This document shows positions 1 through 59,749 of a DNA stretch of 59,749 bases, piece by piece. The notes below the pieces were generated by a model. That model had not been told where the DNA came from and searched no databases. It was given only the letters and a program-made list of their open reading frames with translations. Within the stretch, counting starts at the first letter, position 1. Every line of letters begins with the position of its first letter. The stretch is taken from NCBI GenBank assembly GCA_028275825.1, contig JAPWTX010000005.1:1-59749 (forward strand). The letters run 5' to 3'. This DNA comes from Ignisphaera sp. (GTDB lineage: Archaea > Thermoproteota > Thermoprotei_A > Sulfolobales > Ignisphaeraceae). Both the position numbers and the translations under genes were made by a program.

Positions 1-87
1 TATCCCAGGTACCTTGAGAAGCTACGCGAACTTGTCTATTCTTCTCACATCCTAGAGAGCCATGAGCAATATACTTCAAGTCAATGA
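1..87 (+). CDS. 3' end of a gene entering from the left edge (partial)
   Basis: From base 1 a frame stays open for 28 codons to a TGA at 85-87. The residues (YPRYLEKLRELVYSS and onward) look like an amphipathic helical C-terminus rather than random translation. No family can be named from this fragment, and an open frame this short can occur by chance. The stretch from 88 to 198 holds only the hairpin at 108-139. Confidence 0.3.
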   Translation, partial: YPRYLEKLRELVYSSHILESHEQYTSSQ

Positions 88-107
88 CCAGAATCAATGA
101 ACATCAC

Positions 108-139
108 CATTGCATGTCTGATATTCATCACATGCAATG
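108..139. repeat. Perfect 10-bp inverted repeat (hairpin)
   Basis: CATTGCATGT at 108-117 is the exact reverse complement of ACATGCAATG at 130-139, with a 12-nt loop. It lies in the gap between the partial gene at the left edge and the tRNA-Glu gene on the other strand. It could be an mRNA 3' hairpin or an operator; nothing in the sequence decides between them. Confidence 0.5.
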
Positions 140-198
140 TCCAGAACAACTTGTTGAAAAAGAGAAGAACGTGAACCTGTAACCATTTTTCTATTGTT

Positions 199-276
199 TG
201 GTGCCGCGGCCGGGATTTGAACCCGGGTCACGGGCTCGAAAGGCCCGCATACTTGTCCGGGCTATACTACCGCGGC
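199..276 (-). tRNA. tRNA-Glu (anticodon UUC)
   Basis: On the minus strand this folds as a complete cloverleaf. The acceptor stem is GCCGCGG (276-270) paired with CCGCGGC (209-203), the anticodon stem CGGGC/GCCCG encloses the loop CUUUCGA with anticodon UUC, and the T arm carries GGUUCAAAUC. The discriminator A (202) is followed by CCA (201-199), so the 3' CCA appears to be encoded. There is no intron: 75 nt without CCA. A TATA-like box lies about 25-34 bases upstream at 301-310. Confidence 0.95.
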
Positions 277-300
277 GCTATGTGTTGTTTGTCGTGTTGG

Positions 301-310
301 GCTTTAAAGC
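301..310 (-). promoter_or_regulatory. TATA-like box for tRNA-Glu
   Basis: GCTTTAAAGC sits 25-34 bases upstream of the tRNA 5' end at 276, the distance expected for an archaeal box A. It is squeezed into the 44 bases between the tRNA and the stop codon of the phosphoribosyltransferase gene. Confidence 0.5.
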
Positions 311-320
311 TTTGCTTTTC

Positions 321-896
321 TTAGAGCTTTTTTGCTATGTCTATTACTCGCTCTACGAATTTTTTGTCGTAGTATTGTTCTAGTTTGAGTATGTTCACTG
401 CGTTTTCGTAGCCTCCGAATTTCTTGGCAAGTTCTCTTAGCACTTCGCTTACCTCCCATGGGAATACTATCCAGCTTTTTGTTTCCCCTACATAGTAGTC
501 TGGAAGTGTTATTGACCAGGGTTTGAGGTATAGTGTGGCTGTTTTGATGTCCTTGGCTCCATGTAGTCTAGCTATGTCTACAGCTACCTGTAGTGTTCTC
601 CCGCTATCGGCAACGTCATCCACTATCATAACCCTTTTATCTCTAACATCGTGGAGTAGTGGCGTTACTACAACTGGTCTTTCAGCTCTTTCACCAACAC
701 CCCTATAAAACTTTATCTCCACAGTAGCAATACTATCTATACCCAGGTAATCGCAGAGTATTTTAGCAACTATGTACCCACCCCTCAGCACTGCAATAAC
801 AACATCTGGTCTATAGCCAGAGGACTGCACCTTTTCGGCAAGCTCTAAACCTAGAGCCGCTAGGTCATTCCAAGTAAGCACCAGAAAGTTATCCAC
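321..896 (-). CDS. Purine (xanthine/hypoxanthine/guanine-type) phosphoribosyltransferase
   Basis: Cytosolic type I phosphoribosyltransferase of the purine-salvage group, transferring ribose-5-phosphate from PRPP to a purine base. The diagnostic PRPP-binding motif VMIVDDVADSGRTL is present, and AVLRGGYIVA gives the upstream flexible-loop region. I chose a GTG start at 896: it follows GAGGTGG by eight bases, a TATA-like CTTTAAAT lies about 30 bases further upstream, and the protein then begins DNFLVLTWND as in crenarchaeal relatives. An ATG at 938 would add 14 poorly conserved residues. The protein is 191 residues from GTG. Exact base preference cannot be read from the sequence. Confidence 0.88.
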   Translation of the reverse strand: MDNFLVLTWNDLAALGLELAEKVQSSGYRPDVVIAVLRGGYIVAKILCDYLGIDSIATVEIKFYRGVGERAERPVVVTPLLHDVRDKRVMIVDDVADSGRTLQVAVDIARLHGAKDIKTATLYLKPWSITLPDYYVGETKSWIVFPWEVSEVLRELAKKFGGYENAVNILKLEQYYDKKFVERVIDIAKKL

Positions 897-1046
897 TGTA
901 CAAACCACCTCATCACAAAGCTCTGATTTAAAGGGCATTAAAGCTGTAGCGCACTAAAACCCAAAAGCCAAGCTTACACTTAAGTGATAAACTTATATAT
1001 TGTTTCAGCTCTAAACCAATATAGATAAAGCCAAAGGGTTGAAGCA

Positions 1047-1322
1047 ATGAGTACAGGAGCGTCGGGAAACACAAAAACAATCGTACTTGGAAACAGACCA
1101 CTAAGAGAATACATACTCGAAGCAATAATAAGCATAAATAGAGATGTCGACATAGTGGAAATACTTGGCAGAGGAAAACAAATCCACAGAGCAGTAACAC
1201 TATACAACACACTAACCTCTAGACTTGGAGACAGAATCACTCTAAAAAATGTTGAGATAGGAAGCATGCTAATCAGAGGAAGAAGAGTGTCATACATAAA
1301 GATATCGATAGGAAAAAAATAA
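1047..1322 (+). CDS. albA: Alba-family DNA/RNA-binding chromatin protein
   Basis: A 91-residue basic protein of the Alba superfamily, dimeric nucleic-acid binders that coat archaeal DNA and RNA. Visible Alba features are the N-terminal strand IVLGNRPLREYILEA, the central GRGKQIHRAV segment with its basic residues, and the C-terminal hairpin with basic tip RGRRVSYIKI. It is more divergent than the classical Alba1 (GRAISKAVD-type loop), so it may be the second paralogue (Alba2-like). GGTTGAAG precedes the ATG and a TATA-like CTTATATATT lies at 991-1000, about 47 bases upstream. It is a single-gene unit divergent from the phosphoribosyltransferase. Confidence 0.85.
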   Translation: MSTGASGNTKTIVLGNRPLREYILEAIISINRDVDIVEILGRGKQIHRAVTLYNTLTSRLGDRITLKNVEIGSMLIRGRRVSYIKISIGKK

Positions 1323-1677
1323 CGATCATCACCAACAGCTTCAAGCTTCACATCATTGGATACTGTTCAAAGCCTATAAATTATGTAAATCAACACTCTA
1401 AAAACACTAACCAATGCCCTGGCATAATGCTTTGAACTTCATATAGGTCTATGTTTATACAGGCTTATTTGATATAACCCCATCTCTATCCCCGCAACAC
1501 TTCTCAGAACCTCATTCACCTTGGATGGAAAAGTCTTGGGTCTTTTAGGAATGTTTGTTGTTAGCGGGATCCACCTTGATAGTGAGGATTATTAGACACA
1601 CTTATACAGCTTATACCCCATCATAATTTTAGAGTTGATTGTTTCACTCGAATTTCAAAAACTTAGACCATTGTCTC
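1323..1677. other. Intergenic stretch, mostly featureless
   Basis: No convincing reading frame lies between alba and ribK. The one structure seen is a perfect 9-bp inverted repeat, GTTCAAAGC (1365-1373) and GCTTTGAAC (1429-1437), whose 55-base interior contains a TATA-like CTATAAATTATG. A larger regulatory or RNA role is possible but not supported further. No complete C/D-box or H/ACA pattern was found here. Confidence 0.4.
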
Positions 1678-2067
1678 TTAGGTGAGTAACACCAGTATCT
1701 CTATAATGTCGCCATCTGCTAATCCAAGGAATTTTCTAAGGTTTTTCTCTGCTATTAGCTCTATTACGTCAAAGCCCCATACTGTTTTCAGGGGTTTTAC
1801 GATGTATACGCAGATGTGTTTTACATAGGCTTTCCAAGCCAGGACGGGTGATAGACCTTCTCTAGGGGGTTTAATTATAGTGTGAGGGCTTGGTGCTAGA
1901 ACCCTTTTAGCTATGTCCACGTACTCGTGCTCTAGTCTAATGTTTAGTGTACCTGGATATGGCTTTATGCCTAGGGTCTTTTCTATCTCATTTTTATAAA
2001 GCTCGACATAGTTTCTCCCTTCACCAACACCACTAAAAACTCTGCCAACAATTTTCACATAGTTCAC
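1678..2067 (-). CDS. ribK: CTP-dependent riboflavin kinase (DUF120)
   Basis: Archaeal enzyme making FMN from riboflavin with CTP as phosphate donor. The family signature is visible: GRVFSGVGEGRNYVEL at the N-terminus (the glycine-rich nucleotide loop), PYPGTLNIRL in the middle, and a C-terminal DVIELIAEKNLR region. I prefer the GTG at 2067, giving 129 residues, which stands nine bases after GAGGTG. The alternative GTG at 2079 overlaps that ribosome-binding site. It shares an AT-rich promoter region with the divergent phosphorylase gene. Length is normal for the family. Confidence 0.92.
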   Translation of the reverse strand: MNYVKIVGRVFSGVGEGRNYVELYKNEIEKTLGIKPYPGTLNIRLEHEYVDIAKRVLAPSPHTIIKPPREGLSPVLAWKAYVKHICVYIVKPLKTVWGFDVIELIAEKNLRKFLGLADGDIIEILVLLT

Positions 2068-2097
2068 TGTGCTTTGCACCTCTTGCTTTACCCATGC

Positions 2098-2108
2098 ATA
2101 ATTTAAGC
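2098..2108. promoter_or_regulatory. Shared divergent TATA region for ribK and the phosphorylase
   Basis: ATAATTTAAGC reads as a TATA-like element on both strands. On the minus strand it is 30-40 bases before the ribK GTG at 2067. On the plus strand it predicts transcription from about 2130, before the TTG start at 2154. Confidence 0.4.
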
Positions 2109-2153
2109 TTTTTTATTTCTACCATTTATCACTGTGTAGTGAGGTGCGTTGCC

Positions 2154-2876
2154 TTGGTTGGACCTGTTCATATAAAGGCTAGGAGAGGGGATGTTGCGGA
2201 AAGGGTTGTTGTAGCTGGGGATCCTGCTAGAGTTGAGCAGCTTGCTAAAATGCTTGAGAGCCCTAGGCTTGTGAATACCAATAGAGGCTTTCTAGTCTAC
2301 ACAGGGCTGTATAGAGGTGTTCCAGTTTCTGTAGCTGTGCACGGTGTTGGACACCCATCATCAATGCTGGTCGTTGAGGAGCTTGCAATGCTTGGGGCAA
2401 GAGTTGTTGTGAGGTTTGGTACCTGTGGTGCAATGGTTAAGGGTCTTAGAATAGGAGATGTTGTGATACCTACTGCTGCAGCTTATCACCCTGGTGGTGC
2501 TTTCTATCAGTATCTAAGGGATTATATCTGCATGGCTACAGCCCCTCACTTCGAGGTGCTGAAGACCCTTGTGGAGGAGGTTCAAAAGGCTGGGATAAAC
2601 TATGTTGTGGGTCCAATTGTTAGTAGCGATGCTTTCTATGCTGAAGACCCCGAGTTTGTGAAGAGGTGGACTAGCAGAGGTATTGTAGCTGTTGAGATGG
2701 AGTGCGCAGGACTCTTCATGCTTGGAGCTATGAGGGGGCTTAAAACAGGGTCTGTGCTTATGGTCAGCGACTCGCTTGTAGAAGAGCTGGGGTTTGCTAC
2801 TGCAGAAGAGCTGAAGACATATGTTGAAAAGGTTAGCAAAGCTGTGTTAGAGGCTATAGTGAGAGTAAATCCATGA
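2154..2876 (+). CDS. Purine nucleoside / 5'-methylthioadenosine phosphorylase
   Basis: Hexameric nucleoside phosphorylase of the PNP/UDP family, splitting purine nucleosides or methylthioadenosine with phosphate. It closely follows the Sulfolobus MTA phosphorylase pattern: VGPVHIKARRGDVAERV, VVAGDPARVEQLA (phosphate loop), NRGFLVYTG, GTCGAM, VAVEMECAGLF (nucleoside Glu-Met-Glu) and VSDSL. The TTG at 2154 is chosen because GAGGTG stands seven bases before it and the protein then matches the usual N-terminus, giving 240 residues. An ATG at 2094 would place about 20 unrelated residues in front and lies upstream of the likely transcription start. Substrate preference cannot be separated by eye. 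Confidence 0.9.
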   Translation: MVGPVHIKARRGDVAERVVVAGDPARVEQLAKMLESPRLVNTNRGFLVYTGLYRGVPVSVAVHGVGHPSSMLVVEELAMLGARVVVRFGTCGAMVKGLRIGDVVIPTAAAYHPGGAFYQYLRDYICMATAPHFEVLKTLVEEVQKAGINYVVGPIVSSDAFYAEDPEFVKRWTSRGIVAVEMECAGLFMLGAMRGLKTGSVLMVSDSLVEELGFATAEELKTYVEKVSKAVLEAIVRVNP

Positions 2877-2878
2877 AT

Positions 2879-3214
2879 TCACAACAACTTCAACAAAATA
2901 CCGCAATCCTTAAGAGACTTGTAAATAAGGTCAACTGTTTTCACAACCTCATCAGGTTTTTCACCCTCAACAACGATTTGAAGTGTAAGTGCTTTATAAG
3001 CCCCTGTTAAAATTGTGTGTTGCAAGGCTTTGGCGGGTTCCTCAACAATAGAAAACTTTGTGAGTGTGCTGCCATAGGAGCATACAAAGACCAGCTGAGA
3101 CCCTGTACAAAGACCATCTATAGCTATAGACTCCCTCAACTTCGCTATGCACATCTGCTCCTCTGGCAAGCCCTGGAGTAGAGCCTCTAACACTACTCTA
3201 AACAATTTTATCAC
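2879..3214 (-). CDS. Conserved-looking hypothetical protein, 111 aa
   Basis: I do not recognise this family. The frame has a natural protein composition, mixing helices (VVKTVDLIYKSLKDC) and strands (LQIVVEG, LVFVCSYGS), and four cysteines. It begins with GTG at 3214, and a TATA-like AATTATTTTAG lies 15-25 bases upstream. Its stop is two bases from the stop of the convergent phosphorylase gene, and its start is divergent from herA. The alternating strand/helix pattern could be a small alpha/beta domain; no function is proposed. Confidence 0.6.
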   Translation of the reverse strand: MIKLFRVVLEALLQGLPEEQMCIAKLRESIAIDGLCTGSQLVFVCSYGSTLTKFSIVEEPAKALQHTILTGAYKALTLQIVVEGEKPDEVVKTVDLIYKSLKDCGILLKLL

Positions 3215-3276
3215 ACTTTCAGCTAACTCTCTAAAATAATTAGCTAATATACTCTTACTACACAGGCTAGAGGTTT

Positions 3277-4827
3277 ATGTGGAAGTGGAGCCCTAGAGAT
3301 GTTGGAGCCCTAGTTGGTGTAGTTACATCTGGTTCTAGAGCCTCACTAGCACCAGTTAGAGTTTCTAAGGAGGCTATGGACTACGTTAAGGACGAGATGC
3401 TGGCAATAATAGACGATTTTGTGGAGGGGCGAAGGTTTTTAGGGGTGTTCAAAAGCAGTGTGAAGAGGGATCTAGCCATAGACTCCTCAGCACTCCCAAC
3501 AACATTCGACCCTGAAAAGAGCCACAGCTTTTCGGCACCGCTTATGCAAAGCTATGTGGAGATAATAGGCGAGATAGCCCCTGAGGGAGGTGTCCATCTA
3601 AGCTTTGCCATACCGAGGCCTGGAAGCAATGTTTACACAGCTGAAAAGGGGGATGCACTGCTTGAAGTGCTAGACCTGCCGCAAGGTCTCTCCATAGGCT
3701 TTCACAAATTTTCGCATCTCCGAGTAGATCTAGATCCAAGGGCTCTAGACTTCCACATAGCTGTGCTGGGTGCTACAGGTTCTGGGAAGTCCAGACTTGT
3801 GAAGGCAATTGTTGAAGAGGTTCTAGTGAAAAAGCCTGACTACAGCATTGCAATATTTGATCATACAGGTGTTGACTATGCGGATAAATCTAGGTGGGGT
3901 AGTGTAGATGTGGAGATAGTTGATGCTTCGCAAATAGTGCTCGAACCTGATGTGATAGCCGATATTCTTGTAAATTACACTGGTTTAAGCACATATTATG
4001 AGGACTACATGTATGGCATAGTAATAGAGTATATAAAAAGTGTTGTGCAAAAAATTAGCCAGGGTTCTGAGGAAAGGGGACTCAAGTATTCTGCTTCTCA
4101 CAGTCGTGGCATTGATTTAGAGGAGCTTTTAGAAAAGTACAGAATGTTGAGCACTAAGGGCTTGTTTAAGTGGAGCTTTAACGAGTTTGTAGCTATTGCT
4201 GAGTCCTACCTTAGAAAAATGGGTGCACGTGAATCAAGCGCAGTTAAGACAAGACTTTTGCTACACACAAGAGTTGGCAAGGGCTTTTTCGAAAGCAATT
4301 TGTCTAGAAGGAGAATTACTGTGGATGATGTAGTTCAAATGCTTATGGGTGGGAAGAACAGGGTGATTATAATCGATTTGTCTTCAGAGGTTGAGTATAG
4401 TGCTAAGAACTCTATTGTGTATCAAATTATTAAGAAAGTGTGGGACACTATAGCAGAGGGTAGAAGAAGAGCAGATCTCTTAGCAGTTGTTGATGAGGCT
4501 CACAACTATTGCTGTGAACGTGGATGCAGCCCTGCAAAAGATATTATCACGAGAACTGCTAGAGAAGGCAGGAAATGGGGATTTGGATTAATACTCGCTT
4601 CTCAGAGAATAGTAGATTTAGCACCTGAAGTTAGGGGAAATATAAACACCGTGTTCTTCTCAAGACTGCAGACAGCTGGAGATTATAATGAGCTTAGGAA
4701 TTGGATTGAAGGGGTTGAGTACATGCAGTATACACTGCCCCTCCTAGCACCAAGAGAATTCTTCTTCGCAGGCCTAGGCAACCCACTTAGAAGACCCATT
4801 CTTATGAGGGTCAGAGATGTTGCATGA
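3277..4827 (+). CDS. herA: HerA DNA-translocating ATPase/helicase
   Basis: Hexameric bipolar DNA translocase that works with NurA to resect DNA ends for homologous recombination. Order: an N-terminal HAS-barrel region (about 1-110), Walker A GATGSGKS at 165-172, Walker B LLAVVDEAH at about 401-409, then RTAREGRKWG and a sensor region SQRIVDLAPEVRG. Length (516 aa) fits the family. A GAGGT stands very close to the ATG. Its 3' end overlaps nurA by 11 bases, so the pair is translationally coupled. The mre11 and rad50 genes that often accompany it in archaea are not adjacent here. Confidence 0.95.
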   Translation: MWKWSPRDVGALVGVVTSGSRASLAPVRVSKEAMDYVKDEMLAIIDDFVEGRRFLGVFKSSVKRDLAIDSSALPTTFDPEKSHSFSAPLMQSYVEIIGEIAPEGGVHLSFAIPRPGSNVYTAEKGDALLEVLDLPQGLSIGFHKFSHLRVDLDPRALDFHIAVLGATGSGKSRLVKAIVEEVLVKKPDYSIAIFDHTGVDYADKSRWGSVDVEIVDASQIVLEPDVIADILVNYTGLSTYYEDYMYGIVIEYIKSVVQKISQGSEERGLKYSASHSRGIDLEELLEKYRMLSTKGLFKWSFNEFVAIAESYLRKMGARESSAVKTRLLLHTRVGKGFFESNLSRRRITVDDVVQMLMGGKNRVIIIDLSSEVEYSAKNSIVYQIIKKVWDTIAEGRRRADLLAVVDEAHNYCCERGCSPAKDIITRTAREGRKWGFGLILASQRIVDLAPEVRGNINTVFFSRLQTAGDYNELRNWIEGVEYMQYTLPLLAPREFFFAGLGNPLRRPILMRVRDVA

Positions 4828-6049
4828 TCTAGAAAAAGAGTTTGCATATGGTGAATCTATAGAGCTAAGTGATGAAAACCCTGAGGTGACGCTAGCTCTC
4901 AGTGAAATGGCTAAGGAACTCATAAAGGTTCTGGGAAGTAGATATGTGAATCCAATTCGTAGCAACATAAACGATTTGAGGAGGCTTCTTAAAATAAAGG
5001 TATTTGGCAAAGAGACTGGGACAGGTGGGGAGATAGTCATAGCTGTTGATAGCACTTGGAGTAAGCCAGCGCTAGAACTTGTAGCAGGTGTTTTCGGAGT
5101 AATTATCTCAGGCTATGTAGTTGTAGGCCCTAGCGGTATTTCGTCATATGGGATAACAGATGTGTCGCTAAGGCTTGGAAACATCGAAAACCGCCTGAAT
5201 GTAGTGATAGAGCTTGATTCCAAGATCATGGAGCTGAGCACAGCCTTGAAAGCTATTGAGAAGCATAGGTATGCAGATATAATTATGCTTGATGGCTCGC
5301 TATTCTTTTCAACAAGGCCCACATTCTTTACGCCAGCAAATCTCCTCAGCATTTCAGAAGCGAAAAGCACTTCAGATCCGGATAAACTAGCCTCTATAGC
5401 CTCATCAGCACTTATAAAGCTTTTGAGGAGGTGTGAGGCTCTGGGGGTGCCTGTTGTGGGTGTGGTTAAGAGGGTTTCAAGCACATTCATAGCCACCTAC
5501 ATAGGAGGTGCTGATCCTCAGCTTCACTCTAAACTCAGGCACATAAATGACAAGGTTCTGCTGAGCTATGTACTTAGACCTGGAGAATATGTTGTGCTAG
5601 ACAGCTACCTCAACGTATTTGAAGAGCATCTGAGTAAAGCTATGGATAGAAGTCCTTCAGCTAAAAAGAGGCTTAAGGGAATTTTAAAAACTCTTGACAA
5701 GTGCAACACAAACTCCTCTAATGATCTGCTACAAGAGCTGTGTAAATACATGGATAGCACTGCAGTAGTTTACTACATGCCTAAGTCAGACATGGTGTTT
5801 CGGCAAATAGCTAGGTTAGATGTGTATCCCAGAAGTGCTGTGGAGAAGGTTTTGGAATATGTAATGGAAAACACCTCACAGAATGCAGTCCCCATACCAA
5901 TAGACTATGTCGATAGGTTTATACGCTTAGAGTCGTCAGCTATGAGAAGGCTCTACAAATTAGCGCTGATATATAGCGGCGAGGCAAAAGAAGATGTCTC
6001 AGTAGCACTGGGTTTGACTAATCCGCAGAAGAGCTATTTATATGAGTAG
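4817..6049 (+). CDS. nurA: NurA 5'-3' nuclease
   Basis: Nuclease partner of HerA in DNA-end resection. Metal-binding aspartates typical of NurA are visible in VIAVDSTWSKPALELVAG (Asp78) and in IMLDGSLFF (about Asp159), and a basic patch VKRVSST follows. A C-terminal YVDRFIRLE region fits the family. At 410 residues it is somewhat longer than the shortest NurA proteins but within range. It overlaps herA by 11 bases and probably has no promoter of its own. The gene ends about 70-90 bases before an unrelated membrane-protein gene. Confidence 0.93.
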   Translation: MLHDLEKEFAYGESIELSDENPEVTLALSEMAKELIKVLGSRYVNPIRSNINDLRRLLKIKVFGKETGTGGEIVIAVDSTWSKPALELVAGVFGVIISGYVVVGPSGISSYGITDVSLRLGNIENRLNVVIELDSKIMELSTALKAIEKHRYADIIMLDGSLFFSTRPTFFTPANLLSISEAKSTSDPDKLASIASSALIKLLRRCEALGVPVVGVVKRVSSTFIATYIGGADPQLHSKLRHINDKVLLSYVLRPGEYVVLDSYLNVFEEHLSKAMDRSPSAKKRLKGILKTLDKCNTNSSNDLLQELCKYMDSTAVVYYMPKSDMVFRQIARLDVYPRSAVEKVLEYVMENTSQNAVPIPIDYVDRFIRLESSAMRRLYKLALIYSGEAKEDVSVALGLTNPQKSYLYE

Positions 6050-6136
6050 AGCACGTTTTTACCATACATATAAAAGATGCTTCAACCAATACTATAGGTG
6101 TGTCCTTAGCTATGTATTTGCTTGGGGATTGCACCC

Positions 6137-7015
6137 ATGAGTTTGAGTGTTGGGCAGCTGCCTCTATACATGTTTGCATTGTTCATTCTATCCATTGTAC
6201 TGCTTAGCAACATTTTCATCCCTGTTTATGGTGCTAAGAGTGTTGTATATGTTTATATTGATAGTGATGGCATAGCTCATGTGAATATGAGTTGCAGACT
6301 CTCCCCAGGTTTGAACGAGGTTGTGTTGCCTACACAACCAATAATACCTTCACTAACTGTTGAAGCTAATGGTAGAGAGCTTCCAATAGTATACAACTAT
6401 ACCACAAATAGTGTAACAGTTATCTCTGGATCTGAAGGTGTGTGTACTGTAAGCTACATAGTTAATGCAACTATTGTTGAGAATAGGCTTGCTTTTAACC
6501 TTTCAGGTAAATACATGTATAGGCTTATCCTCTCCCCTAGTATCATACTACTTACCCTACCAAATAACATAACAGGTTTTGGAACTATAGGTGATATGTA
6601 CTACGTAGATTTTGATGAGGGTAGGAATATGCAATTACTCTACATAGTTAAGCCACAGGTTTCAGAAACTACAACTTCTAGCAAGCCACTCACTACTGGT
6701 GCCGGCCTACCCCTTAACACAATCATAGCTGTCTTTGGTGTTGGTGCTATAGGTGTTGCTACATTTTTCTTGCTTAGAGCTGTTAGGAGGTGGAGAGAGG
6801 AAGAGGTGGCACTAAGCGAGCTTGATATTGCAATACTGAGAAGCATTGAGAAGAGGGGTGGGGCAGTACTTCAATCAGAACTACAAAAGGATCTGCCATC
6901 AGTTCCCCGAACCACTCTGTGGAGGCATGTGAAGAAGTTAGAGAGGTTGGGTTATGTTAGGGTTGAGAAGGTGGGGCAACAAAACAGGGTTGTGTTAATT
7001 AAAAGGTTTCGTTAA
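6137..7015 (+). CDS. Membrane-anchored winged-helix regulator with extracytoplasmic domain
   Basis: Three parts are visible. First is an N-terminal hydrophobic segment LFILSIVLLSNIFIP, acting as anchor or signal. Then comes a beta-rich external domain of about 150 residues with several N-x-S/T glycosylation-type sites, followed by a second membrane span IIAVFGVGAIGVATFFLL. Last is a C-terminal cytoplasmic winged helix (LDIAILRSIEKRGG, LPSVPRTTLWRHVKKLERLG). The layout suggests a one-component sensor that reads an outside signal and binds DNA. The ATG at 6137 is preferred to a TTG at 6122. Ligand and targets are unknown. It overlaps the convergent moaE by four bases. Confidence 0.75.
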   Translation: MSLSVGQLPLYMFALFILSIVLLSNIFIPVYGAKSVVYVYIDSDGIAHVNMSCRLSPGLNEVVLPTQPIIPSLTVEANGRELPIVYNYTTNSVTVISGSEGVCTVSYIVNATIVENRLAFNLSGKYMYRLILSPSIILLTLPNNITGFGTIGDMYYVDFDEGRNMQLLYIVKPQVSETTTSSKPLTTGAGLPLNTIIAVFGVGAIGVATFFLLRAVRRWREEEVALSELDIAILRSIEKRGGAVLQSELQKDLPSVPRTTLWRHVKKLERLGYVRVEKVGQQNRVVLIKRFR

Positions 7016-7485
7016 AAATCTCCCCTTCTAATCCTCCTGCCTTCGCCAATTATGTAATACTCCCCATCATCTCTCCTCTCAAGCTTGAATACGGGAGGCT
7101 CTGTCTTAACCCTCTCCAAAACTTTAGAAAGGGTCTCTAGAGCCTCTTTCCTCCCCCTTGCAGCGACAGCTATATAAAGTGTTTTCTCGCCCTGTTTCGC
7201 AGGCCCCAATCTATGCATAATCTCAATAGCCTCAACACCATCTTTATCAAGCTCCTCACTAGCAATCCTATCGAGAACCTTCAACGCGTACTCTTCATGA
7301 GCCTCATAAAAAAGTTCATGCACCTTATGACCTTCAACAACGTCTTTAACTATCCCAATAAACACCATCACTGCTCCAATCCCTCTACCCCCAAGTTTTT
7401 GCACAAGGTCTCGCACTCTATTCTCCACATCAATCTCTGAATCATTTCTGAAAAAAGCTACATATTTATGCTTCAAGAGTCTCAC
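7012..7485 (-). CDS. moaE: Molybdopterin synthase catalytic subunit (MoaE)
   Basis: Large subunit of molybdopterin synthase, which inserts dithiolene sulfur carried by MoaD during molybdenum/tungsten cofactor synthesis. Family features are GAVMVFIGIVKD, LFYEAHEEYALK, IMHRLGPAKQGEKTLYIAV and a C-terminal EPPVFKLER containing the expected catalytic-region lysine and phenylalanine. The usual AxAHR motif is changed to AARGR. Length 157 aa is normal with a short N-terminal extension. No moaD or other cofactor gene is nearby. Confidence 0.88.
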   Translation of the reverse strand: MRLLKHKYVAFFRNDSEIDVENRVRDLVQKLGGRGIGAVMVFIGIVKDVVEGHKVHELFYEAHEEYALKVLDRIASEELDKDGVEAIEIMHRLGPAKQGEKTLYIAVAARGRKEALETLSKVLERVKTEPPVFKLERRDDGEYYIIGEGRRIRRGDF

Positions 7486-7540
7486 ACAGTTTATAGCTAG
7501 GAGTTGAATTTATAAGCTTTGATTTAATTCGCTTCTCATA

Positions 7541-7640
7541 GATTGCCCTAGGCAACGGAGATCCCTGCTCCAAGCCCTAGACATGCTAGGTGTGAAGAGC
7601 CTGTCTCAGACTTTACAGATACCATGAACCAGTATCGATA
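7541..7640 (+). ncRNA. Candidate structured RNA (three short hairpins behind a TATA box)
   Basis: The 285-base gap between moaE and glnA has a TATA-like TTTATAAGC at 7509-7517. About 30 bases on, a GC-richer stretch contains three successive small hairpins: TTGCC-CTA-GGCAA, GGAG-N7-CTCC and CCTAG-ACATG-CTAGG. No open frame is present. The fold was judged by eye and the boundaries are guesses. The rest of the gap shows nothing recognisable. Confidence 0.3.
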
Positions 7641-7770
7641 GCTATAAAATGTGGGCGAGGTGGAAGACCCTTGATATAGTTGCAAATAAATGAGAAGCGA
7701 TGGGGATGAAGGTTGAGGGTTAAGGGTGCAAGGCTTAGCTAGGTGTAATACAAAATGGTTTTGATGTGTG

Positions 7771-9150
7771 CTAGACGTCGTAATACATCATTATCTCTAC
7801 TGGTGTAGGATATGAATTTATTTTCCTTGCTTCTTCTCTCTTAAGCTCTATGTATGTTTCTATTAACTCTCTTGAAAACACTGGTCTAAGCCATTCATTA
7901 TCTGCTTCAAGCTCATCCAATGCTTCTTCAAGTGATCCTGGAAGCTCCTTTATGCCAAGCTCTCTTCTCTTCATTGGAGGTATTCTATATACATTCTCAT
8001 CTATTGGATCCCCTGGCTCCCTCTTCTTCCTAATGCCATCAAGACCTGCAAGCACTATTGCTGAGAGCGCTAGATATGGATTTGCACTTGGATCTGGAGG
8101 CCTATATTCAATCCTTTTACTCTTATAACTATTGCTATAGGCAGGAACCCTTATAGCGGCACTTCTATTAGCCTTGCTCCACACCAGGTATACAGGGGCT
8201 TCATAGCCTGGGACAAGCCTTTTATAACTATTTACTGTAGGGCTTACGATGGCTGAGAGCGCTCTGCCATGTTCAATTAGCCCTCCGATAAAGTATCTAG
8301 CAAACTGGCTTAAACCTGCGTAGCTGTCGTTGTGGTCGTAAAAAAGATTCTCGTCTCCTCTCCATATACTGACATGGACATGCATACCACTTCCATTATC
8401 GCCGTAAAGTGGTTTCGGCATAAAGGTTGCTATAAGACCTTGCTTATAGGCCAGCGCCTTAATAACGTATTTAACTGTTTGTATAGCATCCGCTGCATAT
8501 GTGGTGGTACCACCCCTGAAGTTTATTTCGTGTTGAGATGCTGCAGCAACCTCGTGATGAAGTACCTCTACCTGCAACTTAAAATACTTCTTCAAAACAT
8601 CTCCAAACTCCATCTTGAGGTGAAGGAATCTATCCTTTGGGTAGGGAACGTAGTAGCCATCCTTAGCCTTATTAAATGGTGCTACACCTGCCCAACTACC
8701 CTCATCACTTATTACCTCATATGACTGCTTCCAGCCATCGACATAGGCACTCACTTTATTGAATATGAAGAACTCTAGCTCTGCTGATAAAAAGGTTTTT
8801 AGATTCTCAGCTCCAAGCATTTCATCGAGTTTCTGCCCTACTAGCCTAGGATCCTTTGCAAACCTCTCACTAGCTTTATACACATCGCATATGAATCTCC
8901 CCAGCCCCTCTTCCCACGGCATAACTGCAAATGTTGATGGATCAGGCTTTAAATTCATATCGCTTTCCTCAATACCTGTAAACCCCTTTACACTACTACC
9001 ATCAAGCTTGCCCATGCCATTGCTAAACACCTCAACACCTATTTGATCAGATGACACCAAAACTGTTCTCAGGTAGCCTACTAAATCCGTGAATTGCATC
9101 TCTACCCATTTAAGCTTCTTGACCTCGTCTACAACACTATTTAAGTCCAT
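7771..9150 (-). CDS. glnA: Glutamine synthetase, type I
   Basis: Dodecameric cytosolic enzyme making glutamine from glutamate, ammonia and ATP. Signatures are SAELEFFIF (metal-binding Glu pair), HHEVAAASQHEINFR, the glycine-rich GDNGSGMHVHVSIW, NSYKRLVPGYEAP and NRSAAIRVP. Length (459 aa) is typical. The tyrosine adenylylation motif of the beta subtype is not evident near the C-terminus, so it looks like the alpha subtype. A TATA box (TTTATAAAT, 9186-9196) gives a short leader. It is divergent from the glutamate synthase genes across a 320-base AT-rich region, making a GS-GOGAT ammonia-assimilation locus. Confidence 0.95.
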   Translation of the reverse strand: MDLNSVVDEVKKLKWVEMQFTDLVGYLRTVLVSSDQIGVEVFSNGMGKLDGSSVKGFTGIEESDMNLKPDPSTFAVMPWEEGLGRFICDVYKASERFAKDPRLVGQKLDEMLGAENLKTFLSAELEFFIFNKVSAYVDGWKQSYEVISDEGSWAGVAPFNKAKDGYYVPYPKDRFLHLKMEFGDVLKKYFKLQVEVLHHEVAAASQHEINFRGGTTTYAADAIQTVKYVIKALAYKQGLIATFMPKPLYGDNGSGMHVHVSIWRGDENLFYDHNDSYAGLSQFARYFIGGLIEHGRALSAIVSPTVNSYKRLVPGYEAPVYLVWSKANRSAAIRVPAYSNSYKSKRIEYRPPDPSANPYLALSAIVLAGLDGIRKKREPGDPIDENVYRIPPMKRRELGIKELPGSLEEALDELEADNEWLRPVFSRELIETYIELKREEARKINSYPTPVEIMMYYDV

Positions 9151-9185
9151 GTGTACTCACACAAAAGTCTATCGCACTGAACAGA

Positions 9186-9196
9186 TTTATAAAGGT
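9186..9196 (-). promoter_or_regulatory. TATA box of glnA
   Basis: On the minus strand CTTTATAAATC stands about 36-46 bases before the ATG at 9150, predicting a leader of about 10-20 bases. Just upstream lies a short inverted repeat AACAT-N6-ATGTT at 9208-9223, in the position of a BRE-overlapping or upstream operator. Confidence 0.5.
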
Positions 9197-9425
9197 ATCT
9201 AGTTAGTAACATGAATAAATGTTTCTAGTACTACATAGTATATAGTTCAAAAATTCACAACAATATAAATGATTTGCAAAGATCTAACGAACAAATGTTT
9301 ATATTAACTAAAACCATTAATATTTGATATATAGAGACTAAGATATACTTTAGCAGTATTGCATCTATTTAAAATCCCTATACATATTTATACACGATAT
9401 CATAAACAAAACATTATTTCCCAGA

Positions 9426-9446
9426 TATGCATCTAATTCATGCATA
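9426..9446. promoter_or_regulatory. Perfect palindromic operator candidate upstream of glutamate synthase
   Basis: TATGCAT (9426-9432) and ATGCATA (9440-9446) are perfect inverted repeats separated by seven bases. They end directly before the TATA-like box at 9449-9457. The size and spacing suit a dimeric regulator such as an Lrp/AsnC protein, two of which are encoded in this window. A protein there could recruit or block TBP/TFB. The remainder of the glnA-glt gap (9151-9425) is AT-rich with no other clear element. Confidence 0.5.
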
Positions 9447-9448
9447 GT

Positions 9449-9457
9449 ATTAAACTT
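9449..9457 (+). promoter_or_regulatory. TATA box of the glutamate synthase operon
   Basis: ATTAAACTT lies 17-25 bases before the ATG at 9474, which would make that mRNA leaderless or nearly so. This favours ATG 9474 over the GTG at 9459. Confidence 0.45.
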
Positions 9458-9473
9458 AGTGAGAGATTCATCG

Positions 9474-11558
9474 ATGGAGCAAAAAGCTACAAAATATGTT
9501 ATCATTGCTAGGTATTTCCCCCCTTTAGGAGATTCCCTAGGTTTTTGGACTCGTCAAAAGATTGATGAGATAAGATTTGCTGTAGTCCATGGCGTTGAAA
9601 GAGTTGCACTATCTACTTCAAAGAGGGGTAGAATTTTGGATAGACTTGGTTTAAGAGATTTAAGGGAAGATGAAATGATGCAATTTGTTAAGGGGCTTGG
9701 TGTGGAGGGTATAGATAAGATTGATGTTGATGTGGGAATAGATTTTAGTAGAAAGCATCTCTCCCTACCTGTGTATCTAGGTGACATGAGCTTTGGCGCG
9801 CTTTCAAAATATCCAAATATAGTCTTAGCAGAGGTGGCTGATAGGGCAAATGTTGCTGCTGGTGTTGGTGAGGGAGGTCTCCATCCAGATGTTGGAAAGC
9901 ATGAGAACATTGTTGTGCAGTGGGCTAGTGGACGTTTTGGGATAGATAGAAACATGTTAAAGAAGGGGCTGGCAATAAACATAAAGATTGGGCAGGGGGC
10001 GAAGCCTGGTATTGGAGGTCACTTGCCAGGTGAAAAGGTTGTTGATGAAATTGCTAAGCTGAGGAAAATACCGCCAAGGTCTGAAGCTCTAAGTCCTGCA
10101 CCACATCATGATATATACAGTATAGAGGATTTGGCTCAGAGGGTTAGAATGCTTCATGAGCTTACAGATAAGCCTATTCTTGTAAAGTCTGCTGCAAGCA
10201 ATCAGATAGGGTTTATTGTTGTAGGCATTGCTAGATCAGGGGCTCTAGGGGCTATAGTTGATGGTGCTGGTGCCGGAACAGGTGCTGCTCCAAGAATAAT
10301 TAGGGATCATGTCGGGCTTCCAATAGATTTCGCTATCCCTGTTGCTGATAAGTTGTTGAGGGAGAATGGAGTACGTAATGGTTTTATCCTGATAGGAGGC
10401 GGTATGATTTCCTCTGGTAGTGACATATTTAAGTTGCTACTGCTAGGTGCGAATATGGCTAATGTGTCTACAGCTGCCCTCATAGCAATGGGTTGCATAA
10501 TGTGTCATCAATGTAATACGGGTAACTGCCCTGCTGCTCTAACAAGTAGCTTAACTGTGCCTAGAATGATAGATGTAGAGTGGGGTACTACCAATGTCCT
10601 TAAATGGCTCAAGGCTGTTGAGAGAACATTGAAGGTGTTAACATATCTTCTTGGTGAAAGTAGTCTGCAAAAACTTGTTGGTAGAAGGGATCTGCTGGAG
10701 TTGTATAATGCGGATGATAATGTGTGTGAAGTGATAGGGGTTGAATGTGCTGAGCCTGGGGCTATTGCTTGGTATAAAGATTATGATGAGTTTCTAGATG
10801 TCCCTCGCGAAATAATTGAATTTGGTAAAACACCTGTTGTTGGTATGGGGGGCATCGTCCCCGGCTACACAACACCTACAGAAAGACCCATTGACCTACT
10901 TAGAATAGAGGCAGCACAAGTAACTAGACCCCCTGTAGATCCCTATAGAGAGGAAATAGATTTGAGAATAACTACGAGCAGTGGAGATATGTATGAGGCA
11001 CCAGTAGCTGTGCCATGTATAGATGAGGCACTTATTGATGCAGCAAAAGCGCTGGGGATTCCTATAGAATGTGAACTTGCTAAACACTCTAATGCTGAGA
11101 TTATACCCCCAGGTGTGTATCCAACTAAAGGTAGCACTATAATTATTATAGATGAGACACTGAGATCACCCCCCATGCAAAGACCTTTTCTCGAGGAATG
11201 GATTGTGAAATTGGATGAAGTGTTTTGGAAGAGCAGGTTGAGAGATAGCGTAACGATTGTGTCTTCTGGACTTCTTAGGCATGGTGCAGATATATATAAA
11301 ATGATTGCATTAGGAGCCGACATTGTTGTCCCTAAATTCCTATTTCACAACGTATATAGAAAGGTGCGAGAAGAGCCAAGGAGTAGGAAAGTAGATGTTT
11401 ATGAGAATGTATTGGTTGAGTTGATGTGGGAGCTGAGGCTGTTGATGGGGGCGGGTGGAGTTACAAGCGTTAAGAGTCTTAATGGAAATAGATGGTTGTT
11501 GAGAAGCCTCGATGGCTTTGTTTCAGAGATTCTAGGTGTTGACATGGCTGGGAGGTGA
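9474..11558 (+). CDS. Glutamate synthase FMN-binding domain fused to central domain
   Basis: This carries the synthase half of glutamate synthase. Residues about 60-450 are the FMN-binding barrel (LPVYLGDMSFGALS, NIKIGQGAKPGIGGHLPG, SPAPHHDIYSIEDL, VDGAGAGTGAAP, LIGGGMISSGSD). An iron-sulfur motif CIMCHQCNTGNCP keeps the family's C-x5-C-x4-C spacing with one extra cysteine. The last 230 residues resemble the usual central domain (AQVTRPPVDPYREE; later LRHGADIYKMIALGADIVVPKFLF). In the classical enzyme the central domain precedes the FMN domain, so the order is reversed here. The next gene, six bases on, supplies the other two domains. No gltD-type reductase subunit is adjacent. Confidence 0.88.
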   Translation: MEQKATKYVIIARYFPPLGDSLGFWTRQKIDEIRFAVVHGVERVALSTSKRGRILDRLGLRDLREDEMMQFVKGLGVEGIDKIDVDVGIDFSRKHLSLPVYLGDMSFGALSKYPNIVLAEVADRANVAAGVGEGGLHPDVGKHENIVVQWASGRFGIDRNMLKKGLAINIKIGQGAKPGIGGHLPGEKVVDEIAKLRKIPPRSEALSPAPHHDIYSIEDLAQRVRMLHELTDKPILVKSAASNQIGFIVVGIARSGALGAIVDGAGAGTGAAPRIIRDHVGLPIDFAIPVADKLLRENGVRNGFILIGGGMISSGSDIFKLLLLGANMANVSTAALIAMGCIMCHQCNTGNCPAALTSSLTVPRMIDVEWGTTNVLKWLKAVERTLKVLTYLLGESSLQKLVGRRDLLELYNADDNVCEVIGVECAEPGAIAWYKDYDEFLDVPREIIEFGKTPVVGMGGIVPGYTTPTERPIDLLRIEAAQVTRPPVDPYREEIDLRITTSSGDMYEAPVAVPCIDEALIDAAKALGIPIECELAKHSNAEIIPPGVYPTKGSTIIIIDETLRSPPMQRPFLEEWIVKLDEVFWKSRLRDSVTIVSSGLLRHGADIYKMIALGADIVVPKFLFHNVYRKVREEPRSRKVDVYENVLVELMWELRLLMGAGGVTSVKSLNGNRWLLRSLDGFVSEILGVDMAGR

Positions 11559-11564
11559 TGGTAT

Positions 11565-13424
11565 ATGTGTGGTATTGGTGGCATTGTTAGTTTAGATAGG
11601 GAAATACCGTTCAATATCATATTAGACATGTTAGAGTCTATGAAGATGCGGGGTACGGAACATGGCGCTGGTTTTGCAGCTTATAGCCCTACGGAAAATG
11701 GGTTAATTAGATTTAGATTTTTTGCTGAGGAGAACGATATTAATGTTCTTACTACACGCTTAAATGAATACATTCATCTTGGCAAAGTAAGTAAAATAGC
11801 GCAATTGAATAGGGGTTTAGCTGCTTTTGAAGCTCTTATCAAAAGCTATCCCCCATCAGATGTTTATAAATTGGTGCATGTATTCCAAGCAGCGAGGCAT
11901 CTTGAGGTTTGGAAAAGCATTGGCTGGCCTCACAGTGTAGCAGAGGTTTATAGCTTATGGACTAAGAATAGCTATGCATGGTTAGGTCATACAAGGTATC
12001 CTACAAACAGCCCTGGCTTTAAACCTTGGCTAGCACACCCATTTAGTTATGGTGAGGTTGCTGTGGTTCACAATGGTGATTTGAGTAGCTATGGTATTAA
12101 CAAGAGGTTTGTAGAATATGTATTGGGCATTGAAAACTTCACGGGAAATGATAGCGAGATTATAGCTTACCTTCTCTCAATGTTTTTAAATGATGGGCTT
12201 TCAGTTGAGGAGACAATAGAAACTTTGATTAGTGGTGAGAAACTGCGCTGGGCAAAACTCGATGGTCCCTTTGCTGTCATATTCATCTATGGCACTTCAA
12301 AGGGCCCTATTTTTGGAGCTTTCGTCGATAAACACCATCTAAGGCCCCTCTACGTGTCCATAGACAGTGATGTTGTCTATGTTGCTAGTGAGGCAGGTGC
12401 GATAAAGTCTGTTAACCCGCGCTCCAAACCCCGTATGGTGCGTGGTGGTGGATTTGTTGTGGTGTATCCTGATGGTAATAAGGTGGTTAAGGGTCTCTCA
12501 GAGTATAAAGAGTATGATGCTGTTCAGATCCCTATTGACGCAATTGATGCTGATGATTATAAGAACAGTGTATTGCTGAATAAAGCTATAGAGCTCTCTC
12601 TAGCAAGGAATGGCTATGCCCATGTAATTAATTTGAAGGGCCATAGATATGTTGCAAATGGTCTAGGCCCTGGCAGACTAGAGTTATTTGGCGTTGTAGG
12701 TAACGCTAGTTTAAATGTTGTTGAAGGTGTTGAAGCTAGGATCTATGGTTTAGCACAGGAAGATCTAGGCGACTGTGCTATGGATTCTACAATAGTTGTC
12801 TATGGTAGTGTTGGCGATTCAGCAGGTCAGGCAATGAGAAGTGGTGGACTGTATATAACAGGTAGTGCTGGCAATAGACTAGGGGTTCAGATGAAAGGAG
12901 GGGTAATAGTTGTTAAGGGTAGTGTTGGTGATTATCTTGGCGAGTATATGTCAGGAGGCACTATTCTAGTGTTGGGTAGTGTAGGAAGGTATATAGCGAG
13001 TGGGATGGTTGGGGGAAAGATATTTATAAAGGGGTGCATACCGCTGAGCACCATAGGCAAAGCACCGCCAAGAACTCTCTTAATGCATTACATTGAAGCA
13101 CTTACAAAAAGAGGTTTGCAAAATGTGGAAGAGGTCAAGGCATTGAAAGATCTGGATGCCTATGACCTGATGAGAATCCTAGGCCCAGAGTTTGAAAAAC
13201 TTTCAAAACTGTGGGGAGTTCTACATGTTGGTTACCCTATTGCAGAATGCAGATATGTTAGTGATGATGAGAAAGACGAGATTAAGCGTATTGTTGAGGA
13301 ATATAACAAGGCTGTTGAGACCGTGAAAGAGTACATAGATGTAGAAGAGCTGTTTTCATATAGGTTCACGGTAATTAAGTCAGCTAAGTATAGATATAAA
13401 GCCCTAGCACCAGATACTACTTAA
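11565..13424 (+). CDS. Glutamate synthase amidotransferase domain fused to GXGXG domain
   Basis: The N-terminal class II glutamine amidotransferase starts MCGIGGI with catalytic Cys2, followed by RGTEHGAG, LGHTRYPTNS and HNGDLSSY, and releases ammonia from glutamine. From about residue 360 to 500 runs the right-handed beta-helix GXGXG domain with repeated VYGSVGDSAGQAM-like turns. These are classical domains 1 and 4, so domains 2 and 3 are missing here and encoded by the gene just upstream. A strong GGAGGTGAT stands before the ATG. The two proteins probably assemble into one enzyme with glutamine synthetase supplying its substrate. Lone amidotransferase+GXGXG proteins also occur outside this pathway, but the context is clear. 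Confidence 0.88.
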   Translation: MCGIGGIVSLDREIPFNIILDMLESMKMRGTEHGAGFAAYSPTENGLIRFRFFAEENDINVLTTRLNEYIHLGKVSKIAQLNRGLAAFEALIKSYPPSDVYKLVHVFQAARHLEVWKSIGWPHSVAEVYSLWTKNSYAWLGHTRYPTNSPGFKPWLAHPFSYGEVAVVHNGDLSSYGINKRFVEYVLGIENFTGNDSEIIAYLLSMFLNDGLSVEETIETLISGEKLRWAKLDGPFAVIFIYGTSKGPIFGAFVDKHHLRPLYVSIDSDVVYVASEAGAIKSVNPRSKPRMVRGGGFVVVYPDGNKVVKGLSEYKEYDAVQIPIDAIDADDYKNSVLLNKAIELSLARNGYAHVINLKGHRYVANGLGPGRLELFGVVGNASLNVVEGVEARIYGLAQEDLGDCAMDSTIVVYGSVGDSAGQAMRSGGLYITGSAGNRLGVQMKGGVIVVKGSVGDYLGEYMSGGTILVLGSVGRYIASGMVGGKIFIKGCIPLSTIGKAPPRTLLMHYIEALTKRGLQNVEEVKALKDLDAYDLMRILGPEFEKLSKLWGVLHVGYPIAECRYVSDDEKDEIKRIVEEYNKAVETVKEYIDVEELFSYRFTVIKSAKYRYKALAPDTT

Positions 13425-13616
13425 AATAATGCCTATCATCACATATTGCAGTATGGCAAAGTTTGGAATGGTGTGATAGAGGAGAATTTCTAGAGGACCT
13501 AGATAAGGGTGGGCTGCCGAGCTTTTGTATATCAATAGAGTGGGCTGTGTCTGTTAAAATATTGTGGCCTAGTACTATGTTAAATGCTTTTATATTGCAG
13601 GATTTTTGTTTGGGGA

Positions 13617-14654
13617 CTAAGTTATTTTTGGGTAAGACCCCAGTATCTTTAAAGATTCTGTTCTCTTGCTAAGCTCATTTAATGCTTGTGAAATGTTCTC
13701 ATTACTCATATCGCCTTCGAATTCCATGAAGAACATGTACTCCCATGGCTTGCCCTTGATGGGTCTGGACTCTATTTTTGTTAGATTCACCTTGCGCTCA
13801 GCAAATGGTTGTAAGGCTCTGTATAGAGACCCTGGCTCATGCTTTAATGTGAACAGCACTGCAGTTTTAATCATAGTTGCTTCATTTACTTCGATAGGTG
13901 TTTTACCAATTATGATGAACCTCGTGTAGTTTTCTTTATAATCTTCTATGCCGTGAAGCAATATTTCCCCGCCATACAATAGCGCTGCGTATTCTGATCC
14001 TATGGCAGCTATGCCGCTGCTTGAAACAGCTGTTTTGACAGCTTCTGAAGTACTCGTCGCAACCTCTACCTTAACCCCTTTTAACCTACTTTCAATGAAT
14101 TTCCTAGCCTGAGCCAGGGCATAGGGGTTGCTTATAACAAGCTTCACTTCTTCAAGCTTAGTGCCGGGCTTTGCAATAAGGTTAAGCCTTATCCTTAGCT
14201 CAGTATCTCCACAGATCCTCAGCGTCGACTCTGCTAGCATATCTATTGTCTCCCCTACACTTCCCTCAAGAGAATTCTCTATAGGCACAACACCGTAATC
14301 TGCATCCCCCTCTTCAACAACTCTAAAAACAGCACTAATACTGCTCTGAGGCAAAAACTCTGTATTTGCATATCTAAACACCTTTATAGCCGCTTCCTCA
14401 GAAAAAGAGCCCCTCGGCCCCAGATAAGCAACTCTTAAACCACTGCCCTGAGATAATATAGCAGTATAGAGACCTGCAAAGAGAGATGCATAGTTCTCCG
14501 AAAGCCCAGCATCCACAAGAGATTTCCTCAAAAAATTATATGCTTCAGCATTAACCCCTCTAAGGATGTGCCTATCTACAGCTCTGGAGAGCTCCAACCT
14601 TTTGAGTAATAGCTTGACAAACTCTTTATCTAAAGCCCTAATTTCCTCAGCCAA
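13617..14654 (-). CDS. pheA: Prephenate dehydratase with ACT domain
   Basis: Converts prephenate to phenylpyruvate for phenylalanine. The first 90 residues resemble a degenerate AroQ chorismate-mutase helix bundle (EIRALDKEFVKLLLKRLELS). The dehydratase domain follows (VAYLGPRGSFSEEAA, VPIENSLEGSVGETID, and ENYTRFIIIG with the catalytic TRF), then an ACT domain with HEPGSLYRAL and KIESRPIKGKPWEY, the phenylalanine-sensing ESRP motif. Start is TTG at 14654, with GGTGA six bases before it. Whether the mutase part is active cannot be told. It is a single-gene unit with a TATA-like GCTTAAAAGTG near 14683-14693. Confidence 0.93.
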   Translation of the reverse strand: MAEEIRALDKEFVKLLLKRLELSRAVDRHILRGVNAEAYNFLRKSLVDAGLSENYASLFAGLYTAILSQGSGLRVAYLGPRGSFSEEAAIKVFRYANTEFLPQSSISAVFRVVEEGDADYGVVPIENSLEGSVGETIDMLAESTLRICGDTELRIRLNLIAKPGTKLEEVKLVISNPYALAQARKFIESRLKGVKVEVATSTSEAVKTAVSSSGIAAIGSEYAALLYGGEILLHGIEDYKENYTRFIIIGKTPIEVNEATMIKTAVLFTLKHEPGSLYRALQPFAERKVNLTKIESRPIKGKPWEYMFFMEFEGDMSNENISQALNELSKRTESLKILGSYPKIT

Positions 14655-14794
14655 GATGTCACCAGTCAGAGTACTAAGCAGACACTTTTAAGCTGTTCAT
14701 GGCATGCTGGTGTCTTGACAAGGTTTTGCTTTTTCATTACTGATAAAAGTATACACTTATTAGTTAATTTAGGTTATCTAACAGACGACTTAAA

Positions 14795-15115
14795 ATGATT
14801 CAAAGCAGCAAATCTGAATCATGTAGAGATGATCTGAGCAAATTGATAGAAAAAGCTATAGAGATGTACAACAGGTATAGAGGTGCAGAAGCAAAGGCAG
14901 TGCTTGTTAGTGTTAGTGATTGTGATGTGAAGGTGGCGTTTGAAGGATACTTTTGTTTTACTTGCGGTGTTAATGATTGGATTGAGGACTTCAAGTATGT
15001 GTTGGAAGATATTGGTGTTGAAGCAGACTTATATAGGGTTTTGGAGCCTGAGGACTTTTCTGAGTTGAGGAGAGTAGGTGTTTTCAAAATTAAGAAGGTG
15101 AAAAGCAATATCTGA
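14795..15115 (+). CDS. Small unknown protein ahead of an Lrp regulator, 106 aa
   Basis: I do not recognise the family. It is acidic at the ends and has paired cysteines in the middle (FEGYFCFTCGVNDWIEDF), spaced C-x2-C, with an alternating strand/helix pattern. Its stop lies four bases before the ATG of the Lrp/AsnC gene, so the two are surely co-transcribed. A TATA-like AAAGTATACACTTATT lies 35-50 bases upstream. The C-x2-C pair could bind metal or be redox active. A role linked to the regulator is an inference from context only. Confidence 0.7.
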   Translation: MIQSSKSESCRDDLSKLIEKAIEMYNRYRGAEAKAVLVSVSDCDVKVAFEGYFCFTCGVNDWIEDFKYVLEDIGVEADLYRVLEPEDFSELRRVGVFKIKKVKSNI

Positions 15116-15119
15116 AGAG

Positions 15120-15566
15120 ATGTTAGATGAAAGGGATTTGAAAATATTGAGAAGAATGTCTGAAAATGCTAGAATAACATTTACAGAACTAGCTAAGGAA
15201 GTTAATTTAAGCGATGTTGCAGTAATTAAGAGGGTTAAGAGACTTGAGGGAAGCATTGTAAAGAGATATACTATCTCTGTAGATCCGAGAAAGCTTGGCT
15301 ATAGAATTGTCTCCTTTACAGGTATCGATGTAGAGCCTGAAAGGCTTTTTGAAGTAATTGAAAAAGTGCGAAACAGAGGTTATGTGATGGGGCTGTGGCT
15401 CACCACAGGAGATCATCAGTTAATGACTATGGTTTGGGCTAGGAATGAAGAAGACATGGCTAAGATACATAAAGAGCTCTCGGAAATAAATGGGGTGAAG
15501 AGAGTGTGCCCAGCCATTGTGTTGAAGACTTTGAAGGATATTGAAATGCTTTTTAGAATAGATTAG
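15120..15566 (+). CDS. Lrp/AsnC-family transcription regulator
   Basis: A 148-residue protein with an N-terminal winged helix (LDERDLKILRRMSENARI, then FTELAKEVNLSDVAVIKRVKRLE) and a C-terminal RAM/effector domain (VSFTGIDVEPERLFEVIE, MTMVWARNEEDM). These dimerise and octamerise on palindromic sites and often sense amino acids. It is the second gene of a two-gene unit. Given the surrounding amino-acid genes it might control nitrogen or amino-acid metabolism; the palindrome at 9426-9446 is one testable target. The effector is unknown. Confidence 0.88.
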   Translation: MLDERDLKILRRMSENARITFTELAKEVNLSDVAVIKRVKRLEGSIVKRYTISVDPRKLGYRIVSFTGIDVEPERLFEVIEKVRNRGYVMGLWLTTGDHQLMTMVWARNEEDMAKIHKELSEINGVKRVCPAIVLKTLKDIEMLFRID

Positions 15567-15575
15567 ACATTATAT

Positions 15576-16142
15576 CTACTCCTTCTTCTCCCCCAGCGTC
15601 AATGCCTTGAGTATCTGCATTATGAGCTCCTCTAAAGCTTTTCCACTCTCTTTTGATATTGGTGGAGAGACCTTCTCACCCTTCATAGCTTTCTGAGCCC
15701 TTTCCTCAAATTTATCTAGAACTAGCTTAAGTTCAAATTCATACATAACTCCTTCATACTTCTCCTGATACCTTACAGCCTTAACATTATCAGCATAGAG
15801 AACCACAGTTGTTGGTGATGCATGTACCTCAAACTTCTTAAAACTCTCTGCCGCAGCTTGCGATTTACATTCACGGGCAAACCAATCGCATAACACTATC
15901 ACAAATTTTGCGCTATCACCTCTTTCACTACTCCACTTCTCTACAAACGGGAACCACACTTCATCATATTTTCTGCATGCAGAGCACTTAGTATTGTCAA
16001 AGTATATTACATATACTCCCTTGTCTAAAGGTTCAAAAGCATCCCCATCAGCTCTTACAAACTCCCACACCTTTTCCTTAGACCTGTAGATATATATGCC
16101 ATGAGGCGAATCCACACCAATTTTTTTAAACATCTTATTCAA
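15576..16142 (-). CDS. Thioredoxin-fold protein with CxxC
   Basis: A cytosolic-looking thioredoxin-like domain (about 40-140) with active-site TKCSACRKYD, a later cis-proline segment HASPTTVVLY, and two further cysteines (VLCDWFARECKSQ). No signal peptide or membrane span is seen. The C-terminal 50 residues form a charged helix. Start TTG at 16142 follows AGGTGA by about seven bases; an ATG at 16133 is possible. It is probably a disulfide reductase or thiol transferase of unknown partner. It lies ahead of the big helicase gene with only 36 bases separating them, on the same strand but downstream of it, so both may be one operon. Confidence 0.8.
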   Translation of the reverse strand: MNKMFKKIGVDSPHGIYIYRSKEKVWEFVRADGDAFEPLDKGVYVIYFDNTKCSACRKYDEVWFPFVEKWSSERGDSAKFVIVLCDWFARECKSQAAAESFKKFEVHASPTTVVLYADNVKAVRYQEKYEGVMYEFELKLVLDKFEERAQKAMKGEKVSPPISKESGKALEELIMQILKALTLGEKKE

Positions 16143-16178
16143 AGCTTTTCACCTAGCTTTACTCCTCACTTACTTGCT

Positions 16179-19100
16179 TCACGAAAAGCTATTTAAGGAT
16201 AGCGCAACTAAATGTGCTAAGTAAACTATTTTAGCTCTTGAAACTGTTAGTCTCTTTAAATCTTCAGCATTTACTGATACCCCTTTGAATTTCATTGATG
16301 CATCTGCTTCATACATATGTTTGTATGCCTTGTATAACTCCTCATATGCGCTTCTCCAGAGAAGGTTCTCCACATCTATTCCATCAACTAGGGCAGTTAG
16401 CGAAGGCGGGTTAATGCCTATGCCTAGAAGCTCTTGCCTAACCTCAACAGCTCTTTCTCTAACTAGTTCTGCTAATCTCTTCAAGTTTGCTGCACCCAAC
16501 TCTCTTGCAGTAGACTCCTTATCGAAAACCACGAGCTTGTAATCAGAGTAATATATGGAGTCCTCTATAAAGCTCTCAAAGTCTCTCAAAGTCTTTGGAG
16601 GAGGCGTGAATGGGTACCTCATGTAGATTTCTGCTACAGCTTTTTCCTCTTCTCCATCAAAATATGCCAAGGTTGTAAGCACCTTTGGTATCGGCTCTTC
16701 CTCTACCTGTAGAGAGGTGGCGTCTAAGGCTATTACCTGTAGTGCTCTACTAGGCTTCGGAATTAGCACTTTCTTACCTCTAAAAATAGCTGAGACCTTA
16801 TCCCTTAGTAACACATAGTTTATTATCCTGCTAGCAACTTCTCTAATTAATGAAGGGTCTATAGCGAGACTAATAAAATCGCTGTAAGCTATTTCATCTA
16901 ACTGTGATAGCAACACGATATCCAGTTCGTCAAATGTGTGAGATTCTACAGCTTTTCTAACACTAATCCAATCCAACACCTCCAGCAATCCTGCTGCCTC
17001 TGGCTCATGCAAAGTAATGAACTTCTTTTCACCAATCTTATCAATGCTATACATTATGGTTTCAAATGGTACTCCAAACACCCTTCTCAGCACAAGCATT
17101 AGGTATGCTAGTCCTAGGCGGAGGAGTGTTGTATCTTCTCTATCATCAACAGCAAATATCATTCCATAGGTGAAGTCCCTGTACTCCCCAAAGGTCTCTA
17201 CAGGCACATAAATCACCTTCCTATCATAGGTTACAAACACGTTATCCCCTGTCTTAACAATTCTGGGTCTACTTGAGGTCAGATGCCACAAAACCCTGTT
17301 TGGTATCTTCTTAAGCTCTCCAAAGCCATTTCTAGGTGGATAAACCACTGCAAGTACATAGCTGTGTAGCTTGCCTCTGCCAATGTCTCTGAGAAACGAT
17401 GCTTCTTCTCCCCATAGCATCTTTACATACTTATATTCCTCATATGCTTCTGCTAAAGCATCGTAACTAAATATGTTCAGTTTATTGAGAGGTCTTTCAA
17501 CTACTGCTCTTACGATTCTAGAGCTCTTCCCACTTTCAACTCTAATCACAACAGAATCTTCACCAATATCAAAACATCCTATTTGAAACCTCTCAACCAG
17601 GTCACAGTGTCCTATTGGTTCTAAGGGTTTTGATGACCCATCAACATCTAAATACCTTTTAATTCCATATGGGGGGCCAAACTCATAAAAGTTTATTCTC
17701 TCCCAAATCCACTTAGCCTTTTCAATATTGACTGTGTTATCCTTCATAACCACTCCTATGCTCTTCAATACATCATGCTCTTCTTTCAAAAGCTCATTTT
17801 TGTACCATGGAGAAAGTATTTTTGCAAGCCCCTTGAACAGCGCTATGTACTTGTTTCCCGGATTAACAACAACTTTCTCTAGTGGTAAAGAAAGCCACTT
17901 CTCTAGAGCTGTAAAACCTTTTGATAGTAATTCCCAGTCCCATCTAGAGGAGGGTATTATTATAGATTCTGAGAAAGGTATTTCCCTTCGTCTTCCTTTT
18001 CTACCCTCTCTCTGGAGGAACTCCCTCACATCCTCTGGAAGACCTATATGCACAACTCTTACCACAGTCCCTATATCAATACCTTGTATAAGGGTTCTAG
18101 GACTAATTATTATCTTGACCTCGCCTCGCCTAGCCCCCTCCTCAATCCTCTTCCTAACCTCCTTCGGGACTAGGTGGTGATGTGCATACACCTTTTCACC
18201 TACTCTTTCTCTAAGCATTTTAGCAAGTTCATCTGCCCTCGCAATACTCCTTGTAAATACCAGTGTTACACCATCTTCACTGACGTATCTCGATAGAATT
18301 TCAGCTACATCTATGAACATTGATGGTGTTTGCACTCCCAAGGCTTCGAGAAACTGCAGGACTTTGTAAGAGTTTTGCTTAAACGACTCAAAATCTTCGA
18401 AGGCCTTCAATATCTCAGGCGGTGCATTGTTTTTCGTAGCAACATCTCTGTATTCCTGGATTCTGCTCCACACGCTTCTCAGATTCTTCCCCAGCACTAT
18501 GTATACTCTATTCTCTACTCTAAATGGTTTCCCCTCCACCACACTGCATTCCCTTCCAGTTTTGCTCTTCAAATAGCTGCATATCTCTTCTGGATTGGCA
18601 AGAGTTGCTGTAAGCATAGCTAACTGAGGCTTCTTCTCTGAAACATCTGAAAGAACATCCACTATGGCGAGAATCAATGCCACTTCTCGCGGGGTGTAGA
18701 AATCCAGTTCATCAAATACCAGCATGTCAAGCTTTCTGAAGATGGGGTAGAGAGCCGTTGACTGTGGTTTTAATAGGAATTTCTTAGCTTCGTGAAAGAG
18801 GAAAGCCGGGTTTGTGGCAACTATATTTGCTTCTGCAACAGCTTTTCTAAGACCTTGAAAACCAACCTTCTTAACCATATCATCTCTCGACAGAGCGTCT
18901 AGTGGCAGTATCTTGGCACCTATAGAACTGGAGTATGCTGAGAGCCTGGCTATCTGGTCATTTGCTAGTGCTAGTGTTGGATAGACAGCGACGACTCTAA
19001 AATTCTTGTCTTTCTTAAACATCTTGTAAAAGTATAGAAACCATGCCTCTGTCTTTCCAGAGCCAGCCCCAGATATCAATATAGCGTTGTTCCCATTCTG

Positions 19101-19292
19101 CAGAGCTTCTAATGCTCTAAGCTGATGTTCATAGAGAAGATTGTTTGAAATCTGAATACCTCGGTATTTGAATTCTGGGATGAGATCAGCAAAACGTGTA
19201 TCAATAGTGCTGGGCTCTATAGGGGGGTCAACCTTTTTTATGTAGTCATAGCCCAGAGCCTTCAGAACATCATCACTACTAGTAACATTCAC
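16179..19292 (-). CDS. Large SF2 DEAD/DEAH-box helicase
   Basis: A 1037-residue superfamily 2 ATPase. Motifs in order from the N-terminus: LYEHQLRALEAL (Q-like), GAGSGKTEAWF (I), MLVFDELDFYTPREVALI (II, DELD), MLTATL (III), VTLVFTRSIARADELAK (IV), SPRTLIQGIDIG (V) and QREGRKGRRRE (VI). A C-terminal half of about 550 residues has no domain I can name. The SGSGKTE-like motif I and large size recall the COG1205/YprA and Lhr-like groups, but the C-terminal cysteine cluster of YprA proteins is not visible. GTG at 19292 is preferred, six bases after AGGTG. Nucleic-acid target unknown. Confidence 0.85.
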   Translation of the reverse strand: MNVTSSDDVLKALGYDYIKKVDPPIEPSTIDTRFADLIPEFKYRGIQISNNLLYEHQLRALEALQNGNNAILISGAGSGKTEAWFLYFYKMFKKDKNFRVVAVYPTLALANDQIARLSAYSSSIGAKILPLDALSRDDMVKKVGFQGLRKAVAEANIVATNPAFLFHEAKKFLLKPQSTALYPIFRKLDMLVFDELDFYTPREVALILAIVDVLSDVSEKKPQLAMLTATLANPEEICSYLKSKTGRECSVVEGKPFRVENRVYIVLGKNLRSVWSRIQEYRDVATKNNAPPEILKAFEDFESFKQNSYKVLQFLEALGVQTPSMFIDVAEILSRYVSEDGVTLVFTRSIARADELAKMLRERVGEKVYAHHHLVPKEVRKRIEEGARRGEVKIIISPRTLIQGIDIGTVVRVVHIGLPEDVREFLQREGRKGRRREIPFSESIIIPSSRWDWELLSKGFTALEKWLSLPLEKVVVNPGNKYIALFKGLAKILSPWYKNELLKEEHDVLKSIGVVMKDNTVNIEKAKWIWERINFYEFGPPYGIKRYLDVDGSSKPLEPIGHCDLVERFQIGCFDIGEDSVVIRVESGKSSRIVRAVVERPLNKLNIFSYDALAEAYEEYKYVKMLWGEEASFLRDIGRGKLHSYVLAVVYPPRNGFGELKKIPNRVLWHLTSSRPRIVKTGDNVFVTYDRKVIYVPVETFGEYRDFTYGMIFAVDDREDTTLLRLGLAYLMLVLRRVFGVPFETIMYSIDKIGEKKFITLHEPEAAGLLEVLDWISVRKAVESHTFDELDIVLLSQLDEIAYSDFISLAIDPSLIREVASRIINYVLLRDKVSAIFRGKKVLIPKPSRALQVIALDATSLQVEEEPIPKVLTTLAYFDGEEEKAVAEIYMRYPFTPPPKTLRDFESFIEDSIYYSDYKLVVFDKESTARELGAANLKRLAELVRERAVEVRQELLGIGINPPSLTALVDGIDVENLLWRSAYEELYKAYKHMYEADASMKFKGVSVNAEDLKRLTVSRAKIVYLAHLVALSLNSFS

Positions 19293-19353
19293 TGAATACA
19301 CCTGTCAGAGAGGATTCATGTCATCATTTGTTCAGAGCCCACCACACTCATCA

Positions 19354-19827
19354 CTACTCTGCAAAATACTCAATATTTATCTCATCTTTTACAGCCTTAA
19401 ATATGACGCTGGTTACGCTCTCCTTTATGTAAGGGTTTTTCAAAACCTTCTTTATAAATGAATTGAGGTCAGCTACATCTTTGAATACCGCTATAATAGC
19501 TATATCATACTCTCCTGTAATGTCATAAACACCTCTAACCCTGGGCTCTTTAGCTAAAACATTTTCAACCTCCTCAATATGCGCACCATCTACTTTAAAG
19601 AGTGTGAGTGCCATTAACCCATATCCAAGCTTCAGGTAGTCTAAAACAGCTTCACATCTTCTAATAAGGCCTGCCTCATAAAGCCTTTTCACTCTTTTCA
19701 GTATTAGCGAAGGTGATTTGCCGACAGCTTTTGCTACCTCTCTAATGCTCTTGCTACAGTCCTGTTTAAGCACCTCAAGTATCTGCTTATCTAAGTCATC
19801 TAATTCTAGAGTCAATGATTGAAACAC
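19354..19827 (-). CDS. Lrp/AsnC-family transcription regulator (second)
   Basis: A 157-residue Lrp-like protein. The HTH is at about 10-50 (LDDLDKQILEVLKQDC, SIREVAKAVGKSPSLILKRVKRLYEAGLI) and the RAM domain has the core GEYDIAIIAVFKDVADLNSFI. It ends close to the typical length. GTG at 19827 gives the longest form, while a TTG at 19815 behind GGTG is equally likely. The gene stands upstream of the SF2 helicase in the same direction, so it might be co-transcribed with it. Confidence 0.88.
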   Translation of the reverse strand: MFQSLTLELDDLDKQILEVLKQDCSKSIREVAKAVGKSPSLILKRVKRLYEAGLIRRCEAVLDYLKLGYGLMALTLFKVDGAHIEEVENVLAKEPRVRGVYDITGEYDIAIIAVFKDVADLNSFIKKVLKNPYIKESVTSVIFKAVKDEINIEYFAE

Positions 19828-19848
19828 CAGTTAAGCAGTAGCGCTTCA

Positions 19849-20175
19849 CTACCTTAAATCTGTCCTCAGATGACCTTTTCTAGTTAGATTTGTAACTAGT
19901 CTCCAAAACCTTGATTCACTTAGCACAGAGGTGTCAAAGCCCCTTTCCTCTAGATACTGTTTTGTTGCTTCATAGAGTGCATCTATATTGTACCTTGTTA
20001 TAGCACCTCCCGAAACATCTTTAATAGCATCTACAATATCTTCATTGCTTGGGAACCTGCCCCTCCTCTCCCTAGAGCCTGCCCTTCTCACTCGCTCTTT
20101 TCTCTCATACTCAACTATTTCATCGAGCAATTCCTTGGGTATATCTGTAAGCGCTTTATCCATGTCCTCCGACAT
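19849..20175 (-). CDS. Small charged protein, unknown function, 108 aa
   Basis: No family recognised. The N-terminal half is highly charged and arginine-rich (EYERKERVRRAGSRERRG) with an extended linker. The C-terminal half looks like a small helical domain, possibly winged-helix (ITRYNIDALYEATKQYLEERG, ending RKGHLRTDLR). A TATA box at 20202-20214 lies 27-39 bases upstream, so the mRNA is probably leaderless from the ATG at 20175. It is divergent from the gene pair at 20246. DNA or RNA binding is plausible from charge alone. Confidence 0.65.
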   Translation of the reverse strand: MSEDMDKALTDIPKELLDEIVEYERKERVRRAGSRERRGRFPSNEDIVDAIKDVSGGAITRYNIDALYEATKQYLEERGFDTSVLSESRFWRLVTNLTRKGHLRTDLR

Positions 20176-20201
20176 AGTCTCAGAAACTCATTATTCAGAA
20201 G

Positions 20202-20224
20202 GCTTTATATATTTCTATAAAAAC
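20202..20224. promoter_or_regulatory. Back-to-back TATA boxes of a divergent gene pair
   Basis: AAATATATAAAGC (minus strand, 20214-20202) serves the gene starting at 20175. TTCTATAAAAAC (plus strand, 20213-20224) serves the gene starting at 20246. Both are 22-39 bases from their ATG, consistent with two nearly leaderless transcripts. Confidence 0.5.
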
Positions 20225-20245
20225 TAGTTTTGGTAGTGCTTCGCT

Positions 20246-20581
20246 ATGGTATTAGAGGATAATATCGTTACAAAGTTTCAGGCATATATAATCTATAGCA
20301 AGAGCTTGAAGGAGATTCTTAGGAGAGTGATAAACTATATGCAGGGCTGCAACAATATTGTAAGCGATGCTGAGCTAAAGCCAGAATTTGAGGAGCTGTG
20401 TAGCGATTCTAAGCCGCAATACATGGAGTTTCTAAACAGTGATGCTGTTGATAAGGCTGTGATGCAGACTGAGTTCAACAGAGCTATTGTACTCAAGGTT
20501 TCCTCCCCTAGAAGTGATGTGCATGCTATAGCACTTATACCTACTAATCAACGTAATAAAGAGGCTGCCTCAAAAAGGTGA
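20246..20581 (+). CDS. Unknown protein, first gene of a coupled pair, 111 aa
   Basis: Not recognised. A mixed alpha/beta composition with an N-terminal strand region (FQAYIIYSKSLKEILRRVINYM) and a basic, disordered C-terminus. Its TGA overlaps the start of the next gene, so the two are translationally coupled and probably act together. ATG 20246 follows a TATA box by about 25-30 bases, suggesting a leaderless mRNA. If the partner is SecB-like, this might be a co-chaperone or a second SecB-fold subunit, but the sequence itself does not show that. Confidence 0.65.
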   Translation: MVLEDNIVTKFQAYIIYSKSLKEILRRVINYMQGCNNIVSDAELKPEFEELCSDSKPQYMEFLNSDAVDKAVMQTEFNRAIVLKVSSPRSDVHAIALIPTNQRNKEAASKR

Positions 20582-20982
20582 TGGATGTGCCTAACATTGG
20601 ATTTAGGATTGATAGTGTGAGAGCTGAGAGATACAGCTTAGAGCCTGTGCCCCAGCTTAACATAAACATGAATGTAATGTTTGGAAAGCCAGAGAAGAAA
20701 GATGATAACTACTTACTTGGATTTGTGATAAAAATTGATTGCACACCCCCTGTAGCTTCAATAGACCTAAAAGGAGTTGTCATGGTAACACCATTGAATA
20801 AAGATGAGGCTAAGGCCCTTGAGGAAGAGTTTAAAAAAGGTGTTCCATACCCACTCCTACTCACCATCTACAGCTACACACTTCCTCTAGTATCACTGCT
20901 ATCAAGAGAAATGGGTATCCCCCCACCAATACAACCCCCACAACCACCACAACAACCGAAATCCCTAGATTACCACGTATGA
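20581..20982 (+). CDS. SecB-like fold protein (tentative)
   Basis: A 133-residue protein beginning NIGFRIDSVRAERYSLEP. Its pattern is short beta strands, a middle GFVIKIDC strand, a helix KDEAKALEEEFKK, then the segment PLLLTIYSYTLPLVSLLSREMGIPPPIQ and a proline-rich tail. The closing combination of a core helix with alternating hydrophobics then G-x-PP-x-x-PP resembles SecB and the SecB-like antitoxin chaperones (helix ending before the PP-L tail). This is inferred by eye from pattern, not from strong identity. The start overlaps the preceding stop codon behind AGGTG. No toxin, sec gene or chaperone is adjacent. Confidence 0.6.
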   Translation: MDVPNIGFRIDSVRAERYSLEPVPQLNINMNVMFGKPEKKDDNYLLGFVIKIDCTPPVASIDLKGVVMVTPLNKDEAKALEEEFKKGVPYPLLLTIYSYTLPLVSLLSREMGIPPPIQPPQPPQQPKSLDYHV

Positions 20983-21164
20983 ACACATATCCAGCACAAC
21001 CAAAATCTATTGACATACACCTTCAAACATCTCACAAAACATCTTACCGCCTCTCACTCTTAAGATGTGAAGACTCTTCTAGCACTGCCCATTAGTTCTC
21101 CACATCTATTCGAATTACATCTATCATCTGAGGAATGCATGATTAAAATGGTGAGTATCGTTGT

Positions 21165-22685
21165 TTAGAGGAAGTAGAGGTATAGCAATGATACAACAAG
21201 CTGAAGCGTTGTTATTACAAGAGCAAGTCTAAGCCAATTGCCCCACGTAATCTTTATCCTACGTTTTTCCGCAAGACCTACAGCAACTATGTTTGCTGTA
21301 GAGCCAACAGGTGTATAATTCCCGCCAAAAACACCGCCAAATAGTAGTGCAAAATATATTAAGGAGCTTGCAAGCCCTATTTGGCTAAACAGCATTGCTA
21401 TAGGTGTGAATGTTACTATAACAGATAAATTATCTAAAACTGAGCTTAGGGCTGCTGATGCAAACAGCATTACGAATAGAAGCATAAATGGAGACACCGC
21501 TACATGTGAGAAGACATAGGCTAGCTTCGTCATGACACCTGTATATGTAAGGACATAGCTAAGCATGAAGAGGAATATAAAGAACAATATCGAAGACCAT
21601 TCAACAGATCTTTCAACAAATTTAGATATTTCCTCCATAGGGATGAGGGCAAACATTACTATTATGAATATATATGGTACAAATGCTAGAAATGCGTGAG
21701 GATCTATAGGTGCTCCATAGAATTTTGAAAGCATCTGAACTATAAAGTCATTGAATGCTACTGTTAGTATGAAGGCCAATAGCATCCCTAATCCAATGTA
21801 TATTCTCGTGGCCTCTCTATTTCCTGTCCTTAGCTCTATTCTATGTCTTGCTACATATGCCTCAATTCTGTGAGCAAACTTCTTAAAAGCTTCGTTCCAC
21901 GTCTTAATAAGGCCTTTCTCAAGAGGAATGAATGCTGCCAATAGCACTGCAAGGTTTAATATAGAAAGTGGAAAAGCAGTTCTAATAAACATTGAAACAC
22001 TCATGTTTGTCTTGAACAAGAGGTACACCCCTATAGGGTTGCCTATTGGCATAGCTGTACTTCCAGTGTTGGTGGCCAAGACGCTCAATATTATTAATGG
22101 CGCTACATCAACACGCATTATGCTGGCTATTTCTAAAGCAAGCATTACCACATAAATTATGCTAGTAACCTCACCTAATGCTGCTGAAAGAATATAAGAA
22201 AGTAGGGAAAGTAAGACTACAAGAATTATCGCATTGCTCTTTGCCAATTCTAATATCCTCAAAGCAAGATATCTAAATATACCAAGCTCTCTGAAGATGC
22301 CGGCTAAAGTCATGCTACCCACTAGAAATAATATCAAATCCCATGACACAGCGTTTAGAATGATCTGGGGTGTTGCTATCCCAACAACGATTAGTAGAGC
22401 CAGTGCAAGCATTGCTGCAGCAGTACGCCACTCCATCCTAATTACTGTAAGTGCTATTGCAAATAGAAAAAGCGCTAGTGAGACCCCTTGCACTAAACTC
22501 ATTCTACTTGAATTTATTGTTTCTAAACACATAGAAGTTGAAACATTGAGACCTATTTCCTCACACCACTGTCTAACTATGAGCTGACCTGTAGAGTCCA
22601 TTCCTATGTATAGAAAATGCATGGCAATAATCGATATCGCTAGAATTGATACAAAGATTATAACAACTTTTTCAAAAGTATTCAA
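21165..22685 (-). CDS. Ion transporter of the ArsB/NhaD (IT) superfamily
   Basis: A 506-residue polytopic membrane protein with about 11-12 hydrophobic spans. Family hallmarks are the repeated re-entrant pattern SAALGEVTSIIYVVMLALE and SSVLDNLSVIVTFTPIAM, plus NTGSTAMPIGNPIG and GGNYTPVGSTANIVAVG. This is the two-fold inverted-repeat layout of the ArsB/NhaD/SLC13 group, which export arsenite or exchange Na+/H+ or carry anions. No arsenic resistance genes are nearby, so a cation/proton antiporter or anion carrier is equally likely. Start is TTG at 22685. It is divergent from hel308. Confidence 0.82.
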   Translation of the reverse strand: MNTFEKVVIIFVSILAISIIAMHFLYIGMDSTGQLIVRQWCEEIGLNVSTSMCLETINSSRMSLVQGVSLALFLFAIALTVIRMEWRTAAAMLALALLIVVGIATPQIILNAVSWDLILFLVGSMTLAGIFRELGIFRYLALRILELAKSNAIILVVLLSLLSYILSAALGEVTSIIYVVMLALEIASIMRVDVAPLIILSVLATNTGSTAMPIGNPIGVYLLFKTNMSVSMFIRTAFPLSILNLAVLLAAFIPLEKGLIKTWNEAFKKFAHRIEAYVARHRIELRTGNREATRIYIGLGMLLAFILTVAFNDFIVQMLSKFYGAPIDPHAFLAFVPYIFIIVMFALIPMEEISKFVERSVEWSSILFFIFLFMLSYVLTYTGVMTKLAYVFSHVAVSPFMLLFVMLFASAALSSVLDNLSVIVTFTPIAMLFSQIGLASSLIYFALLFGGVFGGNYTPVGSTANIVAVGLAEKRRIKITWGNWLRLALVITTLQLVVSLLYLYFL

Positions 22686-22840
22686 ACCAGTCGCCTATCA
22701 TAACCATGTTTTGGTATTTTATTGCACTGCTTCTATATAAGCTTTTCTACGAAACTATAGCTAAACAAAGTGATGCCACATTATCGCGTACCCGATTTTA
22801 TAATATGTTTTCTGAATATTGTTTGAGGTGGTCTTGGAAA

Positions 22841-25009
22841 GTGAGTGATGTAGAGTTAAGCGAGGTTATAGTTAAGGGTTTGCGTGAAAGAGGCTATATC
22901 AACTTTACACCACCTCAGCTTGAGGCTTTGAAAACAGGTTTCCTTAGAGGGGAAAACCTTGTTGTGTGTGCTCCTACGGCTAGTGGTAAGACTTTAATTG
23001 GTGAGATAGCCCTTGTTTCTGCAGCTTTGAGAGGGTTGAAAGGTATTTACACTAGTCCTCTCAAGGCCTTAGCTTATGAAAAGTATGAGGAATTTAGTTT
23101 TTGGGGTAGATATGGTGTTGAGGTTGGCATTTCTATGGGTGACTACGAGGTTACAGAGGATGAAATTAAGAGGCTTTCTAGCTTCAATATCATTGTAACT
23201 ACATATGAAAGACTGGATTCTATCCTTAGGAGGAGGCCTTCCTGGTTGATGAATGTGGGTGTTGTAGTTATAGACGAGCTTCATATGCTTGGCGATGAGA
23301 GTAGAGGGCACATAGTTGAGATGATTGCTACCAGAGCAAAGCTTCTGGGTATACAGGTTGTGGGGCTTTCTGCCACCATAGGCAATGCCGAGGAGCTCGC
23401 TAAGTGGCTTAATGCAAAGCTTGTTAAATCTTATTGGAGACCTGTAAAGCTTTATGAGGTGCCTACTTACAGAGCTGCCGATGGTAAGTACATAATGTTC
23501 TTTCCTGATGAACTTGGTAAGGAGAGTACCCCACTTATAGTCGATGATGTTACTAGGTACTGGATTAATGAGGCTCTGAGAGGGGGGTTCAATGTTTTGG
23601 AGTTTAAGTATTCTAGAAGGGGTGTTGAAGAGCTTGCAGAGCAGTACTCCTTATATGTATGCTCAAATCTCAGTGAAGATGATAAGACTGAGTTGAATAA
23701 GCTTCTTCAGGAAATGAAAATGGAGCTTCCAGACTTTGAATATGAGAAGCTAGAGCACTTAGTAAGATGTGGTGTGGCATATCACCATGCTGGGCTTTCT
23801 CCTGAGGCTAGAAGGTTTATTGAAAGGATGTTTAGAGAGAGATTCATAAAGTACTTGTCTGCAACGCCAACGCTTGCCATGGGCGTTAACCTGCCTGCTA
23901 GGGTTGTCATAATCAATACTTATTACTATACTGGTGGAGGTAGAGAGAAGATAAGTGTTTTGGAGTATAAGCAACTGTCTGGAAGAGCTGGAAGACCTCA
24001 GTATGATCCCTATGGAATAGTCATAGTTTCAAAGGATGTTAGAAATCTTAAGGAGGCAGAGTACTATATAAAGAGCCCCCCTGAACCCATATCATCTACA
24101 TTACTGAGCGAAGCAGCGCTTAGAAGACATGTACTTGCAGTAATAGCTTCACAAGAAGCGAATAAATTAAATGAGATAGCCAAGTTCTTTTCAAGCACGT
24201 TTGCTGCTATTAAGATGGGGAGAAAGGCTCTTGAAAGGAAGTTACTAAATGTGTTACAACTTTTGGAGGAGCTCAACATGGTTAAGAGCAGGATTGTTGC
24301 TGAAGAGAATATCTATACAGCTACAAAACTAGGGGCAGCTACATCAATGCTCTACGTAGATCCACTAACAACAGCGTTAATAGTTGAAGGTTTGAGAAGA
24401 GCACAGAAACCAACTGAGTTATACTATCTTGCACTCATAGGTATGAGCCCTGATTTTGCTGATGTGAATATTGGTAGAGGTGTTAGAAGAGCTCAAGAAG
24501 AGATTGTAGAAAGTTATGCAGAAAGTAGGCTACTACCAGATAGCGAATTGGAGTATATATTTAGGGATCCGAAAGTCGATTGGATTCGTGGTGCTGTTAT
24601 AGGAATGATTCTGAGGGATTGGATAGAAGAAGTCCCTGAGAGAAGGATATTGGAGGTATATGGTATAGAGGCAGGAGATTTAAGGGTGATAAGAGAGAAT
24701 GGAGAATGGCTAGCATATGCTGCAGCAGTTATAGCACAGATCCTTGGCATGCAAGATAATGCTGCAAAATTATTTAAGCTAGTTGAAAGAATTAAACATG
24801 GTGTTAAAGAGGATGCCCTAGAACTTGTGAAGATAAGGTATGTTGGCAGGGTTAGGGCGAGAACAATGCTAGCTTATGGTATAAGGACAGTTAATGATGT
24901 AATAGCCAAGGAGAGTTTGATTCGAAAACTCTTTGGTGATGGTTGGGGGGAGAAGATAGTTGAGGAGGTCAAGAGACTTGGAGTAGTCAAAATGGAAAAA
25001 CTTAAATAG
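22841..25009 (+). CDS. hel308: Hel308/Hjm 3'-5' DNA helicase
   Basis: SF2 Ski2-like repair helicase that unwinds stalled forks. Motifs: Q-region FTPPQLEALKTG, Walker A APTASGKTLIGE, DEAH-type box VVIDELHMLGDESRG, SATI, YHHAGLSPEAR, TLAMGVNLPARVVI and QLSGRAGRPQYDP. The C-terminal helix-loop-helix clamp ends with IRYVGRVRARTMLAYGI. GTG at 22841 is chosen: GAGGTGG precedes it by nine bases, a TATA-like TTTATAATA lies at about 22796-22806, and the resulting 722 residues match the family. An upstream ATG at 22706 would add 45 non-homologous residues. Confidence 0.95.
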   Translation: MSDVELSEVIVKGLRERGYINFTPPQLEALKTGFLRGENLVVCAPTASGKTLIGEIALVSAALRGLKGIYTSPLKALAYEKYEEFSFWGRYGVEVGISMGDYEVTEDEIKRLSSFNIIVTTYERLDSILRRRPSWLMNVGVVVIDELHMLGDESRGHIVEMIATRAKLLGIQVVGLSATIGNAEELAKWLNAKLVKSYWRPVKLYEVPTYRAADGKYIMFFPDELGKESTPLIVDDVTRYWINEALRGGFNVLEFKYSRRGVEELAEQYSLYVCSNLSEDDKTELNKLLQEMKMELPDFEYEKLEHLVRCGVAYHHAGLSPEARRFIERMFRERFIKYLSATPTLAMGVNLPARVVIINTYYYTGGGREKISVLEYKQLSGRAGRPQYDPYGIVIVSKDVRNLKEAEYYIKSPPEPISSTLLSEAALRRHVLAVIASQEANKLNEIAKFFSSTFAAIKMGRKALERKLLNVLQLLEELNMVKSRIVAEENIYTATKLGAATSMLYVDPLTTALIVEGLRRAQKPTELYYLALIGMSPDFADVNIGRGVRRAQEEIVESYAESRLLPDSELEYIFRDPKVDWIRGAVIGMILRDWIEEVPERRILEVYGIEAGDLRVIRENGEWLAYAAAVIAQILGMQDNAAKLFKLVERIKHGVKEDALELVKIRYVGRVRARTMLAYGIRTVNDVIAKESLIRKLFGDGWGEKIVEEVKRLGVVKMEKLK

Positions 25010-25051
25010 TTAGAATGTTATTTCTATGACGTTTAACTGGGGGTTGAATTT

Positions 25052-25987
25052 ATGGGCAAGTCAAAAGTATTGTTTGCCAAAGCTCAGCTAGAGAAGCTTG
25101 GAAAAGAATATTCATTACCTTACAAGTTTTCAAAGCTCTTAGAGCAGAGCTCTTTAAAGAACATGATCACTCCAGGAAGTATTGTGGCTATAAAGATACA
25201 TGTTGGGGATATGGAGCATGGAGGCTATAGAACGATAAGACCTTTGTTTGTCAAAATACTTGTTGATCATGTTAAGAAATTGGGTGGAATACCTTTCATT
25301 ACTGATACTTGGGGTTTGAGACACATATTAGTGGGTATAGAGAATGGCTATAACTATGAAACCATAGGTGCAATTGCACTACCTGTTTCCGGTATTAAGG
25401 AAACGGATTTGATAAAGGTCCGCGTACCAAATCCTCTAAGAGTTCCTGAAGTTGAGATAGGATCTGCAGTGTTTTATGCTGATGTTTTGATAAATTTCGC
25501 TCACTCAAAAGGACACCCATCATCAGGTTACGGAGGCGTTATAAAGAATATTGCCATGGGTTGCACAGGCCCCAACACAAGATCTGCTATACATAACCTC
25601 GAAAAAGAGGATCAGATTGGTAAAGCTTTTCAGGAGGGCATGGTTGATGCTGTTCATGGCACAGTTTTAAACAAATCAGGAAAAGTCTTTCACATAAACT
25701 ATGTAATGGATGTGCAACCAACATGTGATTGCGCTCCATGGTCTGATGTACCCATAGTGCCCGATATGGGGATCCTGGCGTCAGAAGACGTTGTTGCATT
25801 GGAGAAGGCAACACTAGATCTAATAAACAATGCCCCAGTGGTGCCCGGTTCAATAGGTGAGAAAGCTGGTTTAAAGGCTGGTGACAACAAGTTTCTTGTG
25901 ATACATGGCAAAGATCCGTACATACAGGTTGAAGCAGCCTATAGGAAGGGTCTTGGAAGCATGGATTATGAGATAGTTGAGGTATAG
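25052..25987 (+). CDS. DUF362 family protein
   Basis: A 311-residue DUF362 protein. Visible markers are VAIKIHVGD near the N-terminus, GGIPFITDTWGLR, INFAHSKGHPSSGYGGVIKNIAMGC, PTCDCAPWSDVPIVPDMG and VALEKATLDLIN. Five cysteines include the CDC pair, which may bind an iron-sulfur cluster. Its function is not established in the family. It is five bases upstream of a di-cluster ferredoxin gene, and in many genomes the two are one fused polypeptide, so they likely work as one redox unit. The gene follows hel308 by 42 bases, possibly in one transcript. Confidence 0.85.
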   Translation: MGKSKVLFAKAQLEKLGKEYSLPYKFSKLLEQSSLKNMITPGSIVAIKIHVGDMEHGGYRTIRPLFVKILVDHVKKLGGIPFITDTWGLRHILVGIENGYNYETIGAIALPVSGIKETDLIKVRVPNPLRVPEVEIGSAVFYADVLINFAHSKGHPSSGYGGVIKNIAMGCTGPNTRSAIHNLEKEDQIGKAFQEGMVDAVHGTVLNKSGKVFHINYVMDVQPTCDCAPWSDVPIVPDMGILASEDVVALEKATLDLINNAPVVPGSIGEKAGLKAGDNKFLVIHGKDPYIQVEAAYRKGLGSMDYEIVEV

Positions 25988-25992
25988 CTAAG

Positions 25993-26220
25993 GTGACTAA
26001 ATACAGAGTTCAAGTTGATGCCGAAAAGTGCATAGGATGTGCTCAATGCTATGTGGCATGCGCAAATAAGGTATTTGCAATTATAAATAAGAAATCTGTT
26101 CCAAAGAACCCTGATGCATGTGTGGGTTGCAGAGCATGTATAGTTAAATGCCCAACTAATGCTATAACGGTTATGCCAAGGGACATATATGCAGCATATG
26201 CAAGGTTCTATGGCAGTTAA
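25993..26220 (+). CDS. Ferredoxin, two 4Fe-4S clusters
   Basis: A 75-residue protein with two cysteine motifs, CIGCAQCYVAC (about 13-23) and CVGCRACIVKCP (about 43-54), each C-x2-C-x2-C-x3-C. In the first motif the proline usually following the last cysteine is replaced by alanine. Start is GTG at 25993 behind a weak GAGGTA. It is probably the electron-transfer partner of the adjacent DUF362 protein. Confidence 0.9.
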   Translation: MTKYRVQVDAEKCIGCAQCYVACANKVFAIINKKSVPKNPDACVGCRACIVKCPTNAITVMPRDIYAAYARFYGS

Positions 26221-26279
26221 TACTCACACTATTAGCATACGTCGCTGATGAGTTTTCATCGAAATGCCACAGGGTCTTT

Positions 26280-26579
26280 TTAGGTCTTACGCCTAATCTT
26301 CTTAGGTTTTGTAAATCTCTGCACTTTTTTCTCTAGATCATCTGCAACATCTTTTTCATCATTTTGATCCTGTGTTTTGAGATCGTCTGCAATAAGTTTC
26401 TTTTCTGCTGCAAATTGATATAAATAAATGTAATCCACGTCTTTGAGGGATATCGGATCAATGTCAATGCCTTTTTGCCTCAACCACTTAACAAAATCTT
26501 CAAGCATGTTGTTGCTAAGTATCAAATCTACTAGTTCATCACGAGATATGCTAGAATTTGAGATCAAACTGCTCACCAC
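26280..26579 (-). CDS. Small charged hypothetical protein, 99 aa
   Basis: Not recognised. The N-terminal 60 residues look like a short helical domain (RDELVDLILSNNMLEDFVKWLRQKG). The C-terminus is a long mixed-charge then very basic tail ending KPKKIRRKT. Start is GTG at 26579 (or the next codon, also GTG). It is divergent from hisC with 72 bases between. The basic tail suggests contact with nucleic acid or the ribosome; this is inference only. Confidence 0.6.
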   Translation of the reverse strand: MVSSLISNSSISRDELVDLILSNNMLEDFVKWLRQKGIDIDPISLKDVDYIYLYQFAAEKKLIADDLKTQDQNDEKDVADDLEKKVQRFTKPKKIRRKT

Positions 26580-26651
26580 AATACATTATTAGATGCCCTT
26601 ACAGAATATATTTCTTTAGATGAAATTGCTGTGTACAAAAATTTTTAAGCT

Positions 26652-27749
26652 TTGTCATGCCCTTGTGTTAGAATAAAGTTTCGTAGGGATTCGGGAATTG
26701 CATATTTAAACGCCTTGGAAAGGCTGAAGAAAAGGGTCTTAGATACGAAGAGCTATAGCTATGAAGAGGTTCATGAAGTTTTAAGGCTTCATTTAAATGA
26801 GTGCCTCTACAAGCCTCCGCCTCATGTTGTGGAAGCTGTTAACAGAGTTATTGCTGAATCTAATCTCTATCCTCATCTAGACATGTTTAATAGATTTAGA
26901 GAGCTTTTGGCTAAGTATAACAGAATTGATGCAAGTATGGTGCACCCTTTTCCAGGTGCTGATAGCGCACTTAGAACACTGTTCCATGCTTTTACAGATC
27001 CTGGAGATTCTATCCTTTTCCTAAGGCCAACGTTTTCCATGATTGAGATCTATTCGAATTACTTTGGACTTAGAAAGCTCTGCTTAGATTTAGCAGAGGG
27101 TAACGATACCTGGATTGTTGACTACGATAAATTAGTTGAACTCTCTAAGAGATCTGACCTAGTTGTTATTGTAGATCCAAACAATCCCACAGGAAATCCT
27201 GTCTTTGGTGGGGAGAAAAAGTTGTTAGAGTCTATAGCTCTAAGTACAAAGGGTTTTGTTGTAGTGGATGAAACTTATCATGAGTTCAGCGGCTATACTG
27301 TTGCAAACTATGTAAGTGAGTTTCCAAATGTTGTTGTTGTGAGGAGCCTTAGCAAAGCGTTTTGCCTAGCAGGCTTTAGACTTGGTTACATAATAGCCCA
27401 TCCAGAGGTTTTGAAAAATGTGGCAAAGGTTTTGACAACCTTCGATATACCTACACCCTCTCTTGCTGCAGGCATAGCTGCCCTAGATAATCTAGACTAT
27501 CACATGAAAATAATTGAGAGGATAAAACTAGCGCGTGAAAAACTATATGCTGTGCTGAAATCCATGGGCTTCAAAGTCTATAAAAGCCATGCAAATTTCC
27601 TACTTGTTAAAGACGGTAGAGCACTAGATAAGCACCTACTTAATCATGGTATTGCCATTAAGAGAGTTGGCAAAGACCTTCATAGAATAAGTGTGGGTAG
27701 TGAAGAGGCTGTAGAGAGACTTTTACAAGCTTTGAGTGATCTTACATGA
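26652..27749 (+). CDS. hisC: Histidinol-phosphate aminotransferase
   Basis: PLP-dependent class I/II aminotransferase acting on imidazole acetol-phosphate with glutamate. Motifs: LHLNECLYKPPPHV, FPGADSALRTLF, DPNNPTGNPV, VVDETYHEF, and SLSKAFCLAGFRLGY with the PLP lysine. It opens the nine-gene his operon and its stop overlaps hisG by four bases. The start is uncertain: TTG at 26652 is used here, with no strong ribosome-binding site. TATA-like ATATATTTC at 26605-26613 would allow a short leader. Confidence 0.92.
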   Translation: MSCPCVRIKFRRDSGIAYLNALERLKKRVLDTKSYSYEEVHEVLRLHLNECLYKPPPHVVEAVNRVIAESNLYPHLDMFNRFRELLAKYNRIDASMVHPFPGADSALRTLFHAFTDPGDSILFLRPTFSMIEIYSNYFGLRKLCLDLAEGNDTWIVDYDKLVELSKRSDLVVIVDPNNPTGNPVFGGEKKLLESIALSTKGFVVVDETYHEFSGYTVANYVSEFPNVVVVRSLSKAFCLAGFRLGYIIAHPEVLKNVAKVLTTFDIPTPSLAAGIAALDNLDYHMKIIERIKLAREKLYAVLKSMGFKVYKSHANFLLVKDGRALDKHLLNHGIAIKRVGKDLHRISVGSEEAVERLLQALSDLT

Positions 27750-28612
27750 GATTAGCTATACCGAATAAGGGAAGATTGCAACAACCCACTGTGGAGCTCC
27801 TCAACGCTGCTGGAATAAAGCTCTTATCTACTGATGAAAGGGCTTTAATTATTCAAACTAATTGGAGTGAAGTGGAGGTGGTTATGGCGAGACCTGAGGA
27901 CATACCCTATTTAGTTGAAAGTGGTGGAGCCTTGCTGGGTGTAACAGGGTATGACTATGTTATTGAGAGTGGTGCTGATGTAGAGCTAGTTCTACCGCTA
28001 GACTTCGGCAAGGCTAAGATAGTTTTTGCTGTTCCTAGAAGCTGGGGCATAGCAAGCGTTGAAGAGTTGAGCAGAATTGGAGGGGAAATTAGGATAGCTA
28101 CTAAGTACTATAATATAGCAGGCAATTACATTAGACGAAAAGGGTTAAGGGCAAAATTAATTAAAGTAAGTGGCGCTACAGAAGTGATGCCATATTTAGG
28201 TGCTGCTGATGCTGTAATAGATGTTGCTAGCACAGGGACAACACTTAGAATACATGGTCTTGAACCCATAGATGTGGTTATAGAGACTCGAGCCTTTGTC
28301 ATAGCTAAGAAGAGTTGGGAAAAAGATGCTGAGGCTAACATAGCTAATATTGTATTAACAATGATTAGAGGGGTTATAGAGGGTAAGAATAAGAAGATGC
28401 TATTCATGAATGTTCCTGAGGATAAACTTCAAGACGTGCTCACTATACTCCCAGCTATGCTAGCACCTGCTGTAACTAAGCTTAGCAGTGGTAATGCGTG
28501 GGAGGTGTTAACTGTTGTAGATGAGGATTCTTTGCCAAAGATTGTAGCCAAGGCTCTTGAGGCTGGGGCTAGAGATATAGTTGTAGTTGATATAGAGAAG
28601 GTGATTAAATGA
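27746..28612 (+). CDS. hisG: ATP phosphoribosyltransferase (long form)
   Basis: First, committed step: ATP plus PRPP to phosphoribosyl-ATP. It starts MRLAIPNKGRLQQPTVELL and has DYVIESGADVELVLPLDFG, IATKYYNIAGNYIRRKG and DVASTGTTLR, the PRPP-binding motif. A C-terminal ACT-like regulatory domain (about 215-288; PAMLAPAVTKLSSGNAWEVLTV) marks the long, histidine-feedback-regulated form that needs no HisZ. ATGA overlap with hisC. 288 residues, normal for this form. Confidence 0.95.
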   Translation: MRLAIPNKGRLQQPTVELLNAAGIKLLSTDERALIIQTNWSEVEVVMARPEDIPYLVESGGALLGVTGYDYVIESGADVELVLPLDFGKAKIVFAVPRSWGIASVEELSRIGGEIRIATKYYNIAGNYIRRKGLRAKLIKVSGATEVMPYLGAADAVIDVASTGTTLRIHGLEPIDVVIETRAFVIAKKSWEKDAEANIANIVLTMIRGVIEGKNKKMLFMNVPEDKLQDVLTILPAMLAPAVTKLSSGNAWEVLTVVDEDSLPKIVAKALEAGARDIVVVDIEKVIK

Positions 28613-29304
28613 GAGTTATGCCCAGCATAGACTTAAGTAATGGAATTGCTGTTAAGAGAGTGCATGGCATTAGGGGCTCTGGTGTAATTATTGGAAACCC
28701 TATTGACGTGGCTCACAAGCTTTATGAGCTAGGCTACGAGTCTCTACACATAGTGGATCTCGATGCTGCTGAAGGCGTGGCACACAATGAAGATATTATA
28801 AAGAGGCTGTGTGGAATTGGCTTCAGGTTTGTACAGGTTGGTGGAGGTATTAGATCAATTGAAAAAGCAATGAGAATGCTTTCATACGGTGCTTCAGCTA
28901 TTGTTTTGTCTACAATATTCTTTACGGATAGAAATGCCTTTGACAACCTTCTTGAAGCTGTGGGTGAAGATAAGGTGATTGTTGCTCTGGATTATGACTC
29001 TAGTCATAGCGTAATGATTGAGGGTTGGAAGAAGAAAAGCGTTTCACTGTTTGAAGCACTTCAAGAGCTTAGTATGTATGACTTGAGAGGAGTTCTATTC
29101 ACTCACATTAGTGGTGAGGGTACTGAAAGCGGTATTGATGAGAATATTGAGAGGTATGTGAATGCTGTGAAGGGGTTGAAGGAGTATGCTGGAGGTATTT
29201 CAAGCATAGAAGATTTGATTAAATTGAAGAGCCTGGGCTTCGACTATGCTATTGTTGGTATGGCTCTCTATAGGGGTAGATTATGGGGTGTTAAGAATGT
29301 CTAG
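28609..29304 (+). CDS. hisA: ProFAR isomerase
   Basis: Beta/alpha-barrel Amadori isomerase of step four. Catalytic Asp of MPSIDLSNGIAV (strand 1) and Asp of VALDYDSS (strand 5) are both present, with phosphate loops VQVGGGIRS and YAGGISS. The usual DGT motif near strand 6 reads SGEGTESG, a conservative Asp-to-Glu change. At 231 residues it is slightly shorter than usual. ATGA overlap with hisG and eight-base overlap with hisB. Confidence 0.93.
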   Translation: MRVMPSIDLSNGIAVKRVHGIRGSGVIIGNPIDVAHKLYELGYESLHIVDLDAAEGVAHNEDIIKRLCGIGFRFVQVGGGIRSIEKAMRMLSYGASAIVLSTIFFTDRNAFDNLLEAVGEDKVIVALDYDSSHSVMIEGWKKKSVSLFEALQELSMYDLRGVLFTHISGEGTESGIDENIERYVNAVKGLKEYAGGISSIEDLIKLKSLGFDYAIVGMALYRGRLWGVKNV

Positions 29305-29881
29305 ATTATGTAAATGGGTTAGGGAAACAAAGGAGGTTAAGGTCTCAGCGGAATTCAATTTAGATGAATCTGGTGAGATTTACATAGCTACACCCATACC
29401 ATTCTTCAATCATTTGTTAGAGACCTTATTCACATATATGAATAGCGCTTCGCGAATTATTGCAGAAGAAAAGAAAGTTGTAGATGATCATCATGTTGTT
29501 GAGGATTGTGGCATAGTTATTGGAGAGGCATTAAATTCATGTCTAGGGAATAGAGAAGGTATAAAAAGATTCTCACATCAGATTGTGCCCATGGACGATG
29601 CACTTATATTGGTAGCTATTGACATATCTGGAAGGGGTAGAGCATTCATAGATTTACAATTCTCTCGAGAGAGCATAGATGGTCTATCCTTAGAAAATGT
29701 TCCTCACTTTATAGACTCTTTAGCAAGTAGAGCTGGAATAACGATCCACATTATGAAGTTTAGAGGTGTAAATGAGCATCACATTGCTGAGGCAATATTT
29801 AAGGGCTTGGGCATGGCCCTCTATGAGGCAACAAGAGTTGTTAATTCTGGTGTTAGAAGTTTAAAGGGGGTGTTGAAGTGA
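29297..29881 (+). CDS. hisB: Imidazoleglycerol-phosphate dehydratase
   Basis: Manganese enzyme of step six. It carries the two metal-binding histidine clusters, [18 protein letters not shown] and [16 protein letters not shown], with [15 protein letters not shown] between strand elements. The ATG at 29297, giving 194 residues, is chosen over a frame extension to 29246 because it starts in the family's usual place and overlaps hisA by only eight bases. This is the single-domain enzyme without the phosphatase fused in enterobacteria. Confidence 0.95.
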
Positions 29882-30630
29882 CAAAGAGGATTATTCCCTG
29901 CTTAGATGTGAAAAATGGTAGGGTTGTAAAAGGCGTAAATTTTGCAAATCTCAGGGATAAGGGTGATCCTGTAGAGCTTGCTGTTAGGTATGAGGATGAG
30001 GGGGCTGATGAAATAGTCTTCTTAGACATAACAGCTTCTCTTGAAGGTAGGGAGACATTGTTTAGAGTAGTTAGAGATACTGCAAGCGTTCTGACAATAC
30101 CTCTAACTGTTGGTGGTGGTATAAGATCTCTAGAGGATATTTCAAAGGCTCTTACAAATGGCGCTGATAAAGTTAGTATAAATACAGCAGCTGTTGAAAA
30201 CCCCAGCCTCATTACTAAGGCTTCTGATGAGTTCGGCTCTCAATCCATTGTCGTTGCAATTGATGCTAAAAGGGTTGGCGAGAGATTCTTGGTGTTTACA
30301 AAGTCAGCCACGTACAATACTGGTCTTAATGCAGTTGAATGGGCTAGGAGAGTAGCTGAACTGGGTGCAGGTGAGATACTGCTAACTAGCATTGATAGAG
30401 ATGGCACAAGGCTTGGCTACGATGTGGAGTTAACAAGACTTGTTTCAGAGGCTGCACATATACCTGTAATAGCTAGTGGAGGTGCAGGCACTCTCAAGCA
30501 TTTTTACGATGTGCTCACACTGGGCAGAGCTGACGCTGCCTTAGCAGCTGGAGTTTTTCATGATGGTGTTATTAGAATTCGTGAACTGAAGCTCTACCTA
30601 CTTGAGAGAGGGGTTGAGGTGAGGTTATGA
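29878..30630 (+). CDS. hisF: Imidazole glycerol phosphate synthase, cyclase subunit
   Basis: Barrel subunit that uses ammonia from HisH to form imidazole glycerol phosphate and AICAR. Catalytic aspartates lie in [14 protein letters not shown] and [10 protein letters not shown], with [13 protein letters not shown] and phosphate-binding GGG/SGGAGT loops. 250 residues, standard. Four-base overlap with hisB; hisH is three genes further on in the same operon. Confidence 0.96.
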
Positions 30631-31826
30631 CTATTGTCAAAGGGCTTCCCCAGCCAACTGATTTAGGGCTTTATAGAGTGCTGGATTATGTAAGGAGTAT
30701 AGTTGAAGATGTTAAGAGATATGGTGATAAGGCACTCATAGATTACACAAGGAAGTTTGATGGCGTTGAGCTAGACTCTATTGAACTACCTGCTGCAAAG
30801 GCTGAGAGATGCTTGGAGACATTAAATCGAGACGTGCGCATGGCAATTGATGTGCTTTACGAGTTTCTACACAGGTTCTATAAGAGTGTGAAACCTGGTG
30901 ATCTTTTCATAAACTTGATGGGTGTAAAGCTAGGTATTGTATGGAGGGCTATAGATGCTGTTGGTATATATGCACCAGGTGGAAGACATCCATACCCATC
31001 AACAGTGCTTATGGCGGGGGTCCCTGCTCAGGCAGCAGGTGTGAAGAGCATTTATGTTGCTTCACCACCAAATAAAGGAGGCTGTATAGACCCTGCAATA
31101 ATTCATGCCGCTAGAATTATCGGAGTTTCTAATCTCTACAGAGTAGGAGGTCCGCAGATCATCGCTGCTATGGCTTATGGCACTGAAAGCGTTAAGAAAG
31201 TATCTAAAATCGTTGGTCCTGGAAATATCTATGTACAAGCCGCAAAGTTCTTGGTTAGAGGTGTTGTTGAGATAGATGGTGTTGAAGGCCCTACAGAGCT
31301 TGTTGTGATAGCAGATGACAGTGCTGATCCCAAGCTTATAGTGGCGGATATGATTGCACAAGCTGAACATGGATTAGATAGCCCAGTTGTACTGATTACA
31401 ATATCCAGAAGGGTTGCAAATGCTGTTGAGGAGCTTTTGAAAAACCACAGAAATACATTTCATATTTACCTGGCTAACTCAATTGAAGAAGCGCTTAGAA
31501 TTGCAAACGAACTAGCTCCAGAGCACCTGGCTCTGCATATAAGCAACTCTACAGAATACATGTCACTAATCGAAAATGCAGGTGCTATCTCATTTAACTT
31601 CTCCCCACCTGCTTTAATAGATTATATAGGGCCTAACCATATCCTACCAACAAATAGATGGGCTAGGGTTCGAGGTGCTTTAACCATATATGATTTTCTA
31701 AAGCCCATTGCCATACTTGAGGATGCTGCCAGTATTGATAAAGATGTTTTAAGGGCTGTTCAACTACTTGCAAGGTACGAGGGATTTAGAGCTCATGAAG
31801 AGAGTGTTGTGATGAGATATGTGTGA
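30627..31826 (+). CDS. hisD: Histidinol dehydrogenase
   Basis: Zinc enzyme oxidising histidinol to histidine with two NAD. Motifs: [55 protein letters not shown] and [11 protein letters not shown] (catalytic Glu-His). 399 residues, lacking some N-terminal residues of bacterial homologues, as is common in archaea. ATGA overlap with hisF and eight-base overlap with hisE. Confidence 0.96.
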
Positions 31827-32103
31827 GGTTCTTTTGCAACTCTACAATATAATAATTGATAGGATTAATAAAAGGCCTCAGGGAAGCTATACAGCACAAC
31901 TTATTGAAAGAGGTAGGGGATATATTGCTAGGAAGGTTGGTGAAGAGGCTGTAGAAGTTATAGTATCTTCACTAGCTGAAAGCAAGGAAAGGTTTGTAGA
32001 GGAGGTGGCTGACCTCCTCTACCATTTACTCGTTTTAATGGCTGTAAATGGTGTTAACATTAATGATGTATGTGATGAGCTTAGAAGGAGGATGAAAAAA
32101 TGA
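31819..32103 (+). CDS. hisE: Phosphoribosyl-ATP pyrophosphatase
   Basis: A 94-residue alpha-helical MazG-type NTP pyrophosphatase of step two. The metal-binding acidic pattern is clear: KVGEEAVEVIVSS followed by EEVADLLYHLLVLM. It is separate from hisI here, whereas many bacteria fuse the two. Overlaps hisD by eight bases and hisH by four. Confidence 0.95.
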   Translation: MCEVLLQLYNIIIDRINKRPQGSYTAQLIERGRGYIARKVGEEAVEVIVSSLAESKERFVEEVADLLYHLLVLMAVNGVNINDVCDELRRRMKK

Positions 32104-32708
32104 AGGCCCTTATAATAAACTATGGTGTTGGAAATCTTTTCAGTGTTACAAATTCTCTCAAAAAAGCTGGGTTTAGCGTTGTCATAGCAGATGAGCCTAC
32201 GAAGGACAGTGAGCTCGTGGTGTTGCCAGGTGTTGGAACTTTTAAAGCTGTTGCAAAGTATATTAGGGATAGAATAGAGCTATTCAACGAAATCTTGAAC
32301 TCTGGAACAGCATTTCTCGGAATATGCCTAGGTATGCAAGTAATGTATGAATATGGTTTTGAGGGTGGTGCAATTAATCAGGGTCTTGGCTGGTTTAGGG
32401 GTTATGTAGATAGAATGAAAACTTCTGCAAAACTTCCTCATATTGGATGGGATAGAATTAGATATACAGGCAATGCAGATTGCTCAGAGTTTCTGGAGTT
32501 AGACAGAAGATACATGTATTTTATCCATAGCTACGTAGCCTACGATTATGATCCAAACACGATATGTTTCACTAGTGCCTATGGAGAGGCAGAGTTTCCA
32601 TCCATGGTGCTAAAGAGAGGAGTTATAGCTACACAGTTTCATCCAGAGAAAAGCAGTTCCAATGGCATGCTCTTCTTCAAAATCCTTGCAAGGTGGCTCA
32701 GAAGATGA
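32100..32708 (+). CDS. hisH: Imidazole glycerol phosphate synthase, glutaminase subunit
   Basis: Class I glutamine amidotransferase supplying ammonia to HisF. The nucleophile lies in FLGICLGMQVMYE (Cys about 80), and the His-Glu of the triad in TQFHPEKSSS near the C-terminus. It begins ALIINYGVGNLFSV. ATGA overlap with hisE and a four-base overlap with hisI. 202 residues, standard. Confidence 0.96.
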   Translation: MKALIINYGVGNLFSVTNSLKKAGFSVVIADEPTKDSELVVLPGVGTFKAVAKYIRDRIELFNEILNSGTAFLGICLGMQVMYEYGFEGGAINQGLGWFRGYVDRMKTSAKLPHIGWDRIRYTGNADCSEFLELDRRYMYFIHSYVAYDYDPNTICFTSAYGEAEFPSMVLKRGVIATQFHPEKSSSNGMLFFKILARWLRR

Positions 32709-33070
32709 GGCTTAGCTTAGAAGAGGCTGAGAAGCTTGTAAACAAGCTTAATTTTAGGCATGCGGATAACACCATAGTTGCTGTTATACAAGATTCTAAA
32801 ACTAGAGAAGTATTAACTGTTGGATTTATGAATAGAGAGGCGTTGCTAAAAACGCTTACAACGGGTTATCTTCATTTATGGTCAACATCTAGAAAAAAAC
32901 TGTGGCTCAAGGGCGAGACGAGTGGAAATATTCAAATTGTTGTGGATGTGAAAGTGGATTGCGATGCAGATGCTGTTCTAGTGCTTGTAAGACCAGTTGG
33001 ACCCATTTGCCACACTGGCAATTTCAGTTGTTTTTATAGAGGTTTAATGGAGCTGGAAACTGGTGACTAG
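32705..33070 (+). CDS. hisI: Phosphoribosyl-AMP cyclohydrolase
   Basis: Zinc enzyme of step three. Signatures: VGFMNREALLKTLTTG, LWSTSRKKLWLKGETSGN, the metal site VDCDADAVLV and the closing cysteines ICHTGNFSCFY. ATG at 32705 overlaps the hisH stop as ATGA, the pattern used throughout the operon, and gives 121 residues; a GTG twelve bases earlier is less likely. It is the last gene of the operon and overlaps the convergent leuB by four bases. Confidence 0.95.
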   Translation: MRLSLEEAEKLVNKLNFRHADNTIVAVIQDSKTREVLTVGFMNREALLKTLTTGYLHLWSTSRKKLWLKGETSGNIQIVVDVKVDCDADAVLVLVRPVGPICHTGNFSCFYRGLMELETGD

Positions 33071-34089
33071 ATCCTCATAGCCACTGCTTCTGCAAAACTC
33101 ATTGTATTTGCAGAACCTCCTAAATCTGGTGTAAGTATTTTGCCCTCACTAAGAACACTCTCAATAGACTTCTCCACAGCTTCGCCAGCCTCTATATATC
33201 TTTTACCACCACCTCTTTCCCCAAGCCACTTAAGCATCCACGCTGCTGACAGCATCATTGCTGTTGGGTTAGCAACACCTTTTCCAGCAATATCAAAAGC
33301 TGCACCATGTATTGGTTCAAACATGGCCTTCTCATCCCCCATGTTTGCAGAGGCTGCAAGCCCTATACTTCCCGTTACATATGCTGCTAGATCGCTGAGA
33401 ATATCTCCATAAAGATTCGTTGTTACAATAACATCGAACCTCTCTGGCTTTCTAACTAAATCCATTACGGCAGCATCTATATACATTTCATCTATTTCTA
33501 TATTTGGAAATTCCCTTCCAACTTCATATGCAACTCTCTTAAAAAGCCCATCAGTAAGTGTGAGTACATTTGCTTTGTGCACTACTGTTACCTTCCTCCT
33601 CCTCTTACTAGCCAACTCAAATGCTTTTCTAGCTATCCTCTCTGAAGCCTTCTTTGTGACAAGTCTTAAGGCTATGGACACACCATCAGCAATCATATGC
33701 TCTGCTCTAATGTATACATCTTCAGTATTTTCTCTAACAATAACCAAATCTGTGCCTGGCTTCAATGCTTTAACACCTGGAAATGTTTTAGCAGGCCTTA
33801 TATTTGCATAGAGGTCTAGTCCTCTGCGAATCTTTACCACAACATCTCCTGCAGATTCCCCTACAGGCCCCTTCAAAATAGCGTCACAAGATTTTATAAC
33901 GCTCCAAGAACTTTCAGGTATTGCCTCACCATATTTCTTAACTGCGCTATCCCCTGCCTCAACATGTATAAACTCTACATTGAGGCTGTATTTATTGATG
34001 GCTTTTTCTAGAACTAGCATAGTTGCTGCTAGTATTTCTGGGCCTATGCCATCTCCTTCTATCACGGCTACCTTAAACATTTTATCCAT
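33067..34089 (-). CDS. leuB: 3-Isopropylmalate dehydrogenase (LeuB-type)
   Basis: Beta-decarboxylating dehydrogenase of the leucine branch. Visible: VIEGDGIGPEI, ANIRPAKTFPG, IVRENTEDVYIRAEH, TVVHKANVLTLTDGLF, DAAVMDLV, VTTNLYGDILSDLAA, EPIHGAAFDIAGKG and the C-terminal TPDLGGSA. The loop IRPAKTFPG and overall pattern match Sulfolobus LeuB. Related isocitrate and homoisocitrate dehydrogenases share the fold; the adjacent leuA (eight-base overlap, leuA first) argues for leucine. 340 residues. Confidence 0.9.
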   Translation of the reverse strand: MDKMFKVAVIEGDGIGPEILAATMLVLEKAINKYSLNVEFIHVEAGDSAVKKYGEAIPESSWSVIKSCDAILKGPVGESAGDVVVKIRRGLDLYANIRPAKTFPGVKALKPGTDLVIVRENTEDVYIRAEHMIADGVSIALRLVTKKASERIARKAFELASKRRRKVTVVHKANVLTLTDGLFKRVAYEVGREFPNIEIDEMYIDAAVMDLVRKPERFDVIVTTNLYGDILSDLAAYVTGSIGLAASANMGDEKAMFEPIHGAAFDIAGKGVANPTAMMLSAAWMLKWLGERGGGKRYIEAGEAVEKSIESVLSEGKILTPDLGGSANTMSFAEAVAMRI

Positions 34090-35227
34090 TGTACTCCTCC
34101 TTCACCAATTTTATAAGCATATCCCAGGTCACTTTTATTCCTTGATCAGCCAACTCCTTCACTTTATTCAGTACATCTAAAACTATCTCTTCTTTAGGTT
34201 CGTAACCCAGCTGCTTAATCACATACTCTACTGCATGCTTTCCGCTATGCTTACCTATAACGATCTTTCTCTCTGCACCCACAATTGTAGGGTCTATAGG
34301 CTCATAGGTTAATGGATGGCTTAAAACTCCATGCACATGTATTCCAGATTCATGTGAAAATGCATTTACTCCTACAATAGCTTTGTTAGGTGGTATTTGT
34401 AGACCAAAATGCCTTGCAACAAGCTTTGCTACTCTATTTATCTTGCTAAAGTCTATCTTTACTTTATATCCGTAGAGAAATGCTAAAGCAGATGCAACTT
34501 CTTCTAGAGCTGCATTACCTGCTCTTTCACCAACACCCAGCACAGTTACATGTGCTTGGTCAGCCCCGCTTTCTATGGCAGTTACACTATTTGCCACAGC
34601 CATTCCAAAATCGTTATGGCAGTGCACACTCAGTATGTAACCCCCTTTTACAGCAGATTTTATATAAGATACTAGAAAGCTTATGAGGCTTGGATGTGCA
34701 ATGCCAACGGTATCAGCTATGTCAATTCTATCTGCACCTGCATCCACAACAGCTTGAAATACCTTGGCTAAGAACTGTAAGTCAGACCTAGTAGCGTCTT
34801 CAGCACTAAACTCCACCACTAATCCATGGCTCTTCGCATACTCTATAGCCCAAACAGCTTTCTCAATAACCTGCTCTGGAGATAGCCTCAACTTGTATTT
34901 CATGTGTAGATCAGATGTAGCTATAAATGTGTGTATAGCTGGAACCTCTGCCTCAATAATTTTATCGATATCAGCTTTATGAGCCCTGGCAAGCGCTATT
35001 ACCTCAACTCCTCGAATTTCTCTAGCTATTGCTCTTACAGCCTCAAACTCTCCTCTACTTGTTATTGGAAACCCTGCCTCAATAGAATCAACACCAAGCT
35101 CGGCCAGGGCCAAGGCTATTTCAAGTTTTTGTTGTGGTGCTAGAGAAACCCCTGGCATTTGCTCTCCATCTCTTAATGTTGTATCCAGTAATCTGACTAC
35201 CTTACCCCCTTTCTTATCCTGGTTCAT
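34082..35227 (-). CDS. leuA: 2-Isopropylmalate synthase-like, short form without regulatory domain
   Basis: Acetyl-CoA-dependent Claisen condensing enzyme. Barrel motifs: LLDTTLRDGEQMPGV, EAGFPITSRGEF, FIATSDLHMKYKL, EFSAEDATRS, IDIADTVGIAHP, LSVHCHNDFGMAVANS (metal-binding His pair), LGVGERAGNAALEEV and HESGIHVHGV. It stops at about 381 residues, so the C-terminal LeuA allosteric domain is absent. Short forms also include homocitrate synthases, but the sequence pattern and leuB neighbour favour the leucine pathway. Start at 35227 has an AGGT seven bases ahead. ATG 35287, about 25 bases from the TATA box, is a leaderless alternative. Confidence 0.86.
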   Translation of the reverse strand: MNQDKKGGKVVRLLDTTLRDGEQMPGVSLAPQQKLEIALALAELGVDSIEAGFPITSRGEFEAVRAIAREIRGVEVIALARAHKADIDKIIEAEVPAIHTFIATSDLHMKYKLRLSPEQVIEKAVWAIEYAKSHGLVVEFSAEDATRSDLQFLAKVFQAVVDAGADRIDIADTVGIAHPSLISFLVSYIKSAVKGGYILSVHCHNDFGMAVANSVTAIESGADQAHVTVLGVGERAGNAALEEVASALAFLYGYKVKIDFSKINRVAKLVARHFGLQIPPNKAIVGVNAFSHESGIHVHGVLSHPLTYEPIDPTIVGAERKIVIGKHSGKHAVEYVIKQLGYEPKEEIVLDVLNKVKELADQGIKVTWDMLIKLVKEEYNG

Positions 35228-35307
35228 TACATAACCTAAACTGTTCTGAGTTGGAGCAATACACACCCCCACAAAACTAATTCTCATATATCTTCTCATG
35301 TAACGGG

Positions 35308-35316
35308 TATATAAGC
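35308..35316 (-). promoter_or_regulatory. TATA box of leuA-leuB
   Basis: On the minus strand CTTATATA stands about 25 bases before the ATG at 35287, predicting transcription from about 35286. This rules out the ATG at 35299 as a start. Confidence 0.5.
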
Positions 35317-35352
35317 TATTATGCTTAATTAAATCTGTTTAAGCACCTAAAA

Positions 35353-35363
35353 AACTTAAAAAC
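35353..35363 (+). promoter_or_regulatory. TATA-like box of the ilv cluster
   Basis: AACTTAAAAAC would start transcription near 35387 and so give ilvB an unusually long leader of about 160 bases for this genome. That leader contains a small open frame and very short Leu/Val/Met-containing frames. Confidence 0.35.
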
Positions 35364-35437
35364 CTGCTCAAAGCAATAATATATTCAGCTTTTATGAAAC
35401 TCTTGTAGGTGATGGTGATGGAACTCCAAGTTATGTA

Positions 35438-35551
35438 ATGTTACAAAATCTGATGAACTTGTCAAGAAAATACAATAGCATGAAAGCCATAGCAATATCA
35501 AAAGAAATGCTGCTTAGAAAAACGCATTTCATTTATGGTGAACAGTTGTGA
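35438..35551 (+). CDS. Possible small leader ORF overlapping ilvB start (37 aa)
   Basis: An in-frame ATG at 35438 opens a 37-codon frame (MLQNLMNLSRKY to YGEQL) whose TGA overlaps the ilvB GTG as GTGA, the coupling used elsewhere in the window. The frame stays open back to about 35360 without a start codon, so it could instead be a decayed gene. In another frame, ATG AAA CTC TTG TAG lies at about 35395 and a GTG/ATG-rich nine-codon frame follows. No strong ribosome-binding site is seen. Leader-peptide control is unproven in archaea and is only a possibility. Confidence 0.25.
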   Translation: MLQNLMNLSRKYNSMKAIAISKEMLLRKTHFIYGEQL

Positions 35552-37255
35552 AAGGTTCTAAACTTGCTGCAGAAGCATTAAAGCGAGCAGGCCTAAATGT
35601 GATCTTCGGCATTCCTGGACTTTCAAATATGCCTCTTTATGATGCTTTTGTAGAGTATGTTACTAGTGGCGATATAAGAGTCATTTTAATGAGACATGAG
35701 CAGGGAGCAGCACATGCGGCTGATGGCTATGCTAGAGCATCTGGTAAACCAGCTGTATGTACAGGAACTTCTGGTCCTGGTGCTCTAAACCTTGTAACTG
35801 GTCTTGCAACTGCTTATTGGGATAGCTCTCCCGTTATAGCTATAACTGGTCAAGTTCCCAGATCATCTATGGGTAAGCTATCCTTTCAGGAAGCTGACAT
35901 TCCAGGCGTTGTAGCTAGCATAACAAAGTTTGTAGTCCAGGTTAGAAATGCTGAGGAGTTGCCAAAATGGATTAAAACAGCAACATACATAGCTACTACT
36001 GGTAGGCCTGGTCCTGTTGTTATTGATGTTCCAAGGGATTTGTTTAATGAGGATGTAGATGAGGCTAGAATTAATTGGTTTAATGGCTTTCAGATAAAAG
36101 GCTATAGAGAATTCCAAGAACTTGTAGATCCCATTATGGTGAAGAAGGCTGTTGAACTTCTTGTAGAAGCTGAAAAACCTTTAATGCTTGTTGGAGCAGG
36201 TGCCATGTGGTCTCCCGCTGTTGAAGAGATAGTAACCTTATCTGAAATGCTAAGAATGCCTATTGTCTCCACATTTCTTGGAAAATCTGCTGTTCCAAAT
36301 GATTATCCACTTTACTTGGGTATGATGGGTTACTATGGCAGGGCTGAAGCTAACAAAGCATTCATGGATTCAGATGTTGTGCTCGTGGTCGGCGCAAGAC
36401 TTAGTGATAGAACTATTCCCAATGTTAGAGATGTGTTAGATACTAAGAAGAAGCTTATATTAATAAACATTGATCCTACAGATATCTATAAACATTCCTC
36501 ATATCTACCGGTAGAAGCATATATGGTTACTGATGTGAGAAAAGGGCTTAGAATGCTGGTTGATGCCATTAGAAAGGTGGGTCTTAAGAAGGATAGATCC
36601 CAGTGGCTGAAAAGGGTTGTGGAGTATAGAGAATACTATGCGCAATTCTACTATAGAGATGATGGGAAAGGACTTAAGCCTTGGAAAGTGCTGAAAACCA
36701 TTAGAGATGCCCTGCCTCGAGACGCTATAGTAACTACAGGTGTTGGATCACATCAGATGTGGACAGGGGTGTTCTGGGAATCATATTTGCCAAGAACATT
36801 CATAAGCTCTGGAGGTATGGGAACCATGGGGTTTGGTCTTCCTGCAGCAATAGGTGCTAAGGTTGCTAAGCCTGACAAAGTTGTTGTGGATCTCGATGGC
36901 GATGGCTCATTCATAATGACTATGAATAACCTCGGCACAGCTGTAGATGAGAACATACCTATAATTGCTGTGGTATTTGATAATAGGACCCTGGGCTTGG
37001 TTAGACAAGTCCAAGACATGTTCTTCAATAAGAGAATAATAGCTGTTGATATAGGTCCTGCAACAGATTTTGTAAAGCTAGCTGAAGGTTTTGGGGCAAT
37101 AGGTTTCGATGCACAATCTTATGAAGATCTTGAAGTAGCCTTGAAGAAGGCCATGAAAGAAAATGTAGCATCAGTAATTAGAGTGCCTATTGCTAGAGAC
37201 GAGAAAGCTTTACCTACACTACCACCTGGAGGAAGTTTCAGAGAGATGATAGTAT

Positions 37256-37278
<23 letters not shown>
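35548..37278 (+). CDS. ilvB: Acetolactate synthase, large subunit
   Basis: ThDP enzyme joining two pyruvates, or pyruvate and 2-oxobutyrate. Motifs: VIFGIPGLSNMPLY, the catalytic Glu in LMRHEQGAAHAADGYARASG, TSGPGALNLVTGLA, GRPGPVVIDVP, MGTMGFGLPAAIGAK and the ThDP/Mg site DLDGDGSF(x)MTMNNLGTA. Residue order and 576-residue length are normal. GTG at 35548 follows GGTGA. Its end overlaps the small-subunit gene by 23 bases, so the two are coupled. Other ThDP enzymes (sulfoacetaldehyde, oxalyl-CoA) are excluded by the ilv context. Confidence 0.94.
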
Positions 37279-38591
<1,313 letters not shown>

Positions 38592-38704
38592 ATATGTTTA
38601 AAAAGAATATTTTTGAAAAAAGCTTTTAAGCAAGTATCATACAAATTCTTAACTTGCGGTGAATAAGGTGATAGGTGGTTTAGAAATCCACAAGAGTTGA
38701 AATA

Positions 38705-40222
38705 TTGGACACCACGCTTAGGGATGGGGCTCAAGCAGCAGGCATTTCTTTTACACTTGAAGACAAGATAAGAGTTGCCATAAATCTTGATGAACTCGGC
38801 GTTGACTATATTGAGGGTGGGTGGCCAGGTTCTAATAAAAAAGATGAGGAATTCTTTAGAGAGATAAAGAGATATGGTTTAAGCCATGCAAAGATAGTTG
38901 CCTTTGGTAGTACTAGGAGGAAGGATGTTAAGGTATGGCAAGACCCAAATCTAGAGGCTATATTAAGAACTGATGTAAGTACTGCCACAATTTTTGGAAA
39001 AGCTTGGGCTTTTCATGTACATGAAGTTTTGAGAACGAGCAAAGAAGAGAACTTAGATATGATTTACGATACCATAGACTTTCTGAAGAGGCATGGAATA
39101 GATGTTATATTTGATGCTGAACACTTCTTTCAAGGTTTTAAAGAGGATGCTGAATACGCGCTTCAAGTTTTGAAAGCAGCTGAGGATGCTGGTGCAAGAG
39201 TGCTAGTATTGGCTGATACAAATGGTGGTTCCATGCCGTGGGATGTCCTTGAAATAACAAGATCTGTTATAAATAGTGTTAAAGTTGCTATAGGAGTACA
39301 TATGCACAATGATAGTGGATGTGCTGTTGCTAATACCCTTATTGCTGTTTATGCTGGTGCTAGACATGTGCAAGGCACTATAAATGGTATTGGTGAGAGA
39401 ACGGGTAACGCTGATTTGGTTCAGATAATACCTGCTTTAAGGTATAAGCTGGGCTTGCATGTTTTAAAAGGTGACGAGAGTGTCAAGAAGTTGAAGGAGG
39501 TTTCACAATTGGTGTATAGAGTTACTGGTCTTCAACCAAATCCTTACCAACCTTATGTTGGGGAATATGCATTTACCCATAAGGCAGGGATGCATGTAGA
39601 TGCTATTTTGAAGAATCCTAAGGCATATGAGCATTTAGACCCCACTCTTGTTGGTAATAAGCGGAGATTTGTGGTTTCAGAGCTTGCTGGTGCTGCTAAT
39701 GTTGTTGCTCTTTTGAGAGAATTTGGCATAAATGTAGATAAAAAGGATGAAGGTGTTAAGCGAGTTGCTTCAAAGATTAAGGAGCTTGAGAAACAAGGGT
39801 ACTCATTCGACAAAGCTCCAGCATCTGCATTGCTAGCTGCTTTAAAGGAGCTTGGATTGTATAATCAAAAGCTAGGGGAATATAGCTGGACACTGTTTTC
39901 TAGCTCTACAGGTATCTCTGTTGCAGTAATCAATCTCGGTATTGCTGCTAGTAGAGGTATGGATTTTGATCCGTTTACCGCTTTATTTAAGGCCGCTACA
40001 GACTCTATTAAGAGGATTATGAATATAGGTGATGAGCTGAGAGTAGATATAAATATAGCTAGATCCCAAGACAATATGTACAGAGCTACCTTAACCTTCT
40101 ATAGCAACTCCCATAGCTGGTCAACGCAAGGCGTCTCACTTAACATTGTTGAAGCGCTAATGAAAGCACTTATAGAAGGCTTTGAATATATTCAAGCATT
40201 AAAGAGTTTGGGAAAAATATAG
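38705..40222 (+). CDS. cimA: (R)-Citramalate synthase (long CimA type)
   Basis: Condenses pyruvate with acetyl-CoA, opening the threonine-independent isoleucine route. It matches the roughly 500-residue CimA family: DTTLRDGAQAAGISF, YIEGGWPGSNKKD, KIVAFGSTRRK, FDAEHFFQGF, VLADTNGGSMPW, VGVHMHNDSGCAVANTL (read IGVHMHNDSG here), GIGERTGNADLV, HKAGMHVDA, then a C-terminal LeuA-type regulatory domain (about 385-500). The only in-frame standard start is TTG at 38705, which begins inside strand 1 and leaves out the expected residues before DTTLRDG; codons for RVEI precede it in frame. A GTG at 38659 or 38668 in another frame could reach it by a one-base frameshift. Confidence 0.9.
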   Translation: MDTTLRDGAQAAGISFTLEDKIRVAINLDELGVDYIEGGWPGSNKKDEEFFREIKRYGLSHAKIVAFGSTRRKDVKVWQDPNLEAILRTDVSTATIFGKAWAFHVHEVLRTSKEENLDMIYDTIDFLKRHGIDVIFDAEHFFQGFKEDAEYALQVLKAAEDAGARVLVLADTNGGSMPWDVLEITRSVINSVKVAIGVHMHNDSGCAVANTLIAVYAGARHVQGTINGIGERTGNADLVQIIPALRYKLGLHVLKGDESVKKLKEVSQLVYRVTGLQPNPYQPYVGEYAFTHKAGMHVDAILKNPKAYEHLDPTLVGNKRRFVVSELAGAANVVALLREFGINVDKKDEGVKRVASKIKELEKQGYSFDKAPASALLAALKELGLYNQKLGEYSWTLFSSSTGISVAVINLGIAASRGMDFDPFTALFKAATDSIKRIMNIGDELRVDINIARSQDNMYRATLTFYSNSHSWSTQGVSLNIVEALMKALIEGFEYIQALKSLGKI

Positions 40223-40242
40223 GATGCAGAGGTGTGTATCAG

Positions 40243-41901
40243 ATGAGGAGCAGAGTTGTTGTAGAAGGAATAGAACGTACACCACACAGATGTTTGTTTA
40301 AGGCCCTTGGCTTAACGGATGAAGAACTGCAAAAACCACTTATAGGAGTTGCAAATTCGTGGAACGAAGTTATACCTGGGCATAAACACCTACGTGAAAT
40401 AGCTGAAGCTGTAAAGGCTGGTATTAGGCTTGCTGGTGGAACCCCATTAGAATTCAACACTATAGGTATTTGCGACGGCATTGCCATGGGGCATGAAGGC
40501 ATGAAATACTCCCTACCTTCAAGAGAGCTTATAGCAGATTCCATAGAGGTCGTGGCAAAGGCGTATCAATTTGATGGCATTGTATTGATAGCATCCTGCG
40601 ATAAGATAATACCTGGCATGTTAATGTCTGCCGCGAGATTAGACATACCAGCTATATTCATATCTGGAGGCCCTATGCTTGCTGGGCGTTTTAGAGGTAG
40701 GGATGTGGATTTGCATGACGTTTTCGAAGCTATTGGAGGATACAGAGCTGGTAAAACAAGTTATGAAGAGGTTGTAGAGCTTGAGAATGTTGCCTGCCCT
40801 GGTGTAGGTTCTTGTGCTGGTATGTTCACTGCGAACACCTTAAACATTCTTTCTGAAGCAATGGGCATATCCCTGCCTGGGAATGGCACAGCTCCTGCTA
40901 TTTCTGCAGAGAGATTAAGGCTTGCAAAACATACTGGCATGACAATAGTTGAGCTTGTTAAAAGAGGTATGTCTGCAAGGAAGGTCATGTGTAGAGAGGC
41001 TTTTCTAGATGCCATAGTTGTAGATATGGCGCTCGGAGGCTCTACAAACACCATACTGCATCTCATGGCCATAGCTAATGAGGCTGGAGTCAAGCTCACG
41101 CTTGATGACTTTGATGAAATAAGTGAGAAAACACCTACACTTACAAAGCTAAGCCCTGCTGGAGCTTACCATGTTCAGGACCTTCATGAGGCAGGAGGGG
41201 TTCCTGCACTTATGAAGGAGCTTTCAAAGAGGGGTTTGATACATGTAGAAAGACCCACAGTATCGCTCAAGACTATTGGCGAAATAATTGCTGTAGCTAG
41301 CGTCAAGAGGTACGATGTTATAAGACCCATTACAAATCCCTATTCTGAAAGAGGGGGAATAATGATACTGAAGGGTAACATGGCGCCAGGAGGAGCTGTA
41401 ATAAAGATTTCTGCTATACCTGAGGATCTCTATCATTTTGAGGGAATAGCCAAGGTTTTCAATTCTGAGGAAGAGGCTGTTGAGGCAATACTTAGTGGAA
41501 AGATTTCCCGTGGCGATGTGGTTATAATAAGATATGAAGGGCCTAAAGGTGGACCTGGTATGAGAGAAATGCTGACAGCCACTGCAACACTTGTAGGTAT
41601 GGGTCTGGATAGAGATGTTGCACTAGTTACTGATGGAAGATTTTCTGGTGCTACTAGGGGTATTTCGATAGGACATGTATCTCCTGAGGCTGCTGAAGGT
41701 GGGCCTATAGGAGTTGTAAAAGATGGTGATAGAATAGTGATTGATTTGAGGAAGAAAAGACTCGATATAGATATTACTATAGAGGAGCTCAAAGAAAGGC
41801 TCAATAAGTTCACGCCCTTAAGAAAGAAACTTGCTGGGTATCTGCATAGATACTCACAGCTTGTCACTTCAGCTAATATAGGTGCTGTATTCAGAACTTA
41901 A
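40243..41901 (+). CDS. ilvD: Dihydroxy-acid dehydratase
   Basis: Iron-sulfur dehydratase giving the 2-oxo acids for valine and isoleucine. Cluster cysteines lie in ICDGIAMGHEGM, SCDKIIPGM and ACPGVGSCAGMFTANT. Other family blocks are PGNGTAPAIS, DMALGGSTNTILHL, IRYEGPKGGPGMREML and VTDGRFSGATRGISIGHVSPEAAEGGP. ATG at 40243 follows GAGGTG by six bases and gives 552 residues, standard. It closes the ilv cluster, 20 bases after cimA. Confidence 0.96.
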   Translation: MRSRVVVEGIERTPHRCLFKALGLTDEELQKPLIGVANSWNEVIPGHKHLREIAEAVKAGIRLAGGTPLEFNTIGICDGIAMGHEGMKYSLPSRELIADSIEVVAKAYQFDGIVLIASCDKIIPGMLMSAARLDIPAIFISGGPMLAGRFRGRDVDLHDVFEAIGGYRAGKTSYEEVVELENVACPGVGSCAGMFTANTLNILSEAMGISLPGNGTAPAISAERLRLAKHTGMTIVELVKRGMSARKVMCREAFLDAIVVDMALGGSTNTILHLMAIANEAGVKLTLDDFDEISEKTPTLTKLSPAGAYHVQDLHEAGGVPALMKELSKRGLIHVERPTVSLKTIGEIIAVASVKRYDVIRPITNPYSERGGIMILKGNMAPGGAVIKISAIPEDLYHFEGIAKVFNSEEEAVEAILSGKISRGDVVIIRYEGPKGGPGMREMLTATATLVGMGLDRDVALVTDGRFSGATRGISIGHVSPEAAEGGPIGVVKDGDRIVIDLRKKRLDIDITIEELKERLNKFTPLRKKLAGYLHRYSQLVTSANIGAVFRT

Positions 41902-41917
41902 AGAGAGCTTCATCCAT

Positions 41918-42568
41918 CTAAAAATCGATAATAGAATTGTATAACAGCACAAGCATTTTTGCTTCATCATATGCAATTGAGCGCACTTTAGCCTTCGATA
42001 AATCGAAGATGTAAATGTGGGATATAATTGGAATACTTCTAATCTCTTCTATATCTTCGAATTCTCGCAATCCGTAGTTCATCATGATCTTAGCCAAACA
42101 ATCTTTTGATGTTGCGCTAAGGAGTGCTGGTGGAATTAGGGGTATGAGGCCTGCTGGATATGCAAGTGATATGAAGTATACATTGCTTTTAAGCATTTGA
42201 ATTACTTTCCTTAGATGTGTAAGCATGATGTAATTCGTCCAATCATCTATGCTGTTCAATGGCACAGCATAATAGAAGATCTCAATGCATTCATCAACAG
42301 GGCCTCTCTTAGCATAGACATCACACTTAGTATTATTAATTGTGTACTCTATTTCACAGCTATACCCCATTCCCATAAGATATTTGCATAGAAGCATCTC
42401 AGCTATAGCATGACTTACTGCAACACCTTTGTCTCGAACCAACTTCAATACTCTTAAAACAATACTAGAATCTGGTGAAAAGCCTATCTTGGTAGCGTAG
42501 CGTAGCACAATAGACATTTTATCAATAGAACTTGGGCTATTGATTAGCGTTGACATGGTAAAACACAT
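41918..42568 (-). CDS. Unknown protein, possible nuclease-fold, 216 aa
   Basis: Not firmly recognised. A segment HAIAEMLLCKYLMGMGYSC, then CDVYAKRG and ECIEIFYYA, resembles the helix-strand-strand core of PD-(D/E)XK nucleases. It has Glu in the helix, Asp in the first strand and Glu in the next, but the catalytic lysine position is Phe, so it may be inactive or unrelated. The rest includes AYPAGLIPLIPPALLS. It is convergent with ilvD, 16 bases away, and divergent from dtdA. Confidence 0.6.
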   Translation of the reverse strand: MCFTMSTLINSPSSIDKMSIVLRYATKIGFSPDSSIVLRVLKLVRDKGVAVSHAIAEMLLCKYLMGMGYSCEIEYTINNTKCDVYAKRGPVDECIEIFYYAVPLNSIDDWTNYIMLTHLRKVIQMLKSNVYFISLAYPAGLIPLIPPALLSATSKDCLAKIMMNYGLREFEDIEEIRSIPIISHIYIFDLSKAKVRSIAYDEAKMLVLLYNSIIDF

Positions 42569-42666
42569 GTATGCTTTTCACACTGTGAAAAACCTACATT
42601 GCTTGATTAAATTATTAAGCTTAATTCGATAAAATGTCTTTAACCAGTAAGGTACTTGTATAAGGG

Positions 42667-43536
42667 TTGAAGCCATTGAAAATAGGAGTCATATATTCAG
42701 TGAATGATATAGCTGCGTCAGGCATCGTAAATCAATTGCTTCAAGAATTAGTATGCAAAGAAATTTATAGTAATTCAGGCTTCGTGAAAAAGGCATTTTC
42801 TTGCAAATTTGATTTTCATGAGGTGCAACTCTTAGGATATGACGGTGAAGTCGTATCTTTAGAGCCTTCACAACTAGAATTCATAAGCAATGTTGACTTC
42901 ATAGTGATTCCCTCGCGCCATGAATCCTCATCACGAATCAAGAGCTTTACTGTACATGCTCCTGGAAATCCTTGGAGAAGAAGTGACTTTGGTGGAAAGC
43001 CTATGCAGCTCTCAATGTCTAACCCTGTTCTAATGTGGTATATGCTTTGGGAGCTCAATAGGCTTAGACAATCTTATTCCACGTTAACAGAGTTTTTAGT
43101 GAGCTATGAAGTTACGCATCATGGTCCAACAATACCTACAAAGCCTGTGACATTCATAGAGATTGGTGGAAGTGAAAGAGAGTGGAGCATTGCTGAGGCA
43201 CACAAAGTTGTTGCTAAAGCAATAAAGAATGCTATTACTTACCTTAGTAGAGTACAAGGCTCTGAATCATGTACAGTGTCAGTTGGTTTTGGCGGCAACC
43301 ACTATGCATCCTTATTCACAAAAAGAGCTTTTGAGAAAAACGAGTGTTATGGTCATATAGTGGCAAATTACATTATTAAAGAGCTGGCTTTGGAAGACCT
43401 GAAGATAGTTACAGAGATGGCGATAAGACTCACTCCAGGAGTTGCAAGAATTGTCATTGAGAAGATGAGAAGCGAATTGAGGAACAACATAACACTTATA
43501 GCGAAGAGTCTTGAACTAGAGATTGTTACACTATAG
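42667..43536 (+). CDS. dtdA: D-aminoacyl-tRNA deacylase (archaeal DTD2)
   Basis: Zinc-dependent enzyme removing D-amino acids from tRNA. The family is recognised by DFIVIPSRHESSS, LTVHAPGN-like FTVHAPGNPWR, the motif VTHHGPTIPTKP, EREWSIAEAHKVVAKAI, GFGGNHYASLFTKRA and a closing LTPGVARIVIEK. 289 residues, typical. Start is TTG at 42667 or the TTG nine bases later; the leader TTAAGCTTAATT may serve as TATA. Single gene between two minus-strand neighbours. Confidence 0.92.
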   Translation: MKPLKIGVIYSVNDIAASGIVNQLLQELVCKEIYSNSGFVKKAFSCKFDFHEVQLLGYDGEVVSLEPSQLEFISNVDFIVIPSRHESSSRIKSFTVHAPGNPWRRSDFGGKPMQLSMSNPVLMWYMLWELNRLRQSYSTLTEFLVSYEVTHHGPTIPTKPVTFIEIGGSEREWSIAEAHKVVAKAIKNAITYLSRVQGSESCTVSVGFGGNHYASLFTKRAFEKNECYGHIVANYIIKELALEDLKIVTEMAIRLTPGVARIVIEKMRSELRNNITLIAKSLELEIVTL

Positions 43537-43550
43537 TTTACAGCTGAAAG

Positions 43551-43570
43551 CCCCCACCTTTAAGGCGGGG
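43551..43570 (+). repeat. GC hairpin resembling an IS200/IS605-family terminus
   Basis: CCCCCACCTTTAAGGCGGGG folds into a stem (CCCC/GGGG, CCT/AGG) with a small internal asymmetry and TTA loop, preceded by GAAAG. Hairpins of this wording, AAGCCCC..CCTTTAAGG..GGGG, are common at the 3' side of tnpB in archaea. No tnpB is present, so it would be a solo remnant. It lies 15 bases after the dtdA stop and could instead be that mRNA's 3' hairpin. Confidence 0.4.
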
Positions 43571-43604
43571 ATGGAAATGTTTATATTCTGCAACAATGTC
43601 TAGT

Positions 43605-43690
43605 GGGGGGTGTGGCTGCATCAAGCCCTGCTATGAGATGCAGAAGTGACAACTACATTAATGTAAGGACTGTGATCTGACCACCCCAAC
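43605..43690 (+). ncRNA. Candidate structured RNA, multi-branch fold
   Basis: A TATA-like TTTATATT at 43580-43587 predicts a start near 43610. There a closing stem GGGGTG (43607-43612)/CACCCC (43682-43687) encloses hairpin CTGCATC/GATGCAG (43616-43622, 43637-43643) and a weaker TACA-TTAA-TGTA hairpin. No open frame is present. The 3' boundary is unknown; sequence up to 43762 is also free of genes. Fold drawn by eye. Confidence 0.35.
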
Positions 43691-43762
43691 TGCCCTTCAA
43701 GTGACAGATGTAGTCCCGAATAGATGTAAAGAGTTGATGAGCCCTAAGGGGTGTGGAGGAGA

Positions 43763-45043
43763 TCAGAGCTCTACGTTAATGGTTTCGCCAACTTGTGGTG
43801 ATACAAAGTCTACTCCTATTTCTTCTTTTATCCTATATCCTAAGCTATAGATAGAATCCTCATTTCCGTGCATTAGTACCACTCTCTGTAAATTCTTCAC
43901 CTGTTTAACAAAGTTTAGCAAGTCTGAGGCACCAGCATGGCTTGAAAAGTCGAACCAAAAGACCTTGGCTTTAACCCTAGTACCCCCATCCTCTAGAACA
44001 CCTTCAGTCAGCAGTTTTCTTCCTGGTGATGAAGCTGCCTGATAGCTTACAAGCATGATTGCATTTCTTGGATTATCGTAAATCCTCTTGACATAATACA
44101 ATGCTGGACCCCCTTTCAACATTCCAGCTGGTGTTACAATAATGCTGCCTCCCTCCTTACATATACTCTTGCGCATACCAGAATCCTTTACTTGTGTAAA
44201 CACCTTGCTAGCCTTTTCCAGCAGATCATATCGGTTGACATGCTCTCTATAAAGCAGCATTAGCTCTAGGATGTCTCTAGCCATTCCATCATAATATACA
44301 TTTGCTTGAGGCATTTTTTCAGCAAGTAGTGCTAATATCTCTTGTGATCTGCCCATTGAAAAAGCTGGTATTAATACTGTTCCCCCATCTTCTACAACAC
44401 TTTTCACAGCATCTATAAAGATTTGCTCAACTCTTTCTCTAGAAGGATGGTCATACATGCCATAAGTTGACTCCATTACTAGTATCCCTGCATCCAATTT
44501 TTGATTACAAGCACCTCTCACTATTCTTGTATCAATTGTATTAATATCGCCGGTATACAGCACACTTACACCTTCTCTGAATTCAACTCTAAACATTGTG
44601 CTTCCAGGTATGTGACCTGCATTAATTGTGTCTACAATCATGCCATCCAACTCAATTCTATCCCCTATGTTAAATGTGGTGACGCTTTTCATCATGGAAT
44701 CTAGCTCTAGAAACTCAAATGGCAGATAGTAGCCAGAAATTCTCAGAAAATCCTCTATCATAATCCTTGACGTTATTGCTGTGAACTTGCTCATGTATAT
44801 TGGAGGATTTGATGATATGTAAAAGAGTGGTGCTGCACCAACATGATCTAAATGCGAATGTGTTATGAATATAGCCTTTAGCTTATTCGGAGCTATAGAG
44901 AGTGGGAGTATAGGCTTATCGTCGATATCGAAAGAGATTCCATAGTCAAATAGTGTGTAGCGATCATCACCATTCCTTTTAATAGCTATAGCTGCTCTAC
45001 CAACCTCTCTACCTCCACCAAGTACCAAAAATTCTAGCTTCAT
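43763..45043 (-). CDS. MBL/beta-CASP ribonuclease, aCPSF2-type
   Basis: Archaeal mRNA-processing nuclease of the metallo-beta-lactamase/beta-CASP group. Signatures: HSHLDHVGAAPL, NAGHIPGS, LYTGDINTIDTR, VMESTYGMYDHPSRE (motif A), PAFSMGRSQEIL, and the C-terminal VFWFDFSSHAGASDLL and VVLMHGNEDS histidine motifs. At 426 residues it has no N-terminal KH domains, which distinguishes it from aCPSF1 and fits aCPSF2. RNase J-type aRNase J is a less likely alternative. The start ATG at 45043 lies 88 bases from the divergent NAC gene. Confidence 0.9.
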   Translation of the reverse strand: MKLEFLVLGGGREVGRAAIAIKRNGDDRYTLFDYGISFDIDDKPILPLSIAPNKLKAIFITHSHLDHVGAAPLFYISSNPPIYMSKFTAITSRIMIEDFLRISGYYLPFEFLELDSMMKSVTTFNIGDRIELDGMIVDTINAGHIPGSTMFRVEFREGVSVLYTGDINTIDTRIVRGACNQKLDAGILVMESTYGMYDHPSRERVEQIFIDAVKSVVEDGGTVLIPAFSMGRSQEILALLAEKMPQANVYYDGMARDILELMLLYREHVNRYDLLEKASKVFTQVKDSGMRKSICKEGGSIIVTPAGMLKGGPALYYVKRIYDNPRNAIMLVSYQAASSPGRKLLTEGVLEDGGTRVKAKVFWFDFSSHAGASDLLNFVKQVKNLQRVVLMHGNEDSIYSLGYRIKEEIGVDFVSPQVGETINVEL

Positions 45044-45131
45044 CTAGTTACACACTGCATAATTATTTAATTCTACCAGTGCTGAAAAGCTCTTTTACTC
45101 TCTTGTAGTTACTATATAAGGTTGTATAGCT

Positions 45132-45518
45132 ATGTTTAATCCAAGGGAACTCCAAAAACAGTTGAAGCAGTTAAAACGCATGGGTGTGAAAATTGATCAG
45201 CTACAAAATGTTCAAAGAACCGTTATAGAGCTTCAAGATAAGCAAATAGTTATAGAAAACCCTGAGGTCATAGTTATGGAGTTTGGCACTCAAAAATTCT
45301 TCTATGTCTCAGGCAATGCTAGGGAAGAGCCATTAAAAAGTGGCGAGGAAAAAGGAACTGAGGCAACTATTAAGATAAGTGATGAGGATGTGCAGTTCGT
45401 GGTAGAGTATCTTGGTATAAGTAGAGAAGACGCACAGAATCTATTGAATGAGGCAGGAGGTGATATAGCAAAAGCCATAGAGCTGGGGCAGGCTAGAAAA
45501 ACGAGAAGTAGCAAGTAG
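45132..45518 (+). CDS. Nascent polypeptide-associated complex protein (archaeal NAC)
   Basis: Ribosome-associated homodimeric chaperone. The N-terminal basic ribosome-binding helix LQKQLKQLKRMGVK is followed by the NAC barrel (VIVMEFGTQKFFYVSG) and a C-terminal UBA domain (DVQFVVEYLGISREDAQNLLNEAGGDIAKAIE). 128 residues. ATG at 45132 has a TATA-like ATATAAGG 20-25 bases upstream, so it is nearly leaderless. Confidence 0.95.
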   Translation: MFNPRELQKQLKQLKRMGVKIDQLQNVQRTVIELQDKQIVIENPEVIVMEFGTQKFFYVSGNAREEPLKSGEEKGTEATIKISDEDVQFVVEYLGISREDAQNLLNEAGGDIAKAIELGQARKTRSSK

Positions 45519-45627
45519 CGAAACTTGCTTAAGAATAGCAATTCGAATACATACCACAACACTATTTCGTGATTAGCTATCAAAAATTATTGTTTATAAG
45601 TATTGCTCTTATTCCATACATCAGAAC

Positions 45628-45711
45628 ATGAGCAGCAACCCGAATGCAGCTCTGAATAAACATAGAATGATAAAATTGGTTTTGAGAGTTAAATGGAAAC
45701 GCTGTTTATGA
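45628..45711 (+). CDS. Possible 27-aa basic small protein
   Basis: ATG at 45628 opens a 27-codon frame, MSSNPNAALNKH to KWKRCL, rich in lysine and arginine in its second half. TATA-like TGTTTATAAG at 45590-45599 lies about 30 bases upstream, fitting a leaderless message. It is too short to judge by composition and overlaps the 3' end of the convergent gene by 23 bases. No family recognised. Confidence 0.25.
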   Translation: MSSNPNAALNKHRMIKLVLRVKWKRCL

Positions 45712-46018
45712 CGAGCTTTAGGCATTGGCATAACTTAGATAAAATCTCTATAACTTCTTCGTTTGTGACTAAAGAGTATTGTGCATATAGAATTCTATGG
45801 GTAATAGAGCGTACATTATTCAATTCTATGTCTCTACACAATGATCTTATACTCTCTAAGATACCACACTCATCTATTAGTACTCCAAGTTCTGCGAGAA
45901 CATATCTCCATACATAGTAAAACTCTTGTTTAGAAATAGGTAATAACGCTAGTTTCTCTATACAAAAGTTTGTTAATATGATTATCTTTTCTAGGCATAT
46001 TTCATTCATGAGATTCAT
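45689..46018 (-). CDS. Hypothetical helical protein, 109 aa
   Basis: Not recognised. Almost entirely predicted helix with leucine/isoleucine heptad-like spacing (IIILTNFCIEKLALL, VIEILSKLCQCLKLV) and six cysteines. Composition supports the minus-strand frame over the overlapping plus-strand frame, which is a shadow. A small helical bundle is likely; no function proposed. Confidence 0.5.
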   Translation of the reverse strand: MNLMNEICLEKIIILTNFCIEKLALLPISKQEFYYVWRYVLAELGVLIDECGILESIRSLCRDIELNNVRSITHRILYAQYSLVTNEEVIEILSKLCQCLKLVINSVSI

Positions 46019-46096
46019 TATTGGATATAAGATGTTCTGCAGAGTATAAAGGCTTATCTAGCATGAATCAGGTATATGCTACTGGTGTAGTTATCT

Positions 46097-46678
46097 GTGA
46101 ATCTCTTAAGTAAGTTTGTACGTGATTTACCGCTATTTTTCGCCATAGCACTTCTCACTATCTTTTTACTATCAATCATAGCGTTATATCTGCCCCCACC
46201 TGAAGAAACGATATCCGAATTTCGCGAAGCTGGCAAAGAATTGAAGGAAATGATTAATATTTCATCATTCACAATCCGTGCTATAATGATATTCCTGAAT
46301 AATGCTAGAGTTAACACCATGCTGGCTGTACCTTTCCTCTCAATAATTATGTATCCCACAATGGTTATCGCCACTGCCTGGACATTGAGAATAGCACTTC
46401 TAGAGATCTCAAATAACACAGCTGCTTTACAAGAATCCTTATATCAAGCAATCATAGTACTTTTAATATCTCCGCATACGTATCTTGAAATGCTTTCATA
46501 TAGCATTACCTTCACGTGTTCAAATAAGCTCATGATAGCATTGCTGAGGGATTTGAGGAAGAGGAAGAGGATTGCAGAAGATATAATATTGTACTACGTA
46601 CTTGCCATAGCAATCTCTTTTTCACTGCTTTTCACAGCAGCTTTTGTCGAATCATATTTAATATCAATTTCTGAATGA
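46097..46678 (+). CDS. SpoIIM-like integral membrane protein
   Basis: A 193-residue protein with four to five hydrophobic spans: LPLFFAIALLTIFLLSIIALYL, MLAVPFLSIIMYPTMVIATAW, IIVLLISPHTYLEMLSYSI and a C-terminal span. The order FLNN(A)R, a hydrophobic hairpin, then SPHTYLEMLSYSITF matches the DUF95/SpoIIM family, where PHG-x-LE is conserved. Function in archaea is unknown. GTG at 46097 with GGTG ten bases ahead. Overlaps the SAM hydrolase region by four bases in the longer reading of that gene. Confidence 0.7.
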   Translation: MNLLSKFVRDLPLFFAIALLTIFLLSIIALYLPPPEETISEFREAGKELKEMINISSFTIRAIMIFLNNARVNTMLAVPFLSIIMYPTMVIATAWTLRIALLEISNNTAALQESLYQAIIVLLISPHTYLEMLSYSITFTCSNKLMIALLRDLRKRKRIAEDIILYYVLAIAISFSLLFTAAFVESYLISISE

Positions 46679-46689
46679 GGTGCCCTGCA

Positions 46690-47508
46690 GTGAAAAAGCC
46701 CTGTAAAGTTATCGCATTTTTAACTGATTTCGGCTATGAGGATCCCTATGTAGCGGCAATGAAGGGTGTGACCATTGATATTTGTCCCGAGGCAAAGGTT
46801 ATTGACATCACTCATTCTGTGCAAAGCTTTGACATTGATGCTGCTGCTTTCATCTTATTCGCCACATATAGATACTTTCCACAGGGCACAATTTTTGTAG
46901 TTGTTGTAGATCCAGGTGTAGGTAGTGAGCGCAGACCTTTGTTAATGGTTACAAGAAACTACTACTTTGTTGGACCCGATAATGGTGTTCTGACAGCTGC
47001 TGCTGAAGATGATGGTATTGAGGCTGTAATAAACCTTGAAAACGATTTGCGCTTTAGAAAGCCTGTTTCAAGCTCTTTTCATGGAAGAGATATTTTTGCA
47101 CCTGTTGCTGCATCACTTGCATGCGGTGTTGAACCAGAGCTCTTTGGATCTAGACAACCTATTGAGAGCATTAAGAGGTCTACTGTGGGCATCTACATGA
47201 GTAAGATTAGCCTAAACTGCGCTGAGCTAAGGGTTATATATATTGATAAGTTTGGTAATGTAATGCTTTCTCAGTACTACAATTCTATTGCAAATGCGCT
47301 AAGCATATCAATGGGTGAGGAGGTTTCTGTGTATAGTGGTGAAAAGGTTTTCAGAGCAGCTGCGAAAAAGGTGTTCTCTATTGCTAAAGAAGGTGAGCTA
47401 GTTCTTTATGAAAATAGCTTTGGACTTGCAGAGCTAGCTGTAAATAGGGGTTCAGCGAAAGAACTATTAAATGTGACACGGGGACATGTTGTAAAGATAT
47501 GTAAATGA
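46690..47508 (+). CDS. S-adenosylmethionine hydrolase / hydroxide adenosyltransferase (DUF62)
   Basis: Family that hydrolyses SAM to adenosine and methionine. Motifs: FLTDFGYEDPYVAAMKGV, ITHSVQSFDIDAAAFIL, VVVDPGVGSERRPLL, FVGPDNGVLT and FHGRDIFAPVAASLA, with the C-terminal domain IDKFGNVML. GTG at 46690 is seven bases after GAGGTG, giving 272 residues; an ATG at 46675 overlaps the ribosome-binding site. It is co-oriented and probably co-transcribed with the SpoIIM-like gene. Confidence 0.92.
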   Translation: MKKPCKVIAFLTDFGYEDPYVAAMKGVTIDICPEAKVIDITHSVQSFDIDAAAFILFATYRYFPQGTIFVVVVDPGVGSERRPLLMVTRNYYFVGPDNGVLTAAAEDDGIEAVINLENDLRFRKPVSSSFHGRDIFAPVAASLACGVEPELFGSRQPIESIKRSTVGIYMSKISLNCAELRVIYIDKFGNVMLSQYYNSIANALSISMGEEVSVYSGEKVFRAAAKKVFSIAKEGELVLYENSFGLAELAVNRGSAKELLNVTRGHVVKICK

Positions 47509-47530
47509 GTAGAATGCCGGGGGTGACTCA

Positions 47531-47585
47531 CCCATGCTCATCTAAGCCCCGCTACACGGGGTTAGAGATTGCATGGGCTACAGAT
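47531..47585 (+). ncRNA. H/ACA-like guide RNA candidate
   Basis: Lower stem CCCATGC (47531-47537) pairs with GCATGGG (47571-47577). The upper stem CTAA-CCCCG/CGGGG-TTAG (about 47542-47551 and 47557-47565, one bulged G) has a five-base loop. Between them lies a two-sided internal loop. An ACA triplet stands at 47580-47582, and the distance from the upper stem to ACA is 14 nt, the hallmark of a pseudouridylation pocket. A kink-turn or K-loop, normally required in archaea, is not evident. It lies 22 bases after the SAM hydrolase stop. The rest of this gap shows nothing. Confidence 0.4.
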
Positions 47586-47672
47586 AATCTGGTGCAGAAC
47601 TCAGCTTAAAAGTTTTCAGTAAGGGTTGGAGCTCATCATTGTAGTCAGATTTGGAGTCACTCATCACTAAAC

Positions 47673-48149
47673 TTAGTGAGAAATAGTTCTATAATGAGAA
47701 TATAAACTGTTAATGCTATCAGCGCAATTCGCTTGCATCATGTTACAGAAACTCAGCTCAGATGTCTTCATCATCAACTCATATACATTTCTACCGTTAT
47801 TTAAAAACTCTGAGGGCTTCACTACGTAGAAGTCATCATTGTAATAAACTACTATACCAAACATACGATCTATTTTCCTATATATACTTGTAAGAAGGTT
47901 GTAGGGAACAACAACGTATATGTAATCACTAAAAGGAATTCTTCTATACAGTTGCCTGATCAGCCTAGGTTTAACCCTGGTTTTCACTTCAAATACATGT
48001 ATAATAGGCCTTGAGCCATCATTTTCAAAGACAAGCACATCAATTTCATACCCCAATACCTTGCAATTTTTACATACAGCCAGACCTACAGAAGTCAGCT
48101 TCTTATACAATAAATCAACAATACTAGCTTCACTAAAAGTCTTTAACAT
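47673..48149 (-). CDS. PD-(D/E)XK nuclease-like protein, 158 aa
   Basis: The core ASIVDLLYKKLTSVG, then YEIDVLVFENDG and HVFEVKTRVKP, shows the helix-strand-strand arrangement with catalytic Asp and E-V-K of the restriction-endonuclease-like fold, followed by a helix RLIRQLYRR. The C-terminus is unstructured with three cysteines. Possible roles are DNA repair or restriction; no methylase or partner is adjacent. ATG at 48149. Confidence 0.7.
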   Translation of the reverse strand: MLKTFSEASIVDLLYKKLTSVGLAVCKNCKVLGYEIDVLVFENDGSRPIIHVFEVKTRVKPRLIRQLYRRIPFSDYIYVVVPYNLLTSIYRKIDRMFGIVVYYNDDFYVVKPSEFLNNGRNVYELMMKTSELSFCNMMQANCADSINSLYSHYRTISH

Positions 48150-48264
48150 GATACATCTACAAATGTGTTATACTACATAATTAAGCAAATATAACACAGC
48201 GTTACATCTTACCTAAACTAATTCACATATTACAACACCAAGTCTAATAAATAGCTTAATTAAC

Positions 48265-48297
48265 TGAATTTCCTTAATACTACCTTCAGGAAATTCA
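48265..48297. repeat. Perfect 10-bp inverted repeat
   Basis: TGAATTTCCT (48265-48274) and AGGAAATTCA (48288-48297) are exact reverse complements with a 13-base loop. It lies in the 377-base gap between two minus-strand genes, upstream of the nuclease-like gene at 48149. Confidence 0.5.
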
Positions 48298-48386
48298 ACT
48301 AAATAACTACAGTATTACTATCAGAACTCAAAATAGTGCACGAGCCTTACAGCAAATTAGTGCCTAACACAACATATAGTTAGTGG

Positions 48387-48521
48387 AGCCAAACCCTGTG
48401 ATGTGAGTGTTCAACCACACGGCACGTCTTCAGGTCAGGAGCTTCAAGGGTAATAAAGCCCTTGGAGATCCTGGCTTGAAGGCTTTCGCTGTGTGGTTGA
48501 ACACCCACATCACAGGGGGCT
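48387..48521. repeat. 135-bp near-perfect inverted repeat (giant hairpin)
   Basis: The arms 48394-48420 and 48491-48517 pair over 27 positions with one mismatch. AGCC/GGCT extends them outward after a three-base bulge, and a further imperfect stem leads inward to a seven-base loop TAATAAA at 48451-48457. Nearly all of the 135 bases are thus in one hairpin. It ends six bases from the stop of the archaemetzincin gene. It could be a MITE-like non-autonomous element or a structured 3' UTR/RNA. No clear target-site duplication was seen. Confidence 0.75.
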
Positions 48522-48526
48522 AAACC

Positions 48527-49075
48527 TTATTCCTTTAAAACATATCTTTCTGAGATTCTGATGTTGCTTTTTTGCTGTAACTTTGTATAGCACTTTTCGC
48601 AGAACCTGTTTGTCTTAATATCTACTTCTCTTAATGAGTTACTGAAGTTCATAACGCATTTTGGGGTTTTGCAGTGTTCTAATCCTAGTAGGTGACCTAG
48701 TTCGTGTAGCACTTCTTTCTCTACCCTGTTGAGTAATGTTGCTCTAGTTGCTCCTGTTGCTAGGCGTGCTAGAAATACAGCTGCTGTTCTTAGCCATGGT
48801 ATTGCCAAGCCGAATACAAAGTTTAGCCCCATTACATAGGCATCTTTGTTAGAGAGAAGAATTGCATAGACATCTTCTTTTAAAAAAGTGCTAGCATATT
48901 CTACAACAAGTTCAGCTAGATATTGCCCTCTTCTATTATCATAGAATGTGTCTGGTATTACTAAAGTCTCTTCATAAATTGTCTGGGCATTGAAAGCCTC
49001 TCTCAAAGCAATTCTTATGGCATTTACTATATCAGATCCTATATCTTGTTCATATAGTAGTTGTATCTTTAGCAA
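48527..49075 (-). CDS. amzA: Archaemetzincin zinc metalloprotease
   Basis: Metzincin-clan peptidase. The zinc site HELGHLLGLEHC is followed by KCVMNFSNS (Met-turn) and the family's extra FCEKCY, so the four-cysteine second zinc site is complete. TTG at 49075 is preferred, six bases after GGGG, giving 182 residues; a GTG at 49105 would add ten. It follows the amino-acid ABC transporter genes by about 30-60 bases on the same strand and may share their transcript, so peptidase and importer might cooperate. Confidence 0.9.
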   Translation of the reverse strand: MLKIQLLYEQDIGSDIVNAIRIALREAFNAQTIYEETLVIPDTFYDNRRGQYLAELVVEYASTFLKEDVYAILLSNKDAYVMGLNFVFGLAIPWLRTAAVFLARLATGATRATLLNRVEKEVLHELGHLLGLEHCKTPKCVMNFSNSLREVDIKTNRFCEKCYTKLQQKSNIRISERYVLKE

Positions 49076-49135
49076 TGTATTCCCCTTCAGCAATGCGGGA
49101 AACACATCATGTCTCAGCGCGCGAACTTTTCATCA

Positions 49136-49804
49136 CTATACTATGTATCCGGGTATTTGAAGTTTTTTCTCAATGTATCTAGCGATCCCACTTAAAACTA
49201 TTGAGAAGATTACGTAGATTATGGCAAGAACTGTATAAACTTCTACATATAAAAACGTTTGAGTTGCTACTAGCTTGCCCATATACATGAGCTCAGGGGC
49301 TGTGACAAAATATGCTATGGATGAGTACTTAAAGAGGTATATAGCCTCATTGGTTAGTGTAGGGATAGCTATCCTTACTGCTTGTGGTAATGCGATGTAT
49401 AACATGGCGCCAAATCTCGTTAAACCAATTGAATATGCTGCTTCGATTTCAGCATAGGGTATTGAGGATAGTGCTGATCTTATGTACTCAGATTGGTAAG
49501 CAGCTGAGTTAAGCCCTATAGCTATTATTGAAGATAGTATGGGATCAAACCTTATACCCATCTCTGGGAGTGCATAGTATACGAAAAAGAGTTGTACAAG
49601 CATTGGGGTGCCTCTAAATAGTTCAACATAGATATGTGCAAACACCTTTAGAGCCTTGTGAAGAAATGTTCTTGTAATTGCTATACTAATGCCACCAACA
49701 AATCCTATAAAATACGATATGAGCGTAATTATAAATGTGGTTTTTAGGCCTTCTAGTAGAAGTGGCCCATATTTTGAAATGATGTACAGCAACTCACTAA
49801 TCAA
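49136..49804 (-). CDS. Polar amino acid ABC transporter permease
   Basis: A 222-residue HisM/GlnP-type permease with about five spans and the ATPase-contact EAA loop IEAAYSIGLTRFGAMLYIALPQAVRIAIPTL, shortened here to its core EAAYSIGLTRFG. The N-terminal LLEGLKTTFIITLISYFIG is typical. Start TTG overlaps the stop of the ATPase gene. It would form a heteropair with the permease encoded at 50570. Confidence 0.92.
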   Translation of the reverse strand: MISELLYIISKYGPLLLEGLKTTFIITLISYFIGFVGGISIAITRTFLHKALKVFAHIYVELFRGTPMLVQLFFVYYALPEMGIRFDPILSSIIAIGLNSAAYQSEYIRSALSSIPYAEIEAAYSIGLTRFGAMLYIALPQAVRIAIPTLTNEAIYLFKYSSIAYFVTAPELMYMGKLVATQTFLYVEVYTVLAIIYVIFSIVLSGIARYIEKKLQIPGYIV

Positions 49805-50568
49805 TATACATTACCTTTGCCTATGCTGTAAACATATTTCATTCTATCCATAAATCTCTTTACCCTTTCGTTACGTGGATTCAATATTACCTGCTCCGGA
49901 GCCCCCTTCTCCAGAATTACGCCATTATCTAAAAACATCACTTCATCAGCTACTCTCATAGCAAAGCCTATCTCATGTGTAACCACAATCATTGTCATCC
50001 TTGCCTTGGCCAATCTCTCCATAACATTTAGTACCTCCCATATGAGTTCGGGGTCTAAAGCAGAGGTGGGTTCGTCAAACAGTATAAGCTTGGGCTCCAT
50101 GGCTAGCGCTCTCGCAATAGCAACTCTTTGCTGCTGACCCCCAGAAAGCTGAGCTGGGTATTTATCCCACAACTCCTCTGTAATTCCAACAGCTGCAAGA
50201 GCTCCTTTAGCCTTCTTCTCAGCTTCGTTTTTAGACATTTTCTTTACCTTGATCAAACCAAACATGACATTTTCTAAAGCTGTCATGTGGCTGAATAGAT
50301 TAAAGTGCTGAAAAACAAATCCTATTTTGCTTCTTACACTATGGATGTCACGCTTTCCAAGGATATCTTCCCCATCAAATATTATCTTCCCCTTATCAGG
50401 CATTACAAGTAAGTTTATACATCTAAGGAGGGTTGACTTACCTGCTCCAGAAGGTCCTAGAATCACCTTAGTCTCGCCTTCGTTGATCTCAAACGCTACC
50501 CCCCTCAATATAGGCTTTCCATCAATAAACTTCCACAAATCTTCTACAATTAGAAGTTTATCTCTCAT
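49801..50568 (-). CDS. Polar amino acid ABC transporter ATPase
   Basis: GlnQ/HisP-type ATPase: Walker A LGPSGAGKSTLLRC, Q-loop FVFQHFNLFSHMTALENV, signature LSGGQQQRVAIARAL, Walker B LILFDEPTSALDPE, H-loop VVTHEIGFA. ATG at 50568, behind CAGGGATG, gives 255 residues; an extension to 50586 overlaps the upstream permease gene. It energises the two permeases on either side. Confidence 0.96.
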   Translation of the reverse strand: MRDKLLIVEDLWKFIDGKPILRGVAFEINEGETKVILGPSGAGKSTLLRCINLLVMPDKGKIIFDGEDILGKRDIHSVRSKIGFVFQHFNLFSHMTALENVMFGLIKVKKMSKNEAEKKAKGALAAVGITEELWDKYPAQLSGGQQQRVAIARALAMEPKLILFDEPTSALDPELIWEVLNVMERLAKARMTMIVVTHEIGFAMRVADEVMFLDNGVILEKGAPEQVILNPRNERVKRFMDRMKYVYSIGKGNVY

Positions 50569-50569
50569 A

Positions 50570-51235
50570 CTACATCCCTGAACCAAGCATCCCCATGGAC
50601 TTTAATTTACTATGAAGATAATTTGAAAGCAGTGACAATGGGTAGCATATGGCTAAGTAAATTACTGAAACAAATATCAAAGGCCATACATAATCCATTA
50701 TTACCTGTGCTACGTGAACAGCTTGGGTGAATACCTCTACAACACCAATTGCGTAAGCTATTGAAGTATCCTTTAGAACAACAGTAAAGTCATTTATCCA
50801 CGAAGGCAAGGCAATTCTAAAAGCTTGTGGCAAGACTATGTAGAGAAATGCCTCTGCTCTCGCCAACCCAAGAGAGTATGCTGCTTCTAATTGCTTAGTA
50901 CTCACAGCTTTTATAGCACCTCTGAATATCTGCTCCTGATACCCTGCATCAACAATAGCTATGCCCAGTATGGCGGCGTAGAGTGATGGAAGTACTACAC
51001 CCACCTTGGGTAGGCCATAAAAAACTATGAATATGGATATAATAAGTGGTATCCCCCTCAATACTCTGGCAATCCAATCTACAACAATGGAGACAGCTTT
51101 AGTTGCAAACACTTCAGCGAAAGCCATTGCTATACCTAAAGCTGTGGCGATAGCAAAACTTAGAAAAGTTAAAATTAGTGTATTGGGGACTGCTGAAGAT
51201 ATTATAGGTATGTATGATGCAAAGCTCTGCCACAT
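50570..51235 (-). CDS. Polar amino acid ABC transporter permease
   Basis: A permease of about 221 residues with an EAA loop LEAAYSLGLARAEAFLYIVL and an N-terminal VPNTLILTFLSFAIATALG. I chose ATG 51235, 15-18 bases after the binding-protein stop and behind GGGTT. The frame extends to 51289, but that would overlap the preceding gene by 37 bases and add 18 atypical residues. Its length then equals that of the sister permease. Confidence 0.92.
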   Translation of the reverse strand: MWQSFASYIPIISSAVPNTLILTFLSFAIATALGIAMAFAEVFATKAVSIVVDWIARVLRGIPLIISIFIVFYGLPKVGVVLPSLYAAILGIAIVDAGYQEQIFRGAIKAVSTKQLEAAYSLGLARAEAFLYIVLPQAFRIALPSWINDFTVVLKDTSIAYAIGVVEVFTQAVHVAQVIMDYVWPLIFVSVIYLAICYPLSLLSNYLHSKLKSMGMLGSGM

Positions 51236-51252
51236 ATCTCTTAGAACCCTAT

Positions 51253-52029
51253 CTATACACCAAGATATTTCTGGAGTATTGCCTGCCAATCTGTGGTGTT
51301 AAGGAATTCTTTTAAAGCATTGTTAAGTTGGTTAAGTAACGCTGTGTCCTCCTTCCGCACAGCAAGCCCATAACTCTCATTAGTTGGTATAACTGCTGTA
51401 ATATTGACGTTTCTAATCCTTTCAAACATACTTGCAACAGGGCTATCTATAACAACCGCATCTACATTCCCATTTTCTAGGTCTTGTACAGCAAGAACAT
51501 AGCTCGTATAGATCTTTATGTTGATCTGCTTACCAGTACTATTAACATATTTTTGTAATAGATCTTGAGCTGTGGTACCACTTTGCACGCCAACTGTTCT
51601 CCCAACTAAATCATCTAAGCCCATGGGCTTAAAGCTCGAACCTCTGCGAACAACTATAGCCTGGTCAGACCTCCAATAAGGTATTGTAAAAGCAACTACT
51701 TGAGCCCTTTCATTCGTTATCGTCATGCCGGACGCTATGATATCTATCTGCTTATTTATCAAAGCTGGTATAAGTCCATCAAAGTCCATCTGAATTATCT
51801 GAACATCATATCCAAGTTTCTTTGCTAATGCTTTGACCAGATCTATGTCTATCCCAACAACTTCCCCAGTTTTGTTATCTATGTATTCAAATGGTGGAAA
51901 ATCAGGTGATGTACCAACACGAAGCACCTTCTTACTGCTTTGATACATTGGCGCAAGTTCTATCACTATCGCCACACCTATGATTGCTATGAGAATTACA
52001 GCAATTACTATGAGTGTCGTAATCCTCAT
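51253..52029 (-). CDS. Amino acid ABC transporter substrate-binding protein
   Basis: Family 3 solute-binding protein. The N-terminal membrane anchor/signal TTLIVIAVILIAIIGVAIVIEL is followed by LRVGTSPDFPPFEYIDNKTGEVVGIDIDL, shown here as its core SPDFPPFEYID. Later come GLIPALINKQIDIIASGMTI, VGVQSGTTAQDL and VDAVVIDSPVA. It binds a polar amino acid outside the cell; the ligand cannot be deduced. First gene of the operon, with TATA-like ACTTTTAAC at about 52069-52077. Confidence 0.94.
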   Translation of the reverse strand: MRITTLIVIAVILIAIIGVAIVIELAPMYQSSKKVLRVGTSPDFPPFEYIDNKTGEVVGIDIDLVKALAKKLGYDVQIIQMDFDGLIPALINKQIDIIASGMTITNERAQVVAFTIPYWRSDQAIVVRRGSSFKPMGLDDLVGRTVGVQSGTTAQDLLQKYVNSTGKQINIKIYTSYVLAVQDLENGNVDAVVIDSPVASMFERIRNVNITAVIPTNESYGLAVRKEDTALLNQLNNALKEFLNTTDWQAILQKYLGV

Positions 52030-52094
52030 CTTAAGACACCATTTAAGGAAATGGTTATGAAGTACCTAGGTTAAAAGTATTGATGAAAATCCGC

Positions 52095-53435
52095 TTAGTA
52101 AAATGACTTTACTTCTTCTTGAGAGAAAATAGTATTGAAAGCTTCTCTTACTACCTGCACCTTGTCTTTTAACTCCCTTCTTATGTAGAGTCTGAAAAGC
52201 ATGGCTGTTTTTGGCATACTAAACCATGTAAATTCCAAGACCTTTCTCTTTACTAATCCCCCTCCCTCACTTACAACAATTATTTCATCTGTTGAAAGCA
52301 TCGGATTGAGCGATAGCTTGGGGGCGTCTATAAAGAAGTTATACCCCTTCGTCACATCAAGCCCTCTACTCTTCAGCTCGATCTCTAATAAAGCTTCTAT
52401 AATATCTCTGCTTCTCATTATCAATTCTATAGGTGTTTTCGTATCAGAAAGAGGCAGTCTATACTCTAAAACCAATTTGTAAGGAATTTTTCTGGACAGA
52501 TACTCCTTAACTTCCTTTAAGCCAGCTACGTTACTATTATACATAAGGCTATAATCATCTAATTCTACATATTTATCCACATTTTTGATCACATCATCGA
52601 AATCTATCAACTTTTTGCTACCAATCAACGTTATGATGTCTCCTAAGAATTTTGATGCTGCTCTTACTGTTTTATGATAATACACCGTTGAGAACATGTA
52701 TATGCGTGCTAGCATCAGCTGTTCTAATGCATCTAGAGCTCTGTAGTCCAACACTATCTCATCTCCGTAAACCCCAAGATAATATGAGATTCGTTGCCAG
52801 TCTACATGGCTTCCATATCCAGCACCTGTATAGTAGGAATCCCTTACCAGGTAATCTATGATATCAGCACTGCACACCCCTTTAAGTAGATAGAAGAAGA
52901 CTTTTTCAGAACCTGCATCCTGTATACTATCTCTAAAAGGCCATTCAGCTTCATTAACGCTCTTCAATGCAGTTGCAATGTCATTCAATTTGTATCCATA
53001 TTCATTTGCTATGTTCTCTATAGCTCCAGCTATTTCTAAAACCTTTAGTATAACTTCTGCCCCTATATCCTCGTGTGTGAGATTCCTCGGTATGAGTACA
53101 ACATCTTCGAATAGATGACTGAAGGGGCCGTGACCTATGTCATGCAGTAGTGCTAAAAGTCTCATTAAAACTATGTATCTCTCTAAATCTTGCTGTTTAA
53201 CCCTATACTTCCTCGCAATATCTTTTACCATAGTCTCAATAACGTGTGCTACCCCAAGGCTATGAGCAAACCTTGTATGGGTAGCGCCTGGATAAACAAT
53301 GTCGGCTACAGAAAGTTGCTTAATTCTTCTAAGTCTTTGAAAAGCATTAGAGTCGATAATTCTTCGTTCATGTTCATAAATTTTTATGTATCCGTGAATA
53401 GGATCCTTAACGATTTTGTATTTCCCGAGATCCAT
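52095..53435 (-). CDS. HD-domain phosphohydrolase (dNTPase-like)
   Basis: A 446-residue protein of the SAMHD1/dGTPase-like HD group. Metal ligands: THTRFAHSLGVAHV, LLALLHDIGHGPFSHLFED (HD), LTHEDIGAE and later SADIIDYLVRDSYYTGAGYG. The start IKDPIHGYIKI-like KDPIHGYIKIYE is a hallmark of this group, which hydrolyses nucleoside triphosphates. ATG at 53435 with AGGTTTAG ahead. A role in dNTP pool control or defence is possible; substrate not deducible. Confidence 0.9.
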   Translation of the reverse strand: MDLGKYKIVKDPIHGYIKIYEHERRIIDSNAFQRLRRIKQLSVADIVYPGATHTRFAHSLGVAHVIETMVKDIARKYRVKQQDLERYIVLMRLLALLHDIGHGPFSHLFEDVVLIPRNLTHEDIGAEVILKVLEIAGAIENIANEYGYKLNDIATALKSVNEAEWPFRDSIQDAGSEKVFFYLLKGVCSADIIDYLVRDSYYTGAGYGSHVDWQRISYYLGVYGDEIVLDYRALDALEQLMLARIYMFSTVYYHKTVRAASKFLGDIITLIGSKKLIDFDDVIKNVDKYVELDDYSLMYNSNVAGLKEVKEYLSRKIPYKLVLEYRLPLSDTKTPIELIMRSRDIIEALLEIELKSRGLDVTKGYNFFIDAPKLSLNPMLSTDEIIVVSEGGGLVKRKVLEFTWFSMPKTAMLFRLYIRRELKDKVQVVREAFNTIFSQEEVKSFY

Positions 53436-53518
53436 GGTCTAAACCTAAGCACAGTTACCGTCAGAAAGTTTTGATAGCAAGCTTAATACGCTAATCTCTA
53501 AAATGCACAGCGTATGTC

Positions 53519-54202
53519 TTAATAAGCAAAGACCTTCCTGTTTATATCTATATCTACGTAAAGCACCTCTGCATAATGCTCTAGCACCTTTTTATAAATC
53601 AAGAGCAGAGAGGAGATCTCGTCTATTGATGGCATGGGCAGAAATGACATATCACCTTTATTGATTACAACAACAAATCTTGCTACATTGAGCACCTTTT
53701 CCGCAATGGTATCATAATTCGCTATGACCTTATCCCAATCTTTAAGAGGCTCAATACATGTCAACATAGCCTTAAAGCTCGAAATCCTACTAACAACACA
53801 TTCAACATCATAGCCTATTTGTGCTGCTGAAATCACATCTTCGGGTGAGGGTATTGGCATTGGAATAGGATGGCTATGGAGAAACAAATTGCTTTTACAC
53901 AGAGTTCTATACCTATAAATATGTGCAGCTGGTATTAATCCTCCTAGGAATCTTCCAATAAATAGAAGTGAGTTTTCATTGCAAAGTGTGTAAACATCTT
54001 CTGCTAAGAATGATGTTGAAAGGGGTTTGAGGCCTAATGATAGTATGAAGTCTATAGCCTCATCCATGTAGACCTCGATAAGCTTCTTAACAATATCATT
54101 GTTGACTACAGGTAGGTTATTTATTTCAAGTATGGATGGAGCTTCAAATGCTGTTGATGCTAATAATTCTATTAAACTCTCACTGAATTTTAAACTATTC
54201 AT
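53519..54202 (-). CDS. Divergent JAMM/MPN-like protein (tentative)
   Basis: A 227-residue protein whose middle contains FLHSHPIPMPIPSPEDV: His109, His111, Ser119 and Asp122 fit the H-x-H-x7-S-x2-D metal motif of JAMM (JAB/MPN+) peptidases exactly. The preceding FIGRFLGGLIPAAHIY suits the G-x-L-x-G strand, but the upstream catalytic glutamate is not in its usual register; Glu76 is the nearest candidate. JAMM proteins remove ubiquitin-like modifiers or sulfur carriers. Surrounding helices are unfamiliar. No ubiquitin-like gene is adjacent. Leaderless ATG likely. Confidence 0.6.
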   Translation of the reverse strand: MNSLKFSESLIELLASTAFEAPSILEINNLPVVNNDIVKKLIEVYMDEAIDFILSLGLKPLSTSFLAEDVYTLCNENSLLFIGRFLGGLIPAAHIYRYRTLCKSNLFLHSHPIPMPIPSPEDVISAAQIGYDVECVVSRISSFKAMLTCIEPLKDWDKVIANYDTIAEKVLNVARFVVVINKGDMSFLPMPSIDEISSLLLIYKKVLEHYAEVLYVDIDINRKVFAY

Positions 54203-54529
54203 ATTTTAACAAAACCTGTAGTATTTCTATGCAACCAATAACTGCTTTAGTTAAAAAGTTTTTGTGAAAGTAAACAGTATGTACTTAGTATATACTTAGA
54301 CAAGCGTTGCTAGTAATTCTATAATCAATTCTCTTGAAATCCAATTAAAAATATATGCATATCGAGTTGTTTGTAATTGATTACTGCTGAACTAAGTCTT
54401 TAGTTTTGTTTTCATTTTATTTCCTATAATGCATTATCACCTTTCTAAAGTGCTAGAGGGTAAGAACGCTGTTCTGTGCTTAGAAGAAAGGATTTATACA
54501 ATGCACAAGAGTTGTGTACTATTGGTTAG

Positions 54530-54573
54530 CTCGAGAGTCCACCGAATAGTGGCGTCGAAACTCTGTAAACGAG
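54530..54573 (+). ncRNA. Candidate structured RNA element
   Basis: Nested pairing: CTCG (54530-54533)/CGAG (54570-54573), AGAGT (54534-54538)/ACTCT (54560-54564), CCAC/GTGG (54539-54542, 54549-54552) with a six-base loop and a seven-base 3' bulge CGTCGAA. A TATA-like ATTTATAC at 54492-54499 lies about 30 bases before 54525. Full extent unknown. Confidence 0.35.
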
Positions 54574-54635
54574 ATAGAAGGCCTTGAAACAATTTAATGA
54601 GTCTAATGGAAAAGAAAAGAGTATTAATGGTTAGA

Positions 54636-54708
54636 GGAATCAGAAGCGCCAGCCATCATCACATCTTGAGTTAAAAATCAGATGGGGTTGTAGACACATC
54701 ATTTGTTT
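54636..54708 (-). ncRNA. C/D-box guide sRNA
   Basis: On the minus strand the elements come in canonical order: C box ATGATGT (54702-54696), 14 nt, D' box CTGA (54681-54678), 15 nt, C' box GTGATGA (54662-54656), 12 nt, D box CTGA (54643-54640). The 12-nt C'-D spacing is the archaeal standard. The D guide TGGCTGGCGCTT and D' guide GTCTACAACCCCAT would direct 2'-O-methylation of nucleotides pairing at the fifth position upstream of each box. It starts within ten bases of the L38e stop, so it may be processed from that transcript. Confidence 0.62.
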
Positions 54709-54710
54709 TG

Positions 54711-54920
54711 CTATAATTCAACAATATTTCTACATACAGATTTTAGTTTTTCTAACAAGCTATTGAGCTCTTGTAGCGAAACTTTATATGTGTAGAGATA
54801 TCTCTTTGTCCTAGCCTTAACCTTTGCCACATTTTCTTTTTCCAGTTTCTTTACTCTGCACTCTTCAGCTCTCTTGGCAACCTCAAGAAATTCTTGCTCA
54901 TTAGATACATAAATAGGCAT
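54711..54920 (-). CDS. rpl38e: Ribosomal protein L38e-like
   Basis: A 69-residue basic protein. EFLEVAKRAEECRVKKLEK, NVAKVKARTKRYLYTYKVS and LNSLLEKLKS align along the whole length with eukaryotic L38e (FLLTARRKDAKSVKIKK, NVKFKVRCSRYLYTLVI, KAEKLKQSL). L38e is known in some crenarchaea and eukaryotes only. A TATA-like CCTATATGAA at 54942-54951 gives a short leader. Divergent from the PGI/PMI gene. Genes of this size are easily missed. Confidence 0.85.
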   Translation of the reverse strand: MPIYVSNEQEFLEVAKRAEECRVKKLEKENVAKVKARTKRYLYTYKVSLQELNSLLEKLKSVCRNIVEL

Positions 54921-55005
54921 AGCGCTTCACATGTGTAGAACTTCATATAGGCAAAATATAAGCTTATTAAAAATGATCTTCAGGAACAATGTCTGGGTTG
55001 GCAAA

Positions 55006-56004
55006 ATGCTTGAGCAGTACATGAACTGGTATGACCTTGCATTAGAGGCTCTAAATTATGAAATTAAAAATTTGAAGAGACTTGAAGGTGTTGAAGAAGT
55101 TGTTGTAGTTGGCATGGGTGGGAGTGGAATAGTTGGAGACATGCTTTCAGCAATAGCCCAAACCTATGCGAGAATACCTCTTTACACGTACAAAGATTTC
55201 TACATCCCGCAAAACTTTATTAATAAGAGTACATTCATACTTGCAATTAGCTACTCTGGAAACACTCTAGAAACCATATCTTCAGTACAGCATGCAATTA
55301 AAGTGGGTATACCCATAGGTATTGTAGCTTCAGGTGGAGAGCTCATAGACATTGCAAAGAAACATCACATACCATATGTTATTGTAAGGCAGGGCTTAGC
55401 TCCAAGATCTGCTCTACCGATACTACTAATTGCCTCAATAAAGATTCTGCACTTTTGCGGAATACCTTTAATACCTATGGATATTGTTGAAAAATCCATT
55501 CAAGTTTTGAGAGATGCTGAAAAGGCTGTTGCCAAAGCTTCACAACTTGCAGAATTTTTGAACAATTCCAGGCTTCCCCTCATAGTCTCTACTACGAGAT
55601 TTGCACCATTAGCCACAAGGTTTAAGAATGAGCTTAATGAAAATGCTAAGATGCCTGCTAAAGTAGAAATAGCACCAGAGCTATTTCATAACGATATTGT
55701 TGGGTGGGAAAGGAAGGAAATGCATGGAAAGGCTATAGTGATAAATTCTGACATAAGCTATGAAAACCTCTTATTAGATTTCTACGCTGACTACTTAAAG
55801 AGTGTAGGTTTTGAAGTATTTTACCTTAAGTTAGAAGGCAATGTCATGGAGAGATACTTGGAGGGCTCGTTAATAGCAGGGCTAACTTCAGTCAAAATAG
55901 CTAACAAACTTGGCTTTGATCCTCTACAAACCAGAAGTATAGCCATGTACAAGGACTTTCTTAAGAAATACCGAGAAAAAATTGTAGAAGCAGTTTTGCG
56001 GTAA
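55006..56004 (+). CDS. Bifunctional phosphoglucose/phosphomannose isomerase
   Basis: Crenarchaeal PGI/PMI of the SIS-domain type. MLEQYMNWYDLAL opens the protein; GMGGSGIVGDML is the first sugar-phosphate loop, ISYSGNTLETISSV the second (SYSGNT), then PRSALP, FKNELNENAKMPA (the NEN motif with catalytic Glu) and PELFHNDIVGW with the conserved His. ATG at 55006 matches Pyrobaculum and Aeropyrum enzymes; the frame extends to 54931 but that part overlaps the likely promoter AAATATAAGC. 332 residues. Confidence 0.94.
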   Translation: MLEQYMNWYDLALEALNYEIKNLKRLEGVEEVVVVGMGGSGIVGDMLSAIAQTYARIPLYTYKDFYIPQNFINKSTFILAISYSGNTLETISSVQHAIKVGIPIGIVASGGELIDIAKKHHIPYVIVRQGLAPRSALPILLIASIKILHFCGIPLIPMDIVEKSIQVLRDAEKAVAKASQLAEFLNNSRLPLIVSTTRFAPLATRFKNELNENAKMPAKVEIAPELFHNDIVGWERKEMHGKAIVINSDISYENLLLDFYADYLKSVGFEVFYLKLEGNVMERYLEGSLIAGLTSVKIANKLGFDPLQTRSIAMYKDFLKKYREKIVEAVLR

Positions 56005-56053
56005 CATTAATAGCATCAGTATTTTATTCAACTGGTATTGAGTAGCTAAGGCC

Positions 56054-56818
56054 TTATGTGATGTAGTATGGTCTCTTTTCTCCCTTTGCCTCCTCTTTTG
56101 GCTGAGTAAAGCTTTTTAGAATGAGCTCAACTTCTCTTTCAACACCTCTACCCTTTTCCTCAAGCTCCTTTGTATCTATGCCGAGATTCCACACCTTATT
56201 GATTACATCCAAAACGAGCTTTGATGCTATGTAATCAATATAATTAAGTTCAACAATACTTCTCCAAGTTTCCCCAAGAAGACACACAGCATTTATATTG
56301 AAAATCTTTGCCCATCCTACTACAATTCCATTCAGACCACTTATCACACCCTCATTTAGTTGTGTGGCGCCATGTTCAACATATTTCTTTAAAACATCAA
56401 TATTGTTTCCAACGACAAGCACTTTGCGATTAGGTACAACCACGTCTGAAACATAGGCTGCGGCTGCGATGAGTTCTTTTATATTGTATCTTTTCAATTG
56501 TTTTATGAGGAAGTAGCTCAATGAATGTTGATCAACATCAGATGCGGGTTGTGCACTACCTGTCGCTATGAAGACCCCTACGCTGTTAGCTTTAGCATAG
56601 TACAACGCAACATTGTTTATTTCACCCATGCCATCAGACTCCACAATAAGATGCGCAGGAAACTTAGTACCATAAATAACACCATATAGTTCTGCATCTA
56701 ACGCTTTTATGAGCTGCAACGCAACAGTTTTTCCTACTAACGCCATTCCAGGGAAGCCCACAACAACTATGTTGTTGTCTAGAGGATTTGCTTTACCATA
56801 TCTAATAAATTTCCACAT
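56054..56818 (-). CDS. PAC2-family proteasome assembly chaperone-like protein
   Basis: A 254-residue PAC2 (proteasome assembly chaperone family) protein: NNIVVVGFPGMALVGKTVALQLI, FPAHLIVESDG, VGVFIATGSAQPA, the GLNGIVVGWAK segment and ETW. The C-terminus ends RPYYIT, close to but not exactly the HbYX motif with which such chaperones dock on the 20S proteasome. In archaea some act on proteasome subunits, others are uncharacterised. TATA-like TTTTATTATG adjoins the ATG. Confidence 0.88.
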   Translation of the reverse strand: MWKFIRYGKANPLDNNIVVVGFPGMALVGKTVALQLIKALDAELYGVIYGTKFPAHLIVESDGMGEINNVALYYAKANSVGVFIATGSAQPASDVDQHSLSYFLIKQLKRYNIKELIAAAAYVSDVVVPNRKVLVVGNNIDVLKKYVEHGATQLNEGVISGLNGIVVGWAKIFNINAVCLLGETWRSIVELNYIDYIASKLVLDVINKVWNLGIDTKELEEKGRGVEREVELILKSFTQPKEEAKGEKRPYYIT

Positions 56819-56919
56819 AATAAAAGTACCTTCAGTAGCTGTTTACAATGCATAGCATTAGTGATAACTTAACCAAGTTTATAAGCTAATAGGCAGCAAT
56901 GCTCTAAGCAACACAATAA

Positions 56920-56929
56920 AGTATATAAA
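56920..56929 (+). promoter_or_regulatory. TATA box of tRNA-Met
   Basis: AGTATATAAA stands 30-39 bases before the tRNA 5' end, the canonical archaeal distance. Confidence 0.6.
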
Positions 56930-56958
56930 CCCAAGACATCAATAACATAGCTATGCTG

Positions 56959-57032
<74 letters not shown>

Positions 57033-57108
57033 TTTTAAAAGAGATTTTATATAATTAATTAAAGCTTTTAGATGTCTAGTGCTGGATATTATCTCATAGC
57101 TACTAGAG

Positions 57109-57588
57109 ATGGTGTTTAACACTATGCTCAGGATTGTTAAGTATGTCTTAGCAATAGTTATAGCTTTGCCGCTTATTTCCATATATTTCTCCTCAATGTT
57201 TTTACCTATGAGATTCTATTCACAGTCATTTATTGTACAGAGATCTTTTCTATCCTATGCTTTCTATGGCGGTTTGATGCTGCTTTTAGCATCACTATTT
57301 ATTAAAGATTTCAGTAAGTCCCTAAGTGAGGTACTGGTAATTGTAGCAATTGCTGTACTGGGGTTATACTCCTATGGTGCAGGTCTATTCTATGATTTAA
57401 ATGAATTTAGTCATAGCAAGCACTATGTAATTCCACCATCCTTTATTTACATGCCTTGTCCAGATTCATATCGTTGCGATGCATTTTCTGTTTTGGCGAT
57501 AAGTGTTCCTCTCTCTATAGCTATGGCGATGCTAATCTATGGCAGTTTAGGAATTTTGGAGACAAGTAGGGCACGAAAGACCGAATAA
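57109..57588 (+). CDS. Integral membrane protein of unknown function, 159 aa
   Basis: Four predicted membrane spans: IVKYVLAIVIALPLISIYF, YAFYGGLMLLLASLFI, VLVIVAIAVLGLYSYGAG and VPLSIAMAMLIYGSLGIL, with an external loop holding CPDSYRC. No family recognised. It sits 76 bases after the tRNA-Met gene and its 3' end overlaps the convergent DUF434-type gene by 42 bases. Confidence 0.65.
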   Translation: MVFNTMLRIVKYVLAIVIALPLISIYFSSMFLPMRFYSQSFIVQRSFLSYAFYGGLMLLLASLFIKDFSKSLSEVLVIVAIAVLGLYSYGAGLFYDLNEFSHSKHYVIPPSFIYMPCPDSYRCDAFSVLAISVPLSIAMAMLIYGSLGILETSRARKTE

Positions 57589-58293
57589 TTGTGAAAAGTC
57601 TAGAAGGGGTTTTACCTTTATTTGATTAAGTATTAATGTTGTTAATGGTAGTATTTTACGGCTTTTTTCAATAATCACTGAATCTGTTGATGCTATAATA
57701 GAGTTCTCCATTTGTGCATAGCTTATTGCTGTGGCATCAGGTTTTGTTGATAGTACACATGTGACTTTCGCTTCTTTCAGCCTGCTGCTCAGCATATTAG
57801 CAAAGCTCTTTATGTCTTCCAAACTGTGGCTAACATTTTTATCACCCACTATTACAATTTCTCTGAAAGAATTGCATTGCTGAAAAATGTTTGCCAAGAT
57901 GTTATAGCTTTCTGTTAAAAAGGTTCTTTCGCCTGATCTCAACTTAGAGCCTCTCAAATCTCTTATAAGGCAGTCGTCGCATAAAAACACATCACTATTC
58001 TCTAGCAACGCTATCACTGTCAACAAAATGTTGTAGAAATCTACCACTAGCAACCCGTAAGACGAGTAATCCACACACTTACATGTAATCTTCTTGAGAG
58101 TTTCATAGACATATGTAATGCTATGAACACATCTAAAGAGCAACAACTTCCCATATCTGTTCAGCATATAGCGTTGCGCTATTACATCTAGTGCTTGTGA
58201 ATAGCTATACCCTCTCGCTAACAAAAACCTATAATCATAAGCAGCATCTATCAATGCATTAAAATCTATCTCTTGTTTTCTATCCCTCCTCAA
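57547..58293 (-). CDS. DUF434/DUF5616-type protein
   Basis: A 248-residue protein. The first 60 residues, LIDAAYDYRFLLARGYSYSQALDVIAQRYML and onward (core FLLARGYS), match the DUF434 pattern of a small helical domain. The second part has acidic strand ends (LLVVDFYNILL, IVIVGDKNVSHS) and CDDCLIRDLRG, resembling the PIN-like DUF5616 half. Function unknown, nuclease activity possible. Start TTG at 58293, or a downstream TTG. Six cysteines. Confidence 0.75.
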   Translation of the reverse strand: MRRDRKQEIDFNALIDAAYDYRFLLARGYSYSQALDVIAQRYMLNRYGKLLLFRCVHSITYVYETLKKITCKCVDYSSYGLLVVDFYNILLTVIALLENSDVFLCDDCLIRDLRGSKLRSGERTFLTESYNILANIFQQCNSFREIVIVGDKNVSHSLEDIKSFANMLSSRLKEAKVTCVLSTKPDATAISYAQMENSIIASTDSVIIEKSRKILPLTTLILNQIKVKPLLDFSQLFGLSCPTCLQNS

Positions 58294-58379
58294 AACTCAT
58301 GACCTTAATTAGTATTTGCCTTTCGCAGCTGTTTCTAGTTTCATAAAGGTTTATAAGGTTGCATTATTACACATCTTGA

Positions 58380-58520
58380 TGAGATTCCCTGTGAGGGGTG
58401 AAGAGCCTGCAAGGGCTCTCCCCAAGGGCAGCAACCCAAGGTGTGGGGTCCCCGGGGTGGCCCTGAACGCCCCCAAGGCATATGCAGACCCAAGGAGCGA
58501 TGCAGGGGAATAGAGATGAG
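58380..58520 (+). ncRNA. Candidate GC-rich structured RNA, unknown class
   Basis: A TATA-like GGTTTATAAGG at 58348-58358 predicts a start near 58380. From there about 130 bases are strikingly GC-rich in an AT-rich genome. ATTCCCTG (58384-58391) pairs with CAGGGGAAT (58503-58511) as a closing stem; inside, GGGG-TGA-AGAGCC/GGCTCT-CCCC (58396-58422) is a strong hairpin, GGG/CCC (58426 on) another, and further GC palindromes follow. No RNase P, SRP, 5S or tRNA signature could be matched. It could also be a relic of a mobile-element end. The rest of this gap holds the KaiC-like gene's promoter. Confidence 0.5.
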
Positions 58521-58584
58521 GCTATGAAAAACATCAAACCACATGAACTTATATGAGAGCTGAACCCCCTCAGATTTCTCAGTA

Positions 58585-58593
58585 TTTATAAAC
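58585..58593 (+). promoter_or_regulatory. TATA box of the KaiC-like gene
   Basis: TTTATAAAC lies 31-39 bases before the ATG at 58624, giving a leader of only a few bases. Confidence 0.55.
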
Positions 58594-58623
58594 CAAATTA
58601 CACTATATGTTTTTGTGTAGAAA

Positions 58624-59559
58624 ATGAGTGATAAGGGAATTGAAATCAGTAACGAAGAGCTTCTAGAAATAGAGAAGGAGCTTAAATCCCTAGAGGAAAG
58701 AGAAAAGAAGCCTACAACAGTAGCAAAAAGCAGAATTGAAAAGGATATCACTAGAATTTCAACAGGTGTTCCAGAGCTTGATAAGGCTCTCGAAGGTGGG
58801 GTTCCAAAGGGTTCTTGGGTAGCTATAACAGGTGAGCCCGGTACTGGAAAATCCATTCTTTGCATGCATTTTGCATGGGCTGGGCTTAGGGTAGGGGATC
58901 CCGTGGTTTACGTTACTACAGAGGCTGAGTTCAGAGATGTGATAAGACAAGCAAAGCTCTTTGGAATGGACTTTGAACAGTATAAGATATATGATATTTC
59001 AAGCACTAAAGAACTTGGCGAGATCCCTAACATAGTGGTAATAGATATATTTGGACTTCTGAAGGTTGCAAGGCAAATGAGTGAAGCAATTCCAACCGAT
59101 GTAGAAACAGCTAGGAAAAGAAGATTTGCAGCACTTGATGTTCAAACGCTAACAGCTGCAATACAGGAGGCCTATAAGATTCTGGGGGTATTAAAGGAGG
59201 GTATAAAGAGCCCTGTGAGACACGTCAGACTAATTATAGATTCTATGAGTGCTTTCTGGGCTGATAAACCAGCCATGGCTAGAAAATATAGCTACGATTT
59301 GAAAATAGCCGCACATAGAGATAATGTTACTACCTACCTAGTAAGCCAATATGCTATGACTACTAAATCCACATTCGGTTTTGGCTTAGAGCACATAGCG
59401 GATGGAGTATTCTATTTATGGATGGATGATGTGGAAAGTACAAAAGAAGTTGCCAGGTATATGATAATAAAGAAGATGAGAATGACAAATCATGCAAGAA
59501 CAGCCTTCAGAGTAGAGATATTGCCAGGTAAAGGCTTTGTACTAGAATCCCTAAAGTAA
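58624..59559 (+). CDS. KaiC/RadA-paralogue RecA-family ATPase
   Basis: A single-domain RecA-like ATPase of 311 residues. A charged N-terminal helix precedes ISTGVPELDKALEGGVPKGS (core LDKALEGG), Walker A GEPGTGKSILC, the strand YVTTEAEFRDVIRQAKLFG, and the Walker B-like VRLIIDSMSAFW. YLVSQYAMTTKS and a C-terminal KKMRMTNHARTAFRVEI complete the KaiC-type core. These archaeal RadA paralogues modulate recombination or act as signalling ATPases; no partner gene is adjacent. Confidence 0.88.
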   Translation: MSDKGIEISNEELLEIEKELKSLEEREKKPTTVAKSRIEKDITRISTGVPELDKALEGGVPKGSWVAITGEPGTGKSILCMHFAWAGLRVGDPVVYVTTEAEFRDVIRQAKLFGMDFEQYKIYDISSTKELGEIPNIVVIDIFGLLKVARQMSEAIPTDVETARKRRFAALDVQTLTAAIQEAYKILGVLKEGIKSPVRHVRLIIDSMSAFWADKPAMARKYSYDLKIAAHRDNVTTYLVSQYAMTTKSTFGFGLEHIADGVFYLWMDDVESTKEVARYMIIKKMRMTNHARTAFRVEILPGKGFVLESLK

Positions 59560-59749
59560 TCAAAATACTCAATATCAACACTCTTTGCGAAAAACCCTTG
59601 TTACCCGCATTTACATTTGCCCTAGCTGCAATAAGCAAACATAAATTGACGAGGATGAGCATCTAGGGACTTCCACCTCACCCACAGGGATTTTTGGTAT
59701 CTCTCTGGAGTCATAGGCACCTATCAAGTCCAATGCCATGAGGCTGCCT
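59560..59749. other. Right-edge stretch without a confident gene
   Basis: Nothing firmly supported. On the minus strand a frame enters from the window edge and stays open for 45 codons to a TAA at 59613-59611 (with DLIGAYDSREIPKIPVGE); it might be the 3' end of a gene beyond the window. Confidence 0.3.

What the first reader, a model, noticed from the sequence alone, without database searches (positions are those of the whole stretch)
48387..48521. 135-bp near-perfect inverted repeat beside archaemetzincin
The outer 27-bp arms differ at one position and almost the entire element folds into a single long hairpin with a seven-base loop. This is far beyond a terminator-sized structure. It may be a MITE, an RNA element controlling the amzA transcript, or a dsRNA-like RNA of its own.
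Basis: seen in the sequence. Interest (0 to 1): 0.6.

Follow-up and report, generated by a model that had tools for sequence, protein, structure and literature searches.

The report
Nuclease gene paired with hairpin RNA
The long hairpin is real and is not tied to archaemetzincin: in 20 related hot-spring archaea it sits directly beside a gene for a small nuclease-like protein, its two ends are conserved while most of its stem changes freely but stays paired, so nuclease and probable RNA look like two halves of an undescribed unit.

Summary
The inverted repeat at 48387-48521 is real: -101.5 kcal/mol as + strand RNA, z -14.7. It is single-copy in its genome (Ignisphaera relative), so it is not a MITE. 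A covariance model finds one hairpin per genome in 9 of 11 genomes of the genus and in two family members; folding beside a protein hit adds nine more in a second family. Across these 20, the apex (about GGGTRATRRGCCC) and base (GCGCC, 3-nt bulge ... GGGCGAGACC) are conserved, while the 45-70 bp stem has unrelated sequence but stays paired. The constant neighbour is not amzA but a small PD-(D/E)XK nuclease-like protein (window 47673-48149, minus strand, 'c0'), adjacent in all 20 loci in three relative orientations. A GTATTAC element lies within 150 nt upstream of the hairpin in 18 of 20. G-U pairs exceed A-C mismatches 96:47 on the motif-bearing strand, favouring a functional transcript (or single-stranded DNA hairpin). 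Outer arms are nearly perfect, as replication template switching would give. Best reading: a hairpin RNA that partners the c0 nuclease as cofactor or inhibitor. Binding and transcription are not shown. Rfam, Pfam, PADLOC and PDB gave no family match.

The parts
48385..48526 (+). Hairpin RNA candidate (whole covariance-model match, 158 model positions)
   Evidence: R1 match 85.1 bits, R2 match 122.8 bits, E 8.3e-30; fold -101.5 kcal/mol, z -14.7
48387..48393 (+). Conserved 5' base: AGCC of the 4-bp basal helix plus the 3-nt bulge AAA (family motif G(C)GCCARMCC)
   Evidence: Alignments; helix 1 is 100% paired in 10 sequences
48394..48517 (+). Main stem and loop: outer part near-perfect, inner part with G-U pairs and small bulges; sequence not conserved between species, pairing conserved
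48448..48461 (+). Conserved apex GGGTAATAAAGCCC
48518..48526 (+). Conserved 3' base GGCTAAACC (family motif GGGGCTAAAC / GGGCGAGACC)
48312..48318 (+). GTATTAC element 73 nt upstream of the hairpin
   Evidence: 22 matches within 150 nt upstream of 20 hairpins (7.3 per kb) against 0.15 per kb elsewhere
47673..48149 (-). c0: 158-aa PD-(D/E)XK nuclease-like protein (E35, D37, E54-x-K56, Q66 invariant), divergent from the hairpin, constant neighbour
   Evidence: weak UPF0102/Hjc/NucS/sce7726 matches; hhalign to Hjc 87.5%; dN/dS 0.08-0.20 between close relatives

Best explanation
The repeat is the gene of a long hairpin RNA that forms a two-part unit with the neighbouring PD-(D/E)XK nuclease-like gene c0. 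Shown by comparison: conserved tips, a stem that keeps pairing but not sequence, single copy, obligatory adjacency to c0 in any orientation, and a shared upstream GTATTAC element. Inferred: the RNA is transcribed from the + strand, folds into a rod of about 45-70 bp with a fixed apical loop and a fixed base with a 3-nt bulge, and is bound in trans by c0, which would read tips and duplex shape rather than stem sequence. The RNA would then act as cofactor or as inhibitor (a decoy duplex) of the nuclease. Perfect outer arms are probably kept up both by selection and by template switching during replication.
For: One hairpin per genome, only in genomes with strong c0. c0 is adjacent in 20 of 20 hairpin loci: divergent about 200 nt away (11 loci), same strand 108-129 nt upstream of c0 (3), or convergent and overlapping the 3' end of c0 by 22-64 nt (6). 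Covariation: 62 of 70 pairs with double changes, 96.2% of cells paired, 0 of 500 shuffles, slid controls 34-45%. G-U over A-C 96:47 after removing conserved tips and near-duplicates, p 5e-5. GTATTAC enrichment about 49-fold. c0 under purifying selection with its catalytic residues invariant. A more distant c0-like protein in G011 and five further homologues have neither hairpin nor GTATTAC.
Against: No transcript data. No RNA-binding domain recognised in c0. 47 A-C mismatches remain, and G-T is also the milder mismatch in DNA, so a single-stranded DNA hairpin would give the same bias. One member (G150) folds better on the other strand and G147 equally well on both. Arm homogenisation by template switching can produce covariation without selection. 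The GTATTAC motif was found after looking. Nine of the 20 hairpins were found by folding beside c0, so for those the adjacency is partly built into the search.
Confidence: 0.5

Rival explanations
1. The functional form is DNA: the palindrome extrudes as a cruciform or single-stranded hairpin and is the recognition or cleavage site of c0, which resembles Holliday-junction resolvases; the pair would be a small selfish or site-specific element of about 0.85 kb.
For: c0 aligns to Hjc over the catalytic core; outer arms are near-perfect; the unit sits in at least three chromosomal contexts within one genus, and G002 keeps a c0 remnant with no hairpin.
Against: Strand-specific G-U preference, conserved loop and 3-nt bulge on one strand, single copy in every genome, no target duplications or clean empty site found.
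Confidence: 0.25
2. A transcription-level element: an oversized terminator, insulator or attenuator that regulates c0 or neighbouring genes in cis.
For: The 3' side is followed by short T-rich stretches in several loci; in G140, G150 and G151 it lies upstream of c0 on the same strand.
Against: Relative orientation to c0 differs (divergent, co-directional, convergent), which no single cis mechanism explains; far longer than a terminator; conserved apex and base not needed for that.
Confidence: 0.12
3. A MITE or other non-autonomous transposon, or a chance palindrome.
For: Near-perfect terminal arms.
Against: Single copy; conserved tips with stem sequences unrelated between copies; z -14.7.
Confidence: 0.02

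Closest known systems
Type III toxin-antitoxin systems (ToxIN, CptIN, TenpIN)
   Same: A nuclease-like gene with an adjacent small structured RNA that could inhibit it
   Different: There the RNA is a tandem repeat upstream of the toxin, in one operon, cut into pseudoknots; the toxin is an RNase of a different fold. Here: one long hairpin, free orientation, PD-(D/E)XK protein (comparison from general knowledge)
OMEGA / IS200-IS605 TnpB-omegaRNA
   Same: Nuclease gene with a structured RNA encoded beside it
   Different: No RuvC-type nuclease, no transposon ends, no guide segment recognised; the arm of the window copy has no second good match in its own genome
Hjc and UPF0102/YraN-like PD-(D/E)XK proteins
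   Same: Catalytic core D...ExK...Q; hhalign 87.5% to Hjc
   Different: All 15 genomes examined carry a true Hjc elsewhere; c0 is below every Pfam and NCBIfam cut-off shown
RNA hairpins maintained by template switching (PMC8794818, abstract seen)
   Same: Would explain perfect stems and clustered compensatory changes
   Different: Describes a mutational process, not this RNA or its nuclease partner

Membership tests
MITE | Multiple dispersed copies sharing sequence | tested here: not met
   Only itself in G000 by BLAST; one R2 place per genome in relatives
MITE | Target-site duplications or clean empty sites | tested here: inconclusive
   G001 and G002 lack the unit between the SAM-hydrolase-like gene and amzA, but G002 keeps a decayed c0 3' end; boundaries not exact
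Rfam RNA families | Match above a gathering score | tested here: not met
   None over the hairpin; only miRNA precursor models far below cut-off
Type III toxin-antitoxin | Repeat-array RNA antitoxin in one operon with a ToxN-like toxin | tested here: not met
   Single hairpin, mostly divergent or convergent; no toxin family match in Pfam or PADLOC
OMEGA (TnpB/IscB) | RuvC/HNH nuclease with omegaRNA | tested here: not met
   c0 is PD-(D/E)XK-like, about 120-185 aa, no TnpB/IscB match
PD-(D/E)XK superfamily | D...ExK catalytic motif in an alpha-beta core | tested here: met
   E35, D37, E54, K56, Q66 invariant in 19 sequences; profile match to Hjc. Structure model too poor to use (pLDDT 46), so the fold itself is not tested
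Hjc Holliday junction resolvase | Score above Pfam PF01870 cut-off | tested here: not met
   Best 14.6 bits against cut-off 21.1; true Hjc encoded elsewhere
Intrinsic terminator | Short stem followed by a T run at the 3' end of a gene read in the same direction | tested here: not met
   58-72 pairs in the first seven members; flanking genes in the window are both on the opposite strand
Functional transcribed RNA | Detected transcript | not testable with these tools
   No RNA-seq held

The most novel reading that the evidence does not exclude
A ribonucleoprotein nuclease of hyperthermophilic archaea whose RNA partner is defined by shape: fixed loop, fixed base and a long, nearly perfect duplex of arbitrary sequence that acts as cofactor, ruler or decoy for a PD-(D/E)XK enzyme.
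Probability: 0.35. Interest if true: 0.85.

Novelty: new variant of a known kind. Interest (0 to 1): 0.62.

Why it matters
Pairs of a nuclease and a structured RNA have repeatedly turned out to be defence, mobility or addiction systems. Here the RNA is unusual: both ends are fixed and the long duplex between them drifts at about the neutral rate without losing its pairing. It is also a clear natural example for asking how selection and replication template switching share the upkeep of a long hairpin, since close pairs of genomes (G004/G005) catch compensatory changes in the act.

Tried and rejected
amzA link: dropped after the hairpin was found away from amzA in several genomes. MITE: dropped. 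A guide role of the stem: the window copy matches nothing else in its genome; one exact 20-mer in a viral contig lies in an apparently coding stretch of an unrelated AT-rich contig and is taken as chance. Kink-turn at the base: the bulge is followed by Watson-Crick pairs, not tandem G-A. Viral origin: no c0 relative in viral contigs by tblastn, phages only at E 0.09, plasmids none; PHROG profiles phrog_12193 and phrog_2776 match at 1e-7 to 1e-6 but were not followed. c0 structure from one sequence was unusable. The 'rest of locus' figures for longest exact arm are an artefact of N padding and were ignored. The literature searches found no description of this pair; they covered open-access papers only.

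Full report
Observation. The repeat is present as described. Arms 48394-48423 and 48488-48517 are 93% complementary, the outer 27 bp have one mismatch, and the + strand folds at -101.5 kcal/mol with z -14.7; the - strand gives -84.2. It is the strongest inverted repeat of the window. In the 1.81-Mb genome it has no second copy. The closest named relative of the neighbouring amzA is from an Ignisphaera MAG, so the window is from Ignisphaera or a near relative.

Finding the family. A DNA search of relatives gave only weak hits to the apex, but these fell in hairpins as long as the query. Seven hairpins share the apex AAGGGTRNTAAAGCCCT, the 5' base GGGCCAAACC and the 3' base GGGGCTAAAC (with small changes), while their stems are unrelated in sequence. 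A covariance model from one member (R1) found all of them; a second model from five (R2) found one hairpin place per genome in 9 of 11 genomes of the genus (absent in G002, 75% complete, and G010) and in G013 and G014 of the same family, and none in the other families sampled. In the order-wide search (214 genomes, stricter filters) every genome hit also carries a strong c0; G006 was missed there by the filter but found.

The partner gene. Comparing genes around the first 11 loci showed that only one gene is always there: c0, opposite in direction, with its start about 160-310 nt from the hairpin. In the window it is 47673-48149 (-). Searching with the c0 alignment found nine further strong homologues in another family of the order (E 2e-30 to 4e-41) and one in G011. 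All nine have a long hairpin beside c0; G011 does not. The relative position differs: 108-129 nt upstream on the same strand in G150, G140, G151; convergent and overlapping the 3' end of c0 by 22-64 nt in G141, G142, G144, G145, G146, G147. So adjacency is conserved in 20 of 20 hairpin loci while orientation is not, which points to a trans-acting pair rather than a cis regulator. (For the nine second-family loci the hairpin was looked for beside c0; the eleven first-family loci were found by the hairpin alone.) The second-family base motif GGCGCCAGCC ... GGGCGAGACC links to the first family through G004/G005 (GGCGCCAAACC ... GGGCGAGRC).

amzA is not the partner. It lies beside the unit in G000, G003, G007, G008 and near it in G009, but elsewhere in G001, G004, G005, G006 and G014. 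Neighbours in other genomes are ordinary genes such as ThiF, FGGY kinase, amidohydrolase, acetyltransferase; a PLD-domain gene adjoins c0 in G004-G006. In G002 the place between the SAM-hydrolase-like gene and amzA matches the window just upstream of and into the 3' end of c0 (72% identity over 144 nt) but has no open c0 and no hairpin, so the unit can be lost.

c0. Eleven of 19 members match UPF0102 weakly, one or two match NERD, Hjc and BpuSI_N, and others match NucS, YraN and sce7726 models, none as a family assignment; profile-profile alignment to Hjc gives 87.5% over D...ExK...Q. E35, D37, E54, K56, Q66 are invariant. dN/dS is 0.08-0.20. All 15 genomes searched have a true Hjc elsewhere. 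No PDB sequence relative; PADLOC shows no defence family (one weak CARF_HEPN match at 0.0045). I infer a metal-dependent nuclease; activity is untested.

RNA or DNA. Ten first-family hairpins give 96.2% standard pairs with double changes at 62 of 70 pairs; no shuffle of 500 reaches this and slid controls give 34-45% (the alignment was fitted to the structure, so it leans towards it). With a symmetric scoring that treats G-T and A-C alike, 135 G-U against 61 A-C are left on the motif-bearing strand (p 1e-7), and 96 against 47 after removing the tips and near-duplicates (p 5e-5). That is what selection on the + strand transcript predicts, though a single-stranded DNA hairpin would show the same. 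Non-Watson-Crick positions are rarer in the outer stem (10-17% in deciles 2-4) than nearer the apex (29-37% in deciles 5-8), as expected if replication that folds back near the loop copies one arm onto the other outwards; template switching that creates and maintains RNA hairpins is described in PMC8794818 (abstract). Between G004 and G005 there are five double changes, all compensatory transitions, two single changes that keep pairing, and none that breaks a pair. Twelve changes in about 138 paired positions is close to the synonymous divergence of c0, 0.084: the stem sequence drifts freely and its pairing does not.

Upstream element. GTATTAC occurs 22 times within 150 nt upstream of the 20 hairpins (18 loci), 7.3 per kb against 0.15 per kb elsewhere, often as an inverted pair. 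It stays with the hairpin even where c0 is on its other side, so it belongs to the hairpin unit. It was noticed after the fact; its role (promoter element, regulator site or nuclease site) is open. It is absent around G011's c0-like gene and five other distant homologues.

Conclusion. What is established by comparison is a conserved hairpin with fixed tips and free stem, found only together with a PD-(D/E)XK-like gene. That the hairpin works as an RNA partner of c0 is the best-supported reading, not shown. A DNA-level cruciform site is the main rival.

Noticed in passing
window 47517-47590 (+), with relatives in G001, G002, G003, G007, G008: A second conserved GC-rich hairpin just after the SAM-hydrolase-like gene (CCGGGGGTGACTCACCCATGC...GCATGGGCTACA); looks like an H/ACA-type guide RNA. 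Not tested against a model.
   Followed up: partly
window 47613-47671 (-): Likely C/D box guide RNA: sub-threshold sR5 match 25.6 bits, E 0.0022; G007 has an sR46-like match of 31.3 bits in the corresponding region (L107).
   Followed up: partly
L117 6425-7126 (+), also G004 and G006: A PLD-domain protein adjoins c0 in three genomes; possible third member of the unit there.
   Followed up: no
PHROG families phrog_12193 and phrog_2776: Viral protein families of unknown function match c0 at 1e-7 to 1e-6; which viruses carry them and whether hairpins lie nearby was not examined.
   Followed up: no
window 46675-47508 (+): SAM hydroxide adenosyltransferase (SAM_HAT) gene next to a SpoIIM-like membrane protein at 46097-46678.
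   Followed up: no
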